Shown in pieces: positions 1-49,427 of a DNA stretch of 49,427 nt; within the stretch, counting starts at the first letter, position 1; each line of letters opens with the position of its first letter. Source of the stretch: Bacteroidota bacterium (GTDB taxonomy: Bacteria > Bacteroidota > Ignavibacteria > SZUA-365); contig JACZJN010000110.1 in the NCBI GenBank assembly GCA_014860565.1, positions 1 to 49,427 of the forward strand, read 5' to 3'. The notes under the pieces were generated by a model. The model was given only the letters and a program-made list of their open reading frames with translations. It ran no database searches and was not told the DNA's origin. Position numbers and translations under genes: made by a program.

Positions 1-2
1 AG

Positions 3-224
3 ATGCAGCAGGAGCACGGCTGGGAATTTGTCTACCTGGGTGCGAACCAGGACGCGATTTCCGTGGCCAGCAAAATGAGCATTCCCGCGGCCTCCAGCGC
101 CTCCTTCGATGCGACCGGTTCGGGAGTTCGACACGCCTACGCGATGATGAACGAACAGGTCGCGTACATGCGCAGATCGATTGATGTCGTCGACGGCAAG
201 GAGAAAAAGAAGAAGCGCAAGTGA
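3..224 (+). CDS. C-terminal fragment of a vWA-domain-like protein (partial, cut by the window start)
   Basis: Only the last 73 or so residues are visible and the reading frame is open to the window edge, so the true start lies upstream. The segment WEFVYLGANQDAISVA resembles the end of von Willebrand factor A domains in stand-alone cytosolic or phage-type vWA proteins, where a W-E-F-hydrophobic-LGANxDA strand-turn closes the fold. The tail is strongly basic (KEKKKKRK), which could contact nucleic acid or simply be a disordered end. The next gene starts about 12 bases downstream on the same strand, so the two are probably co-transcribed. The family assignment rests on one motif and is tentative; the metal-binding MIDAS residues would be outside the window. 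Confidence 0.55.
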   Translation: MQQEHGWEFVYLGANQDAISVASKMSIPAASSASFDATGSGVRHAYAMMNEQVAYMRRSIDVVDGKEKKKKRK

Positions 225-236
225 GCGGGAGAATTG

Positions 237-575
237 ATGAATCCTGTCACACCCGCAACATCCTGGCACGAGGGGTGGAGTGAAATCGACTGGCGCCTGC
301 TGAACGCGCGCAACCTGGAGCGCGGCTATCGGACCCTGTCATTCCATGATGAGGTCCCGATGTTCTGCGATCTCTGCGGCCGCGAACTTGCGACACAGCT
401 GTACATGGTCCACAGTCGTCTGATCAACAGCGGGATACACGCAGACCTTTGTGTCCCGTGTGCCGCACGCAAGAGCCGGGGAGTCGGCCACGGCCGGGGA
501 CGATTATTCATGCGTCATGAAAACGGCGGCTGGTTCTGTGTCGCGGGATTTTCGTTCCGCCCGCAGACAGCCTGA
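237..575 (+). CDS. Small hypothetical protein with two Cys pairs (possible zinc ribbon)
   Basis: About 112 residues, not matched to a known family. Two cysteine pairs, C-D-L-C and C-V-P-C, lie about 27 residues apart, an arrangement typical of a zinc-ribbon or knuckle, so a small metal-stabilised fold is likely. There is no signal peptide or membrane segment. The chosen ATG follows a GGGAGA ribosome site; an in-frame TTG three bases upstream is the alternative start. It lies about 12 bases after the vWA-like gene and ends about 30 bases before a perfect intrinsic terminator, so the two genes form the end of a transcription unit. Function unknown. Confidence 0.6.
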   Translation: MNPVTPATSWHEGWSEIDWRLLNARNLERGYRTLSFHDEVPMFCDLCGRELATQLYMVHSRLINSGIHADLCVPCAARKSRGVGHGRGRLFMRHENGGWFCVAGFSFRPQTA

Positions 576-605
576 TAGTTCCGGTCGGATGAACGGAACA
601 CCCAA

Positions 606-639
606 GGCGCAGGACGGAAGGGTCCTGCGCCCGTTTTTT
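606..639 (+). terminator. Rho-independent terminator after the first plus-strand unit
   Basis: A perfect 10-bp stem (GGCGCAGGAC pairing with GTCCTGCGCC) with a 6-base loop GGAAGG is followed two bases later by six T residues. It lies 30 bases beyond the stop of the Cys-pair gene and faces the convergent TPR gene, so it should end the plus-strand transcript. Confidence 0.9.
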
Positions 640-660
640 ATGCGCCCGGGAGGACACGCC

Positions 661-1482
661 TCAATCCGCTTCTTCGCCCAGGAATTCCGACGGGGTTCGT
701 ATGATCATCCGCCGCATTTGCCCCTTCCGGATGGGGAACAGTCCTCCAAAGAGGCCGAGAGGCATCTCGAAGGGCTCGGGAAAGATCCGGCGGAGAAGGA
801 TCTCCTCGTGCATCTTCGGGAAGGAGGTCTGGCAGATCTGCGGCGTGAAGAAGCGCGCCATCGCCTCCCTGCCGTCGTAGAGCGCACGCTGGAAAAACAG
901 CATGGCCGCGCCGACGCGATCGAATACCTTCGCGGAGCAGGACCAGGACGGAATGGAGGGGAGGGGGCTTTTCCGCATCAGCAGGCTCTGGGACGGCGGA
1001 ACGGTGCACAGCCAGTGATGATTCGGGCCGAGCACGATCGAGAGCTCGAAGGTGGTGTTGGGAAACGTGCACAGCCGTCCGGGCTGCTGCCAGACGATGC
1101 GGGCGAAGAATTCCGGTTCGAGCACCGACGGTTCGGGATCGTCGCAGATCGCCTGTATGACGTCTTCGTGGAGCATCTGCACGTCGAACATCGGATTGCC
1201 CTCGGCGAGAGCGTAGGTCTGCCGCAGCATCTGCGCGGCGAGGCGCGCCTCCACGTCCTCCATGCGCGCGAGGAAATTGAGTGTGCGGACGGCTGCGCCG
1301 TATTGGCCGAGTCGGAACTGCGTCACGCCGAGGTAGTACCGCGCCCGGATGTTGTCCGGCTCCTGCACGAGGCAGTGTTCGAGGTTCATCTGCGCGGCGG
1401 GATAGGCGCCGATCCGGCAGAAGGAGATGCCGTTGAAAAGCGCGTCGGCCGGATTCTCGGGAAGGGGAAAGTGGGAATGCAT
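661..1482 (-). CDS. TPR-containing protein of unknown function
   Basis: About 273 residues. The N-terminal third reads as tetratricopeptide helices (for example YLGVTQFRLGQYGAAVRTL), which usually mediate protein contacts. The remainder, with conserved-looking Trp, Pro and Cys, was not recognised. No signal peptide is evident. The start MHSHFPLP was chosen because AAGGAG sits about 8 bases upstream; the frame is open further upstream, but that stretch is the conserved leader element, so an upstream start is unlikely. It lies 89 bases downstream of the L,D-transpeptidase gene on the same strand, and both genes carry the same leader, which suggests shared control. Confidence 0.7.
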   Translation of the reverse strand: MHSHFPLPENPADALFNGISFCRIGAYPAAQMNLEHCLVQEPDNIRARYYLGVTQFRLGQYGAAVRTLNFLARMEDVEARLAAQMLRQTYALAEGNPMFDVQMLHEDVIQAICDDPEPSVLEPEFFARIVWQQPGRLCTFPNTTFELSIVLGPNHHWLCTVPPSQSLLMRKSPLPSIPSWSCSAKVFDRVGAAMLFFQRALYDGREAMARFFTPQICQTSFPKMHEEILLRRIFPEPFEMPLGLFGGLFPIRKGQMRRMIIRTPSEFLGEEAD

Positions 1483-1493
1483 GAGAGACTCCT

Positions 1494-1555
1494 TTTTAGC
1501 TGTTCGAGAAATGGTGGCCGCAATAGGGATCAAATCGCCACCGGAGCGTATGCTC
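1494..1555 (-). promoter_or_regulatory. Conserved leader element, copy A (upstream of the TPR gene)
   Basis: In the sense (minus) direction the order is: an AGGAGCATACGCTCC hairpin, a 28-base block at 1514-1541 identical to copy B, a 9-base variable spacer, AACAGCTAAAA (1494-1504), then the ribosome site GGAGT and the ATG. The 28-base block begins GTGGC and ends GCCAC, giving a 5-bp stem around an 18-base loop containing UCCC, part of which could pair with the GGA of the ribosome site. Conserved-variable-conserved layout right before a start codon suggests a cis-regulatory RNA or regulator site. It does not match any riboswitch consensus I can recall. Confidence 0.5.
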
Positions 1556-1571
1556 CTCCGTGATCGTCGGG

Positions 1572-2345
1572 TTATTTGCCGTTCGCCGGAATGGCGTAGA
1601 GTCCGTCGGTCATCGGGACGGCGTCGGGGATGCGTCCCGTGTCCCGGTAGAAGCGCCACACCGCGCGCATGTTGTCGATGTGATCGCGCAGCAGCAGCCA
1701 GTACGGGTCGCCGTCCGCCCGGTACTGCCGGTCCGCATGGACGTACATCTGCTCGTAATGCGATTCGTTGTCATAGGGAAGCACGAGCACGGGAATCTGT
1801 CGCCTGCTCGCGGGCAGGGAAGCGACGAGCACGTAGAGCTTCTCGATGCCGTCGTCGGTCATCGCGATGCAGCCGATCGAGGCGCATTTGCCGTGGATGA
1901 AGATGTCGCCGCCCTGCGGCCAGCTGCCGCCGGCGAGGCGCGTATGCCGGGCATGCCGCGCATCGTCCACCGCGTTGGGGTAATTCATCTTCATCGACAG
2001 GTGGTAGCTGCTGCCGGGATTAAGCAGGGGAATGCGGTAGATGCCGTCGGGGGTGCGTCCGTCTCCCTGGCGTTCCTTGAATCCGGGCGATGTGTCCATC
2101 GCGCAGACGGGGAATCGGGCAATGGTGTCATGCCGCGCATCCTGCCGCACGACATACAGCATGCCCGTATGCTTGACGACGACGAAGCCGATGTCGCTCG
2201 TGCGCCAGTCATCCGTTCCGAATGCCTCGGACCAGAAAGGACCATGTTCGGCCGAGAGTCGCTGCAGCAGCGGCTGCGAATGGAGTGCTGCTCCCGTGAG
2301 GGGAGAAAGGAGAAGAAGAATGAGGAGGGAGATCTTGGTTTTCAT
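1572..2345 (-). CDS. Secreted L,D-transpeptidase family (YkuD) protein
   Basis: About 257 residues beginning with a clear signal peptide (MKTKISLLILLLLSPLTGAA). The catalytic signature of the YkuD fold is present as HGKCASIGCIAM, with His151, Ser156, Gly158 and the expected nucleophile Cys159. Just before it come a GDGRTPDGIYRIP strand typical of YafK-type members and a KMNYPN segment. The family cross-links peptidoglycan or attaches proteins to it in the periplasm, or cleaves such links. The extra Cys154 near the active site is worth noting. The start follows CGGAGT at normal spacing. Leader copy B lies directly upstream and the TPR gene is downstream on the same strand. Confidence 0.85.
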   Translation of the reverse strand: MKTKISLLILLLLSPLTGAALHSQPLLQRLSAEHGPFWSEAFGTDDWRTSDIGFVVVKHTGMLYVVRQDARHDTIARFPVCAMDTSPGFKERQGDGRTPDGIYRIPLLNPGSSYHLSMKMNYPNAVDDARHARHTRLAGGSWPQGGDIFIHGKCASIGCIAMTDDGIEKLYVLVASLPASRRQIPVLVLPYDNESHYEQMYVHADRQYRADGDPYWLLLRDHIDNMRAVWRFYRDTGRIPDAVPMTDGLYAIPANGK

Positions 2346-2358
2346 CGGCGGTACTCCG

Positions 2359-2419
2359 TTTTAGCTGTTTGTTTACCGTGGCCGCAATAGGGATCAAATC
2401 GCCACTGTGTTCATACTCC
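2359..2419 (-). promoter_or_regulatory. Conserved leader element, copy B (upstream of the L,D-transpeptidase gene)
   Basis: This is the second copy of the leader: AGGAGTATG, the identical 28-base block at 2378-2405, an 8-base spacer unlike that of copy A, AACAGCTAAAA (2359-2369), CGGAGT and the start codon about 14 bases later. The upstream GGAG hairpin of copy A is not preserved as a hairpin here. The frame of the block relative to the downstream start differs between copies, so the conservation is not due to a shared peptide. It is the likely 5' leader of the two-gene unit. Confidence 0.5.
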
Positions 2420-2531
2420 TATGATGGGAATTGGTTGTGATGAATGCAATGCAAAATTCCTGCCATAGAGGAGAAGCGGGATTGTGACACGTGTCGGAGG
2501 AAGGGGAAGAAAACCTCAGTAGAGGACCTGA

Positions 2532-2849
2532 AAATCTCCAAAGGATTCGCTATTTCTCCTGGCGTCGTCACTCCAGGACAAGTATAGGGTGGCGGTGAAG
2601 CCGGCAACAACCATGGTGCCGGGATTCGAGGGTTCCATTCAGAAGGATGACCCTCAGATCACAGACGATCACTGGGGCGTGCTGGAGAAAATCAAGCAGG
2701 CACAGAAGTGCCTCGTGGTCGATCTTCGTCTCCCCGATGATGAAGATGATGATGACGGAGAACTGCGAGTCCTACTGATCAAACTTCCTGACCGCAGTCT
2801 TGAAAAAATCGGGACGGTGAAACTGAAAGTTCCCTTCGGACCGAATAAT
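2532..2849 (+). pseudogene. Possible truncated gene remnant within an otherwise gene-free stretch
   Basis: Between the leader at about 2420 and the ATPase stop there is no convincing intact gene. From 2532 one plus-strand frame is open and reads like real protein (KYRVAVKPATTMVPGFEG, then an acidic DDEDDDDGE run and a beta-rich segment), with mostly G or C in third codon positions. It runs without a stop into the antisense of the ATPase gene and has no good ribosome site, so it looks like a 5' or internal remnant cut off at the ATPase block. Not recognised as a family. A 10-bp palindrome GACACGTGTC lies at 2486-2495. Coding status is uncertain. Confidence 0.25.
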
Positions 2850-5369
2850 TTATCCATTCGTTTGTGGAACTGCAGAAGCAATATCCGACCGTGTCGTGGG
2901 TTTGATGGGATCGAATATCCGATACGCGAGCAGTTTCAGGCGGTCGTTTACGAGGAACCATACCAACGCGTACCCCCAAACGAACAGTGCCCAATCCCAG
3001 CCGAGGGGTTTCATAAACAACCCATAAACCGCAATCCATGTCGCGATTATTTGCGTGCCGAGTACCGCTATCCACAGGACCCGCGCCGGTCGAATGGACC
3101 AAAATGGACCGCGTGTACGCGTGAGGAAGATCGTCAGATGTCCGGCTACGGAAAGCTTCAAATACATAAGCGTCTGAATGTGCGCGCGGTCGAGGTGAAA
3201 TACGCGCTCGCCCAAATAAAACAGGCCAAACGCGGACACAACTCCTATGATCCCCAGCGCTGTCGAGATCCCCAGCACCATGCGCATGTTCCAAGCCTCG
3301 GGCTGAGCTTTGTGATGGACATTGTCGTAGGCGATCGACAGGATGGCGCCATCGTTGAGCAATGCCAGCATCACTATCATCACGGCTGTCAGTGGATAAA
3401 AGTTAAAGACGAGAATCGCCAGCGTCATGAAGAATAGCACACGTAACGTCTCCGCTATCCGATAAATCGCATAACTGTTCATCCGTTGGAAGATTCGGCG
3501 GCTCTCTTTGATCGCGTCAATAATCACCGAGAGACCGGAGGATAAAAGAACGATGGCTGCTGCAGCGCGAGCCGCATCCGTCGCATCCGAAACAGCTATG
3601 CCACAGTCGGCTTTTTTCAGCGCGGGTGCATCATTCACTCCGTCACCCGTCATACCGACAATATGACCGCGTTTTTGAAGGACATCCACAATGTGGAATT
3701 TATGTTCAGGAAATACCTGAGCGAAACCGTCGGCCGTATCGATGGATTCGGCCATTTCTGGGGATTCTTGTTTGTTTGCGTCACCCAGGCCGCTGGCTTC
3801 GAGGATATTTGTGCCCATGTCCAACTTCTTGGCGGTTTCCTTTGCGATGGCCAGGGCATCGCCTGTCACCATCTTGATCTGCACGCCCATCGCCTTCGCG
3901 GTCGCGATAGTGGCCTTGGCATCCTCCCTCGGTGGGTCGAAGAGAGGCAACACACCAACAAACTGCCACGGGCCTTTTCCCTCAGCCCGTGCCACACCCA
4001 GCGATCGAAAGCCGCGCGTCGCGAATTCGTTGACCGCTTTCTCCACGACGGGCTTCACCTCCGCGGCATTGGCGGACAAGGCCAAAATCACCTGTGGCGC
4101 ACCCTTCGTCACCCTGAACGTCTCTCCGTCCTCCGTTCTTACTGTGGCCTCGGTACGCTTGTGCACCGGGTCGAAGGGCTGGAAATGCACCACTTCATAT
4201 GTCTTCAATGAATCCTTGTCTTTTACTCCGCCCAGGACGGCCAAGTCAATGGTATCGTTATTTTCCGCGCGCGATGCCATAGCGGCAAAGAGAATGACTT
4301 GTTCGACCGGAACATTATCCACGGCGAAGGGCTCGCCCAGCGTCAGTTTATTCTGGGTCAGGGTGCCTGTCTTGTCGGCACAGAGCACATCCACACCCGC
4401 CAACTCTTCAATGGCCACCAACTTGCTCACGATCGCCTCTTTTTTTGCGAGCAGTCGTGCGCCGACGGCCATCGTCACCGACAACACCGTCGGCATCGCC
4501 ACGGGAATAGCAGCCACAGTCAATACCAGCGCAAATTGCAGTGTGGTCAGGATCGGATCGCCTCTGAAGATCGCGACGGCAATAATCACCGCCACCAGTG
4601 CCACCGCGAGGATGATTAAGTAGTTGCCGATTTTCAGCACCGCGCGCTGAAAATGACTCTCAGTGTGCGCCTCCTGCACCAGTTTCGCTGTCTTGCCGAA
4701 ATAGGTGTTCGCACCCGTTGCATATACCGTTGCACCGATTTCGCCCTGACGGATAATCGATCCCGAGAACACTGCCTCGCCGGATTTGCGCGTGGCAGGC
4801 AGCGACTCTCCCGTCAGTGCGGACTGATCCACTTCCACCGGGTCGCCTTCCAGCAATCGCGCATCCGCCGGTACGATGTCGCCCAGGCGTAAACGAATGA
4901 CATCACCCGGCACCAATTCGCGCGCTGCTGGGTTGGTCCATTTCCCGTCACGTTTCACGCGGGCCTGGACCGCCAGCTTGGCCTTGAGTGCCGCGATGGC
5001 ATTGCCCGCCTGATGCTCTTCCCAGAATCCGACGACGGCATTGGAAACAAGCAGCAGGAGGATGATGCCAAAGTCCGGCCAATGCCGGGCGGCCGCCGAA
5101 AGGATCACGGCCGCTTCGATCATCCAGGGAATGGGACCCCAAAAATAGGTGAGGAATTTCAGGAACGGATTGGTTTTCTTTTCTTCGATCTCGTTGGGTC
5201 CGTACTGGATCAGCCGTTTCTGCGCCTCTGCTTGGCTGAGGCCATCCGGCGACGTCCCCAGTTTCGCCTGCAATTCCGGCATAGGGAGGGTTTTCAGATC
5301 GTCCTTTGGCGTGGGCCTCGATTCAGGCTTGGACTCAAGGTCCTTGGGTTGGCCGGTATCGGGTTTCAT
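2850..5369 (-). CDS. P-type IIIA (plasma-membrane type) proton-translocating ATPase
   Basis: 839 residues, the usual length of prokaryotic P-IIIA H+-ATPases. In order: a cation-ATPase N-terminal helix region, TM1-2, the actuator loop with SALTGES, TM3-4 with the PVAMPT bend, the phosphorylation site DKTGTLT at Asp332, the nucleotide domain, MVTGD, the hinge TGDGVNDAPALK, and TM5-10. TM6 carries LNDGAILSIAYD, the Asp-bearing signature of H+-pumping members rather than Ca2+ or heavy-metal pumps. It should export protons using ATP and hold membrane potential or internal pH. The start follows GAGGTG. Base composition is more AT-rich than the flanking operons and the neighbours are stress or hibernation proteins, suggesting a transferred stress module. 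Confidence 0.9.
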   Translation of the reverse strand: MKPDTGQPKDLESKPESRPTPKDDLKTLPMPELQAKLGTSPDGLSQAEAQKRLIQYGPNEIEEKKTNPFLKFLTYFWGPIPWMIEAAVILSAAARHWPDFGIILLLLVSNAVVGFWEEHQAGNAIAALKAKLAVQARVKRDGKWTNPAARELVPGDVIRLRLGDIVPADARLLEGDPVEVDQSALTGESLPATRKSGEAVFSGSIIRQGEIGATVYATGANTYFGKTAKLVQEAHTESHFQRAVLKIGNYLIILAVALVAVIIAVAIFRGDPILTTLQFALVLTVAAIPVAMPTVLSVTMAVGARLLAKKEAIVSKLVAIEELAGVDVLCADKTGTLTQNKLTLGEPFAVDNVPVEQVILFAAMASRAENNDTIDLAVLGGVKDKDSLKTYEVVHFQPFDPVHKRTEATVRTEDGETFRVTKGAPQVILALSANAAEVKPVVEKAVNEFATRGFRSLGVARAEGKGPWQFVGVLPLFDPPREDAKATIATAKAMGVQIKMVTGDALAIAKETAKKLDMGTNILEASGLGDANKQESPEMAESIDTADGFAQVFPEHKFHIVDVLQKRGHIVGMTGDGVNDAPALKKADCGIAVSDATDAARAAAAIVLLSSGLSVIIDAIKESRRIFQRMNSYAIYRIAETLRVLFFMTLAILVFNFYPLTAVMIVMLALLNDGAILSIAYDNVHHKAQPEAWNMRMVLGISTALGIIGVVSAFGLFYLGERVFHLDRAHIQTLMYLKLSVAGHLTIFLTRTRGPFWSIRPARVLWIAVLGTQIIATWIAVYGLFMKPLGWDWALFVWGYALVWFLVNDRLKLLAYRIFDPIKPTTRSDIASAVPQTNG

Positions 5370-5491
5370 GATATGAATTCACCTCATGGTCTGAATTTTC
5401 CAATTCGTGCCTAATACACATTTTCTTCCAGGTGGACGGAGTGCCATCGCCGCCTGTCGATCCATGCAGGTTGCCCGTCTCTTCGATGATG

Positions 5492-5851
5492 TCAGCTGTC
5501 AATCGACCCGGACGGAGGCGGATCACTCCTTTGACTTCCGTGATCGCGCAATCGCCCAACAGTGTTTTCGATCAATCTTGTCAACTTCGCTGAAGCGCCA
5601 TCCACCGCCTGATCCATGGTAGGTGCATGGTGAGTGACCGCGATGGGCTGACGCCTTGCGAGACGCGCTTCCATGACGCAGCGCTTGCTGTCCTGGCCGT
5701 TCTTGTGACTGGCATCGTCGCTCAGATGCACCTCTACACGGGTGATGTGATCGCGGATTCGGGTCAGGGCGCTCTCGACGATGCTCGTGATCTGAGCAGA
5801 CAGCGCCTCGCGGCCTTCAATGTTATGGTCGGTATTGATCTGGATTTGCAT
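5492..5851 (-). CDS. hpf: Short ribosome hibernation promoting factor (HPF/RaiA family)
   Basis: 119 residues, matching the short HPF/YfiA class. It begins MQIQINTDHNIEG, shows the beta-alpha-beta pattern (IVESALTRIRDHITRVEVHLSDD), and has a second alpha helix (MDQAVDGASAKLTRLIENTVGRLRD). The family binds the decoding centre of the small subunit and inactivates ribosomes in stationary phase or energy stress. The C-terminal tail is short and polar; there is no dimerisation domain as in long HPF. It follows the baeRF-like gene by 29 bases, so the two are likely co-transcribed, and the proton ATPase follows 122 bases further down. The start is preceded by GGAGA. Confidence 0.85.
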   Translation of the reverse strand: MQIQINTDHNIEGREALSAQITSIVESALTRIRDHITRVEVHLSDDASHKNGQDSKRCVMEARLARRQPIAVTHHAPTMDQAVDGASAKLTRLIENTVGRLRDHGSQRSDPPPSGSIDS

Positions 5852-5880
5852 GATATTCTCCGGTTCTGATTGTTGTTGCT

Positions 5881-7044
5881 TCAGTATCGGTAGGTGGCGG
5901 CCACGCCCGTCTGCACCGGCATCTGCCCAGCCGGAATAACAAAGACCCGGCCGCTCATCTTTTCAACAAGCTCACCAAGATCGTCCAGAAGCTCATCGTT
6001 TTTCGTGCGGTTCGAATCCTCGGGTTCGATCAGTCCAGTGGGGCCATCAAGCCGACCGGCGAATAGGCGGTCCGATTCGATCAGAAGCGTCGCAACTCGC
6101 CCAGCCGCGGCGGCCAGTGCAACCTGCGCCAGGTCGTCGCTCCCGAGCCCGTTGGACTTCGAGACTGCGAAATTACGGGCAAGTGCCGCAAGCCGCGCCT
6201 GGTACTGAGGCTCAACGACTTGCCAGGCGCGCTCACGAAGCTCATCGATTGAAATTGCATCGGGATTGATGGTAAGGCCCTCCGCCAACAGGAACGGATT
6301 GTGACTGACCTTGCGGAAAAGATGATGATGCTCCGGCAAGGCGGCCAGGATCAACGGCAGGTTCGAAGGCCGCGAGTGGTGCTCGAGCACGGCGCGATCG
6401 ATAGTGCGAAAAAACCGCTCCGCGTCGATTTCCACCCCATCCTGTTTTACTCCGTGGCCGTGATGCATGGGCGTGCTTGCCTGACCGGCACCGCCATAAG
6501 AGGCTACAGTCAGATGCGGCTCTGACAGCTCATCCCCCAAAGCCGCCGTGATTGTCCGGGGGACTCCAGGAGCTGTACTGATCTCGTCAAGCGCGTCACG
6601 ATTTCCTTCGAATAACCGGATAGTACGGAGGCTCAATCCCAGGACCTGATAGCGATCGACCGATTGAAGAAGGCGTCGTAATGGTTTTGTATGAAAGTTG
6701 TCGCCTACGATTGCTAATTCGGCCACTGTACGTTGAAGCCGGAACACACGAAACAGGCCGGGTCCACTCAGCACGGCCAACCCGTCCTGCGCAACCTCCC
6801 AGAAAGCCTGATCATGAATAAGGTCCTCATAAGGTTTGAGAAAAGACCCGACTTCGCTGTCCGAATACTTTTCACCGAGCGATGCCCCAAGCTCCTTGAT
6901 AAGGTTACGGAACCGGATCGGGTCCTGCTGATTCTCGGGGTGTCGCCGATGTGTGGGTTGGTAGAGTGAGAGACATGGCGGCTGCTGAACCGATGCCAGT
7001 TCGGCCACTGCTTCGATGCTTAGCACCGTGTTGTTGTGTATCAT
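5881..7044 (-). CDS. Bacterial archaeo-eukaryotic release-factor-like protein (baeRF3-type)
   Basis: 387 residues. The N-terminal region (SVQQPPCLSLYQPTHR) and the central segment (AERFFRTIDRAVLEHH followed by LPLILAALPEHHHLFRKVS) match the layout of the baeRF family, which has the eRF1 domain-2/3 fold but not the full release-factor GGQ region. A His-rich stretch STPMHHGHG lies mid-protein. These proteins are predicted to act on stalled or hibernating ribosomes; biochemical function is not established. It lies just upstream of hpf on the same strand, supporting a translation-arrest role. The start is preceded by AGGAG. The exact baeRF subclass is my best reading and could be a neighbouring one. 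Confidence 0.75.
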   Translation of the reverse strand: MIHNNTVLSIEAVAELASVQQPPCLSLYQPTHRRHPENQQDPIRFRNLIKELGASLGEKYSDSEVGSFLKPYEDLIHDQAFWEVAQDGLAVLSGPGLFRVFRLQRTVAELAIVGDNFHTKPLRRLLQSVDRYQVLGLSLRTIRLFEGNRDALDEISTAPGVPRTITAALGDELSEPHLTVASYGGAGQASTPMHHGHGVKQDGVEIDAERFFRTIDRAVLEHHSRPSNLPLILAALPEHHHLFRKVSHNPFLLAEGLTINPDAISIDELRERAWQVVEPQYQARLAALARNFAVSKSNGLGSDDLAQVALAAAAGRVATLLIESDRLFAGRLDGPTGLIEPEDSNRTKNDELLDDLGELVEKMSGRVFVIPAGQMPVQTGVAATYRY

Positions 7045-7225
7045 TCTTTATCTCCTGTCTTGTGATTCCGTTTCATGACGCGGTTCAGATGAACGCAGAT
7101 GAAGTGCCGTTCGTGAAGGAAACCAAGCCGCACCACTTTTGTTGCTGCAAAATCATGGCGTCAAACGTCCTCTCCCTGCCCCGGCAATGAAGGCACATAC
7201 GGACGAATGTTCTATGCATTCATCA

Positions 7226-7996
7226 TCAGGAAGCCTTCTCGGCAGCAGGTTCATCGAACCAATATTCCCGGCGATCATAATGTCGGTGCAGCGTGGTTTC
7301 ATAATCACGGGTTATCAGTGACTGGTCCGTGTATTCCGGGGATTGTTTTATGGCCTCACGCGACAGATTCACCAAGACTTTCGTCTCGTCCCAACTCACG
7401 CGTTCTATCCATCGCGGTGAAAGCAGGACTTTATTGCCCGGCCACCAGTTACGTGTGTCAATGATGAGATAACGGATCGCCCATGTTTCGTCATCGATAA
7501 TGAAATCTTCGACGTGGCCTATGTCTCCATCCGTAGCCTGGATGTTGTAGCCGCGCACATTGTGAGTGCTGCGCAAATGGGGATCCCACGCATCCTTGCT
7601 TTGTGCGGTTTCTTTCCAATAGTTGCGGTCACGAACGATGCCGGGATATAGTCCCCACATATATGAACCGCTCCAATACATCGGCCATCCATAATATCCG
7701 TAGTAGTCCTGCTCGAATTGGCGAGAGACGGGTTTGTCATGGTCAAGGGATGGACTGTTCACAATCTGCGTTTTGTTCAAATCGATATCGATATGTTCCT
7801 CTGCCGTATTTACGGCAACCAGCGCATACGGGGAAATCAGCACCCGCCTGCCTGCTGTGAGCCAGCTTCCCGGGTCGGCAATCAGATAGCGAATCACCCA
7901 ATACCTGTCATCGAAATAGAACTCCTTCACTGTTCCTATCTCTCCGTCGAGGCCATGCAGCGCGTACCCTTGAAGTGTTTTTACCTTGATCAGCAT
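7226..7996 (-). CDS. Protein with two PRC-barrel domains
   Basis: 256 residues with an internal duplication. The first barrel is near residues 5-75 (GYALHGLDGEIGTVKEFYFDD, VIRYLIADPGSWLTAGRRVLISP), the second near 145-215 (YNIQATDGDIGHVEDFIIDDE, AIRYLIIDTRNWWPGNKVLLSP). Between them is an aromatic Tyr/Trp-rich linker with YYGYYGWPMYW. PRC barrels are small beta domains found in RimM, photosynthetic reaction centre H subunits and many stress proteins; they bind proteins or membranes. No signal peptide or membrane helix is evident. It is the first gene of the minus-strand stress block, 181 bases upstream of the baeRF-like gene, with AAAGGA before its start. Role within the block is unknown. Confidence 0.85.
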   Translation of the reverse strand: MLIKVKTLQGYALHGLDGEIGTVKEFYFDDRYWVIRYLIADPGSWLTAGRRVLISPYALVAVNTAEEHIDIDLNKTQIVNSPSLDHDKPVSRQFEQDYYGYYGWPMYWSGSYMWGLYPGIVRDRNYWKETAQSKDAWDPHLRSTHNVRGYNIQATDGDIGHVEDFIIDDETWAIRYLIIDTRNWWPGNKVLLSPRWIERVSWDETKVLVNLSREAIKQSPEYTDQSLITRDYETTLHRHYDRREYWFDEPAAEKAS

Positions 7997-8690
7997 GTCT
8001 CAATTCCTTTCGTATTACTATTGTGACTAATACGTTGTCTTACCATCCTTGCTATCATCAATTCTTTGTCCGTCCGATCGCATGCGTTGGTGAAAATCGT
8101 CCCCGGGAACCCGATTCTGTCAATACTTCCAAGGAAAATATTTTCAACTTGATACAAGGCGAAGCAGATGGCGATTCGTTTCTGCTGCAAGGAGTTCTCC
8201 ATACCGGATCCATTTCGCGATAATAATTATCGTAGAATATGATATATCCTGCCTACAAGGCCGTGTATAAATGTTGCCATTTACACTTCGTACGGCACGT
8301 TCATTCGCCGGTGATGACACACTTAAAAAATCTAAGTTCCTCAGCTTCATGAAGCCTTATAAGATCCGTGAAAAAGCTTACATAATTCACATTATGGGGA
8401 CGAATCTTGCCAAACCGCAGACTCTTATTGTCATGTGCTTCCGGTTTGTCCTGTGCTGCGGGAGCGAACAGAAAGCACCCTTGTCCATGGGATATTCGGC
8501 GCCCGGTCGGATCACGTGATCGTCGAAACTCGGGGCTTTCCCTTGGCTCACTCCCGCTCTCATCATTCACGGTACGAACGGATCGGCGCGAAGATCGCTG
8601 CGACGCCCGAGGCAGCGACGTTAAAACCGTAACACTGGACATATATATCGGAAAAGTGTACTTTGCGGACAACAGATTGGAGAGTCCGTC
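7997..8690. other. Divergent intergenic region without a convincing gene; contains small dyads
   Basis: About 690 AT-richer bases separate the minus-strand PRC gene from the plus-strand membrane protein gene. No frame looks coding. Two dyads stand out: CGATAAT-A-ATTATCG at 8218-8232 and the 12-bp palindrome GCTTCATGAAGC at 8344-8355. The first lies about 220 bases upstream of the PRC gene start, where an operator could sit. A TATATAT stretch near 8640-8650, followed by GGAGAG before the ATG at 8691, is a plausible -10 and ribosome site for the rightward gene. Otherwise nothing recognisable. Confidence 0.4.
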
Positions 8691-9116
8691 ATGCTTCGGT
8701 CAGCTCTGCGCATCAGATCAGAGAGCTTCATCAGTCTCGTCCTCCTCACCGCTTCCGTGCATTCGATGTGCACGGGGATCGGGCTCATCCTGCATCCGGA
8801 TTGGCTTCTGCTATGGGGGGGATGGCACATGGTGACGGAGCCGTTTTTCCCTGTCCAGGGTGGGTTGTTTCATGTTCTCATGGCGTTGCTATATCTATAT
8901 GCGCGATCGTCGGACGCAGCGAGAGTCATTCTACTTCCCTACATCATCGTGGTGAAAGCGGTTGCGACGGGTTTCCTTTTCCTCTACGCCGCCACAGTCG
9001 AGTGGATCTGGATGGTCGCGGCGTCCGGTTTCCTGGACGGCCTGTTCGCTGTCGCACTGTTCGTACTCTGGCGCGCAGGACGGATCGGCAGGGAGGAGGT
9101 GATGCACAATGGATGA
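8691..9116 (+). CDS. Small integral membrane protein of unknown function
   Basis: 141 residues with about four hydrophobic segments (near 15-35, 55-72, 77-98 and 105-127), so a four-helix inner-membrane protein. No catalytic motif was seen and the family was not recognised. The start follows TTGGAGAG. Its last 8 bases overlap the start of the SDR-fusion gene, a translational-coupling arrangement, so the two products probably act in the same process. That process is not evident from this protein alone. Confidence 0.7.
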   Translation: MLRSALRIRSESFISLVLLTASVHSMCTGIGLILHPDWLLLWGGWHMVTEPFFPVQGGLFHVLMALLYLYARSSDAARVILLPYIIVVKAVATGFLFLYAATVEWIWMVAASGFLDGLFAVALFVLWRAGRIGREEVMHNG

Positions 9117-10767
9117 GCGTCTGCCTGGCATCGTGGTCACGGGTGCATCGGGATTCGTCGGCCGCCATTTCCTGGAAGCCGCCGGCTCACACTTCCGTTT
9201 GTTCTGCATCGCACGCCGGTCGCAGTTCGAGGCGGGTGTCCCGCGCAGCGCCAACCTGCGGTGGACACAGGTGGATATCGGACATCACAACGCGCTGCTC
9301 GAGGTAAGCCGCTGTATCCTGGGCAATGGAGGAGCGGAATATGTGCTGCATCTGGCCGGGTTCTATGACTTCACGTATGAGGATCATCCCGAGTACGAGC
9401 GGACGAATGTCGAAGGCACACGAAATGTTCTTGCCCTGGCGGACGCGCTGGGAGCGCGGCATTTCATCTATGCCAGTTCGTTGGCTGCGTGCAGCTTCCC
9501 TCCGGATGGGAGCAGCATTACGGAGGATTCGCCGCCGGATGCGACGTTCCCCTACGCCCGGAGCAAGCGCGACGCCGAGGCCGTGATCCGCGATCATGAC
9601 GCCTCGTACACACGGTCGATCGTGCGCTTCGCCGCCCTGTACAGCGACTGGTGTGAATATCCTCCTGTGTATGCGTTTTTGAAAACATGGTCTTCCGGCA
9701 GATGGAATGCGCGCGTTCTGGGGGGACGTGGACGAAGCGCGGTCCCGTATCTGCATATCAAGGATCTCAACGCGCTCCTCCTGCGCGTCATTGACGAAAC
9801 ACCCCGTCTGCCGGCATTGGGGGTGTACAGCGCGAGTCCCCGAACAACGACGTCACATGAGGAGATGTACTCCGCGGCGACAAAGTTTCTGATGGGCCGC
9901 ACGCCGAGGCCGCTTCACATCCCGCGTTGGCTGGCCTTACCCGGCATCGCAGTGCGGGAGGGGCTCCTCAGGCTGCTGGGCCACCCTCCGTTCGAACGCA
10001 CTTGGATGGTGCGCTACATCGATCGGGTGCTTCGTGTCGATCCGCGGCGCACGGAGGAGATGCTCCATTGGAAATCGACGCCGCGATACGACCTTCCGCG
10101 CCGATTGCTCCTGTTGATCGAAAACATGAAAAGCCATCCCGAGGTCTGGATTCAGAGGAACGAAGCCGCATTCCTGCATCCGTCGAGCCGCCCCAATCTT
10201 GTTCTCTATAACAAGCTGCTGCTCTTGCGCGAAGAGCTGGTTGAACGGATCTACCAGGATATCCGTCTTTCCCAACTCGCCGAGGAACTGATCGATTACC
10301 GAAGCATGAATGAAGAGACACTATCGGCGTACGTTTCGCTTTTCTATGAGGTTCTGATTACGACCATCAGGACCCGCGACAGGACGACCCTGCGCACCTA
10401 CGCGCGAATTCTTGCCTATCATCGTTTCCGGCAGCGCTTCAGGGCGGGGCAGGTGTGCGAGACGCTGTGCACGTTCGGCCATCAGATTCGCGCGGTGCTG
10501 GCGCTCGAAATGGAAATGGGACTCTCACTGACGCCAGAAGAGATTCATGATAATCTTGACCTGAGCATTCAACTGGCGTGCGATGAAGTCGAGGATGTTT
10601 TCGAGCAGCTGCATGAGCGCGGCGGCGAGGCTGTCCCGGCAGTGGAAAGTATCGATATGCTCTCCAACAGTGCAGAGATGCAGCGACTGATCGATGAATT
10701 GAACGATATCTGCAGGGATGGATGGGAGATCAAGGGACTGTTTGGGAAACCGCGCGGAAAGGGTTGA
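9109..10767 (+). CDS. Extended SDR (NAD(P)-dependent epimerase type) fused to a helical RsbRD-N-like domain
   Basis: 552 residues in two parts. The N-terminal part (about 5-335) is an extended short-chain dehydrogenase: VTGASGFVG for dinucleotide binding at residues 10-18, the AGFYDF and NVEGTRNVL strands, and the catalytic Y149-A-R-S-K153. The C-terminal part (about 355-500) is all-helical and begins LLLLREELVERIYQDIRLSQ, with repeated Arg/Glu-rich helices and GHQIRAVLALEME. It resembles the RsbRD N-terminal sensor domain found in stressosome-type regulators and histidine kinases; this match is by eye. Fusion of a metabolic SDR with such a sensor domain is unusual. The gene overlaps the upstream membrane protein gene by 8 bases and converges on the histidine kinase gene 49 bases away. 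Confidence 0.75.
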   Translation: MDERLPGIVVTGASGFVGRHFLEAAGSHFRLFCIARRSQFEAGVPRSANLRWTQVDIGHHNALLEVSRCILGNGGAEYVLHLAGFYDFTYEDHPEYERTNVEGTRNVLALADALGARHFIYASSLAACSFPPDGSSITEDSPPDATFPYARSKRDAEAVIRDHDASYTRSIVRFAALYSDWCEYPPVYAFLKTWSSGRWNARVLGGRGRSAVPYLHIKDLNALLLRVIDETPRLPALGVYSASPRTTTSHEEMYSAATKFLMGRTPRPLHIPRWLALPGIAVREGLLRLLGHPPFERTWMVRYIDRVLRVDPRRTEEMLHWKSTPRYDLPRRLLLLIENMKSHPEVWIQRNEAAFLHPSSRPNLVLYNKLLLLREELVERIYQDIRLSQLAEELIDYRSMNEETLSAYVSLFYEVLITTIRTRDRTTLRTYARILAYHRFRQRFRAGQVCETLCTFGHQIRAVLALEMEMGLSLTPEEIHDNLDLSIQLACDEVEDVFEQLHERGGEAVPAVESIDMLSNSAEMQRLIDELNDICRDGWEIKGLFGKPRGKG

Positions 10768-10816
10768 TTCGGCAGGAACGGGCGTCAGGGATACTCGGGG
10801 CTGGCCGCGATGCTGC

Positions 10817-13759
10817 CTACACCGGCAAGGCGATCACGAACTCGGCGCCGCTGCCGTTGCTGCTGCAGGTGAGTGAGCCGCCGTGGCCGTTGACGATAAT
10901 GTCATAGCTCATCGAAAGGCCGAGGCCCATGCCCTCACCCGAGGGCTTGGTGGTGAAGAAGGGCTGGAAGACCTTCTGCTGGATCTCGGTGGGAATGCCC
11001 GGGCCGTTGTCGCGGACACGGATTTCAACCGCACCCTCTCGCTGCGAAGTGCTGATCCAGATCGTGGGTGCGACGCTTTCCCCCGCGCTTCCGGAAGCGA
11101 CATCCTCGCCGAGGGCGGCAGCAGAAGGGGAGGAGGGATGGGCGTCGCGCGCGGCATACATCGCGTTGTTGAGCAGGTTCAGCAGCACGCGGCTGATTTC
11201 CTGCGGAACGACGCGCAGGTCCAGCTTTGAAGGATGGTAGTTTTTCACAAGGGTGACGTCGAAGGACATGTGCGTGGCGCGCATACCGTGATACGCGAGG
11301 TTCACCGATTCCTCCACCAGCGCGTTGATGTCGGTGAGAATTACTTCTCCAGTGCCGCCCCGGGCATGCAGCATCATTCCCTGGACGATCGTGTCGGCGC
11401 GGCGTCCGTGCTCTGCAATTTTCGTCAGGTTGCGCCGCAGATCCTCAAGGATCGCCGAACGCGCGTCTTCGTTTTCCGCCTGTTCCAGATCATCGAGCAT
11501 GTCGTGCGAGATGTCGGAGAAGTTGGTCACGAAGTTCAGCGGATTTTTGATTTCGTGTGCGAGTCCGGCGGTCATCTCACCCAACGTCACCATCTTTTCG
11601 GCATGGATCAGCTGTGCCTGTGTCTGCTGCAGCTGCGTAAGCGTGCGCGTCAGCTGCTCGCTCGTGCGCCGCCTGTACCGGTAGCGGTGGAGCAGAAGGC
11701 CGGTGATCACGAGCAGCACGAGCACTCCACCGACGGAGACGTTGCGCGTCAGGGTTTCACGCTCGAGTTGGGAAGACTGCAACTGCTTGTTCTTCATCAG
11801 CAGCGAAACTTCGTTTTTCTTCTGTCGATTCTCTATCCGCTGGCGCTCCAGTTCGACGTTGGTATTTGCGAGCGTCAGTTCCTGAATCCTGCCTTCCTTG
11901 CCGAGAAGGGCGAGCATCTGCTGATTCCGCTGCGACTCCAACTGCCGGCGAAGGAGTTCTTCCTGCTGTCGCCCGAGAAGGAGATTCTGCAGTTCCTTGT
12001 CTTTTTCGAGCAGGGCGATTTTCTGTTCGCGCTTTTCCGTTTCGTATTTCGCCGCCATCTCATTGATCGAACGGATGTTGTTCTCATTGAGCAGCGAATC
12101 CTTGTAGATCGTGTAATCGCGGTGGTACTCGTAGGCCTTCGCGAAATTGTTCTTCAGGGCGTATGCATCGCTCAGGGACTTCGACGCGTCCTTCAGTTGC
12201 GCAATGGCGCCGATGTCTTTGGCGATCGTGTAGGCACGGGTCCCGAGCGTGATCGACGAATCATACCTTCCCCGCTTGAGGTAGATGTCCGCGATATTGG
12301 TCAGCGTTTCCGCGACGCCCGATTTCTCTCCGAGCTCTTCCCGCAGCGCGAGACTGCGCCGGGAAGACGCGAGTGCATCGGTGTAGCGCTGCTGGCGCAT
12401 CTGGATGACGCCGATGTTGTTGAGGATCATCGCGAGAAGCTGTTTCTCGCCTTCTGCCTCGAAGCGTGCGAGCCCACGCTGGTAATATGCCAGCGCTTGG
12501 TCGTACTTCCCCTGGCTGGTGTAGATATCAGCGATGAAATTCAGCGCGACGGAGACTCCGCCGTCGTCGCCGAGGTCTTCGAACAGCTTCACCCCGCGTT
12601 CGTAGTATTCAAGCGCCTGATCAAACCTTCCCTGGCTCATGTGAATGCGTCCGATATGCAGCACGGCGGACGCCTTGAGTATGCGATCACCGATTTCATC
12701 GGACAGCTTCAGGCTTCGCTGAAAGGATGCCAGCGCCTGTTCGTATCTGCTCTGCTGAAACTGGATGTTCCCGATACTGATCAGCGATCCGATGAGGAGG
12801 GTGGTGTTTCCGAGCTCCTCGTTCATTTCCAATCCCCGACCATAGTAGTCGAGTGCCTGATCGAATCGACCCTGGATGTTGTGGAGGTGGCCGATATAGG
12901 TCAGCACCAGCGCGAGGCCGGATTTGTCGCCGAGTTCCTCGAACAGCTTCAGACTCTCGGTGAAGAGCGATAGTGACCGTTCGGTTTCGCCCTTGCTCAG
13001 CTGGATCGACCCGAGGAGGTACTGGCACGTCGCGATTCCGGACTTGTCCCCGAGTTCCTGGTACAGCGATAGGCTCCGTTCAAACATGGCCTGCCCCTGG
13101 TCGTCGCGGCTCTGCCTCCTGTCCATGTCGCCGAACTGCTTCAATGCGGCCGCGACACCGGGTGTATCCCCGATCCGTTCACTTATCCGCAGCGCCTGCT
13201 CGAACGACTCGCGTGCCAGATCGAATTTCCCCTCGACACGATAGATCCCGCCCTCGGCGATGATTGCCGCGGCGATACCGGCTTCGTCTGCCGTCCGTTC
13301 CGCCGCTTCCCGTGCCTGTCGAAAAAATGCGGTGGCGTTCTTCATGTGCCCCATGTTGTATTCGACATCGCCCAGCTCCCGAAGGGCCTGTGCGATGGCG
13401 GCGCCGTCGCGCGATTCCCGGGCATACTTCAGGCCGGATTCCAGATTGCTTCGCGCCTGGGCGTTCGCCCGCTGCATTTCCTGCGTCGATCCCAGCGCGA
13501 TGAACGCGTGTGCCACGATCCGCTGCGACGACAAACCCTGTGCGAGCGTGACGGCCTGTTGTCCGTATTCCGCCGACTTCGCCAGATCACGCGTGCGGTA
13601 CGCGTTGCACAACGCGGTGAGTGTTTTCGCCCGGCTGGTATCCTGTCTCTGCTTCGGGAGAACGGTCAGGAGGCTGTCGATCTTTCTCTGCTGGGATAGA
13701 GTGGGGAGTGATAGGAGACACAGGAGCAATACGGTATGGAGGCCGGATCTGTATATCAT
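10817..13759 (-). CDS. TPR-sensor hybrid-type membrane histidine kinase (no receiver domain)
   Basis: About 980 residues. It starts with a signal peptide (YRSGLHTVLLLCLLSLPTLS), then roughly a dozen 40-residue TPR units (pattern ALEYYERGVKLFEDLGD) to about residue 560, a long charged coiled coil, one membrane helix near 674-692, and a kinase core. The phosphoacceptor is His735 in GLAHEIKNPLNF; the ATP-binding motifs are NLLNNAMYAA, DNGPGIP and GEGMGLGLS. A periplasmic TPR array relaying to a cytoplasmic kinase is a common Bacteroidota/Ignavibacteria design. No response regulator is adjacent, so it is an orphan. The frame stays open upstream to 13933, but the chosen ATG gives a proper signal peptide. 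Confidence 0.9.
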   Translation of the reverse strand: MIYRSGLHTVLLLCLLSLPTLSQQRKIDSLLTVLPKQRQDTSRAKTLTALCNAYRTRDLAKSAEYGQQAVTLAQGLSSQRIVAHAFIALGSTQEMQRANAQARSNLESGLKYARESRDGAAIAQALRELGDVEYNMGHMKNATAFFRQAREAAERTADEAGIAAAIIAEGGIYRVEGKFDLARESFEQALRISERIGDTPGVAAALKQFGDMDRRQSRDDQGQAMFERSLSLYQELGDKSGIATCQYLLGSIQLSKGETERSLSLFTESLKLFEELGDKSGLALVLTYIGHLHNIQGRFDQALDYYGRGLEMNEELGNTTLLIGSLISIGNIQFQQSRYEQALASFQRSLKLSDEIGDRILKASAVLHIGRIHMSQGRFDQALEYYERGVKLFEDLGDDGGVSVALNFIADIYTSQGKYDQALAYYQRGLARFEAEGEKQLLAMILNNIGVIQMRQQRYTDALASSRRSLALREELGEKSGVAETLTNIADIYLKRGRYDSSITLGTRAYTIAKDIGAIAQLKDASKSLSDAYALKNNFAKAYEYHRDYTIYKDSLLNENNIRSINEMAAKYETEKREQKIALLEKDKELQNLLLGRQQEELLRRQLESQRNQQMLALLGKEGRIQELTLANTNVELERQRIENRQKKNEVSLLMKNKQLQSSQLERETLTRNVSVGGVLVLLVITGLLLHRYRYRRRTSEQLTRTLTQLQQTQAQLIHAEKMVTLGEMTAGLAHEIKNPLNFVTNFSDISHDMLDDLEQAENEDARSAILEDLRRNLTKIAEHGRRADTIVQGMMLHARGGTGEVILTDINALVEESVNLAYHGMRATHMSFDVTLVKNYHPSKLDLRVVPQEISRVLLNLLNNAMYAARDAHPSSPSAAALGEDVASGSAGESVAPTIWISTSQREGAVEIRVRDNGPGIPTEIQQKVFQPFFTTKPSGEGMGLGLSMSYDIIVNGHGGSLTCSSNGSGAEFVIALPV

Positions 13760-14147
13760 AATGCCGTTACGCGGTGAGAAAATAGCGTCGCAAAACAGAG
13801 TGCGGGTGCGTGCACAGCTTTGGGGGCCGCACGTCTGCCTTATGGAATTTCTGCAGGCCGCGGCGATCTGCCGTGCCTGCCTTGCGAGAAAAATATTGAG
13901 AAACTTTAATTCACAAGTTACATGCTGGCACAATGGCAGTCAATATTGCGAATGCGCTACGGGCGGGATTCCTTCCGCGTGCAAATGGCCGGGGCCGACA
14001 TGGTTCTCGCGCGGCACAGGCAGACGTTTTACAGATCCATGACAATGATGTGACATCCGGGGCTCCGCCTCAAGGTAAGTTTGAGGTGTACCGTGCAGCC
14101 TCCTTCGGGAGCTGTGCGAAAAAGCAGACCAAGACCGGAGGTTCGCG
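13760..14147. other. Divergent intergenic region between the histidine kinase and the LysE operon
   Basis: About 390 bases between divergent genes. An AT-rich core near 13885-13925 (around AATATTGAGAAAC and TTTAATTCACAAG) is the likeliest place for promoters in either direction, but no consensus -35/-10 pair stands out. GACCGGAGG just before 14148 is the ribosome site of the LysE-type gene. No small gene, repeat or RNA gene is recognisable. Confidence 0.4.
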
Positions 14148-14822
14148 ATGTCACTTCTTGCCGGAATATTCATTGGTTTCCTTCTCGCCCTTCCCCCGGG
14201 CGGGATTGTTCTCGTCGGACTCAATCTCTCGATGACCACGGGCTTTCGCCGCGCAGTACCGTATGCCTACGGGACCATGCTGGTGGACATCTGCTATGCG
14301 CTGCTTGCCATATTCGGAGCACGCGCCGTGATCGATTTCCATGCGCGCAGCATGGCCGAGTTCCCCGTCCTGGTCATTGGCCTGCAGATTCTCATCGTGG
14401 CAGGGCTGCTCGGCTACGGCAGCTGGCTCATCATCCGGCGCACGCCGTTCATTGAGAGAAACGCCGAGGGAGGTTTCACCGTGAAGACAGGCGTCTCGCG
14501 CTCCTCTCGCCGAGGCCCCTTCCTTCTCGGACTCGGACTGAACCTGTCGAACATTTTCAGCCCGACCTTTCTCGCCGCGTTGGCGATTCTCGCTTCGCAG
14601 GCTCACGCGCTGGGCGTGCTTGAGGGAGATACGATGAGCAGCGTGCTGTATGCCGTGGGCTTTGGTATTGGGAATACGATCTACATGCAAATCGGCATGC
14701 AGCTCGTTGCGAAGTACGTGCGACGACTGGAGGACGTGCATATCCTCCGCATTCAGAAAGTGGCCGGCGCGGCCTTCGCCGCCATCGGATGCATGCTTCT
14801 GGTATTCGTGGTGCAGCAATGA
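14148..14822 (+). CDS. LysE/RhtB family exporter
   Basis: 224 residues, the standard size of LysE-type translocators. It shows the family's opening helix with FLLALPPGGIVLVGLNLSM (Pro-Gly bend), a hydrophilic loop near residues 95-125, and a second half beginning GPFLLGLGLNLSNIFSPTF, followed by two more membrane helices. The family exports amino acids or related small molecules by proton exchange; the substrate here is unknown. It is the first gene of a six-gene rightward operon, starts after GGAGG, and its stop overlaps the next start as ATGA. Placement before an activase/SDR/ABC set suggests it exports a product of that pathway. Confidence 0.85.
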   Translation: MSLLAGIFIGFLLALPPGGIVLVGLNLSMTTGFRRAVPYAYGTMLVDICYALLAIFGARAVIDFHARSMAEFPVLVIGLQILIVAGLLGYGSWLIIRRTPFIERNAEGGFTVKTGVSRSSRRGPFLLGLGLNLSNIFSPTFLAALAILASQAHALGVLEGDTMSSVLYAVGFGIGNTIYMQIGMQLVAKYVRRLEDVHILRIQKVAGAAFAAIGCMLLVFVVQQ

Positions 14823-16561
14823 GCGCCCGGACCGGAAGATACCGCGCGCTCCCCGTGCTCAAGGGCGCGGATGCGTCGCAGGCGGGCTGTTCCAGCACCG
14901 CCGGACGCGAGCAGACACCGCATGTGCAGCCCGGGAATGCCCTGCCGCACCGGCAGTTTAAGCTTGCGTCGCAGCCTCCGTTTCTTCGCAGGGACCGGGA
15001 GAACGTCACGCTGCTTTTCGGAGGCCTGACGCAGGCGCACGAACGCCTGTTCAAAGCATTGCTCGAGAGTCGCGGTTTCCGGGTGCAGGTCCTGCCGACG
15101 CCCACACTCGCGGATTACCAGACGGGTCGGCGATATGCGAATAACGGATTCTGTAATCCGCTGTACTTCACCGGCGGCAGCATCATCAATTATCTTCGTA
15201 CCGTCGAAGCCGAGGGCATGCCGCGCAGCGAGGTCTGCCGGCGCTACGTCTATGTCACGTCACGCTCCGCCGGGCCCTGTCGCCTCGGCCTCTACGAGCA
15301 GGAATACCGGAATCTTCTGGCGAATGCCGGATACACGGGCTTCCGCGTCTTTGCCTTCTCCGACACAGTTTCGATGCGTACGGGAGAAAGCGAGGAAGGC
15401 CTGCCGTTCGACGTGCATTTCTATGCCGATCTTTTCAGCGCATTGATGCTGGGCGATATTCTCAACGACATCGCCAACCGCACGCGTCCGTTTGAGCGCA
15501 GCGAGGGCTCGACCGACAGCGCCTGGGAGGCATCGATCGCCTATGCGGAGGAATGTCTCCGGGAGCGTCCGCCGCTGAGCGTATGGATGGAACGGCGCCT
15601 CCCCCGATGGCTGCGGGGGCCTGTGGAGGTCGTCGGCCGCCTGCTGACCTGGCCGATGGATGCGCGGCTGCTGCGTGTGATCCTGCATGCGCGAAAACAA
15701 TTCCGAGGGGTCCGCATCGATCCTTTGCGTGTGCGTCCCGCGGTGAAGCTCATCGGTGAATTCTGGGCGCAGACCACGATCGGCGATGGAAATTTCCATG
15801 CACACCGCTTCCTCGAGCAGCACGGCGCGGAGGTGGTTGTCGAACCGGTCACGGTATGGATGCTGTACCTGCTGTTCGAGGCCGATCAGAAATTGCGTCT
15901 TCAGCTGCGGAAGCTCCGCCATAATCGTGGCAATGGAATGGCCTCCGCCATGCGCTTTGCTTTCCAGGCATTGGGTTTGGCCGGGAATGCGCTCCTGCTG
16001 AGGACAGCGGAGATGTTTGCCCGGCTGAAATACAATCTTATCCGTCTCTGCTTCAATGGCGTGCCTGACCGGCTGCCCGGCATTTTCACCTTTGCCGCGC
16101 TCGCACGCAACTACTATAATCCCGCTCTGCTGGGCGGAGAGTCGCACATGGAAGTGGGGAAGACGCTGTATTACACCGCGATCAAGCGGGTGCACATGGT
16201 CGTTTCCCTCAAGCCGTTCGGATGCATGCCCAGCGGCATGTCCGACGGTGTGCAGCCGCTCCTGCGCGCGCATCATCCCGACACACTGTTCCTCTCGGTC
16301 GAAACCTCCGGCGAGGGAAGCACGAACGCACAAAGCCGCATGCTGATGGTGCTGAGCACCGCACGCGAGCGCGCATTGCGCGAGTACGCCAACGCCCTGC
16401 AGAAGACGGGGAGGAACTCCCGCGAAGTGAACGTTCGTATTGCGCGACTGCAGGAACGATCGAATGCACTTTCACGACTTCGCGTGCGCGGCGTGTACGC
16501 CTGCAGGGCGGCCTCGGAATTGCTGCCGTTTGCTTTGCGCGGCACCGGGAAAAGGAGTTGA
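14819..16561 (+). CDS. COG3581-type protein (2-hydroxyacyl-CoA dehydratase-related activase component)
   Basis: About 580 residues, starting at the ATGA overlap with the LysE gene. Diagnostic stretches are NNGFCNPLYFTGG, SAGPCRLGLYEQEYRNLL and SLKPFGCMPSGMSDGVQ, all with conserved Cys residues seen in the C-terminal part of very large 'acyl-CoA dehydratase activase' proteins. Here that part is a separate gene placed before its partner. Its biochemical function is not known; the cysteines suggest an iron-sulfur site shared with, or passing electrons to, the next protein. The first 60 residues are low-complexity and may be a tail. It is followed after 4 bases by the activase gene. Confidence 0.75.
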   Translation: MSARTGRYRALPVLKGADASQAGCSSTAGREQTPHVQPGNALPHRQFKLASQPPFLRRDRENVTLLFGGLTQAHERLFKALLESRGFRVQVLPTPTLADYQTGRRYANNGFCNPLYFTGGSIINYLRTVEAEGMPRSEVCRRYVYVTSRSAGPCRLGLYEQEYRNLLANAGYTGFRVFAFSDTVSMRTGESEEGLPFDVHFYADLFSALMLGDILNDIANRTRPFERSEGSTDSAWEASIAYAEECLRERPPLSVWMERRLPRWLRGPVEVVGRLLTWPMDARLLRVILHARKQFRGVRIDPLRVRPAVKLIGEFWAQTTIGDGNFHAHRFLEQHGAEVVVEPVTVWMLYLLFEADQKLRLQLRKLRHNRGNGMASAMRFAFQALGLAGNALLLRTAEMFARLKYNLIRLCFNGVPDRLPGIFTFAALARNYYNPALLGGESHMEVGKTLYYTAIKRVHMVVSLKPFGCMPSGMSDGVQPLLRAHHPDTLFLSVETSGEGSTNAQSRMLMVLSTARERALREYANALQKTGRNSREVNVRIARLQERSNALSRLRVRGVYACRAASELLPFALRGTGKRS

Positions 16562-16565
16562 CATC

Positions 16566-19500
16566 ATGGCATATCCTGACATTTGTCTCGGAATCGATAT
16601 CGGCAGCATCACGGTGAAGCTGGTGGCGTACGACACGACCGCGCGCACGCTGCTCTGGAGCGGCTATCGCCGCCACCACGCGCGTCAGCACGAGACCGTC
16701 CTCATCCTTCTTACGGAAGTACGCGCCGCGCTGCAGCTGCCAGCGGATGTTCCGGTGGCCGTGACAGGGTCCGGCGCACAGCAGGCCTCCGAACAGAGCG
16801 GGATTCCTTACGTCCAGGAGGTGAACGCGCTCATGCGGGCGGTTCGCATCCTGCACCCGGATGCACGCAGCATCATCGAACTCGGCGGAGAGGACGCGAA
16901 GATGGTGAGCATCGATCCCCTCGAGAACGGCGAGGTGGCCCTGCTTCCCGTGATGAACGAGAAATGCGCCGCGGGCACGGGCAGCATGATCGACCGCATG
17001 ACGGCACGCATGGATCTGACGCCCGCCCAGGCCGCGGCCATCGGCTACAGGCCCGGCAGCCGTCATCCCATCGCAGCGAAATGCGGCGTGTTCGCGGAGA
17101 CGGACATCGTGGGACTCCTGAAAAATGGCGTCGCGCGGGAAGAATTGCTGTGCGCGCTGTTCGAAGCGATCGTGCAGCAGAATCTCTCCACGCTCTCACG
17201 AGGCAGAACGCCGCTTCCCAGGACGCTGCTGCTGGGCGGTCCGCATGAATTCTATCCGGGTCTCGCGCAGTGCTGGCGGCATCGTCTGGAGGAACTCTGG
17301 AATGCGAGAGGTATCGAGCCTATGGGGGATATGGAATCTTCCGTCGTCGTGCCCGAACATGCGCTTTTTCTTCCCGCCATCGGCGCGATCCTCGAACAGG
17401 CAGTGACGAATGATGCGCCTTGCGCGATGCAGGATGCCGCGGAGCGGCTGCGTCTGGCGACGGGAAATCGCAACGCGAAACTGCCGTCGCGCATCGCATT
17501 CGATTCGGAAGAGGAGCGGACGACGTTCACAGGGAAATATTCACCGCCGGATTTCATTCCGCCTGATCTCTCCGGTCGCGGCCGCGTGCGGGTCCATCTC
17601 GGACTCGACTGCGGGTCGACCTCCATCAAGGCCGTGCTGCTGAGTGAGGATTTCGAAGTGCTGCGAAAGGACTTTGCCTTCGCCACGCACGATCCGATCG
17701 ACGATGCCCGTCGCATGATTCGCCGCCTCTGTGAAAGCGTGCGCGCCGACGGCGCCGAGCCCGAGATCGTTTCTCTTGGCACGACCGGCTATGCCAAGGA
17801 CATTCTCGCCGCGGTACTGCGCGCCGACATCGCCGTCGTCGAGACGATTTCACACAAGGAATCGGCATGCCTGTACCATCCACGCGCCGACGTCATCTGC
17901 GACGTGGGAGGGCAGGACATCAAGGTGCTGCTTCTGCAGCATGGAAATGTCGTTGACTTCCGGCTCAACACGCAATGCTCGGCCGGCACGGGCTACTTCC
18001 TGCAGACGGTGGCGGACCGCTTCGACACGAGCATCTACCGTTTCGCCGACGAGGCGCTGTCGGCGGCTCACGCCCCGGAATTCAGTGCCGGGTGCACGAT
18101 CTTCCTCCAGTCCGATATCGTGAACTTCATGCGTGCAGGGTATGCGCCCGCCGAGATCATGGCGGGCGTCACCCAGGTGCTTCCCGTGAATATCTGGGTG
18201 TACTCGGCGCGTCTCTACGATCTGCCTTCCGCCGGGCAGGTGTTCGTGCTGCAGGGAGGGACACAGCGCAACCTGGCGGCGGTCCGCGCACAGGTGCAGT
18301 ATATCGAAGCCGCGTTCGAGGGAAGCGGCCGCATGCCCGATATTCGCATTCACCCTCATCCCGCGGAGGCCGGAGCGATCGGCTGCGCATTGATTGCAGC
18401 GCGTAAGCGGAAGGAGAACAACTCGGCTTCGTGGATCGGCCCGGAATTGCTCGAGCAGATAGAATACGAGACCGAGCAGTCCGATAATACGCGATGCCGC
18501 GGCTGCGGCAACCGCTGCGCCCGTACGATGCTTCATACGCGTTTTCGCAGCGGATCCGCGGAAGGCAGTTCCTCGGATGCCCCCCGCGAAACCATCATCA
18601 TTGCGCGCTGCGAGCGCGGGCGCACCGACGATGCGAACGAGCAGAGGCGCATCCGTATACTTGAACGCGAACGGGATTCGCTGGCGCCGAACTATCCCCA
18701 CTTGCAGCAGGAAGCTTTCTTCTCTCCCTCATGGATAGCGTCCCAAATGCGGAGCGTTTTCGGGAGGGAGGTCCTCCCGGTCTCGGGAACGAAGGGTACG
18801 GCAGGGATGATGGATGCGCACAGTGCACGCGAAGGGGAAGGCCCGCGCATCTGCATTCCCCGCGTCATGAATTTTCATGCATATGCGCCGCTGTTCATTT
18901 CCTGGTTCCTTGCAATGGGCATCCGTGAGGAGGACATCCTCATTTCACCGGCGACCACGCGGGCGATGAGCAGCACGGGCACGGCCCGGGCGACGATCGA
19001 TCCGTGTTTCCCGGCGAAAATCTGCTTCGCCCATGTCGATGCGCTGCTTCGTATGGTCCGCTCTTCGGACAGGCCCTCGTGGTTGTTCTTCCCGGCGATT
19101 CTCCGTCTCCCGGGTCTGATCACGGACGCGGTCGACAGCATGACCTGTACCGTGGCGGCCGTCCTGCCCGAGGTGGTGAACGCTGCGTACACGCTCGAGA
19201 TAGACGAATTCGCCCGGCACGGTTCACGATTTCTCCATCCCTTCCTCTCCCTGGAAACGTTGGAGAACTTCAGTTCCACGATGGCGACGTGTTTCGCACC
19301 GCTGCTCGGAGCTTCGCGAAAGAACTTCCGGCGTGCCGCCGAACTCGCCTGGACCACGCAGGAGCACTGCATGCATGCGATGCAGGCGGGCGCACTTGAG
19401 ACGCTGTCGATGCTCGAACGAGAGCGGCGGATGGGCGTTGTGCTGCTGGGAAGGTCGTACCACGCTGACCGCGGATTGAATCACGGCGTGCTCGAAGCGT

Positions 19501-19934
19501 TCCAGGAGATGGGATTCCCGCTGTTCACCGCGGAGACCCTGCCGAGGGATGCCGCGCTGCTCGTGCGTTTGTTTGGCGAAGAGGACGCCGGTGCCGTACG
19601 CGACGTCTGGCCGAATCCGTTCTCCGAAAACAGCGGAAGGAAAATGTGGGCCGCGAAGTACGCCGCGCGCCATCCGAATCTCCTGGCAGTGGAGCTGTCA
19701 AACTTCAAATGCGGACACGACGCGCCGACCTATTCGCTGGTCCGCGAGATTTTCCGTGCGGCGGGAAAGCCGTATTTCTCTTTCCTCGATCTCGACGAAA
19801 ACACGCCGCAGAACACGTTGAACATCCGCATTGAAACCATCCGGCATTTCATGGAAGCCTGGTGTCGCGAACGCGGATTCGTTTCACCGCTCACAATCCC
19901 CACGGAGGAAGCATGTCTGCAGATAGCCGAATGA
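16566..19934 (+). CDS. Giant CoA-dehydratase activase-type protein: two BcrAD/BadFG ASKHA domains plus a DUF2229-like domain
   Basis: About 1122 residues. The first ASKHA ATPase domain (1-290) has CLGIDIGSITVKLVAYD and IIELGGEDAKM; the second (about 340-600) has LGLDCGSTSIKAVLLS and CDVGGQDIKVLLL. Each carries a cysteine pair, Cys134/Cys173 (in NEKCAAGTG and AKCGVFAET) and Cys471/Cys510 (in TQCSAGTG and AGCTIFLQSD), both 39 apart. That is the pattern by which dimeric HgdC-type activases hold one [4Fe-4S] cluster, so this looks like an intramolecular pseudo-dimer. A CRGCGNRC motif near 643-650 may bind metal. Residues about 740-1122 match the DUF2229 (COG3580) region (LGRSYHADRGLNHG). Activases drive ATP-dependent low-potential electron transfer; the acceptor is not evident. 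The start follows AAAAGGAG. Confidence 0.85.
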   Translation: MAYPDICLGIDIGSITVKLVAYDTTARTLLWSGYRRHHARQHETVLILLTEVRAALQLPADVPVAVTGSGAQQASEQSGIPYVQEVNALMRAVRILHPDARSIIELGGEDAKMVSIDPLENGEVALLPVMNEKCAAGTGSMIDRMTARMDLTPAQAAAIGYRPGSRHPIAAKCGVFAETDIVGLLKNGVAREELLCALFEAIVQQNLSTLSRGRTPLPRTLLLGGPHEFYPGLAQCWRHRLEELWNARGIEPMGDMESSVVVPEHALFLPAIGAILEQAVTNDAPCAMQDAAERLRLATGNRNAKLPSRIAFDSEEERTTFTGKYSPPDFIPPDLSGRGRVRVHLGLDCGSTSIKAVLLSEDFEVLRKDFAFATHDPIDDARRMIRRLCESVRADGAEPEIVSLGTTGYAKDILAAVLRADIAVVETISHKESACLYHPRADVICDVGGQDIKVLLLQHGNVVDFRLNTQCSAGTGYFLQTVADRFDTSIYRFADEALSAAHAPEFSAGCTIFLQSDIVNFMRAGYAPAEIMAGVTQVLPVNIWVYSARLYDLPSAGQVFVLQGGTQRNLAAVRAQVQYIEAAFEGSGRMPDIRIHPHPAEAGAIGCALIAARKRKENNSASWIGPELLEQIEYETEQSDNTRCRGCGNRCARTMLHTRFRSGSAEGSSSDAPRETIIIARCERGRTDDANEQRRIRILERERDSLAPNYPHLQQEAFFSPSWIASQMRSVFGREVLPVSGTKGTAGMMDAHSAREGEGPRICIPRVMNFHAYAPLFISWFLAMGIREEDILISPATTRAMSSTGTARATIDPCFPAKICFAHVDALLRMVRSSDRPSWLFFPAILRLPGLITDAVDSMTCTVAAVLPEVVNAAYTLEIDEFARHGSRFLHPFLSLETLENFSSTMATCFAPLLGASRKNFRRAAELAWTTQEHCMHAMQAGALETLSMLERERRMGVVLLGRSYHADRGLNHGVLEAFQEMGFPLFTAETLPRDAALLVRLFGEEDAGAVRDVWPNPFSENSGRKMWAAKYAARHPNLLAVELSNFKCGHDAPTYSLVREIFRAAGKPYFSFLDLDENTPQNTLNIRIETIRHFMEAWCRERGFVSPLTIPTEEACLQIAE

Positions 19935-20749
19935 AATCGATGCCGCGGTGGAAGCACGTGGTCGTCACCGGAGCGGCGCAGGGACTCGGAAGAGCCCTGA
20001 CCGAGATCTGTGCGGACGCCGGCATCACGGTGAGCATGATCGACCACAACGAACCGTTACTGACGGAGGCCCGGGAGACGCTGACGGCTCGAGGTTCCGT
20101 CGCTCCGTACTGTTGCGACGTGAGCGACAACACGCAGTTGGGCGACGTCTTCCAACGGATACGCGAGACAGACGGCGTTCCCGACGCCGTCATCTGCTGT
20201 GCGGCAATCGGAGACAGCGCCTGGAAACAGCGCTTTGAAGCAGCCGTTCTCGAGCGTGTGCTCCGCGTCAATCTGCTGGGAATCGCGAACTGCCTCGAGC
20301 ACTGCCTTCCCGGCATGTGCGCGGAGGGCGGCGGAACCTTCGTCATGGTGAGCAGTCTGCTGGATGCGCGCGGCTATCCGGGCACCGCGAGCTATTCCGT
20401 GAGCAAGGCCGCTCTGCGGGCCATGGCCGACAGCGCGCGCATCCTGCTTCGCGCGAGCGGCATTCGCGTGGTGCTCGTTCGTCCCGGTTTCATGCGGACG
20501 GCACTGACGACACAGAACACGATACGGATGCCGGGCATGCTGTCGGCGGACGATGCCGCACGACGCATCCTTCGGGACATCGCGCGAGGGAAGGAAGTGA
20601 TCGCCTTCCCGCGCTGGCTCGCCGTGTTCGCAGAGGCCGCGCGCCTGTTTCCGCGTCCGCTCTACGAACGCATGACGCGGGCGGCGATGATTCGTGACGG
20701 AGAAGCGGAGGACCTGCACTATCGACCGCGTCCAGCGGAAGGAGGATAG
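19913..20749 (+). CDS. Classical short-chain dehydrogenase/reductase
   Basis: About 278 residues. It has the NAD(P) motif TGAAQGLG, the CCDVSD acidic turn, the CCAAIG strand, the VSSLLD strand with the catalytic Ser, and the active-site Y-S-V-S-K. The end of the protein (LAVFAEAARLFPRPLYERM) is hydrophobic/basic, resembling SDRs acting on lipid or acyl substrates at the membrane. The start at 19913 has GGAGG 5 bases upstream and overlaps the activase gene by 22 bases; a start at 19931 is possible. Position 4 in the operon; a reductase acting on the same unknown substrate as the activase is the simplest inference. Confidence 0.85.
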   Translation: MSADSRMKSMPRWKHVVVTGAAQGLGRALTEICADAGITVSMIDHNEPLLTEARETLTARGSVAPYCCDVSDNTQLGDVFQRIRETDGVPDAVICCAAIGDSAWKQRFEAAVLERVLRVNLLGIANCLEHCLPGMCAEGGGTFVMVSSLLDARGYPGTASYSVSKAALRAMADSARILLRASGIRVVLVRPGFMRTALTTQNTIRMPGMLSADDAARRILRDIARGKEVIAFPRWLAVFAEAARLFPRPLYERMTRAAMIRDGEAEDLHYRPRPAEGG

Positions 20750-20750
20750 C

Positions 20751-21398
20751 ATGAATACGAATGAGGCGAAAACGCTGCTGGCCGCAGCGGGGGTGGACAA
20801 ATCCTATGGCCAGCGGCAGGTGTTGCGCGATATACATCTGCGTGTGCGGGAAGGACAGATCGTCGGTATCTGCGGAGAAAACGGGGCAGGCAAATCGACG
20901 CTGCTGCGGATACTGATGGGACTGCTGCAGCCCGACGCCGGTACGGTCGAATGCCGTGCCGCGAAGGGATACTGTCCCCAGCAGCTGCAGCTTTTCGATC
21001 AGCTCACCGTCGACGAGCATTTTGCCTACTACGCCCGCGCGTACGGGGGTGCGCTGATGAATCCAGGAGTGCGCAATCGCAGGATAGAAGAATTGAGAGA
21101 CCTGCTGCGGATGCGCTCCGTCAACGGCCAGCAGGTGCGTCAGCTGAGCGGAGGAACACAGCAGAAGCTGAACCTCGCCCTGGCCATGCTGCATGACCCG
21201 CCGCTCCTGATTCTGGACGAACCGTACTCCGGCTTCGACTGGGAGACGTACCTGCAGTTCTGGGCCGTCGCGGCGGATCTTCGTGAACGGAGGAAGGGGA
21301 TTCTCATCGTGTCTCATCTCGTGTACGACCGCAGTCAGTTTGACCTGATCTGCACGCTTGAAAACGGAGGACTGACATGTTCGCCTCAAGATTCCTGA
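20751..21398 (+). CDS. ABC transporter ATP-binding protein
   Basis: About 215 residues, a compact single nucleotide-binding domain. Walker A is GENGAGKST, the Q-loop lies in GYCPQQLQLF, the signature is LSGGTQQKLNLALAM, Walker B is LLILDEP, and the switch His is in IVSHLV. This is the type that pairs with ABC-2 permeases for export. The ATG follows AAGGAGG one base after the SDR stop. It overlaps the permease gene by 22 bases, so the two are made together. Confidence 0.9.
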   Translation: MNTNEAKTLLAAAGVDKSYGQRQVLRDIHLRVREGQIVGICGENGAGKSTLLRILMGLLQPDAGTVECRAAKGYCPQQLQLFDQLTVDEHFAYYARAYGGALMNPGVRNRRIEELRDLLRMRSVNGQQVRQLSGGTQQKLNLALAMLHDPPLLILDEPYSGFDWETYLQFWAVAADLRERRKGILIVSHLVYDRSQFDLICTLENGGLTCSPQDS

Positions 21399-22138
21399 TC
21401 GGTGTGCGCATGACGGGGCTCGAGTTGCTGCGCTCGCGATATATCCTTGCGCTGGTTTTCGCCATGCCGCTGATTTTCTATCTCATGATCTACGTCACTT
21501 CCGCCGAACGCGACATGCCCATGTTATTCGGCATGGTGTCGGACAGCAGGGAATATCTCGTCAACGAGAGAGACGAATCCCTCGTCTTCTTCGGCACCGG
21601 CGCGATCGCGCTGGTCGCCGCCTTCATCGCATTGAAGCTGACGCAGCGACATCACGAAAGCAGTCGGCGTCTGGTTCTCTGCGGGTACAGCACGACCGAG
21701 GTCCTGCTTTCCCGCATCGGCACGCTGCTGTTGAGCCTGATTCCGCTCGGCTGCTACGTGTTGCTGCTGCTGCTGTGCTTTTTCACTCCTGGCAGCATTC
21801 TTCCCGTGACAGCGGGATTCGTGCTTGCGGGTTTCGTCTATGCGGCGCTCGGTGCACTGATCGGTGTGCTTTTCCGCAATGAAATCGAGGGCGTGCTTGC
21901 TGTGCTGCTCATCGCCAATATCGACGCCGTCTGGATGCAGAATCCGATCTATTACACCGCCTCGGAGCACAGGGAAATCATCCGCGTACTGCCCGCATAT
22001 TTCCCCACGCAGGCAAGCATGCTCGGCGCGTTCACCGACGAATCGGTGCTTGCCGCGGCAGGAGCAAGCCTCCTGTACGGCGGCATCCTCCTCCTGATCG
22101 CGCTCTTCATCTACTGGCGAAGAATGCGCGTCGTGTGA
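21377..22138 (+). CDS. ABC-2 type membrane permease
   Basis: 253 residues with six predicted membrane helices (near 15-40, 70-90, 105-130, 138-165, 165-190 and 225-247) and a loop containing ERDMPMLFGMVSD between the first two. The pattern fits ABC-2 export permeases, though no single motif is diagnostic. It starts within the ATPase gene after GGAGG. It is the last gene of the operon. The transported molecule is unknown; an efflux or flippase function coupled to the redox genes upstream is an inference. Confidence 0.75.
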   Translation: MFASRFLIGVRMTGLELLRSRYILALVFAMPLIFYLMIYVTSAERDMPMLFGMVSDSREYLVNERDESLVFFGTGAIALVAAFIALKLTQRHHESSRRLVLCGYSTTEVLLSRIGTLLLSLIPLGCYVLLLLLCFFTPGSILPVTAGFVLAGFVYAALGALIGVLFRNEIEGVLAVLLIANIDAVWMQNPIYYTASEHREIIRVLPAYFPTQASMLGAFTDESVLAAAGASLLYGGILLLIALFIYWRRMRVV

Positions 22139-22582
22139 CCTGTCGCATGTGCCCGGTGTACCGCGCACTCCGGGATCCACCTCCGGGGGCACATTACACG
22201 CACGCGTTGTCAAGCTTTTAGGGGGAAAGACAATCGAGGATAATTTCACTATTATATGGCGTAAATAGAGAAAAAATTATCAATTAGTGCCAAAATCTAT
22301 TGCGGGGCCAGAGGGAAGTCTGTATGTTGGGCGTTACTCGTTGATGTTACCCGGCAGCACCTGCTATATCGCATAAAAAGCGATATAAAGAACCAATAAT
22401 CGCATTAAGTCGTCACCACGCGGCGGCAGAGAGATGTTTTCTTCCGCCATGCGGATTCGACGCTCCGAATCCATGCTTCGTTCTCGAAGTGCGCGGGAGC
22501 TGCGGTCCAGGCGACCCATGAAGAACTTCAGAATAGAAGACGTTTAATACGTGTCCTCCCCCACAACGAGCGATGGAGTATT
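22139..22582. promoter_or_regulatory. Gene-free region upstream of the acetate-type uptake operon, with an 8-bp inverted repeat
   Basis: This 444-base stretch is strikingly AT-rich compared with the flanking genes, notably 22230-22300 and 22360-22410. It contains a perfect inverted repeat TATATCGC (22365-22372) and GCGATATA (22380-22387) separated by ATAAAAA. The repeat could be an operator dyad or a hairpin in the leader of the yjcH-actP transcript. A third GCGAT-like half lies close by (AATCGC near 22398). A degraded hairpin GTGCCC...GGGCAC just after the permease stop may contribute to termination. No gene seen. Confidence 0.4.
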
Positions 22583-22897
22583 ATGAGCCTCAAACAAAGC
22601 GACATTCGAGAAATCCTCGAATCGGAAAGTTTCAAGTCCCTCGTCAAAACGCGGGTTACCGTCTCCCTGACGCTGACCTTCATCATGCTGGCCGTGTATT
22701 TCGGCTTCATTTTGACGATCGCATTCAACAAGGAGCTTCTAGCCGTCAAAATCGGCGAAGTATTCACGGTCGGATTGCCCATCGGCATCGGCATTATCGT
22801 TTTCGCATGGCTGCTCACCGGCGTGTACACGCGCTGGGCCAATAACAGCTACGACAAACGCGTGCGCGAACTGCGCAATCAGATCCTGAACCGCTAG
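22583..22897 (+). CDS. DUF485/YjcH-like membrane protein of the acetate uptake locus
   Basis: 104 residues with two membrane helices (near 28-50 and 64-84) and a basic C-terminus (YDKRVRELRNQILNR), the layout of DUF485/YjcH proteins. These are found directly in front of ActP-type acetate symporter genes, as here, and may be small accessory subunits or stabilisers; their exact role is not established. The start is consistent with the position and follows GAGTATT rather weakly. The next gene begins 35 bases later on the same strand. Confidence 0.8.
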   Translation: MSLKQSDIREILESESFKSLVKTRVTVSLTLTFIMLAVYFGFILTIAFNKELLAVKIGEVFTVGLPIGIGIIVFAWLLTGVYTRWANNSYDKRVRELRNQILNR

Positions 22898-22932
22898 CAC
22901 ACTCGCCGTTACACGAAAGACCGGAGCACACT

Positions 22933-24480
22933 GTGGAAAATTTTCAGACAACGCTTGGCCAGGCCAACCTCACATCCATTATCATTTTCTTTGTCTTCGT
23001 GGCCGTGACGCTCGTCATTACCTATTGGGCCGCGAAAAAAACCAAAACGACATCCGAATTCTATGCCGCGGACCGCAGCATCAGCGGATTCCAGAACGGA
23101 CTCGCGCTCGCGGGCGACTACATGAGCGCCGCCTCCTTTCTCGGCATCGCCGGCATGGTCGCCCTGAAAGGCTATGACGGTCTGATCTATTCGATCGGCT
23201 TTCTCGTCGGCTGGCCGCTGGTCATGTTCCTCATCGCCGAACCGCTGAGGAATCTCGGCAAGTTCACGTTCGCCGACGTCGTCGCGTTTCGGTTGCGGCA
23301 GAAGCCCGTCCGCATCGCCTCTTCCGTCGGTTCGCTCATGACGATCGTCTTTTACCTGATCGCACAGATGGTCGGCGCCGGGGCGCTGATCCAGATCCTG
23401 TTCGGACTTCCCTACGAGACCGCGGTTATCATCGTCGGACTCGTCATGATCGCCTATGTGCTCTTCGGAGGCATGCTCGCCACGACATGGGTACAGATCA
23501 TCAAAGCCGGCCTGCTGCTCACCGGAGCAACGGTGCTGGTTATTCTCACGCTCTCGCATTACAACTTCAATATCACTGCTCTGTTCAGTCAGGCGGTGGA
23601 CAAGTATTCCGATGCCGTGCTGTCACCGGGTGGATTCGTTACCAATCCGTGGGACGCGATTTCCCTCGGCATCGCCCTCATCCTCGGTACTGCCGGACTG
23701 CCGCATATTCTTATGCGTTTCTTCACCGTACCGGATGCGAAGCAGGCGCGCAAATCGGTGTTCGTCGCAACCGGCTTCATCGGGTACTTCTACATTCTCA
23801 CCTTTGTCATCGGCTTCGGGGCGATGGTGTTCGTCGGACAGGAAGCGATCATCGGCGTCGACAAGGGGGGAAACATGGCGGCCCTTCTGCTTTCCGAAGC
23901 GATCGGCGGTCAGCTCTTCCTCGGATTCATCGCCGCCGTGGCGTTCGCCACGATTCTTGCGGTCGTTGCGGGACTGACACTCTCCGGCGCTTCCACGCTC
24001 TCTCATGACCTGTACGTCAGCGTGTTCAAGAACGGAAAGACCGACGAGGCCGGTGAAGTGCGGGTCGCGAAAATCGCCACGCTCTGCATCGGGGCTCTTG
24101 CCATCGGACTCGGATTTGCTTTCAAGGGACAAAACGTCGCCTTCACGGTCGGACTCGCATTCGCGATCGCGGCCAGCGCGAACTTCCCATCCCTGCTGAT
24201 GTCCATCGTCTGGAAGAAGTACACAACCATGGGTGCCGTATGGAGCATCGTCACCGGTGCGGGACTCGCGGTCATCCTCATTATTCTCAGTCCCACTGTC
24301 TGGGTCGACATCTTCAAAAATCCGGAAGCCATCTTCCCGCTGAAAAACCCGGCGCTGTTCTCCATGACGGCGGCATTCCTCGTAGGTATCGTTGTCTCTC
24401 TGATGAAGCCGGAGAAGGAAGCGCAGGTAAAATTCGAAGATGAGAAGATCCGCACCTATCTCGGAATCGGAGCGGAATAA
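22933..24480 (+). CDS. actP: ActP-like sodium:solute (acetate) symporter
   Basis: 515 residues with 13 or so membrane helices. The family hallmarks are AADRSISGFQNGLALAGDYMSAASFLGIAG near the N-terminus, LPHILMRFFTVPDAKQARKS centrally, and TLSGASTLSHDLYV, all typical of the ActP/SSS acetate permease subgroup. Its likely job is sodium-coupled uptake of acetate or a related short carboxylate. The gene uses a GTG start following CCGGAG, 35 bases after the YjcH-like gene. It is followed by a barrel protein gene and a Cache-DUF294 signalling protein gene, which suggests a carboxylate uptake and sensing locus. Substrate is inferred from family and context. Confidence 0.85.
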   Translation: MENFQTTLGQANLTSIIIFFVFVAVTLVITYWAAKKTKTTSEFYAADRSISGFQNGLALAGDYMSAASFLGIAGMVALKGYDGLIYSIGFLVGWPLVMFLIAEPLRNLGKFTFADVVAFRLRQKPVRIASSVGSLMTIVFYLIAQMVGAGALIQILFGLPYETAVIIVGLVMIAYVLFGGMLATTWVQIIKAGLLLTGATVLVILTLSHYNFNITALFSQAVDKYSDAVLSPGGFVTNPWDAISLGIALILGTAGLPHILMRFFTVPDAKQARKSVFVATGFIGYFYILTFVIGFGAMVFVGQEAIIGVDKGGNMAALLLSEAIGGQLFLGFIAAVAFATILAVVAGLTLSGASTLSHDLYVSVFKNGKTDEAGEVRVAKIATLCIGALAIGLGFAFKGQNVAFTVGLAFAIAASANFPSLLMSIVWKKYTTMGAVWSIVTGAGLAVILIILSPTVWVDIFKNPEAIFPLKNPALFSMTAAFLVGIVVSLMKPEKEAQVKFEDEKIRTYLGIGAE

Positions 24481-24534
24481 GCGTCCCTTCCGTTGTGACT
24501 GCGTGCAAGTTTCATTGAATATTTCGGAGTACTC

Positions 24535-25776
24535 ATGCGATATATCATCGTTACACTGTTTCTCCTGACACTGTTCTCATCCCACGCTGCCGCGCAGACC
24601 GAACAGAAGCCCGGCGGCATTTCCTTCTCGGGGTTCGTGAAATCGGATATCATGTACGATTCCCGTCAAACGGTCAATCTTCGGGAGGGACACTTTCTGC
24701 TGTATCCGGCCGCGGAAGCGCTCGGCGCTGAAGATGTCGATCTTAATGCAGCCCCCTCGTTGAACATGCTTTCGATTCAGACCCGATTGAAGGGCGACAT
24801 CGGCGGTCCCGATGCACTGGGTGCGAAAACATCCGGCCAGATCGAAGGAGAGTTTTTCGGTACGAGCGACGGTGACATCAACGGATTTCGTCTGCGTCAT
24901 GCCTTCGTGAAGCTGGACTGGGGTTCGTCGACGCTGCTGGTCGGGCAGACCTGGCACCCGATGTTCGTCGCCGAAATGTATCCAGGCGTGGTTTCCTTCA
25001 ACACCGGTGCACCGTTCCAGCCGTTCTCGCGGAATCCGCAGGTGCGCTTCACGCAGGCGATGGGCGGACTTCGCCTGATCGGTGTCGCCGCCATGCAGCG
25101 CGATTTCCAGAGCTACGGACCCGGCGCCACGGGCGGGTCCGTCACAAGTTCTTCCTACCTGCGAAACGCCACGCTGCCGAACCTGCATTTCCAGGCGCAG
25201 TACGCCGCCGGCGGACATGTCTTCGGCGCGGGTGTCGATTACAAGCAGCTGCTTCCACGCACTGCCACGTCAAAAGGCACGCTGTCGGAAGAGCGCATCA
25301 GCGGGACGTCCCTGATCGGCTACGCAAAGATCGACGCAGCGCCGTTCACGGTGAAAATGGAAGGCGTGCTCGGGCAGAACCTGGCGGACCTTCTGCAACT
25401 TGGCGGCTATGCCGTGACCGCGTTCGATTCCACCAGCGGGGAAGCGACGTATTCCCCGATCGGCAGTTATTCCGTCTGGGGCGAAATCAGTTACGGCAAG
25501 GAATTCGAGGTTGCGCTGTTTGCCGGGTATTCCGAGAATCTCGGAGCCGATGAAAACATCATCGGGAGCTATTACGCGCGCGGCAGCAACATCGAAAACA
25601 TTCTGCGCGTGTCTCCGCGTGTCCAGTACACGTCGGGCAAGGTGCGCATCGCCGCGGAACTCGAATATACTTCAGCGGCGTATGGCACTCCCAACGACGC
25701 GAACAAGGGTCTCGTGGAGAATTCCGTTTCCGTTGCGAATACCCGCCTGCTGATGGCGGTGTTTTATTTCTTCTGA
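24535..25776 (+). CDS. Outer-membrane beta-barrel (porin-like) protein
   Basis: 413 residues with a signal peptide (MRYIIVTLFLLTLFSSHAAAQ). The mature chain alternates hydrophobic and polar residues with repeated strands (RLRHAFVKLDWGSSTLLVGQTWHPMF) and ends in an aromatic Phe (LLMAVFYFF), as outer-membrane barrels do. The family resembles DcaP/OprP-type trimeric porins by the HAFVKLDWG-LLVGQ block, but this is a loose match. It lies 54 bases after the actP-like gene in the same direction, so it plausibly lets the transported carboxylate through the outer membrane. No TonB-box or plug domain is seen. Confidence 0.75.
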   Translation: MRYIIVTLFLLTLFSSHAAAQTEQKPGGISFSGFVKSDIMYDSRQTVNLREGHFLLYPAAEALGAEDVDLNAAPSLNMLSIQTRLKGDIGGPDALGAKTSGQIEGEFFGTSDGDINGFRLRHAFVKLDWGSSTLLVGQTWHPMFVAEMYPGVVSFNTGAPFQPFSRNPQVRFTQAMGGLRLIGVAAMQRDFQSYGPGATGGSVTSSSYLRNATLPNLHFQAQYAAGGHVFGAGVDYKQLLPRTATSKGTLSEERISGTSLIGYAKIDAAPFTVKMEGVLGQNLADLLQLGGYAVTAFDSTSGEATYSPIGSYSVWGEISYGKEFEVALFAGYSENLGADENIIGSYYARGSNIENILRVSPRVQYTSGKVRIAAELEYTSAAYGTPNDANKGLVENSVSVANTRLLMAVFYFF

Positions 25777-25805
25777 TGTCCTTTCTTCCATGTGAAGCGC
25801 TCCGC

Positions 25806-25837
25806 TCCTCCGGACAGCCATGCGGCTGTTCGGAGGA
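25806..25837 (+). other. Intergenic stem-loop between the porin and phosphoesterase genes
   Basis: A 14-bp stem (TCCTCCGGACAGCC with GGCTGTTCGGAGGA, one G-T pair) closes a 4-base ATGC loop. It starts 29 bases after the porin stop. There is no T-tract, so it is a poor intrinsic terminator; it could be an RNA-stabilising or processing hairpin that lowers expression of downstream genes. Confidence 0.5.
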
Positions 25838-25870
25838 CGGAGTCCGCGTTCCGATTTCAAGGTGGTCATC

Positions 25871-26623
25871 GTGAAAATTGGATTGGTCTCCGACATTCAT
25901 GAAGACTACGCCAGTCTCTGTGCGGCATCCGCTGCACTCGAGAAGGCGCAATGCGACCGCCTGGTCTGTCTCGGGGATATCGTCGGCTTCTCCTTTCCGT
26001 TTCAGCAATCGGTGGGCCGGCGCAACGCGGATGCGTGCATCGCGTTTGTGCGCAACGAATGCGTGGCCGCCGTCGCCGGCAATCATGATCTTTATGCACT
26101 TCGCCGCATCCCACGGTTCACGGCGGGGTTTCAGTACGGAGAGGACTGGTATGATCTGGACGAGTCGACGCGGCGCGGGCGTGCGGCGGACATTCTCTGG
26201 CGCTACGAGGATTTCGACATCCCGCAGCAGCTGTCCGCGGGTTCAGTGGAATATCTCGCCGCTCTTCCCGAATTCCATGTAGCCCATTTCGACGAACTCA
26301 CGATCTTTTTTTCTCATTTCCGTTATCCCGATCTTTCGGGGTCGGTTGTGGGCTCCCTTCGCTCCGACCACCTTCACGAGCACTTCCATTTCGTCCGTGA
26401 CCAGAATTGCGATCTCAGTTTTTCCGGTCACGGTCATCCCGAAGGGTTCGCGAAGGCGGAGAACGGGCGTCTCGAGTTCAACGGCTTTGGAGCGCACAGC
26501 ATCCATCGCGGACCGCATTGGATGGTCTGTCCGGCTGTCGCGCGCACAGGACGTGCGAGCGGCGTGATGACCTTCGACACCAGTACGTTTCTGCTCGAAG
26601 TCATCCCGCTGCATGTTTCATAA
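25871..26623 (+). CDS. Metallophosphoesterase family protein
   Basis: About 250 residues with the calcineurin-like metal motifs: SDIHED, CLGDIVG, AGNHD, IFFSHF and FSGHGHPEGF. This indicates a two-metal phosphodiesterase or phosphatase, cytoplasmic, with no signal peptide. Some members degrade cyclic nucleotides or phosphorylated signalling molecules; the substrate is unknown. The chosen GTG start follows AAGGTGG and gives the family N-terminus VKIGLVSDIH. It overlaps the next gene by 11 bases, so the phosphodiesterase and the nucleotidyltransferase-like sensor are translationally coupled, hinting at opposed action on the same nucleotide signal. Confidence 0.85.
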   Translation: MKIGLVSDIHEDYASLCAASAALEKAQCDRLVCLGDIVGFSFPFQQSVGRRNADACIAFVRNECVAAVAGNHDLYALRRIPRFTAGFQYGEDWYDLDESTRRGRAADILWRYEDFDIPQQLSAGSVEYLAALPEFHVAHFDELTIFFSHFRYPDLSGSVVGSLRSDHLHEHFHFVRDQNCDLSFSGHGHPEGFAKAENGRLEFNGFGAHSIHRGPHWMVCPAVARTGRASGVMTFDTSTFLLEVIPLHVS

Positions 26624-29570
26624 TGCTGAACGGAACATGATGATGAATACGCTCTTGACACGGCTGCAGTCCCGAGGCTTTCTCCTGAAAATCCTCCTCC
26701 CGGCGATACTCACGCTCGGCCTGTTCGTCATTTCCCTTTACCAGATCATCATTCCCCGTTTCGAAGACATCATCATGGGACGGAAGCGCGAGATGATCCG
26801 CGAGCTGACCAACTCTGCATGGCATGTGGCCGATCATTATCACGGGGAGATGGTGGCTGGACGCATGACCGAGGAAGATGCGAAAGCCGCCGCGATCGCA
26901 CAGGTAAGCCATCTCCGTTACGGCGACGAGGGGAAAGACTATTTCTGGATCACGGATTACCATCCGGTCATGATCGTGCACCCGTTTCGCGAGGACCTCA
27001 ACGGCACGGATCTGACGGACTTCGCCGACTCGCGCGGGAAGAAGCTGTTCGTCGAAATCGTGAAGGTCGTTCGCTCCGACGGCGAGGGCTACGTCGACTA
27101 TACCTGGCAGTGGAAAGACGATTCGACGCGCATCGTGCCGAAGCTCTCCTACGTGAAGCCATTCAAACCCTGGGGCTGGATTATCGGGACGGGCATTTAC
27201 CTCGAGGATGTGCGTGCGGAGATCGCGGGGCTGGAACAGGACATCGTCCGAATATCGCTCTGGATTACCGTCACGATCACGCTGCTGCTGCTGCTCATCG
27301 TGCTGCAGAATGTCCGCAGCGAGCGGAAGCGCAGGCAGGCAGAAAATGAGATGCGGGAAGCGAAGGAAAAATACGAGGCCCTGGTCGAAGCGAGCACCGA
27401 AGGTCTGCTGATGCTGCTCGACGGATCGGAGGAACCCTTTCTCAACAGGTCCCTCCTCGCGATGAGCGGATATTCCGACATCGAAGCGCCGCGACTCTCG
27501 TGGTCCGACCTCCTTCCTGGCATCGACCTCCGCACCGTCCGTCCCGCGAGCGCCACGGGGGAAGACCCTGAGGAGTCTGACAACGCCGGCGAAGCCCCTG
27601 TGGAGACCGCGCTGCGCTGCAAGGACGGATCCGAGATCGATGTGATCCTGACGGCGTCCGAGGTGCAGGTATTCGGAAAGAACGGTACGGTAGTCATCGT
27701 CCGGGACGTTAGTCAGCACAAGGAAATATCAAACGCTTTGACCGAGAGCAGGGAACAATTTCTCGCGCTGACGCGGCAGCTCCCGTACGCGGTGTTTCGC
27801 ACCGATGCCGGAAAGGGCATGCGGGTATTGGAAGGGAACGCCGCGGCGGCCGATATCTTCGGACTTTCGTCCGCGGCCGATTTCATCGGTACAGAATTCG
27901 CAGGATGTTTCGAAGACGAGTACAGCCTGAAATCCATGACCGACGAACTGTTCGCCACGGGCGTGGTTTCGCATCGTATCGCGCGCTTCCTTCGCGTGGA
28001 CAAACTCCCGATCGATCTATCGTTCAGTATCGTTCTCGTGCGCGACGACGACGGTCGTCCCCGCTACTGCGACGTGCTTGCAGAGGACGCGAGCAGGAAT
28101 GTCCGCCACGAAGAGGATACAAAGCGGCTGCTCAATGAAATGCAGGCTCCGCTGTTATTCCTGGCACAGCCCATCGCCTCCATGGTTCGCCCGGCGCTGC
28201 GCTGCAGCATGCGGGATCCGCTCGGGGGTGTTGCCCGCATGTTGAGTCGGTCAGACTGCAGCACGGCGCTGGTGCATAACGATGCCGGTGAACTCGTCGG
28301 CATGCTCGGTGTCGACGAATTGCGTCATGCGATCCTGCAGGGCGGGAGTGCCGCGGACCTTCTTGCGTACGAAGTCATGCGCGCTCCGCTTCTGCGTCTC
28401 TCCGTGGGTGCGACGATGCACGAAGCGTTGATACGCATGACAGACGCCAACGCGAGCGCGGTGGTCGTCATGGATGAGGATGGAGACGCAGCGGGCGTCA
28501 TCGGCCTTGAGGACATCCATCGTTCGGAACTTCAGACCTCCACGTTTTTCCTCCGTCAATTGCAGCGCGCCGAATCGGTCGCGGAGGTAGGGCAGTGCAT
28601 GCAGCGGCTGACCCGCTACGTCGCCCTCCTCATTGAAAGCGGCGCGGGCATGCGGCATGTCACGCACGCCCTGGCCATGATATATGACACCGCGGTGCGC
28701 CGCATCGTCTCGCTCGTCCTGGCGGAGCTGGGACCGCCGCCTCGTGCATTCGCATTCCTCGCCCTGGGGAGCCAGGGCAGATCCGAACAAACACTGGCCA
28801 CGGATCAGGACAACGCCATCATATATGCCGCGCGAGAAGGCGGGATTCCCGGTGACGACGGAGACGAGGACGAACAGGTTCACGCCTATTTTCTCCGGCT
28901 CGGACAGCGCATCTGTCAGGGGTTGAATGAAGCGGGTTTCCCGTATTGCCGAGGGGAGGTGATGGCGATGAATCCGAAATGGTGCCAGCCCCTGCCGGTC
29001 TGGAAGCGCTATTTCACCGAGTGGATCACCACGTCGAATCCGCAGGATCTGCTCGAAATCAATATCTTTTTCGACTTCCGCTGCATCTTCGGTCAGGAGT
29101 CCCTCGGCCAGGAATTGCGCGAACATGTGCTGCGTACGGCGTCATCATTCAATTCATTTTTCATCTACCTCGCGCAGAATGCCCTTCGCGTCAAGCCGCC
29201 GGCGTGGCAGTTCAAGGCAGCGGAAACGGTGGACGTCAAAATGGCCCTTCTCCCGATTGTGGACCTCGCACGCATTTATTCACTGCGGCAGCAGGTGCTG
29301 CGCACCAATACGCCGGAGCGTCTCGAGGCGCTTCACGAGAAAGGCGTGTTTTCCACCGGTGGATACAGGGATCTCGCGCAGGTATATGATCTGCTGATGT
29401 CCCTGCGTTTCCGTCACCAGGCCCGCGCGATTATCGGGAATACCACGGCGGGAAATATCATCCCGACAGGAACGTTATCCGACCTTGAAAAAACGACCCT
29501 CCGCCGCGCTTTCTCGCTCATCGAGACCTTCCAGAGCAAATTGAGTCTCGACTTCAAGGGGACGATGTAG
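26613..29570 (+). CDS. Membrane sensor with Cache, PAS, PAS, CBS and DUF294 nucleotidyltransferase domains
   Basis: 985 residues. Order: membrane helix about 23-45; a periplasmic sCache_2-type domain about 50-205 with GKDYFWITDYHPVMIVHPF and KPFKPWGWIIGTGIYLEDV; a second helix about 212-235; two PAS domains (about 240-350 and 365-490); two CBS repeats (about 515-635); and a DUF294 module whose nucleotidyltransferase signature is GSQGRSEQTLATDQDNAI (Gly719, Arg723, Glu725, Asp731, Asp733), followed by the helical DUF294_C region to about 960. CBS-DUF294 proteins often sit near carboxylate transporters, but usually as soluble proteins; here they are fused to a periplasmic sensor. The signal produced, if any, is unknown. 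No kinase domain is present. The ATG at 26640 or 26643 is an alternative start. Confidence 0.85.
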   Translation: MFHNAERNMMMNTLLTRLQSRGFLLKILLPAILTLGLFVISLYQIIIPRFEDIIMGRKREMIRELTNSAWHVADHYHGEMVAGRMTEEDAKAAAIAQVSHLRYGDEGKDYFWITDYHPVMIVHPFREDLNGTDLTDFADSRGKKLFVEIVKVVRSDGEGYVDYTWQWKDDSTRIVPKLSYVKPFKPWGWIIGTGIYLEDVRAEIAGLEQDIVRISLWITVTITLLLLLIVLQNVRSERKRRQAENEMREAKEKYEALVEASTEGLLMLLDGSEEPFLNRSLLAMSGYSDIEAPRLSWSDLLPGIDLRTVRPASATGEDPEESDNAGEAPVETALRCKDGSEIDVILTASEVQVFGKNGTVVIVRDVSQHKEISNALTESREQFLALTRQLPYAVFRTDAGKGMRVLEGNAAAADIFGLSSAADFIGTEFAGCFEDEYSLKSMTDELFATGVVSHRIARFLRVDKLPIDLSFSIVLVRDDDGRPRYCDVLAEDASRNVRHEEDTKRLLNEMQAPLLFLAQPIASMVRPALRCSMRDPLGGVARMLSRSDCSTALVHNDAGELVGMLGVDELRHAILQGGSAADLLAYEVMRAPLLRLSVGATMHEALIRMTDANASAVVVMDEDGDAAGVIGLEDIHRSELQTSTFFLRQLQRAESVAEVGQCMQRLTRYVALLIESGAGMRHVTHALAMIYDTAVRRIVSLVLAELGPPPRAFAFLALGSQGRSEQTLATDQDNAIIYAAREGGIPGDDGDEDEQVHAYFLRLGQRICQGLNEAGFPYCRGEVMAMNPKWCQPLPVWKRYFTEWITTSNPQDLLEINIFFDFRCIFGQESLGQELREHVLRTASSFNSFFIYLAQNALRVKPPAWQFKAAETVDVKMALLPIVDLARIYSLRQQVLRTNTPERLEALHEKGVFSTGGYRDLAQVYDLLMSLRFRHQARAIIGNTTAGNIIPTGTLSDLEKTTLRRAFSLIETFQSKLSLDFKGTM

Positions 29571-29715
29571 GGAGCAGTAACTTTTTGCCCCTTTCCATGT
29601 TATATTCCCGATGCACCCTTCCGCTTTTCGAAGGCGATCCTTCCTGTTCCGCGCTCGAACTCTCAAACGATTCCTTTCTGACAGATCCGTCCACTTCAGG
29701 CAATGAGGCATTTGC

Positions 29716-31905
29716 ATGAAAAGACTTGTGACTTTTCGTTGGTCCTCCGGTCTTGTTCGTATACTTCCGGTACTCGTACTCTTCATGCTGCCTGGCCTCT
29801 CGTCGCTCTACGCGCAGCCGCAGTGTCATGCACAATTCCAGCATTACTCGCTCGTGGGACAGCCAGACAGCGTGCACTTCTACCCGACGCAGAACGGCGC
29901 GACCGCACGGTATTTCTGGTCCTTCGGCGACGGCACGTATTCCCACAATCGCGATCCCTGGCACACTTATGCACTTCCCGGATCGTATGTCGCGTGTTTG
30001 ACCGTGACCGACAGCACCTCCGCGGGCACATGCACGGATACCTGGTGTGATTCTGTGATCGTCGCCGCGCCGCTTCCCCCGACCTGCAACGCGCATTTCC
30101 AGTACTATGCGAATCCGCATAACGCGGACAGCCTGCACTTCTATCCAGACCAGACGCAGAGCAGCAGGACCGCGTATTATCACTGGTCCTTCGGCGACGG
30201 GACGTTTTCACAGAACCGCGACCAATGGCATCTGTACGCGCAGCCGGGAACCTACGTCGCATGTCTGACCGTGACCGACACGACGTCGACAGGAACCTGT
30301 TCCGACACGTGGTGCGATTCGGTTTACGTCGTCGTACCGCCACCACCGTCGTGCGACGCGCATTACCAGTTCTATGCGCTGACCGGATACCCGGACAGTC
30401 TGCATTTCTATGCCGCGCAGAGTACTACCACAACGCATTACCTGTGGAGTTTCGGCGACGGCACCTGGGGCCATACGCGAGATCCCTGGCATCGATATGC
30501 GCAGACCGGAACCTACGTCGTCTGTCTGACCGTGACCGACAGCACCTCCGCGGGTACATGCACGGATAACTGGTGTGATTCTGTGATCGTCGCCGCGGCG
30601 CAGGCGCCACTGTGCGACGCGTCTTTCCAGTACTATGCGAATCCGCACAACGCCGACAGCCTGCATTTCTACTCGGGCGGACGCAACAATGCGAGCGCGC
30701 ATTTTTTCTGGAGCTTCGGAGACGGGACATACTCGCAGAATCGTGATCCCTGGCATCTCTACGCACAGCCCGGCATGTACGTCGTGTGCCTGACGGTGAC
30801 AGACACGACCACCGCAGGCGTGTGCTCGGATACGCAGTGCGACACCGTGTATGTCGTTGTGCCGCCGCCGCCGTCCTGCGATGCGCACTTCACGCATTAC
30901 GCGCTCACGAGCTATCCCGACAGCGTGCATTTCTATCCGATGCAAACGCAGAATTCGCCTACCGCGCGGTACTTCTGGTCCTTCGGCGACGGCACGTTCG
31001 GCCACACGCGCGATCCCTGGCACCGGTATGCACAGACCGGTTCGTATTCCGTCTGTCTGACCGTGACAGATACGACATCCGCCGGAACCTGCAGCGCCAC
31101 CTGGTGTGACTCCGTCATCGTGGCGGGAGTGCAGGGGCCGATCTGCAACGCGCACTTCCAGTACTACACCAATCCGCACAACGCAGACAGCCTGCACTTC
31201 TACGTGGGGCAGACGCAGAGCAGCGCGACGGCGCATTACTTCTGGTCCTTCGGCGACGGCACGTACGGACACACGCGCGATCCGTGGCATCTGTATGCGC
31301 AGAACGGGACGTACGTTGTCTGCCTGACGGTGACCGACACGACCTCGGCCGGCGTATGCTCGGACACGTGGTGCGATTCCGTGGCGGTGACGACTCCGCC
31401 GCCGCCGACCTGCAGCGCCCATTTCATCCACTACTCGCTGCCGAATTCTCCCGACAGCGTGCATTTCTATCCCGACCAGATGCAGAGCCGCACCACAGCG
31501 CGGTATTTCTGGAGTTTCGGGGACGGGACATACTCCCACAACCGTGATCCGTGGCACACGTACGCGCAGAGCGGCACCTACACCGTCTGCCTGACCGTGA
31601 CCGACAGCACTGCATACGGCGTCTGTACGGATACATGGTGCGATTACAGCATGGTGGTGCCACTGGTTCAGATTTACCCCAATCCCGTCACCAACGTCGT
31701 CAGCATCACCCTTGCGGGCTGCGAGCATTTTCTGACCCTTCAGATTCATGATGAGAAAGGACGGGTGGTGCATCGCGAGCAGGTCGGCGACGGCACGACG
31801 ACGGTGAGAATGGAGGGGCTGAGCACCGGCAGCTATTTCTATCAGCTTACTGACGGCGACAACGTGATCGCGACCGGAAAATTCATGCTTATGAAAGCGC
31901 AGTAA
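29716..31905 (+). CDS. Secreted protein with seven Cys-rich PKD-type repeats and a type IX secretion sorting domain
   Basis: 729 residues. After a signal peptide (to about residue 34, ending SSLYAQPQ) come seven tandem repeats of 87-89 residues, starting at Cys37, 124, 213, 300, 388, 477 and 566. Each has the PKD core WSFGDGT and CLTVTDT, and four cysteines (the opening one, one before LTV, one before SDTW or TDTW, and one in WCDS), suggesting two disulfides per unit. Odd repeats read HYxLxxxPDSVHFYP, while even ones read YYANPHNADSLHFY, so the array is built of pairs. The last 75 residues (YPNPVTNVVSITLAG...GSYFYQLTDGD) are a Por/T9SS C-terminal sorting domain. Probably a surface adhesin or ligand-binding protein. 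It follows the DUF294 gene after a 145-base gap. Confidence 0.9.
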   Translation: MKRLVTFRWSSGLVRILPVLVLFMLPGLSSLYAQPQCHAQFQHYSLVGQPDSVHFYPTQNGATARYFWSFGDGTYSHNRDPWHTYALPGSYVACLTVTDSTSAGTCTDTWCDSVIVAAPLPPTCNAHFQYYANPHNADSLHFYPDQTQSSRTAYYHWSFGDGTFSQNRDQWHLYAQPGTYVACLTVTDTTSTGTCSDTWCDSVYVVVPPPPSCDAHYQFYALTGYPDSLHFYAAQSTTTTHYLWSFGDGTWGHTRDPWHRYAQTGTYVVCLTVTDSTSAGTCTDNWCDSVIVAAAQAPLCDASFQYYANPHNADSLHFYSGGRNNASAHFFWSFGDGTYSQNRDPWHLYAQPGMYVVCLTVTDTTTAGVCSDTQCDTVYVVVPPPPSCDAHFTHYALTSYPDSVHFYPMQTQNSPTARYFWSFGDGTFGHTRDPWHRYAQTGSYSVCLTVTDTTSAGTCSATWCDSVIVAGVQGPICNAHFQYYTNPHNADSLHFYVGQTQSSATAHYFWSFGDGTYGHTRDPWHLYAQNGTYVVCLTVTDTTSAGVCSDTWCDSVAVTTPPPPTCSAHFIHYSLPNSPDSVHFYPDQMQSRTTARYFWSFGDGTYSHNRDPWHTYAQSGTYTVCLTVTDSTAYGVCTDTWCDYSMVVPLVQIYPNPVTNVVSITLAGCEHFLTLQIHDEKGRVVHREQVGDGTTTVRMEGLSTGSYFYQLTDGDNVIATGKFMLMKAQ
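29824..31674 (+). repeat. Seven-unit tandem coding repeat (PKD array) with a two-unit superrepeat
   Basis: The units are 261-267 bases and begin at 29824, 30085, 30352, 30613, 30877, 31144 and 31411, the last being followed by the sorting domain. Units 1, 3, 5 and 7 resemble each other in their first third, as do units 2, 4 and 6, giving a period of about 528 bases. Strong near-identity of stretches such as the WSFGDGT and TVTD regions is consistent with expansion by recombination or selection for regular folding. Confidence 0.85.
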
Positions 31906-31946
31906 TAGGCCATGACGACAGGGCGCAGCAGCGTCCGCCGATACTA

Positions 31947-31980
31947 CATGCGGCGTGGAACTCCGGTTTCACGCCGCATG
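31947..31980. terminator. Bidirectional terminator-like stem-loop between convergent genes
   Basis: A 15-bp stem (CATGCGGCGTGGAAC with GTTTCACGCCGCATG, one G-T pair) closes a 4-base TCCG loop. It lies between the stops of the PKD protein gene on plus and the MFS transporter gene on minus, so it probably ends both transcripts. There is no run of T on either side, so strength is uncertain. Confidence 0.6.
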
Positions 31981-32019
31981 CTCGTCTCCGGTCCCTGGAA
32001 AATACATCGCACTTCCGCA

Positions 32020-33408
32020 CTAGCTGTTTCCCTGCAGGTGCGGCTGTGAGGGGAGTACGGGGAATGCGCCTTCCTCTCCCTGCGCCTCCTCCTCCGCGCG
32101 TTTGAATTTCACGAGCAGCAGCAGGACGAAGCCGACGATGAAGTAGGCGGAAAGGGAGAGCACTGCGATGCGGTAGCTGCCGGTGTACTGCAGCGCGAGT
32201 CCGAAGAACAGCGGACTGAGCCAGCTGGTGCCGCGCTCGCTGATTTCGTATATGCCGAAGTATTCCGCTTCGCATCCGGCAGGAATCATGCGCGAGAAGG
32301 CGGCGCGGCTCAGGGCCTGGCTCCCCACGAGCACCAGCGCGGTGACGGCGGCCATGACGTAGAAATCGAATTTCGTCTGCAGGGGACCGTAGGCATACAG
32401 CGTGATCATGATGTACACCACCAGGGAAAACAGGATGCTCCGCTTGGTACCGAACCTGCGCGCGAGGCGTTCGAACAGCCAGGCGCCGAGCACACCGACG
32501 AACTGCACGATCAGGATCACCTGCGCCAGGTCTTCCATGCTCAGACCGACTTCCTCCTGGCCGAACTGCGTGGAGATGGAGGTGACGGTCTGAATGCCGT
32601 CGCTGTAGAGCAGAAAGGCCGCGAGGAAGAGCAGTGTCTGCGGATAGCGCCGCAGTGCGCGCAGGGTGGACCTCAGTTCACGGAAGCCCGCGATGATCAG
32701 CGGTCCGCCGGTCGTGCGGGCGCGCTGCGCCTGCCGGGACTCGAGGCGTGTGAGCGCGAAGCCGCCGAACAGAAGCCACCAGAAGCCGCAGCTCGCCAGC
32801 GCGATACGCGCGGCGTCCATTTCTGCGAGTCCGAATACATCCGCCTGCGCGATGAACAGATACTGCAGCACGAGCAGGACGCCACCGCCCAGGTATCCGA
32901 GTCCCCAGCCAAACGAGGAGACCCGGTTGCGGTCCTCCGGTGCGCAGATTTCCGGAAGGAAGGCGTTGTAGAGGACGTCCGACGCGCCGAAGCAGAGGTT
33001 GGCAAGGAGAAAGAGTCCTCCACCGAGGAGATAGTTTTCCGGACCGACGGCCAACATCGCCATCACGCTGCCGCTGCCTCCGAACAGGCTCAGCACGAGC
33101 AGCGGCTTCTTCATGCGCGTATAGTCGGCCAGCGCGCCGATCAGCGGCAGCAGGCAGATCTGCAGGAAAACGGAAATGGAGATGAGATACGGATACAGCG
33201 CTCCGTAATGCACCTCGATGCCGAAGGGATGGACAAGTCCGGACGCATCCGCGGCTGCGGAGGCGACCGATGTGATGAAGGGACCGAAAAACACCGTCGT
33301 CACGGAAGTGGTGAACGCCGCGGCCCCGAAATCGTAGACGCACCAGCCGAACACCTCACGCCCGAGACCGCGGATCCCCTTCGTGCGCGTTTCCATTTGC
33401 GTTTCCAT
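32020..33408 (-). CDS. UMF1/Atg22-like MFS transporter
   Basis: 462 residues with about 12 membrane helices. The N-terminal block GWCVYDFGAAAFTTSVTTVFFGPF and the helix-2/3 loop LIGALADYTRMKKP, together with LPEICAPEDRNRVSSFGWGLGYLGGG, are characteristic of the UMF1 (unidentified major facilitator) family related to vacuolar Atg22. Substrates are not established; some members may move amino acids or sugars. Two METQ/METR codon runs begin the gene, with ATG preceded by GGAG. It is read leftwards from the same side as the TonB receptor upstream, separated by a 179-base repeat-containing gap. Confidence 0.85.
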   Translation of the reverse strand: METQMETRTKGIRGLGREVFGWCVYDFGAAAFTTSVTTVFFGPFITSVASAAADASGLVHPFGIEVHYGALYPYLISISVFLQICLLPLIGALADYTRMKKPLLVLSLFGGSGSVMAMLAVGPENYLLGGGLFLLANLCFGASDVLYNAFLPEICAPEDRNRVSSFGWGLGYLGGGVLLVLQYLFIAQADVFGLAEMDAARIALASCGFWWLLFGGFALTRLESRQAQRARTTGGPLIIAGFRELRSTLRALRRYPQTLLFLAAFLLYSDGIQTVTSISTQFGQEEVGLSMEDLAQVILIVQFVGVLGAWLFERLARRFGTKRSILFSLVVYIMITLYAYGPLQTKFDFYVMAAVTALVLVGSQALSRAAFSRMIPAGCEAEYFGIYEISERGTSWLSPLFFGLALQYTGSYRIAVLSLSAYFIVGFVLLLLVKFKRAEEEAQGEEGAFPVLPSQPHLQGNS

Positions 33409-33438
33409 GATTCATCTCCGTGAGACAGGGTTGGTACT

Positions 33439-33532
33439 GCGTGACGTGGTCCGTTCGTAGGGGCGCCATTGCGTGGTGCGTGACGTAGTCTGCCACACGC
33501 TCCGTTTGTAGGGGCGCAGCATGCTGCGCCCC
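33439..33532. repeat. Degenerate repeat pair ending in a 22-bp perfect palindrome
   Basis: Two similar segments, at 33439-33467 and 33478-33520, share GCGTGACGT(G/A)GTC and TCCGTT(C/T)GTAGGGGCGC. The second ends in a perfect 22-base palindrome at 33511-33532 made of GGGGCGCAGCA and its complement. It lies between the TonB receptor gene and the MFS gene. Such GTAGGGGCGC palindromes are typical of dispersed intergenic repeats; a role as a terminator of the upstream transcript is possible but there is no T-tract. Confidence 0.5.
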
Positions 33533-33587
33533 TGCACGGGTCAATGAGCACACGGGTCTCGGCGACCTTAACAGTATTCATGCGACG

Positions 33588-36230
33588 TCAAATCCGTACC
33601 TGCAGCCGTGCGGTCATCAACCGGCCGATCATGCCGCCACCGACGAATTCGACGTGCTGGTGATCGAGCAGGTTGCGGACGGAGAGCTGCAGTTCGGGAC
33701 GCATGGGAACGGGAAGCGGCACACGCACGCCGAGGTCGACCAATCCGTACGGTTTGATCGTTCCTTCGTACACGCCCGACTTCATGCGGAAACCGTCGAT
33801 GAATCGGTACTGGGCCATGCCCTGGATGCCTGTCGAAGGCTCGGTGTACTGCATCGACAGCGACGCCTTGTTCTGCGGTACGTTAAGGGAGAGCGGGCCC
33901 TTGCCGTCGACGTCGTCGTAATACACCTTGTTGATGTAGCTGTAGGTGCCGCCGATCTGCAGGTTGCGCAGCAACCCCGCGCGGAAAGAGATGTCGGTGC
34001 CCCAGTAGTTGATGTCGCCGTAGTTGATGGGGATCATCAGGATTTCGGTGCGGTCCGCGGCCTGATCCGGAGTGACGGTACCGATCGGCACCTGCGCCAT
34101 TCCTTCGGCGACCGCGGCAGCGAACTGCTGGGCGGCTTCGTCGCCAATGATCGGCGCGGCCTGTGCATACAGGTATGCGGCGGTCTGTTCGCCGTTGAGG
34201 AAGACGTTGGGCGTGGCGACGCGCGCGGGCGTGACGAAGTTCTCATACTGCGAATTGTACATGTCGACGCCGAACTGCAGGCGATCGGTGAGCATGCTCT
34301 TGTAGCCGATTTCCCAGGACTGCAGGGAGGTCGGTTTGAGACGCGCGATGTCGTTCACGCTGGAAGCGTCAACGAGATCGAAACCCTCCGTTTCGAGATT
34401 CAATTGCGCGAGGGATCCGCCGACCTGCGAAGCGTCCGGTGCCGGGATCATCGCGAGCAGCTGCTTGAGCTCATCAGGTAGCTCGGGCGAGGCCGAGAGC
34501 ACCTGCACGACACCGTCCCAATATGCGGAGGCCATTCCCACGGGGAGTCCCATGGTGGGGTCGGGATTGAGCTTCGAATAGAAAACGAGATCGCCGTTCT
34601 GTCGTGTAAAGGTGTATCCCGTTTCCGGGACCCCTGCGTTGCGCAGACCGTACATCAGCGGATCGACGGTCATGCCGAAAACGTCGTCGGTGATCTGCAT
34701 ATCGAGAAAGAGATCGCTGATCGCGGGTGTCAGGTAGGCCTGGTTGTACGTGATGCGCATGCTGTGGTTTTCGGCGGGGGAGAAGCGGATTCCGGCGCGG
34801 GGCGAGAACACCGGGTTCTCGAGCGCGCTGTGATAGTCGATGCGTCCGGCGAGCAGGAGGCTCAGGTTGTCACCAAGGAGTTTGGTGTCGGACTGGACGT
34901 ACGCGCCGAATTCGTTGACATTGTCCTTGTCCTCGTTCCTGCCCATGATAGTGCCGTTTGTCTCGGGACGCGTGAGGAACATGTCCACGCCGTATGTCAG
35001 GTGCTCCCAATCCGCGGGACTGGCGCCGTGCTGAACTTCGGCAACGATTTTCTTCGAATTGTCAACGATGGGCTGATTGGCACGCAGGAGATAGGTATCT
35101 CCCGCATCGTTCATGTTCAGGTATGCCTGCGCGAAGAAATCCCCGCTCACGAAGCGCGTCTGCACATGCGAGTAGCTGAAGTCCTTCGCCGCGACTGCAC
35201 CGTTGTCGGTGAGATCGAGTCCGCTCACCGCGGTGCTGCGTCCGGCGTTTACCGTCAGGCTGCTGTTTTGACCGACGAGGTAGTCGAGCCGGGCGTCGAC
35301 GTTGTAGCGTTCTGCCGTGCGATCCGCAGGATAGGGTTCACGCGGGTCCGTGTACTCCCAGTCCTTCGCTTTCGTGTAGCCGGCGGAGAGGCGATATCCG
35401 AAGTCGCTTCCCAGGGTGCCGGCGTGCCGGGCGGAGAGAGCCATCAGTGATTGTTCACCTCCGGTGACCGCAACATCCGTTCCGCGCGAGGCGAACGGCG
35501 ATTTCGTGATGATATTGACGACGCCGTTGGTCACATTCGGACCGTACAGGGCCGAACCCGGTCCGAGCACGACTTCCACGCGATCGATGTCGGCGTCGGA
35601 GAGGCTCTGCAGGTAGGAAATATTCGCGCGCAGCGACGGCAGGTTGGTCAGGCGGTTGTCGACCAGCGTGCGCATCGTGCCGTTGAACACGTTGTTAAGT
35701 CCGCGCGCCACGTATTCATGCTGCATGACGCCTTTCTGCGCGATGTCCACGCCCTGCACACCCTCGATGTGTTCCATCGTCGAAACAGCGTTGCGGGCCT
35801 GAATATCTCGTGAAGAGACGATCGCCACCGAGGCGGGGGCATCGAGCGCTTTCTCCTTGCGGCGCGACGCGGTCACGACCACTTCGCCCATATCTAGCAT
35901 TTCTTCCTCGAGGGCGATACCGATATCGGCCACCCCGGATGCGGCAAGATCGACGGTGCGCGCATCGGTTTTGCAGCCGAGGAAAGTCGTGACCAGCTGA
36001 TACGAGCCCGGGGACAGTCCGTTGATGTGAAAATCACCGTTCATATCGGTGTAGGCTCCCGAGACGAAGCTGTTGTCGTTCGGATTCAGGAGACGGATAT
36101 GTACACCGGGCAGGACCTCTCCTGTCATCGCGTTGGTGACGTTTCCTTTCACCGCGGCGTTCTGCGCGTGAAGGGGGGACATCAGGACGGCACATAAAAG
36201 CACGGTCCAGAGAATGGTTCGTTGTCGCAT
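33588..36230 (-). CDS. TonB-dependent outer-membrane receptor
   Basis: About 880 residues. After a signal peptide (to about residue 23, HAQN) comes a carboxypeptidase-regulatory-like domain (AVKGNVTNAMTGEVLPGVHI, YTDMNGDFHINGLSPGSY), then MGEVVVTASRR at the plug start, the plug (VEVVLGPGSALYGPNVTNGVVNIITKSP), and a long barrel ending in a strand (LMTARLQVRI). Family members import siderophores, cobalamin, sugars or peptides using TonB. No metal or ligand-specific neighbour is present, so the substrate is unknown. The chosen ATG follows GGAGGAAG and gives the signal peptide; a longer N-terminus is improbable. It lies 64 bases downstream of the GNAT-like gene on the same strand. Confidence 0.9.
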   Translation of the reverse strand: MRQRTILWTVLLCAVLMSPLHAQNAAVKGNVTNAMTGEVLPGVHIRLLNPNDNSFVSGAYTDMNGDFHINGLSPGSYQLVTTFLGCKTDARTVDLAASGVADIGIALEEEMLDMGEVVVTASRRKEKALDAPASVAIVSSRDIQARNAVSTMEHIEGVQGVDIAQKGVMQHEYVARGLNNVFNGTMRTLVDNRLTNLPSLRANISYLQSLSDADIDRVEVVLGPGSALYGPNVTNGVVNIITKSPFASRGTDVAVTGGEQSLMALSARHAGTLGSDFGYRLSAGYTKAKDWEYTDPREPYPADRTAERYNVDARLDYLVGQNSSLTVNAGRSTAVSGLDLTDNGAVAAKDFSYSHVQTRFVSGDFFAQAYLNMNDAGDTYLLRANQPIVDNSKKIVAEVQHGASPADWEHLTYGVDMFLTRPETNGTIMGRNEDKDNVNEFGAYVQSDTKLLGDNLSLLLAGRIDYHSALENPVFSPRAGIRFSPAENHSMRITYNQAYLTPAISDLFLDMQITDDVFGMTVDPLMYGLRNAGVPETGYTFTRQNGDLVFYSKLNPDPTMGLPVGMASAYWDGVVQVLSASPELPDELKQLLAMIPAPDASQVGGSLAQLNLETEGFDLVDASSVNDIARLKPTSLQSWEIGYKSMLTDRLQFGVDMYNSQYENFVTPARVATPNVFLNGEQTAAYLYAQAAPIIGDEAAQQFAAAVAEGMAQVPIGTVTPDQAADRTEILMIPINYGDINYWGTDISFRAGLLRNLQIGGTYSYINKVYYDDVDGKGPLSLNVPQNKASLSMQYTEPSTGIQGMAQYRFIDGFRMKSGVYEGTIKPYGLVDLGVRVPLPVPMRPELQLSVRNLLDHQHVEFVGGGMIGRLMTARLQVRI

Positions 36231-36294
36231 GACTTCCTCCGTGGAAATGATGGATGGGATTGAGATATGGTGGAATGCGATATGTGAATGCATG

Positions 36295-37386
36295 TCAGAA
36301 TTCCTTCCGATAGACGCCAAAGTTTTTCCAGGGGGAGAGACCGAAACGGACAGCCATGCGCTCGGATCCGAGATTCCCCTCCGTGATCCAGGTGGAGTAC
36401 ATCGCGTCGTATTGCCGGGCGACGCCGGCCATGTGGCGCGCGAGCACGAGACCCGCGGGCGATTTCTGATGATCGGGGTGCATGCCTATCGCGAACATGA
36501 GCAGGCTGCGTGAGCGGCGTGCGAGACGACGGGCTTTGAGCACAGCCAGCGTCTGGGTGTCGCACGGTGCACTACGGAAAGCAGGATTGATGTCCGGGAA
36601 GGCAAGCGCGACACCGACGGCGCGGTCTTCGTCATAAACGATCGAGAAACTCGTAGAATGCCAGGCGGGGAGAAGAAAGCGGGCAACGAAGAAATACTCC
36701 TCGAGAACCATCGGTTCTCGACTCCAGTTGTTGTGGAACGCCGCGTCGAAAACCCCGGCGAGATCCTCCACGCCATGGCGCAGATTGGCGAGACTCATCT
36801 GACGGATGTGGTAGCGTGACGGACGATCAGGCAGGCGTTTTATTAGAGCATCCATGTCCGTCCGCAGGGTACTATTTCTCCACGATCGTCCACGCTGCTC
36901 GATCCAGTACCCCGCCTTTTCCAGGAGTGCGGCGTAATACGGCTGTGAGCAGGCTTCGTAAAGGATGGTCGCATCTTCGAAATGGTCGAGTTGTATTCCT
37001 GTGACACCAGAAGTCGTCGGATTGAACGGGCCGTGAATATGGTGGATGCCGTACGCGAGACAGCGCATCTCCGCGCGTTCGAGAAGTGCGCGTGCCGCTC
37101 TCTCATCGTCGATGCATTCGAAAAAACCGAGGATCGCGGTCTGGTCTTTACTCCCCGGTTTCGGCAGCACGAGAGAGCAGCGGCCCACGGCTTCGCCATC
37201 GTGCCGGACCAGGAGCATGTACCGGTTGCGTCCGTGCAGGGCGGGATTCCCCACTTCGTCGAGCAGCCGCCGGACTTCCCATTCAGGGAGCGGAATGGCC
37301 GGCGATCGCCGGTCGTAGACTTTCCGCTGCACCGAGAGGAATTGCCTCCACTCCTGCGCTTCCGTTACCGTGATGACATCGTACAT
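36295..37386 (-). CDS. GNAT-like acetyltransferase (YghO-like)
   Basis: About 363 residues, cytoplasmic. It begins MYDVITVTEAQEWRQF and contains YRKEF-type ends and the segments RYMLLVRHDGEAVGRCSLV and GFFECIDDERAARALLERAEMRCLAYGIHHIHGPFNPTTS, which match the N-acetyltransferase-like YghO family. The C-terminal half repeats an acyltransferase-like strand (SIVYDEDRAVGVALAFPDINPA). Catalytic function is not established for this subgroup. The start follows CTACGGAG. The gene is upstream of the TonB receptor gene on the same strand with a 64-base gap. Confidence 0.7.
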   Translation of the reverse strand: MYDVITVTEAQEWRQFLSVQRKVYDRRSPAIPLPEWEVRRLLDEVGNPALHGRNRYMLLVRHDGEAVGRCSLVLPKPGSKDQTAILGFFECIDDERAARALLERAEMRCLAYGIHHIHGPFNPTTSGVTGIQLDHFEDATILYEACSQPYYAALLEKAGYWIEQRGRSWRNSTLRTDMDALIKRLPDRPSRYHIRQMSLANLRHGVEDLAGVFDAAFHNNWSREPMVLEEYFFVARFLLPAWHSTSFSIVYDEDRAVGVALAFPDINPAFRSAPCDTQTLAVLKARRLARRSRSLLMFAIGMHPDHQKSPAGLVLARHMAGVARQYDAMYSTWITEGNLGSERMAVRFGLSPWKNFGVYRKEF

Positions 37387-37754
37387 GATCTGCTCCGTAG
37401 TCTTCGAATTCGTCTGCCGCATCAACCAGCGGCATTCGCAGTCAAAGTACTTTTCCGGGCACCGCGCGGTGTCACCACGGTATGGAGGTTTTGTCATGAA
37501 TTTGTCGGGGAGGATCGAGGAGGAACGGTAGGGACGGAAGGAGCGGGAGGGGCACACCTGGAGGATGAGCCTTCAGGCTCGTCCATGCGGGAGGAGCGGC
37601 GAGGAAGCGGGGAGGATCAGGGAGGAATTTATCTTGAATTTGTTGCGGGTAGATGTCATATTGACGAGACAACAAGAACCGTTCTATCGGGCACGCGCCG
37701 GCGATGCATCATCGCGTCGCTGCAAACTGCTGTCCGTATACCGAGGAGGCAACC
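37387..37754. other. Divergent intergenic region without a convincing gene; one GC-rich stem-loop
   Basis: About 370 bases between the minus-strand GNAT-like gene and the plus-strand FnIII protein gene. A 9-bp stem (GGATGAGCC with GGCTCGTCC) closes a TTCA loop at 37563-37584, of a kind often found as dispersed intergenic repeats. The surrounding purine-rich stretch (37500-37620) repeats GGAGGA/GGAGG motifs. AT-rich sequence near 37627-37675 (around TTGAATTTG and TGACGAGACAACAAG) may hold the rightward promoter. Nothing else recognised. Confidence 0.4.
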
Positions 37755-40151
37755 ATGTTCCGTCATCCGTTCGTATCAGCATCAGGTGTTTTCGCAGGTA
37801 TCGTACTATTTTTCTGCGGTGGAATTGCGCTGCATGCGCAGACGCTGCTGGTCAATTTCGGCAGCGATGCCGGCAGCAATGCCTTCGGGATCAACGGTTG
37901 GAACACGTTGATAAAAAGCACCGCCGTGGCGTATACGGCGGACGGACCGGGCGGTCTCGTCGCCGATGCTTCCGTCGATGAATACGCCGATTACCAGGGA
38001 GTGCGCGGTACTGCGAGAACCTTCTCCACGAGCGAACGCATAGTCGTCACCTGGTATAACCGTTCAGACGAGATCATCCGTTTTACTTCGCGTATCAGCT
38101 TCACCGATGCCGATCAACCCGACGGGGGCGTCTCCGACGGACGCTGGTATACGATGCGCGGGTTCGAAAATTATCGCGATACCTGGACGGAAGTCGGTCC
38201 GCATGAAACGGCGCGAACGATGTTCGCCATCCGCGGAAGCGGGACGCACAAAACCGACAGTGCCTATGCACTGGTCAATATCAATCTCGCCATCGAATGG
38301 GGATCCAGCGACTACAAACAGTATCTCGTCTGTGATCGGATCGAATTGTATGACGATGCGGACATCACTCCCCCGGCCGCACCGTCCGGCGTGCAGGCCA
38401 CGGACGCGACGGATTCAAAAATCCGCATCGTCTGGGAGGTCCCGACCGACAACGTTGGCGTGTACGATTATCTCGTGTATGTGAACGGAGAAGTGGAAGG
38501 CTACAGCCGGGAAAACAGCTGCGTTCTGGTCTTTCTCGAGCCCGCGACGGACTATAAAATCGGCGTTACGGCGCTCGATGTCATGCAGAATGAAAGCGCG
38601 CGGTCATGGGAAGTGACGGTGCGCACCGCACCGTATCAAGGGGCGAATGCGCTCGTGAGTCCCGCCGCCGTGGACTACCTCGGGGCGCTGCGTCTCCCTG
38701 AGGATTTCGCATGGGGCGGAGAGTCCATTGCCTATCGCGTCGACGGCGACGGGGGCAGTTCGGGAGGCGGAGCGGCCGACGGTTTCCCCGGGTCACTGTT
38801 CGTCACGAATCTGAATCAGCCAGAAAACGGACTCGTCGGCGAGGTGACCATCCCGGCTCCCGAGATCAGGCTGGCTGGGAGTGTCGACGACCTTCCCGTC
38901 GCATCCATTCTGCAGACACCGGTGAACATCCGTCCGCAGGCCATCAACAACTGGGAGTATGTCGATATCTGGCGGACGGGACTCGAGTACCTGCAGTCCG
39001 AGCAACGCCTCTACAGCGCCTGGAGCATCCATTACACCGTCACGGGGGAGAAGCATGCGAACATCAGCTGCACGCCCGCGGCTGCGCTCTCGTCCGGGCC
39101 GTACTCGGGACCGTGGTACGTGGGGACGGCCGATCAGCCTCCGATCGATGCACAGCAGAGCGACTGGCTGTTTGCGGTACCCGATGCCTGGGCGTCGCAA
39201 CATGCCGCGGGGAGAAGCCTGGTCGTCGGTCGCTGCCGGGACGGGGGACTGAGCGGACTCGGACCCACCCTGTACGCATTCGCTGCGGTGGGGAATTCTC
39301 CTCCCGCTGCCCAGACAACGCTCGATTTTACGACCATGCTTCAATACGGTCCGGTGGAAGCGAGCGACAATTATCATTTTCCCGACGCCATCGACGGATA
39401 CAAGCACAGCGACGATTGGCGCGGTGCCTGCTGGCTTTCGGCCGGCACACAGTCTGCTGTCGCCATTATCGGACGCAAGGCGCACGGCGACAACTGGTAC
39501 GGCTATACCGGCGAGCACATGCGTCATGACTGGATCATCGCGGATGTGCCGTATTACGCGTTCGATGAAACCGACCCCGATGGCAAGGGCTGGCGCGCAC
39601 ATCGACGGAGCCCCATGATGGTGCTCTTCGATCCGGCCGATCTGGCCGCTGTTGCCGAAGGCCGTATGGCGTCATACGAACCCCAGCCCTACGGCGCGGT
39701 GCGTCTTGATGAAAAACTGTTCTTCGGTGCGGAGCACGAAATCTTCTCATCGACATACGATCCCGTCGACCGGATTCTTTACGTCACAGAATTCGTGCGC
39801 GAGGCGGACGGCGCGCTCGTCGTTCACGCGTTCCGCATCAACGCCTCGCCAACAGGAATCGTCGCAGAAGTGCCTGCGGCATCGACGGATTTCCGTCTAT
39901 CAAACGCTCCGAACCCCTTCCATTCCACAACGGATATTACGTACAGGTTGCCGCGTCCGGAGAATATTTCTTTGCAAATATTTTCCATCCTCGGACAGGA
40001 AGTGGACCGCCTCGTCGAGGGACCACGCGACGCAGGTGAATACCACGTCCGCTTCGACCCGGGCTCGCACAATCTTCCCCCTGGTTTGTATTTCGCGGTT
40101 ATGCGAACCGAGACGACGGTGAAAACCGCGCTGCTGAATTACACGAAATAG
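37755..40151 (+). CDS. Secreted FnIII-containing protein with a type IX secretion sorting domain
   Basis: About 798 residues. A signal peptide (to about residue 29, ALHAQ) precedes an N-terminal beta-sandwich-like region (LLVNFGSDAGSNAFGINGW, about 30-205), one fibronectin type III domain (PAAPSGVQATDATDSKIRIVWE, about 212-305), and a beta-propeller-like or catalytic-looking region of unknown function (about 310-700). The last 85 residues (LSNAPNPFHSTTDITYRL, FSILGQEVD, LPPGLYFAVM) form a T9SS type A sorting domain. Surface or extracellular; substrate unknown. The start was chosen at the ATG after GAGGAGGC. It stands alone on the plus strand, divergent from the GNAT gene. Confidence 0.85.
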   Translation: MFRHPFVSASGVFAGIVLFFCGGIALHAQTLLVNFGSDAGSNAFGINGWNTLIKSTAVAYTADGPGGLVADASVDEYADYQGVRGTARTFSTSERIVVTWYNRSDEIIRFTSRISFTDADQPDGGVSDGRWYTMRGFENYRDTWTEVGPHETARTMFAIRGSGTHKTDSAYALVNINLAIEWGSSDYKQYLVCDRIELYDDADITPPAAPSGVQATDATDSKIRIVWEVPTDNVGVYDYLVYVNGEVEGYSRENSCVLVFLEPATDYKIGVTALDVMQNESARSWEVTVRTAPYQGANALVSPAAVDYLGALRLPEDFAWGGESIAYRVDGDGGSSGGGAADGFPGSLFVTNLNQPENGLVGEVTIPAPEIRLAGSVDDLPVASILQTPVNIRPQAINNWEYVDIWRTGLEYLQSEQRLYSAWSIHYTVTGEKHANISCTPAAALSSGPYSGPWYVGTADQPPIDAQQSDWLFAVPDAWASQHAAGRSLVVGRCRDGGLSGLGPTLYAFAAVGNSPPAAQTTLDFTTMLQYGPVEASDNYHFPDAIDGYKHSDDWRGACWLSAGTQSAVAIIGRKAHGDNWYGYTGEHMRHDWIIADVPYYAFDETDPDGKGWRAHRRSPMMVLFDPADLAAVAEGRMASYEPQPYGAVRLDEKLFFGAEHEIFSSTYDPVDRILYVTEFVREADGALVVHAFRINASPTGIVAEVPAASTDFRLSNAPNPFHSTTDITYRLPRPENISLQIFSILGQEVDRLVEGPRDAGEYHVRFDPGSHNLPPGLYFAVMRTETTVKTALLNYTK

Positions 40152-40208
40152 CATCGGGATCGATTCTACCTGACGTGGGTATTCCATGGTCAGCGTAGTA
40201 AATTTAAC

Positions 40209-40254
40209 TTGACAAATAGTAAAGTATCCTTTACATTGCTTGCGAATGGCAATG
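40209..40254 (+). promoter_or_regulatory. Promoter with operator-like dyads upstream of the XRE regulator
   Basis: A near-consensus -35 TTGACA at 40209-40214 is spaced 17 bases from a TACATT -10 at 40232-40237. Between them is the dyad GTAAAG-TATC-CTTTAC (40219-40234), and directly after it a second one, CATTGC (40234-40239) with GCAATG (40249-40254). Dyads overlapping the core promoter of an XRE-type gene are typical of autoregulation. Confidence 0.55.
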
Positions 40255-40275
40255 TAAATCGATTGTCTCGAAGGT

Positions 40276-40485
40276 ATGAAAACCCATTTGCGCAGATACC
40301 GTTTTGAACGCGGGGAACTCAGCCAGCAGCGTCTTGCCGACATGGTGCAGGTTTCGCGTCAGACGATCATTTCGATCGAACGCGGCGATTACAGTCCCTC
40401 GGTCAAGCTCGCGCTGCAGCTGGCGGAAGCCCTCGGCACGACGGTGGAAGCGCTTTTCGAACTGGAGGATGAAGATCATGTTTGA
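40276..40485 (+). CDS. XRE/Cro-C1 family small transcriptional regulator
   Basis: 69 residues, a single helix-turn-helix domain and no ligand-binding extension. The core is LSQQRLADMVQVSRQTIISIERGDYSPSVKLALQLAEALG, typical of the YvaO/short XRE type whose recognition helix is VSRQTIISIE. No membrane segment. It overlaps the following membrane protein gene by 8 bases, an arrangement common to short XRE regulators paired with a DUF-type membrane protein. The upstream dyads suggest it represses its own transcript. The start is the ATG preceded by a run of TCGAAGGT, not a strong ribosome site. Confidence 0.85.
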   Translation: MKTHLRRYRFERGELSQQRLADMVQVSRQTIISIERGDYSPSVKLALQLAEALGTTVEALFELEDEDHV

Positions 40486-41161
40486 CTGGGATCGTTATTC
40501 ATGGATCGCGGCCGGAATGTTCGTCGCCGGTATCGCGTTGGGCGTCGCCGTACACGAGGCGTTTTTCTTTCTCCTCGTCGGCGCGTACCTGTTCCGTCCG
40601 GCACTGCTCGCGGCCGGTGTGAAAAAACCGTTTGCGGACGAACGGCAGCTGCATATCCAGTACCGCTCGGGCAACATCGCGCTCATCGTCACCGTGCTCG
40701 CCCTGATCGCCATCGCAATCAATGAGGCGGCACAGGGAAGGCCGGCAGACAACTACTACCTGATTCTCTGCATCGGTCTCCTCGCCAAGGCGCTCGTCGG
40801 TGTCGTGATGAGCGGGGATTATCGCAGGGCGGGATTACGCATTACACTGTTCATCGGTCTGCTGTACCTGACCTTTGTCGGACTCGAGCACGGTCCATCC
40901 CTGGGCATGCTCATCGAGGGCGCGCCGGGCATCGCCATCCTTGCCGTCGGATTGCTCGGAATGCGCTGGCCGTATGCGAGCGCTGTGCTCCTGGCGCTTC
41001 TGGGCATCGGTACGCTCGTTGTATTCGGCGTTTTCGGCGGTGTCACCATCTCGCGCATCGGCGTGAGCATCATCCTGTCTCTTCCCATTCTCGCGGCGGC
41101 GTATTGTTATCTGCAGATCGCGCGTCAGCCGCGTGAGGAAGGGACAGACGTCGTTTTCTGA
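40478..41161 (+). CDS. Integral membrane protein of unknown function, coupled to the XRE regulator
   Basis: About 227 residues with six or seven hydrophobic segments (near 8-30, 30-45, 62-82, 88-108, 116-132, 140-165 and 180-205). A polar loop after the second (KKPFADERQLHIQYRSGNIAL) carries the only charged cluster. The family was not recognised. It starts within the XRE gene after GGAGGATGAAG. The XRE regulator/membrane-protein pair is a widespread two-gene arrangement, with the regulator likely controlling this gene; the sensed signal is unknown. Confidence 0.7.
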   Translation: MFDWDRYSWIAAGMFVAGIALGVAVHEAFFFLLVGAYLFRPALLAAGVKKPFADERQLHIQYRSGNIALIVTVLALIAIAINEAAQGRPADNYYLILCIGLLAKALVGVVMSGDYRRAGLRITLFIGLLYLTFVGLEHGPSLGMLIEGAPGIAILAVGLLGMRWPYASAVLLALLGIGTLVVFGVFGGVTISRIGVSIILSLPILAAAYCYLQIARQPREEGTDVVF

Positions 41162-41239
41162 ACCCGATTCCCCCTGCGGTTTCCGGGCACGAATGTCGTG
41201 CATTCCCCCGCGGGATCATTATTGTCGTCTGGAGAAATC

Positions 41240-41767
41240 ATGTGTACAGCAATCAGCCGCCGTTTCCTGATCGTGTTCGGGATTCTGGCAATCCTCATCA
41301 CCAGCGCCGGTATGCAGATCGCTACCGCGCAGATGCGTGTCGGAGTTTTCGACTCGCGCGCACTTGCACTCGCCCGCTTCCGCTCGGCGGACTACGATAA
41401 TCCTCTCAAAGGGATGATGCAGGAAATGAAAGCGGCAAAGGAGAGTGGAAACGATGCGGAAATCGCACGGCTCAACAAACTGGGCGGTCTGCACCAGGCA
41501 CATATGCACGACGTTGTGTTCGGTTCCGGTTCGATAAACGACTGTTTTGCAGAGCTTAAGGACAGATTGTCCGTTATCGCGAATGAGGAGCATCTCGACA
41601 TGATCGTCTCCAGATGGGAGACGGCGTTTGTCGCTTCAGATGTCGTACTGGTCGATATCACGGGGAAACTCGTCGAGTATTATCATCCCGATGAAGTCGT
41701 GCAGAAGATGCTGGAGGGGTTGAAGACCGTCGAGCCGGTGAAAGACGCTCTTTTCCTCGAAGACTGA
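41240..41767 (+). CDS. Small secreted protein of unknown function (OmpH-like first strand)
   Basis: About 175 residues with a signal peptide (FLIVFGILAILITSAGMQIATAQ). The mature part begins RVGVFDSRALALARFRS, then an amphipathic helix (MMQEMKAAKESGNDAEIARLNKLGG), and a second half with DMIVSRWETAFVASDVVLVDITGKLVEYYHPDE. The first strand recalls OmpH/Skp-like periplasmic proteins (VGVFDSR resembling the IGVVDxQ start), but the coiled-coil arms are absent, so it is probably an unrelated family. A member of a larger group of short hypothetical secreted proteins. The start follows CTGGAGAAATC. Confidence 0.65.
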   Translation: MCTAISRRFLIVFGILAILITSAGMQIATAQMRVGVFDSRALALARFRSADYDNPLKGMMQEMKAAKESGNDAEIARLNKLGGLHQAHMHDVVFGSGSINDCFAELKDRLSVIANEEHLDMIVSRWETAFVASDVVLVDITGKLVEYYHPDEVVQKMLEGLKTVEPVKDALFLED

Positions 41768-41819
41768 GACGTCGTTTACGGATGGTATTTCGCTCTTTCC
41801 GTCATAGCGCGGAAGGGAG

Positions 41820-43301
41820 TTATGCGGCGCTGCGTTCCGCGATTTTACGGAAGTGGAATCCGTAAATGGAAAAGAGGATGGCAAGGGGAAAGATCTGCGG
41901 TTTCCTGAACAGGGACCAGAGGAAGAGACGCCAGTAGTGCAGCCGTTCCCGTCCGATCATGCCCAGGAAGACCATCGATCGGAGCAAGGCGAGCGCGTAG
42001 CGCGGACTGATGCGCAGTTCTTTTTTCCTGGGGTTGAAATCCTGCAGGAAATGCCGCACGCGTGCGTAGTACTGCTTCGGAGTATAGATCTCTGAAAGCA
42101 CGTTACGGTAACCGTCGAGTAGAGATTCCTTATTCATGCGCGGAATGAAATTCATCGCTGCATCAGTATTGTTGCCGTTGAAATCGGCGAGCAGTCGTCC
42201 CTCGGCAGACATGCGTTTATGGAGCCGCGTGCCGGTAGGCGCGTTCAGCAATCCGACCATCGCGGTGACGATTCCCGTCTCCTGAATGAATGCTGTAAGC
42301 CGGTCGAAGATCAATGGGGGATCTTCGTCGAAACCGAGGATGAATCCACCCTGCACTTCGAGTCCTGCGCGCTGAATGGTATGGACGCTTTCCACCAGGT
42401 CGCGATGCCGGTTCTGCGCCTTGCCGCATTCGATCAAACTCTCCTCGTGCGGGGTTTCAATGCCGACGAATACCGCTTCGAAGCCTGCTTCCACCATCAG
42501 ACGCATGAGTTCCGGATCATCTGCCAGGTCGATCGATGCCTCGGTGTTGAGAAAGAAGGGCCGGCGGCGTTCATCCATCCACTCCGCGATTGCAGGCAGA
42601 ATTTCGACCTTGAGCTTGCGTCGGTTGCCGATGAAGTTGTCGTCGACGAAGAAGAGGGGTCCTTTCCAGCCTGCCGCATTGAGGGCATCGAGTTCGGCAA
42701 TGATTTGTTCCCGTGACTTGGTTCGCGGTTTGCGTCCGAGCAGCACGGTGATGTCGCAGAATTCGCAGTCGAAAGGACAGCCCCGGGAATATTGCAGATT
42801 CATGGAGGAATAACGCTTCATGGAAATCAGGCTGAGGTCGGGCAGCGGCGTACTGCTCAGGTCGGCCCATTCCTCACTCGTATAGAGATGGCGGGCGCAG
42901 CCAAGCTCGAGGTCATGCAGGAAAGGAGGGAGGGTGAGTTCTGCTTCGTTGAGCACGAGATGGTCGACATGCTCATACAGCTCAGGGTGGCTGGTGAAAT
43001 GCGACCCTCCTGCCACGACCCGCGTCTCCAGCGCGCGGCATCGGGCCACGACCTCGTCCGCGCTATCTATCTGTACCGACATCGCACTGATCAGGACGAT
43101 GTCGGCCCAGCGGATATCGTCGTCGTAAAGATTGTCGATATTCATATCCACAAGCCGTTTATTCCATCCTTCAGGCAGCATCGCCGACACGGTCATCAGG
43201 CCGAGCGGCGGGAAGCTCGCTTTCAGGGAGAGGAATTTCAGGGCATGACGGAAGCTCCAGAATGTATCCGGATATTGTGGGTATACGAGCAGGCAATTCA
43301 T
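41820..43301 (-). CDS. B12-binding domain radical SAM protein (HpnP-/DUF4070-like)
   Basis: 493 residues. An N-terminal B12-binding-type Rossmann domain (about 1-140, NCLLVYPQYPDTFWSF, FPPLGLMTVSAMLP and VAGGSHFTSHPE) precedes the radical SAM core with the cluster ligands in RGCPFDCEFCDI (CxxxCxxC), then FFVDDNFIGNRRKLK and GGFILGFDED. The C-terminal region (PRMNKESLLDGYRNVLSEIYTPKQYYARV) matches DUF4070. This layout is shared with hopanoid methylase HpnP, BchQ/R methylases and related enzymes of membrane-lipid or pigment modification. Without hopanoid or bacteriochlorophyll genes nearby, the substrate cannot be assigned. The start follows GGAGGT. Confidence 0.85.
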   Translation of the reverse strand: MNCLLVYPQYPDTFWSFRHALKFLSLKASFPPLGLMTVSAMLPEGWNKRLVDMNIDNLYDDDIRWADIVLISAMSVQIDSADEVVARCRALETRVVAGGSHFTSHPELYEHVDHLVLNEAELTLPPFLHDLELGCARHLYTSEEWADLSSTPLPDLSLISMKRYSSMNLQYSRGCPFDCEFCDITVLLGRKPRTKSREQIIAELDALNAAGWKGPLFFVDDNFIGNRRKLKVEILPAIAEWMDERRRPFFLNTEASIDLADDPELMRLMVEAGFEAVFVGIETPHEESLIECGKAQNRHRDLVESVHTIQRAGLEVQGGFILGFDEDPPLIFDRLTAFIQETGIVTAMVGLLNAPTGTRLHKRMSAEGRLLADFNGNNTDAAMNFIPRMNKESLLDGYRNVLSEIYTPKQYYARVRHFLQDFNPRKKELRISPRYALALLRSMVFLGMIGRERLHYWRLFLWSLFRKPQIFPLAILFSIYGFHFRKIAERSAA

Positions 43302-43417
43302 CGTGCACCTCCGTGCGCGGCGAGCAGGGCGAAATTCACCGTATGGACGGGGAACGGTTTCTTTATTATCCGTGGATACGAGGTGAGAAGCAATCGACCA
43401 GATGGACGATTTTCAGA

Positions 43418-44131
43418 CTAGTTCTTCGGACCCGTGAAGCGTCCAGAGGAAGCGTCCGCAGGAGGCTGCGCCTGTGAAAGGGGAGGAGCTTTTTGTACGA
43501 GGGAGGCGATCTGTACCCTTGTGCGGAGGGAGAGCTTTTCAAGAATATTATGGATATGGCTTTTCACCGTATAGGGGGAGAGGTTCAGCTCCCGAGCGAT
43601 TTCCTTGTTCGTCAGGCCATCGGCGACCAGCATGATCACTTCGCGTTCACGCCGGGTCATCCGCACGGCTCGCTGTAGAAGCTGGGCATGATGATTCGCC
43701 ACCGAGTGATTGACGATCTGGGTGAAGAGTGAATCGGTCAGCTGGTGGGGGAGCACCTGCGATCCTTTCGCGACTTCCCTGATAGCGCTCAAGAGTTCTT
43801 TCACAGGCGCATCTTTCATGATGAAGCCCGACACACCAGCCTGTACATAGGCATAGATATCATCCTGCGTCGGGAGAATATCCATCACAATGACCTTGCA
43901 GGCGCATTCTTCGCGCTGCAGGGCCTTGACGAACAGGAGGCTGTTCTGACTGTGAAGGCCGATATCGAGCAGGACAACGTCCGGCATCCGTTTACGGATC
44001 TCCTGCAGCAGGTTCCCCCGGTTGCCGAGTGTGGCGACGACATGAAATTCCGGCAGCGGATCGAACAACACCTTGAGGCCTTCACGGAGTATGAGATTAT
44101 CCTCGATGATCGCGATGTTGACGGGTTTCAT
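43418..44131 (-). CDS. NarL/LuxR-type response regulator
   Basis: About 237 residues. An N-terminal receiver domain begins NIAIIEDNLILREGLKVLF, with the phosphoacceptor Asp in VVLLDIGLHSQNS, the Thr/Ser-type switch near VIVMDI, and K in FIMKDAPVKELL. After a linker, the C-terminal LuxR helix-turn-helix is TRREREVIMLVADGLTNKEIARELNLSPYTVKSHIHNILEKL. It should bind DNA as a dimer when phosphorylated. No histidine kinase is adjacent, so its partner is unknown; the orphan kinase at 10817-13759 is a candidate. The chosen start gives the standard receiver N-terminus; the upstream extension is not likely to be translated. Ribosome site is weak. Confidence 0.9.
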   Translation of the reverse strand: MKPVNIAIIEDNLILREGLKVLFDPLPEFHVVATLGNRGNLLQEIRKRMPDVVLLDIGLHSQNSLLFVKALQREECACKVIVMDILPTQDDIYAYVQAGVSGFIMKDAPVKELLSAIREVAKGSQVLPHQLTDSLFTQIVNHSVANHHAQLLQRAVRMTRREREVIMLVADGLTNKEIARELNLSPYTVKSHIHNILEKLSLRTRVQIASLVQKAPPLSQAQPPADASSGRFTGPKN

Positions 44132-44275
44132 GCAGGGTATGAACTGAGAATGGAATTGGAGAATATATAAAAAGATAAAATGTGCGGAGAAAAGATTCAA
44201 GAAGAGCCTTCCTGGCCTGCGAGAGAACTCGAGGGTGCTATTGCCAGACGTACGGATTGGTCCAAGCCTCGGAGG

Positions 44276-44312
44276 AAAAAAGCGTCCCCCCGCGGAAAAG
44301 CGGGGGGACGCT
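44276..44312 (-). terminator. Rho-independent terminator for the minus-strand FnIII protein unit
   Basis: A perfect 13-bp stem (AGCGTCCCCCCGC with GCGGGGGGACGCT) closes a 6-base loop. Read on the minus strand it is followed by TTTTT. It lies 35 bases beyond the stop of the fibronectin-type protein gene and ends the two-gene leftward unit before the response regulator gene. Confidence 0.9.
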
Positions 44313-44347
44313 GGGAGGAGATTACGAATCCGTATCAAGGTTCTCTG

Positions 44348-46378
44348 TTATTTCACCATCACGGCAACTTCCTTGCCCGGGCGGCTTTCCTGTCCGAGAT
44401 TCCCCACGGTCGTGAGATAGTAGAACACCGGGGATTGACGATCCTTGATTTCGTCGGTGTAGCCGATGATATCGAGGGAGAGGGTTTTCACCAGCTTCGG
44501 TTTCGCGCCGCGTGTGTAGCGGTACAGGCGAAATTCCTTCGCGGACGGTTGGGCGATTTCGTCCCACCGCAGGGTGACGACGCGGCCCTGCGGCTGGGCA
44601 GTGAGGTTCGCCGGGGGATATACTTCGGGCAAGGGGATGGCCGCATGTGCGACGAGACTGAGGGAACTGCTGTCGCCGTCGAGTCCGAACGCACGAACCG
44701 TGTACTGGTATGTCCCACCCGGCTCAACACCGGTATCCGTGAATGAATTTTGCCAGGGCTCGGTCAGGACATCGTTGAGCGGACGCCAACGTCCTGTCTT
44801 GTCTTCTTTGCGGTAGATGCGATACCCGATGCAGGCAGGCTGATCGGTATAGCGCTGATTCCAGTACAGGGCCACCTGGCCGTTGACAACACGCGTGATA
44901 AGGTCACGCGGGGTTTCGACAGGGACGGCGATCTGGGGAATGGCGGACACGGTGTCGGACAACGGACTCTGCACATGGGAGGAATTTTCGCTCAGTACAG
45001 CGTAGAGATACGTCATCATTCCTTGGAGTCCCAGTGTATCGACGAAGCTCGTCTCACGCATCGGGATGCGGTTGGAAATCTGCTGCATGGGTTGATTCCC
45101 GCCAGGGGTGCGGAAAATGAAATATCCGTCGAGCTGTTGTGTCGTGTCAAGGTTCCAGCTGATACGCACCCCACCGGGCACGCCTTCCGCCTGGACGCCC
45201 ATCGGCGGGGTTGGCGCCTCGCTCGTTTTCCAGATGCCGATCAGCACGGCGCTGGGGGAGGAACGCATGCCCTCCGGGCCGACGATTCTCAGGCGGTAGT
45301 AATACCGGGTCATCGGAGTGACGGTCATATCCAGAAAGCTCGTATCCTTCGCTCCGGCAGTGAAAAGTTCGACAAAACCGGAATCGATCTTCGGACCGCG
45401 CTCGATCAGAATTCCGTGCACAGCAGAGGCTTCCCTGATTTTCCACGTCAGCATGAGACCCGCCGTATCGATGGAGCGGACCTTCATGCGCTCCGGCAGC
45501 GGCACCTGCGTCATGCGGAAGGACATGACCGTCGCGGTATCGCTCGGAAGGCCTTCGTTCCGGAAATAATCCATCGGGACGGCGTAGTACTGATAAACCG
45601 TCCCCGGACCCACCAACTTATCGATGACCACGCAGAAAATGGTATCTCCGCGTGAGGTGAGTCCCTTGTTGACGATACAGCAGCTGTCGGTGACATTGCT
45701 GGCCAGTTCGGCGAACGGCCCGGTGATGCCCTCGCGACGGTAGACACGAAACGCGGAAGGCGGAAGACCGTTGCCCACGCGGAACGTGACGCGTGTCGAG
45801 GTCGTTTCGCCATGGAATCCATCGACGGAAAGCGTGGAAACTTCACCGACCCCCGGCCAGGTCACCGCGGGTGTCGTGAACGCCTCCCGCACGCTGCCGT
45901 CGCTGAGCACATGGGAAATTCGATACTCGGTGAGCTGTGCGCGCTCCGCCGCATCGTCGAGGTAGCGTACGCCGAGCGCGAGTTGCACCGGCAGCAGTCG
46001 GGTCGCCACGCCGATGCTCTTGAGGTCGCGCCCTTGTTCGATCCGCTGCCACAGCCCGGCGGCATCGATAGTGACGTCCCGCAGCTCTGGGAAGCGCGTT
46101 CCGAGCGCGGCGAGATTTGTGGAAAGCTCGGCCGCGGACTGCGGACCGGTGATGTCGCGTACCGTGGTCCACTGGCGGGATCCCGCTATCCGTCGTTCCA
46201 GGCGATATGCTGTCACGGTGCTTCCACCGACCGCCGCCGGTAGGATCCAGTTCCCGAGATCGACGTAGATGCCGTCGGGTCCTCCGTGTGCGAGGCCGTC
46301 CTGGGCAAGAACCGTTTCCCCGGCAATGGAGGGAAACAGGGCAGCGCACAGAGTCAGAAAAAGAATGAAGTGACGCAT
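44348..46378 (-). CDS. Exported protein with several fibronectin type III-like domains
   Basis: About 676 residues with a signal peptide (MRHFILFLTLCAALFPSIAG). The chain consists mainly of FnIII-like beta-sandwich units; clear ones are near PTPPMGVQAEGVPGGVRISWN, PVETPRDLITRVVNGQVALYWN and YPPANLTAQPQGRVVTLRWDE, with less typical ones before. There is no T9SS sorting domain or membrane anchor, so it may stay in the periplasm or be retained by a partner. The start follows GGAGGAAC. It lies only 13 bases downstream of the next gene on the same strand, so the two large beta proteins are expressed together and may form a surface complex. Confidence 0.8.
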   Translation of the reverse strand: MRHFILFLTLCAALFPSIAGETVLAQDGLAHGGPDGIYVDLGNWILPAAVGGSTVTAYRLERRIAGSRQWTTVRDITGPQSAAELSTNLAALGTRFPELRDVTIDAAGLWQRIEQGRDLKSIGVATRLLPVQLALGVRYLDDAAERAQLTEYRISHVLSDGSVREAFTTPAVTWPGVGEVSTLSVDGFHGETTSTRVTFRVGNGLPPSAFRVYRREGITGPFAELASNVTDSCCIVNKGLTSRGDTIFCVVIDKLVGPGTVYQYYAVPMDYFRNEGLPSDTATVMSFRMTQVPLPERMKVRSIDTAGLMLTWKIREASAVHGILIERGPKIDSGFVELFTAGAKDTSFLDMTVTPMTRYYYRLRIVGPEGMRSSPSAVLIGIWKTSEAPTPPMGVQAEGVPGGVRISWNLDTTQQLDGYFIFRTPGGNQPMQQISNRIPMRETSFVDTLGLQGMMTYLYAVLSENSSHVQSPLSDTVSAIPQIAVPVETPRDLITRVVNGQVALYWNQRYTDQPACIGYRIYRKEDKTGRWRPLNDVLTEPWQNSFTDTGVEPGGTYQYTVRAFGLDGDSSSLSLVAHAAIPLPEVYPPANLTAQPQGRVVTLRWDEIAQPSAKEFRLYRYTRGAKPKLVKTLSLDIIGYTDEIKDRQSPVFYYLTTVGNLGQESRPGKEVAVMVK

Positions 46379-46391
46379 GGCTGTTCCTCCA

Positions 46392-49300
46392 TTATTTAAA
46401 ATAGATTTCAAAGTCCGAACCGTCCTGTGTCATCGTGCCGCGGACGCCGAGCTTCATGCTGGCGCTGACCGATTCCTTGCTGCAGAGCGACCCTTCGCAT
46501 TTCGAGTCGCATATGCCCCAGCCGGCATACGCTGTTCCGTAGAGGGTGATGCCGAAGTCCCCCATGACGGACCAGTTCCCGTTCGACTGGAATATGCCTT
46601 CGAAGCCGGCCTCGAGCACAACACCAGCCGAAACTCCCGCGCACGCGATGACGACGGACATTCCGACGCCCGCTTCCAGTTGTCCGAGGGCCCGTATTGC
46701 GATGAAATAAGTATCGACCGGACCGAAGTTCATTCCGAAGCGGCAGTTCACGCCGATCTGGCAGATCATATACGCGCTGACGATCCCGAAATCAAAATCG
46801 AAGTTGGGACACGGGAAGGGCGGCGGGAATTTTACCGACCCTTCGAAGAAGAAACCCTTGAGGTTGTGGAACAGCGGCGGAAGCCCGACGTTGTTGTACG
46901 AGTACGCGGCGAACTGGTCGAGTTGTGTCTGCGTCAGTTTGAAATTGCCGACAGCGAACGCACAGGTCCCGTCGATTTTCGGGGCGGGTAGTTCGAATGA
47001 AGCGCCGAGGAAGAAATACCAGCCCTTCCCCGCGCCGCTGATGATCAGCGTTGCATCGCCGACGATGGAGACCCCGCTGAGGTCCTGCTCGATATGCATC
47101 GAGCCTTCGATCTGCTGTTCCTGGAAGTTGTAAACGAGGGCGATGTCTCCGAAAGGCGTCTCGATCTTGTCGACGCCGATCGACTGCCCGTCGGCGACGA
47201 TGTCGCCCATGACGGTGAACTTGAGCCGGCCACCCTGGTCCTTGTTCTGCAGGTCGCCCTCGAACCAGAACAGCTCCCATGCGTCATCCGCGACATGCAT
47301 CTCTCCGACGACGTTCGTCATCGAGACTTCGGTACCCACCTGCACGATCTCGCCCTCATCGACGATGAGTTCCGTCTTGGCAGGTGTGTGATGCAGCGTA
47401 GCGCTTATATCGAACGCCCCTTCCTCCGAGACCTTCACGCCCGCATGCAGGCCGCCTTCCTGCCAGTCCGTCTGACCGGTGGCGGTCTTGAACGCGATTT
47501 CGACACCGTTGACCGCGATGATCTGGCGGATGGGATCGGTCTGGAGGAGCACCTCGTCATCCTTTTCACGGAGATTCGCTGTCTGGTTGAATATCGGCAG
47601 GTTCGGAATCCCGAGATCCAGGGCGCCTGCGATCTCTACGAAGGTTTCCTTCGGGATGAACTGGTTGATCACGTACTGGCCGACCTTCGAAAGGGTGACG
47701 ATGGCGCCGGGTTTCATGTTGAATCCCTTTGACCCGTCCGCGCGCACGTAGAAGCGCTCGAAGCGGATGCGGTCGTTCGGATCCATCGGGGGAACGGGCT
47801 GCATCCAGCCGCATTCCTCGTCCTGTGGGTCTGCCGGTTTCACTCCCAGCGTCCAATGCATGACAGCCGGATCATAGCCGAACTGCACGTCGCCGGTCAC
47901 GTTGATCTCGGCGACGCCGGAAAGCAGCAGCTTGTTGAGTTCGAACGACCCATACGCGATATGATCAGGGTAGATCTGCAGTCCTTTGAAGGGAACACCG
48001 ATGAAACCTGCACGGATGCTGCCGCTGTCCAGAGAGAGTCCGTTCTGGTCGAGGGTCCAGGAGCGTGACGCGATCTTCCAGTCTCCTTCGAGGACGATCT
48101 GCATGTCGTTCCCGTCCTTGATATTCTCGAGATCGTTGTGATGCACGCGTACCGCCCCGATATCTATGGCCAGGTCGGGCGTGGCGATGTTCTCGATGTT
48201 GGTATGCAGGATGGTCGCGAGCGACAGCGTGTCGTCCTTAAAGTACGAACGCATGGAATCGCAGGTAGTCTGGAAGTCGTAGAGCTCGAAATGCAGGGCG
48301 TTGCCGTCCTCGCCGAGTGCGAAGAAACCATTCGGAAGATCGGAGGCCGGACTGCCGTCCGATGTGAATGTGGGAATCACCATCCCTTCCTGCGTACCGG
48401 GCGCCATCGAGAGCGCGATACGTGACGTGCCGAGATCAAGAGAACCCCCGGGGAAGGTGAAGGACGATCCCTTCACCGAAACGCGCCCCAAAATTTCGCC
48501 GCGTGCTCCGGTGCGACGGACACGGATGCCATTGGTCGCATCGTGTTGTTCGGCGCGGTAGATGTCGCCAAATGCGCGGATATCAATACTGTTGACAGGG
48601 GTCACCAGCGGCAGAGTCGACGGTTCGGCATACGGGAGGCCGTTCTCATTCGTTTCCGACGAAGGAACGATGATGATATCCGTGAAGGGCAGCCCGGAAG
48701 TACTGTCTTCAGGACCGAACTGACTGTTGGTCGGTAATTCGACGAAGGCACCCGAGATTTTCACGGCACTGTCTGTCGAATCCAGGGAGCTGACCTCTAT
48801 CGGGAAGCCCAGCAGGGTGGTAATGTCCATGTCATTGTAGGCCGTCAGCTCGAAATCGAGAATGCTTTCCTGTCCCTTCATGATCGGGATGGCGGCAGTG
48901 TCGCCAATGAACTGGCTTTTCGATTTCGCCGCAAGGAACACATGCATACTCGCAGGGATTCCACGGAGCACGTACTTGCCCTGCGCGTCCGTGTAGGTCT
49001 GCTGAGGTTCGTCTTCGGCGGGGTTGTCGTACAGCGCCACGCGTGCTCCGGCGATCGGAGCTTCGCCCACTGTCACCGTGCCAGTAAGTCTGCCTCCGAG
49101 TTCAAGCGGCACATTCAGTTCATACCATTCAGGCGTTTCGTCCGAGACCTCTGCGGGGATTTCCTTTGGTACATAATCCTTGTTCGGCGGACCGACGACG
49201 CTGACGGTGGACTCATCATCCCCTGGGGAAAACCAGACGAAATAGTGTACGCCTGAGGCATCCACCGAGTCGGGCTCCTCCTCGTTCACGGTAATCGTGC

Positions 49301-49421
49301 ATCCCTGGATGACGATGGTATTCGCCAGCAGAGGGAGGAGGAACTGGTTGACCCCAATCTGTGCCATCATTCCGGCGGTCTGTGTCTGCGAGAACGTCGT
49401 GCCTGCCGCAGGAGGACTCAT
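46392..49421 (-). CDS. Large exported beta-rich protein (N-terminus beyond the window)
   Basis: At least 1009 residues; the frame is open to within six bases of the window edge, so the true start and signal peptide are missing. Near residues 105-190 is a carboxypeptidase-regulatory-like fold (GGRLTGTVTVGEAPIAGARVALYDN followed by YTDAQGKYVLRGIPA). The rest is long and strand-rich with many DLGI/GDIALVY-type segments, perhaps a beta-helix or repeated sandwich. The C-terminal end is Cys-rich (GWGICDSKCEGSLCSKES) and has no T9SS sorting signature. The family was not recognised. It is the upstream partner of the FnIII protein gene, 13 bases away. Confidence 0.7.
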   Translation of the reverse strand: MSPPAAGTTFSQTQTAGMMAQIGVNQFLLPLLANTIVIQGCTITVNEEEPDSVDASGVHYFVWFSPGDDESTVSVVGPPNKDYVPKEIPAEVSDETPEWYELNVPLELGGRLTGTVTVGEAPIAGARVALYDNPAEDEPQQTYTDAQGKYVLRGIPASMHVFLAAKSKSQFIGDTAAIPIMKGQESILDFELTAYNDMDITTLLGFPIEVSSLDSTDSAVKISGAFVELPTNSQFGPEDSTSGLPFTDIIIVPSSETNENGLPYAEPSTLPLVTPVNSIDIRAFGDIYRAEQHDATNGIRVRRTGARGEILGRVSVKGSSFTFPGGSLDLGTSRIALSMAPGTQEGMVIPTFTSDGSPASDLPNGFFALGEDGNALHFELYDFQTTCDSMRSYFKDDTLSLATILHTNIENIATPDLAIDIGAVRVHHNDLENIKDGNDMQIVLEGDWKIASRSWTLDQNGLSLDSGSIRAGFIGVPFKGLQIYPDHIAYGSFELNKLLLSGVAEINVTGDVQFGYDPAVMHWTLGVKPADPQDEECGWMQPVPPMDPNDRIRFERFYVRADGSKGFNMKPGAIVTLSKVGQYVINQFIPKETFVEIAGALDLGIPNLPIFNQTANLREKDDEVLLQTDPIRQIIAVNGVEIAFKTATGQTDWQEGGLHAGVKVSEEGAFDISATLHHTPAKTELIVDEGEIVQVGTEVSMTNVVGEMHVADDAWELFWFEGDLQNKDQGGRLKFTVMGDIVADGQSIGVDKIETPFGDIALVYNFQEQQIEGSMHIEQDLSGVSIVGDATLIISGAGKGWYFFLGASFELPAPKIDGTCAFAVGNFKLTQTQLDQFAAYSYNNVGLPPLFHNLKGFFFEGSVKFPPPFPCPNFDFDFGIVSAYMICQIGVNCRFGMNFGPVDTYFIAIRALGQLEAGVGMSVVIACAGVSAGVVLEAGFEGIFQSNGNWSVMGDFGITLYGTAYAGWGICDSKCEGSLCSKESVSASMKLGVRGTMTQDGSDFEIYFK

Positions 49422-49427
49422 CGAAGA

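Follow-up and report, generated by a model that had tools for sequence, protein, structure and literature searches.

Two predicted SAM-II riboswitches, one before each gene of a YkuD–TPR pair, account for a duplicated 28-nucleotide block

The locus studied here raises the question of what is served by a block of 28 nucleotides, GTGGCGATTTGATCCCTATTGCGGCCAC, which occurs twice without mismatch on the minus strand of the window (the whole stretch of 49,427 nucleotides that was analysed), one copy preceding each start codon of two adjacent genes (Table 1). By our own estimate, an exact repeat of 28 bases in 49 kb is expected by chance at about 1e-8 pairs. The sequence agrees with a preliminary description of this DNA on the identity, strand and positions of the two copies, on the placing of one before the first gene and the other between the genes, and on the conservation of AACAGCTAAAA and GGAGT in both, with spacers that differ.

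Table 1. Positions in the window of the two genes, the predicted riboswitches and their parts.
Feature	Position	Strand	Details
Putative sigma-54-type -24/-12 promoter, TGGCAGGAATTTTGC (GG-N10-GC)	2451-2465	-	45 nt 5' of copy 1 P1
Predicted SAM-II riboswitch copy 1, 5' of YkuD gene	2340-2415	-	RF00521 38.8 bits; model R2 44.4 bits
Copy 1, 28-nt block	2378-2405	-	Sequence; alignment to 2QWY-type core; P1 covariation
Copy 1, P1 arms	2401-2405 and 2378-2382	-	Sequence; P1 covariation
Copy 1, UCC	2391-2393	-	In 28-nt block
Copy 1, loop L1	within 2378-2405	-	Contains UUU and UUGC of SAM pocket
Copy 1, 3' part	2354-2365	-	GCUAAA of SAM pocket 2360-2365; Shine-Dalgarno GGAG 2354-2357, P2a-paired; fixed-register P2a covariation
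YkuD gene	1572-2345	-	257 aa; PF03734 2.2e-8
Predicted SAM-II riboswitch copy 2, intergenic, 5' of TPR gene	1475-1551	-	RF00521 23.6 bits; model R2 35.6 bits
Copy 2, 28-nt block	1514-1541	-	P1 arms 1537-1541 and 1514-1518; UCC of P2a 1527-1529
Copy 2, 3' part	1489-1500	-	GCUAAA 1495-1500; Shine-Dalgarno GGAG 1489-1492
TPR gene	661-1482	-	273 aa; weak Pfam TPR matches

The first copy is assigned by Rfam to the SAM-II family (RF00521), above the gathering score of 36, which corrects the earlier statement that no riboswitch class matches; since the RNA belongs to a known Rfam family, it is not itself novel by the measure which that description had proposed. For the second copy RF00521 is also the best family, at a score (E 0.008) below the gathering score. 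Both copies were recovered by model R2 (E 9e-7 for copy 2), whose 19 source SAM-II RNAs come from other lineages in the class, outside the subgroup of the window; those of them with a readable downstream gene lie mostly before metH-, metK- and metY-like genes, as named by sequence resemblance. A third SAM-II copy was not found by the R2 search in the whole 4.75-Mb genome. The 13 nucleotides reported as fully conserved in the SAM-II pocket (U10-12, U20, U21, G22, C23, G42, C43, U44 and A45-47; PMC3764141) are all present in both copies, as UUU in L1, UUGC and GCUAAA. Loop L3, which in canonical SAM-II is A-rich and contacts P1, is partly A-rich in the YkuD copies, and in the TPR copies its place is taken by a U/C-rich spacer. 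Identity with SAM-V (RF01826) was dropped because both copies reach only 18.7-19.2 bits, far short of the cut-off of 41, and a new RNA class was dropped because both Rfam and R2 match SAM-II. The two blocks are very probably the cores of two SAM-II riboswitches, one per cistron, and SAM-dependent translational shut-off of each cistron is the likely mechanism, since P2a pairs the loop UCC with the Shine-Dalgarno GGA.

The stem GTGGC/GCCAC and the pairing of the UCC loop with GGA, both foreseen from the window sequence alone, are genuine elements of the SAM-II fold. Covariation was assessed in 29-30 aptamers from the window genome and related genomes, with pairs counted by script anchors, because MAFFT alignments misplace metY aptamers with a short P1 at their 5' arm. 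P1 is GUGGC/GCCAC in the window, UUGGC/GCCAG in one copy of genome G008, and GUCGU/GCGAC, AUGGC/GCCAU or AGUGG/CCACU elsewhere; the pairing of each arm with its own partner was reached by none of 5000 arm permutations (29 aptamers). For P2a, whose 3' strand in the window is formed by the Shine-Dalgarno GGA, 81 of 90 cells are paired when the register is fixed as in the known fold, and a shift to either adjacent register gives 34 and 33 paired cells; C-G, A-U, G-C and U-A versions occur among the aptamers, and 0/5000 permutations matched the observed pairing. The fixed register was used because a test allowing any register is uninformative, 1440 of 5000 permutations reaching the observed value. 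These results for P1 and P2a are strong, yet inexact, since the permutations ignore relatedness. P2b is invariant and so uninformative for covariation. Minimum-free-energy folding, a method that cannot draw pseudoknots, gave no significant z-score. Immediately 5' of the TPR-copy P1 there is a GGAG-N6-CTCC mini-hairpin (1542-1562, minus strand), with an equivalent before the TPR-copy P1 in G008 and G009 (L022, L021) and none seen in G007; the CUCC of this hairpin could base-pair with the Shine-Dalgarno GGAG as well, a hint of a second anti-Shine-Dalgarno element.

The YkuD-domain protein matches NF040599 (LdtF_DpaA_YafK) at 62.8 bits, under the equivalog cut-off of 365, and is classed from its sequence as a relative of DpaA/YafK/LdtF, not an equivalog. 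It has a putative signal peptide, recognised by eye, and the catalytic IHG...SIGC motif (HG...SxGC is kept). Two residues past the catalytic Cys, where true L,D-transpeptidases (LDT) have a conserved arginine in the active site, stands an Ala; the protein appears to be without this arginine. The same arginine is likewise missing from DpaA (PMC8263019). For the TPR protein the best Pfam match is TPR_19 (4.9e-5, 24 bits, slightly below the cut-off of 25).

SAM-II RNAs typically, though not by definition, precede genes of methionine or SAM metabolism, and in other families of the class they are found before metH-, metK- and metY-like genes, whereas the targets here are the YkuD and TPR genes; we know of no methionine or SAM link for either. 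Around metK, neither SAM-II nor any other SAM riboswitch was detected in the window genome, G001, G007 or G008; searches likewise gave no SAM-I aptamer across four genomes of the family, and no SAM-II or SAM-I aptamer at the methionine genes of the window genome. In a genome of the same genus (G003), a canonical SAM-II lies before metK (L009, G003:C35). Since this MetK shares only about 51% identity with its counterparts elsewhere in the family, the gene may have been acquired by horizontal transfer, or may represent a stray contig or assembly contamination.

A SAM-II-derived variant with an altered ligand or input, such as SAH, a SAM-like metabolite or a protein, would account for the non-methionine target genes, and the changed L3 and a P1 that is near-fixed in this lineage and variable elsewhere in the class point the same way. 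Every reported SAM-contacting nucleotide is nevertheless unchanged, including U11 and U21, which sense the positive sulfonium (PMC3764141), and we regard such a variant as improbable compared with ordinary SAM-II riboswitches.

The order riboswitch-YkuD-riboswitch-TPR is also found in the complete genome G007, of another genus, and in G008, of a third genus, where the RNA copy upstream of YkuD has diverged. Across genera, identity between orthologues is 52-57% for YkuD and 36-41% for TPR, and at four-fold degenerate sites, which are saturated, it is 34-45%. The 28-nucleotide block is nonetheless kept, with 27-28 of 28 positions identical to the window block in G007 and complete identity in the TPR copy of G008. 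The duplication of the riboswitch is therefore old, and selection maintains the RNA. By the similarity of their spacers the copies sort by gene and not by genome, as expected of an ancient pair. A simple recent duplication, the rival named in the preliminary description, is excluded, the pair being older than the divergence of three or more genera; its proposal of a duplicated, structured cis-regulatory RNA is borne out by the copies in other genera together with compensatory changes in P1 across the class, the kind of support it had anticipated. The exact 28-base block was absent from the viral contigs searched. A pattern match in G001 (L025) was discarded, as it lies inside a glycosidase-like coding sequence.

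In genus g3, the gene content indicates that the unit is decaying. G009 has an RNA that has lost its Shine-Dalgarno site and is joined to a truncated TPR gene at about codon 124, while G005 has an orphan, intact SAM-II RNA (L014:183-259) with a sigma-54-type promoter and no YkuD or TPR gene downstream. Because the G005 RNA combines the upstream region of a YkuD copy with the spacer of a TPR copy, its sequence suggests that the two repeats recombined and the DNA between them was deleted. This decay is what would be seen if the RNAs were functionless, degenerating SAM-II remnants, but the window genome and G007 retain both genes and both RNA copies intact, and the RNA has been kept over a divergence at which synonymous sites are saturated, so that this explanation is very improbable.

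Upstream of copy 1 there is a sigma-54-type element (Table 1), whose pattern TGGCAN5TTTGC has one exact match in the window. The element is also found in G007, G008 and G005, 35-39 nt 5' of P1, and RpoN is encoded in all four genomes. As the element was spotted by eye and the search pattern was set afterwards, its preservation at a comparable spacing is what chiefly supports its presumed promoter activity. Further upstream (2850-7996, minus strand) are genes for a P-type cation ATPase, an S30AE ribosome-hibernation-like protein, a baeRF release-factor-like protein and a PRC-barrel protein, which resemble a stress/dormancy-like gene set. A duplicated promoter or transcription-factor site acting at the DNA level, as the near-perfect identity of the blocks might indicate, was rejected as highly implausible on account of the compensatory changes in P1 and P2a, and it also conflicts with the strand and position fixed relative to the start codons, the Rfam and R2 matches to SAM-II and the separate promoter-like element already present upstream.

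Class membership, the conserved pocket, the covarying P1 and P2a, the Shine-Dalgarno overlap and the kept arrangement are shown by the sequences, and on this basis a mechanism can be proposed for the SAM-II riboswitches. Transcription would probably start at the sigma-54 promoter 5' of copy 1 and yield one mRNA with two independent translational SAM switches, independent because each copy lies directly on the ribosome site of its own gene. We infer that abundant S-adenosylmethionine would be bound in the pocket formed by UUU, UUGC and GCUAAA and would lock the H-type pseudoknot, in which the hairpin-loop UCC is paired to the Shine-Dalgarno GGA. Ribosomes would then be prevented from starting, and less of both proteins would be made; at low SAM, the ribosome site would be accessible. 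The Sargasso Sea SAM-II is a documented case of Shine-Dalgarno occlusion by SAM, and for the SAM-II of S. meliloti metA such occlusion is backed by reporter data (PMC9373788).

Because the RNA class is known, the value of the locus lies in its target genes, and what seems to be new is an unusual regulon with a predicted layout of one switch per cistron. We tentatively suggest, as a reading of perhaps even chances at best, that a SAM-II subfamily was recruited to an envelope-remodelling unit, in which the sigma-54 promoter and the per-cistron switches make a DpaA-like enzyme and its TPR partner responsive to the SAM level, in genomes whose methionine genes show no SAM-II or SAM-I aptamer. If so, SAM sensing would be tied to a peptidoglycan-related enzyme, both cistrons of one unit would carry separate SAM switches, and a route to the function of the TPR protein would be given. 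No paper with both 'SAM-II riboswitch' and 'transpeptidase' was found in open-access full text.

Among known systems, the copies described here share with the SAM-II class (RF00521 being named SAM_alpha and RF01726 being the long-loop form) the H-type pseudoknot, the GAUUU/UUGC/GCUAAA pocket, the geometry of P1 and P2, and the UUGC-GCUAA P2b with its bulged U. They differ from it in standing before DpaA/YafK-like and TPR genes instead of methionine genes, in the L3 of the TPR copies, which is not A-rich, and in the presence of one aptamer per cistron. The Sargasso Sea metX SAM-II (PDB 2QWY) is likewise a compact aptamer whose P2a pairs the Shine-Dalgarno site, and its spacing between P2b and P2a is presumably the same; the copies here have an L1 that is 1 nt longer, a possible third U-A pair in P2a and another gene downstream. 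SAM-V has in common with them the CUAAAAAGGAGU 3' end and translational control, although their scores against RF01826 fall well below its cut-off, as given above. In tandem SAM-II and SAM-II/SAM-V riboswitches, several aptamers act on a shared downstream ORF (PMC9481103). The locus resembles these in having more than one SAM aptamer in proximity, but its second aptamer lies between two genes, each of which has its own ribosome site.
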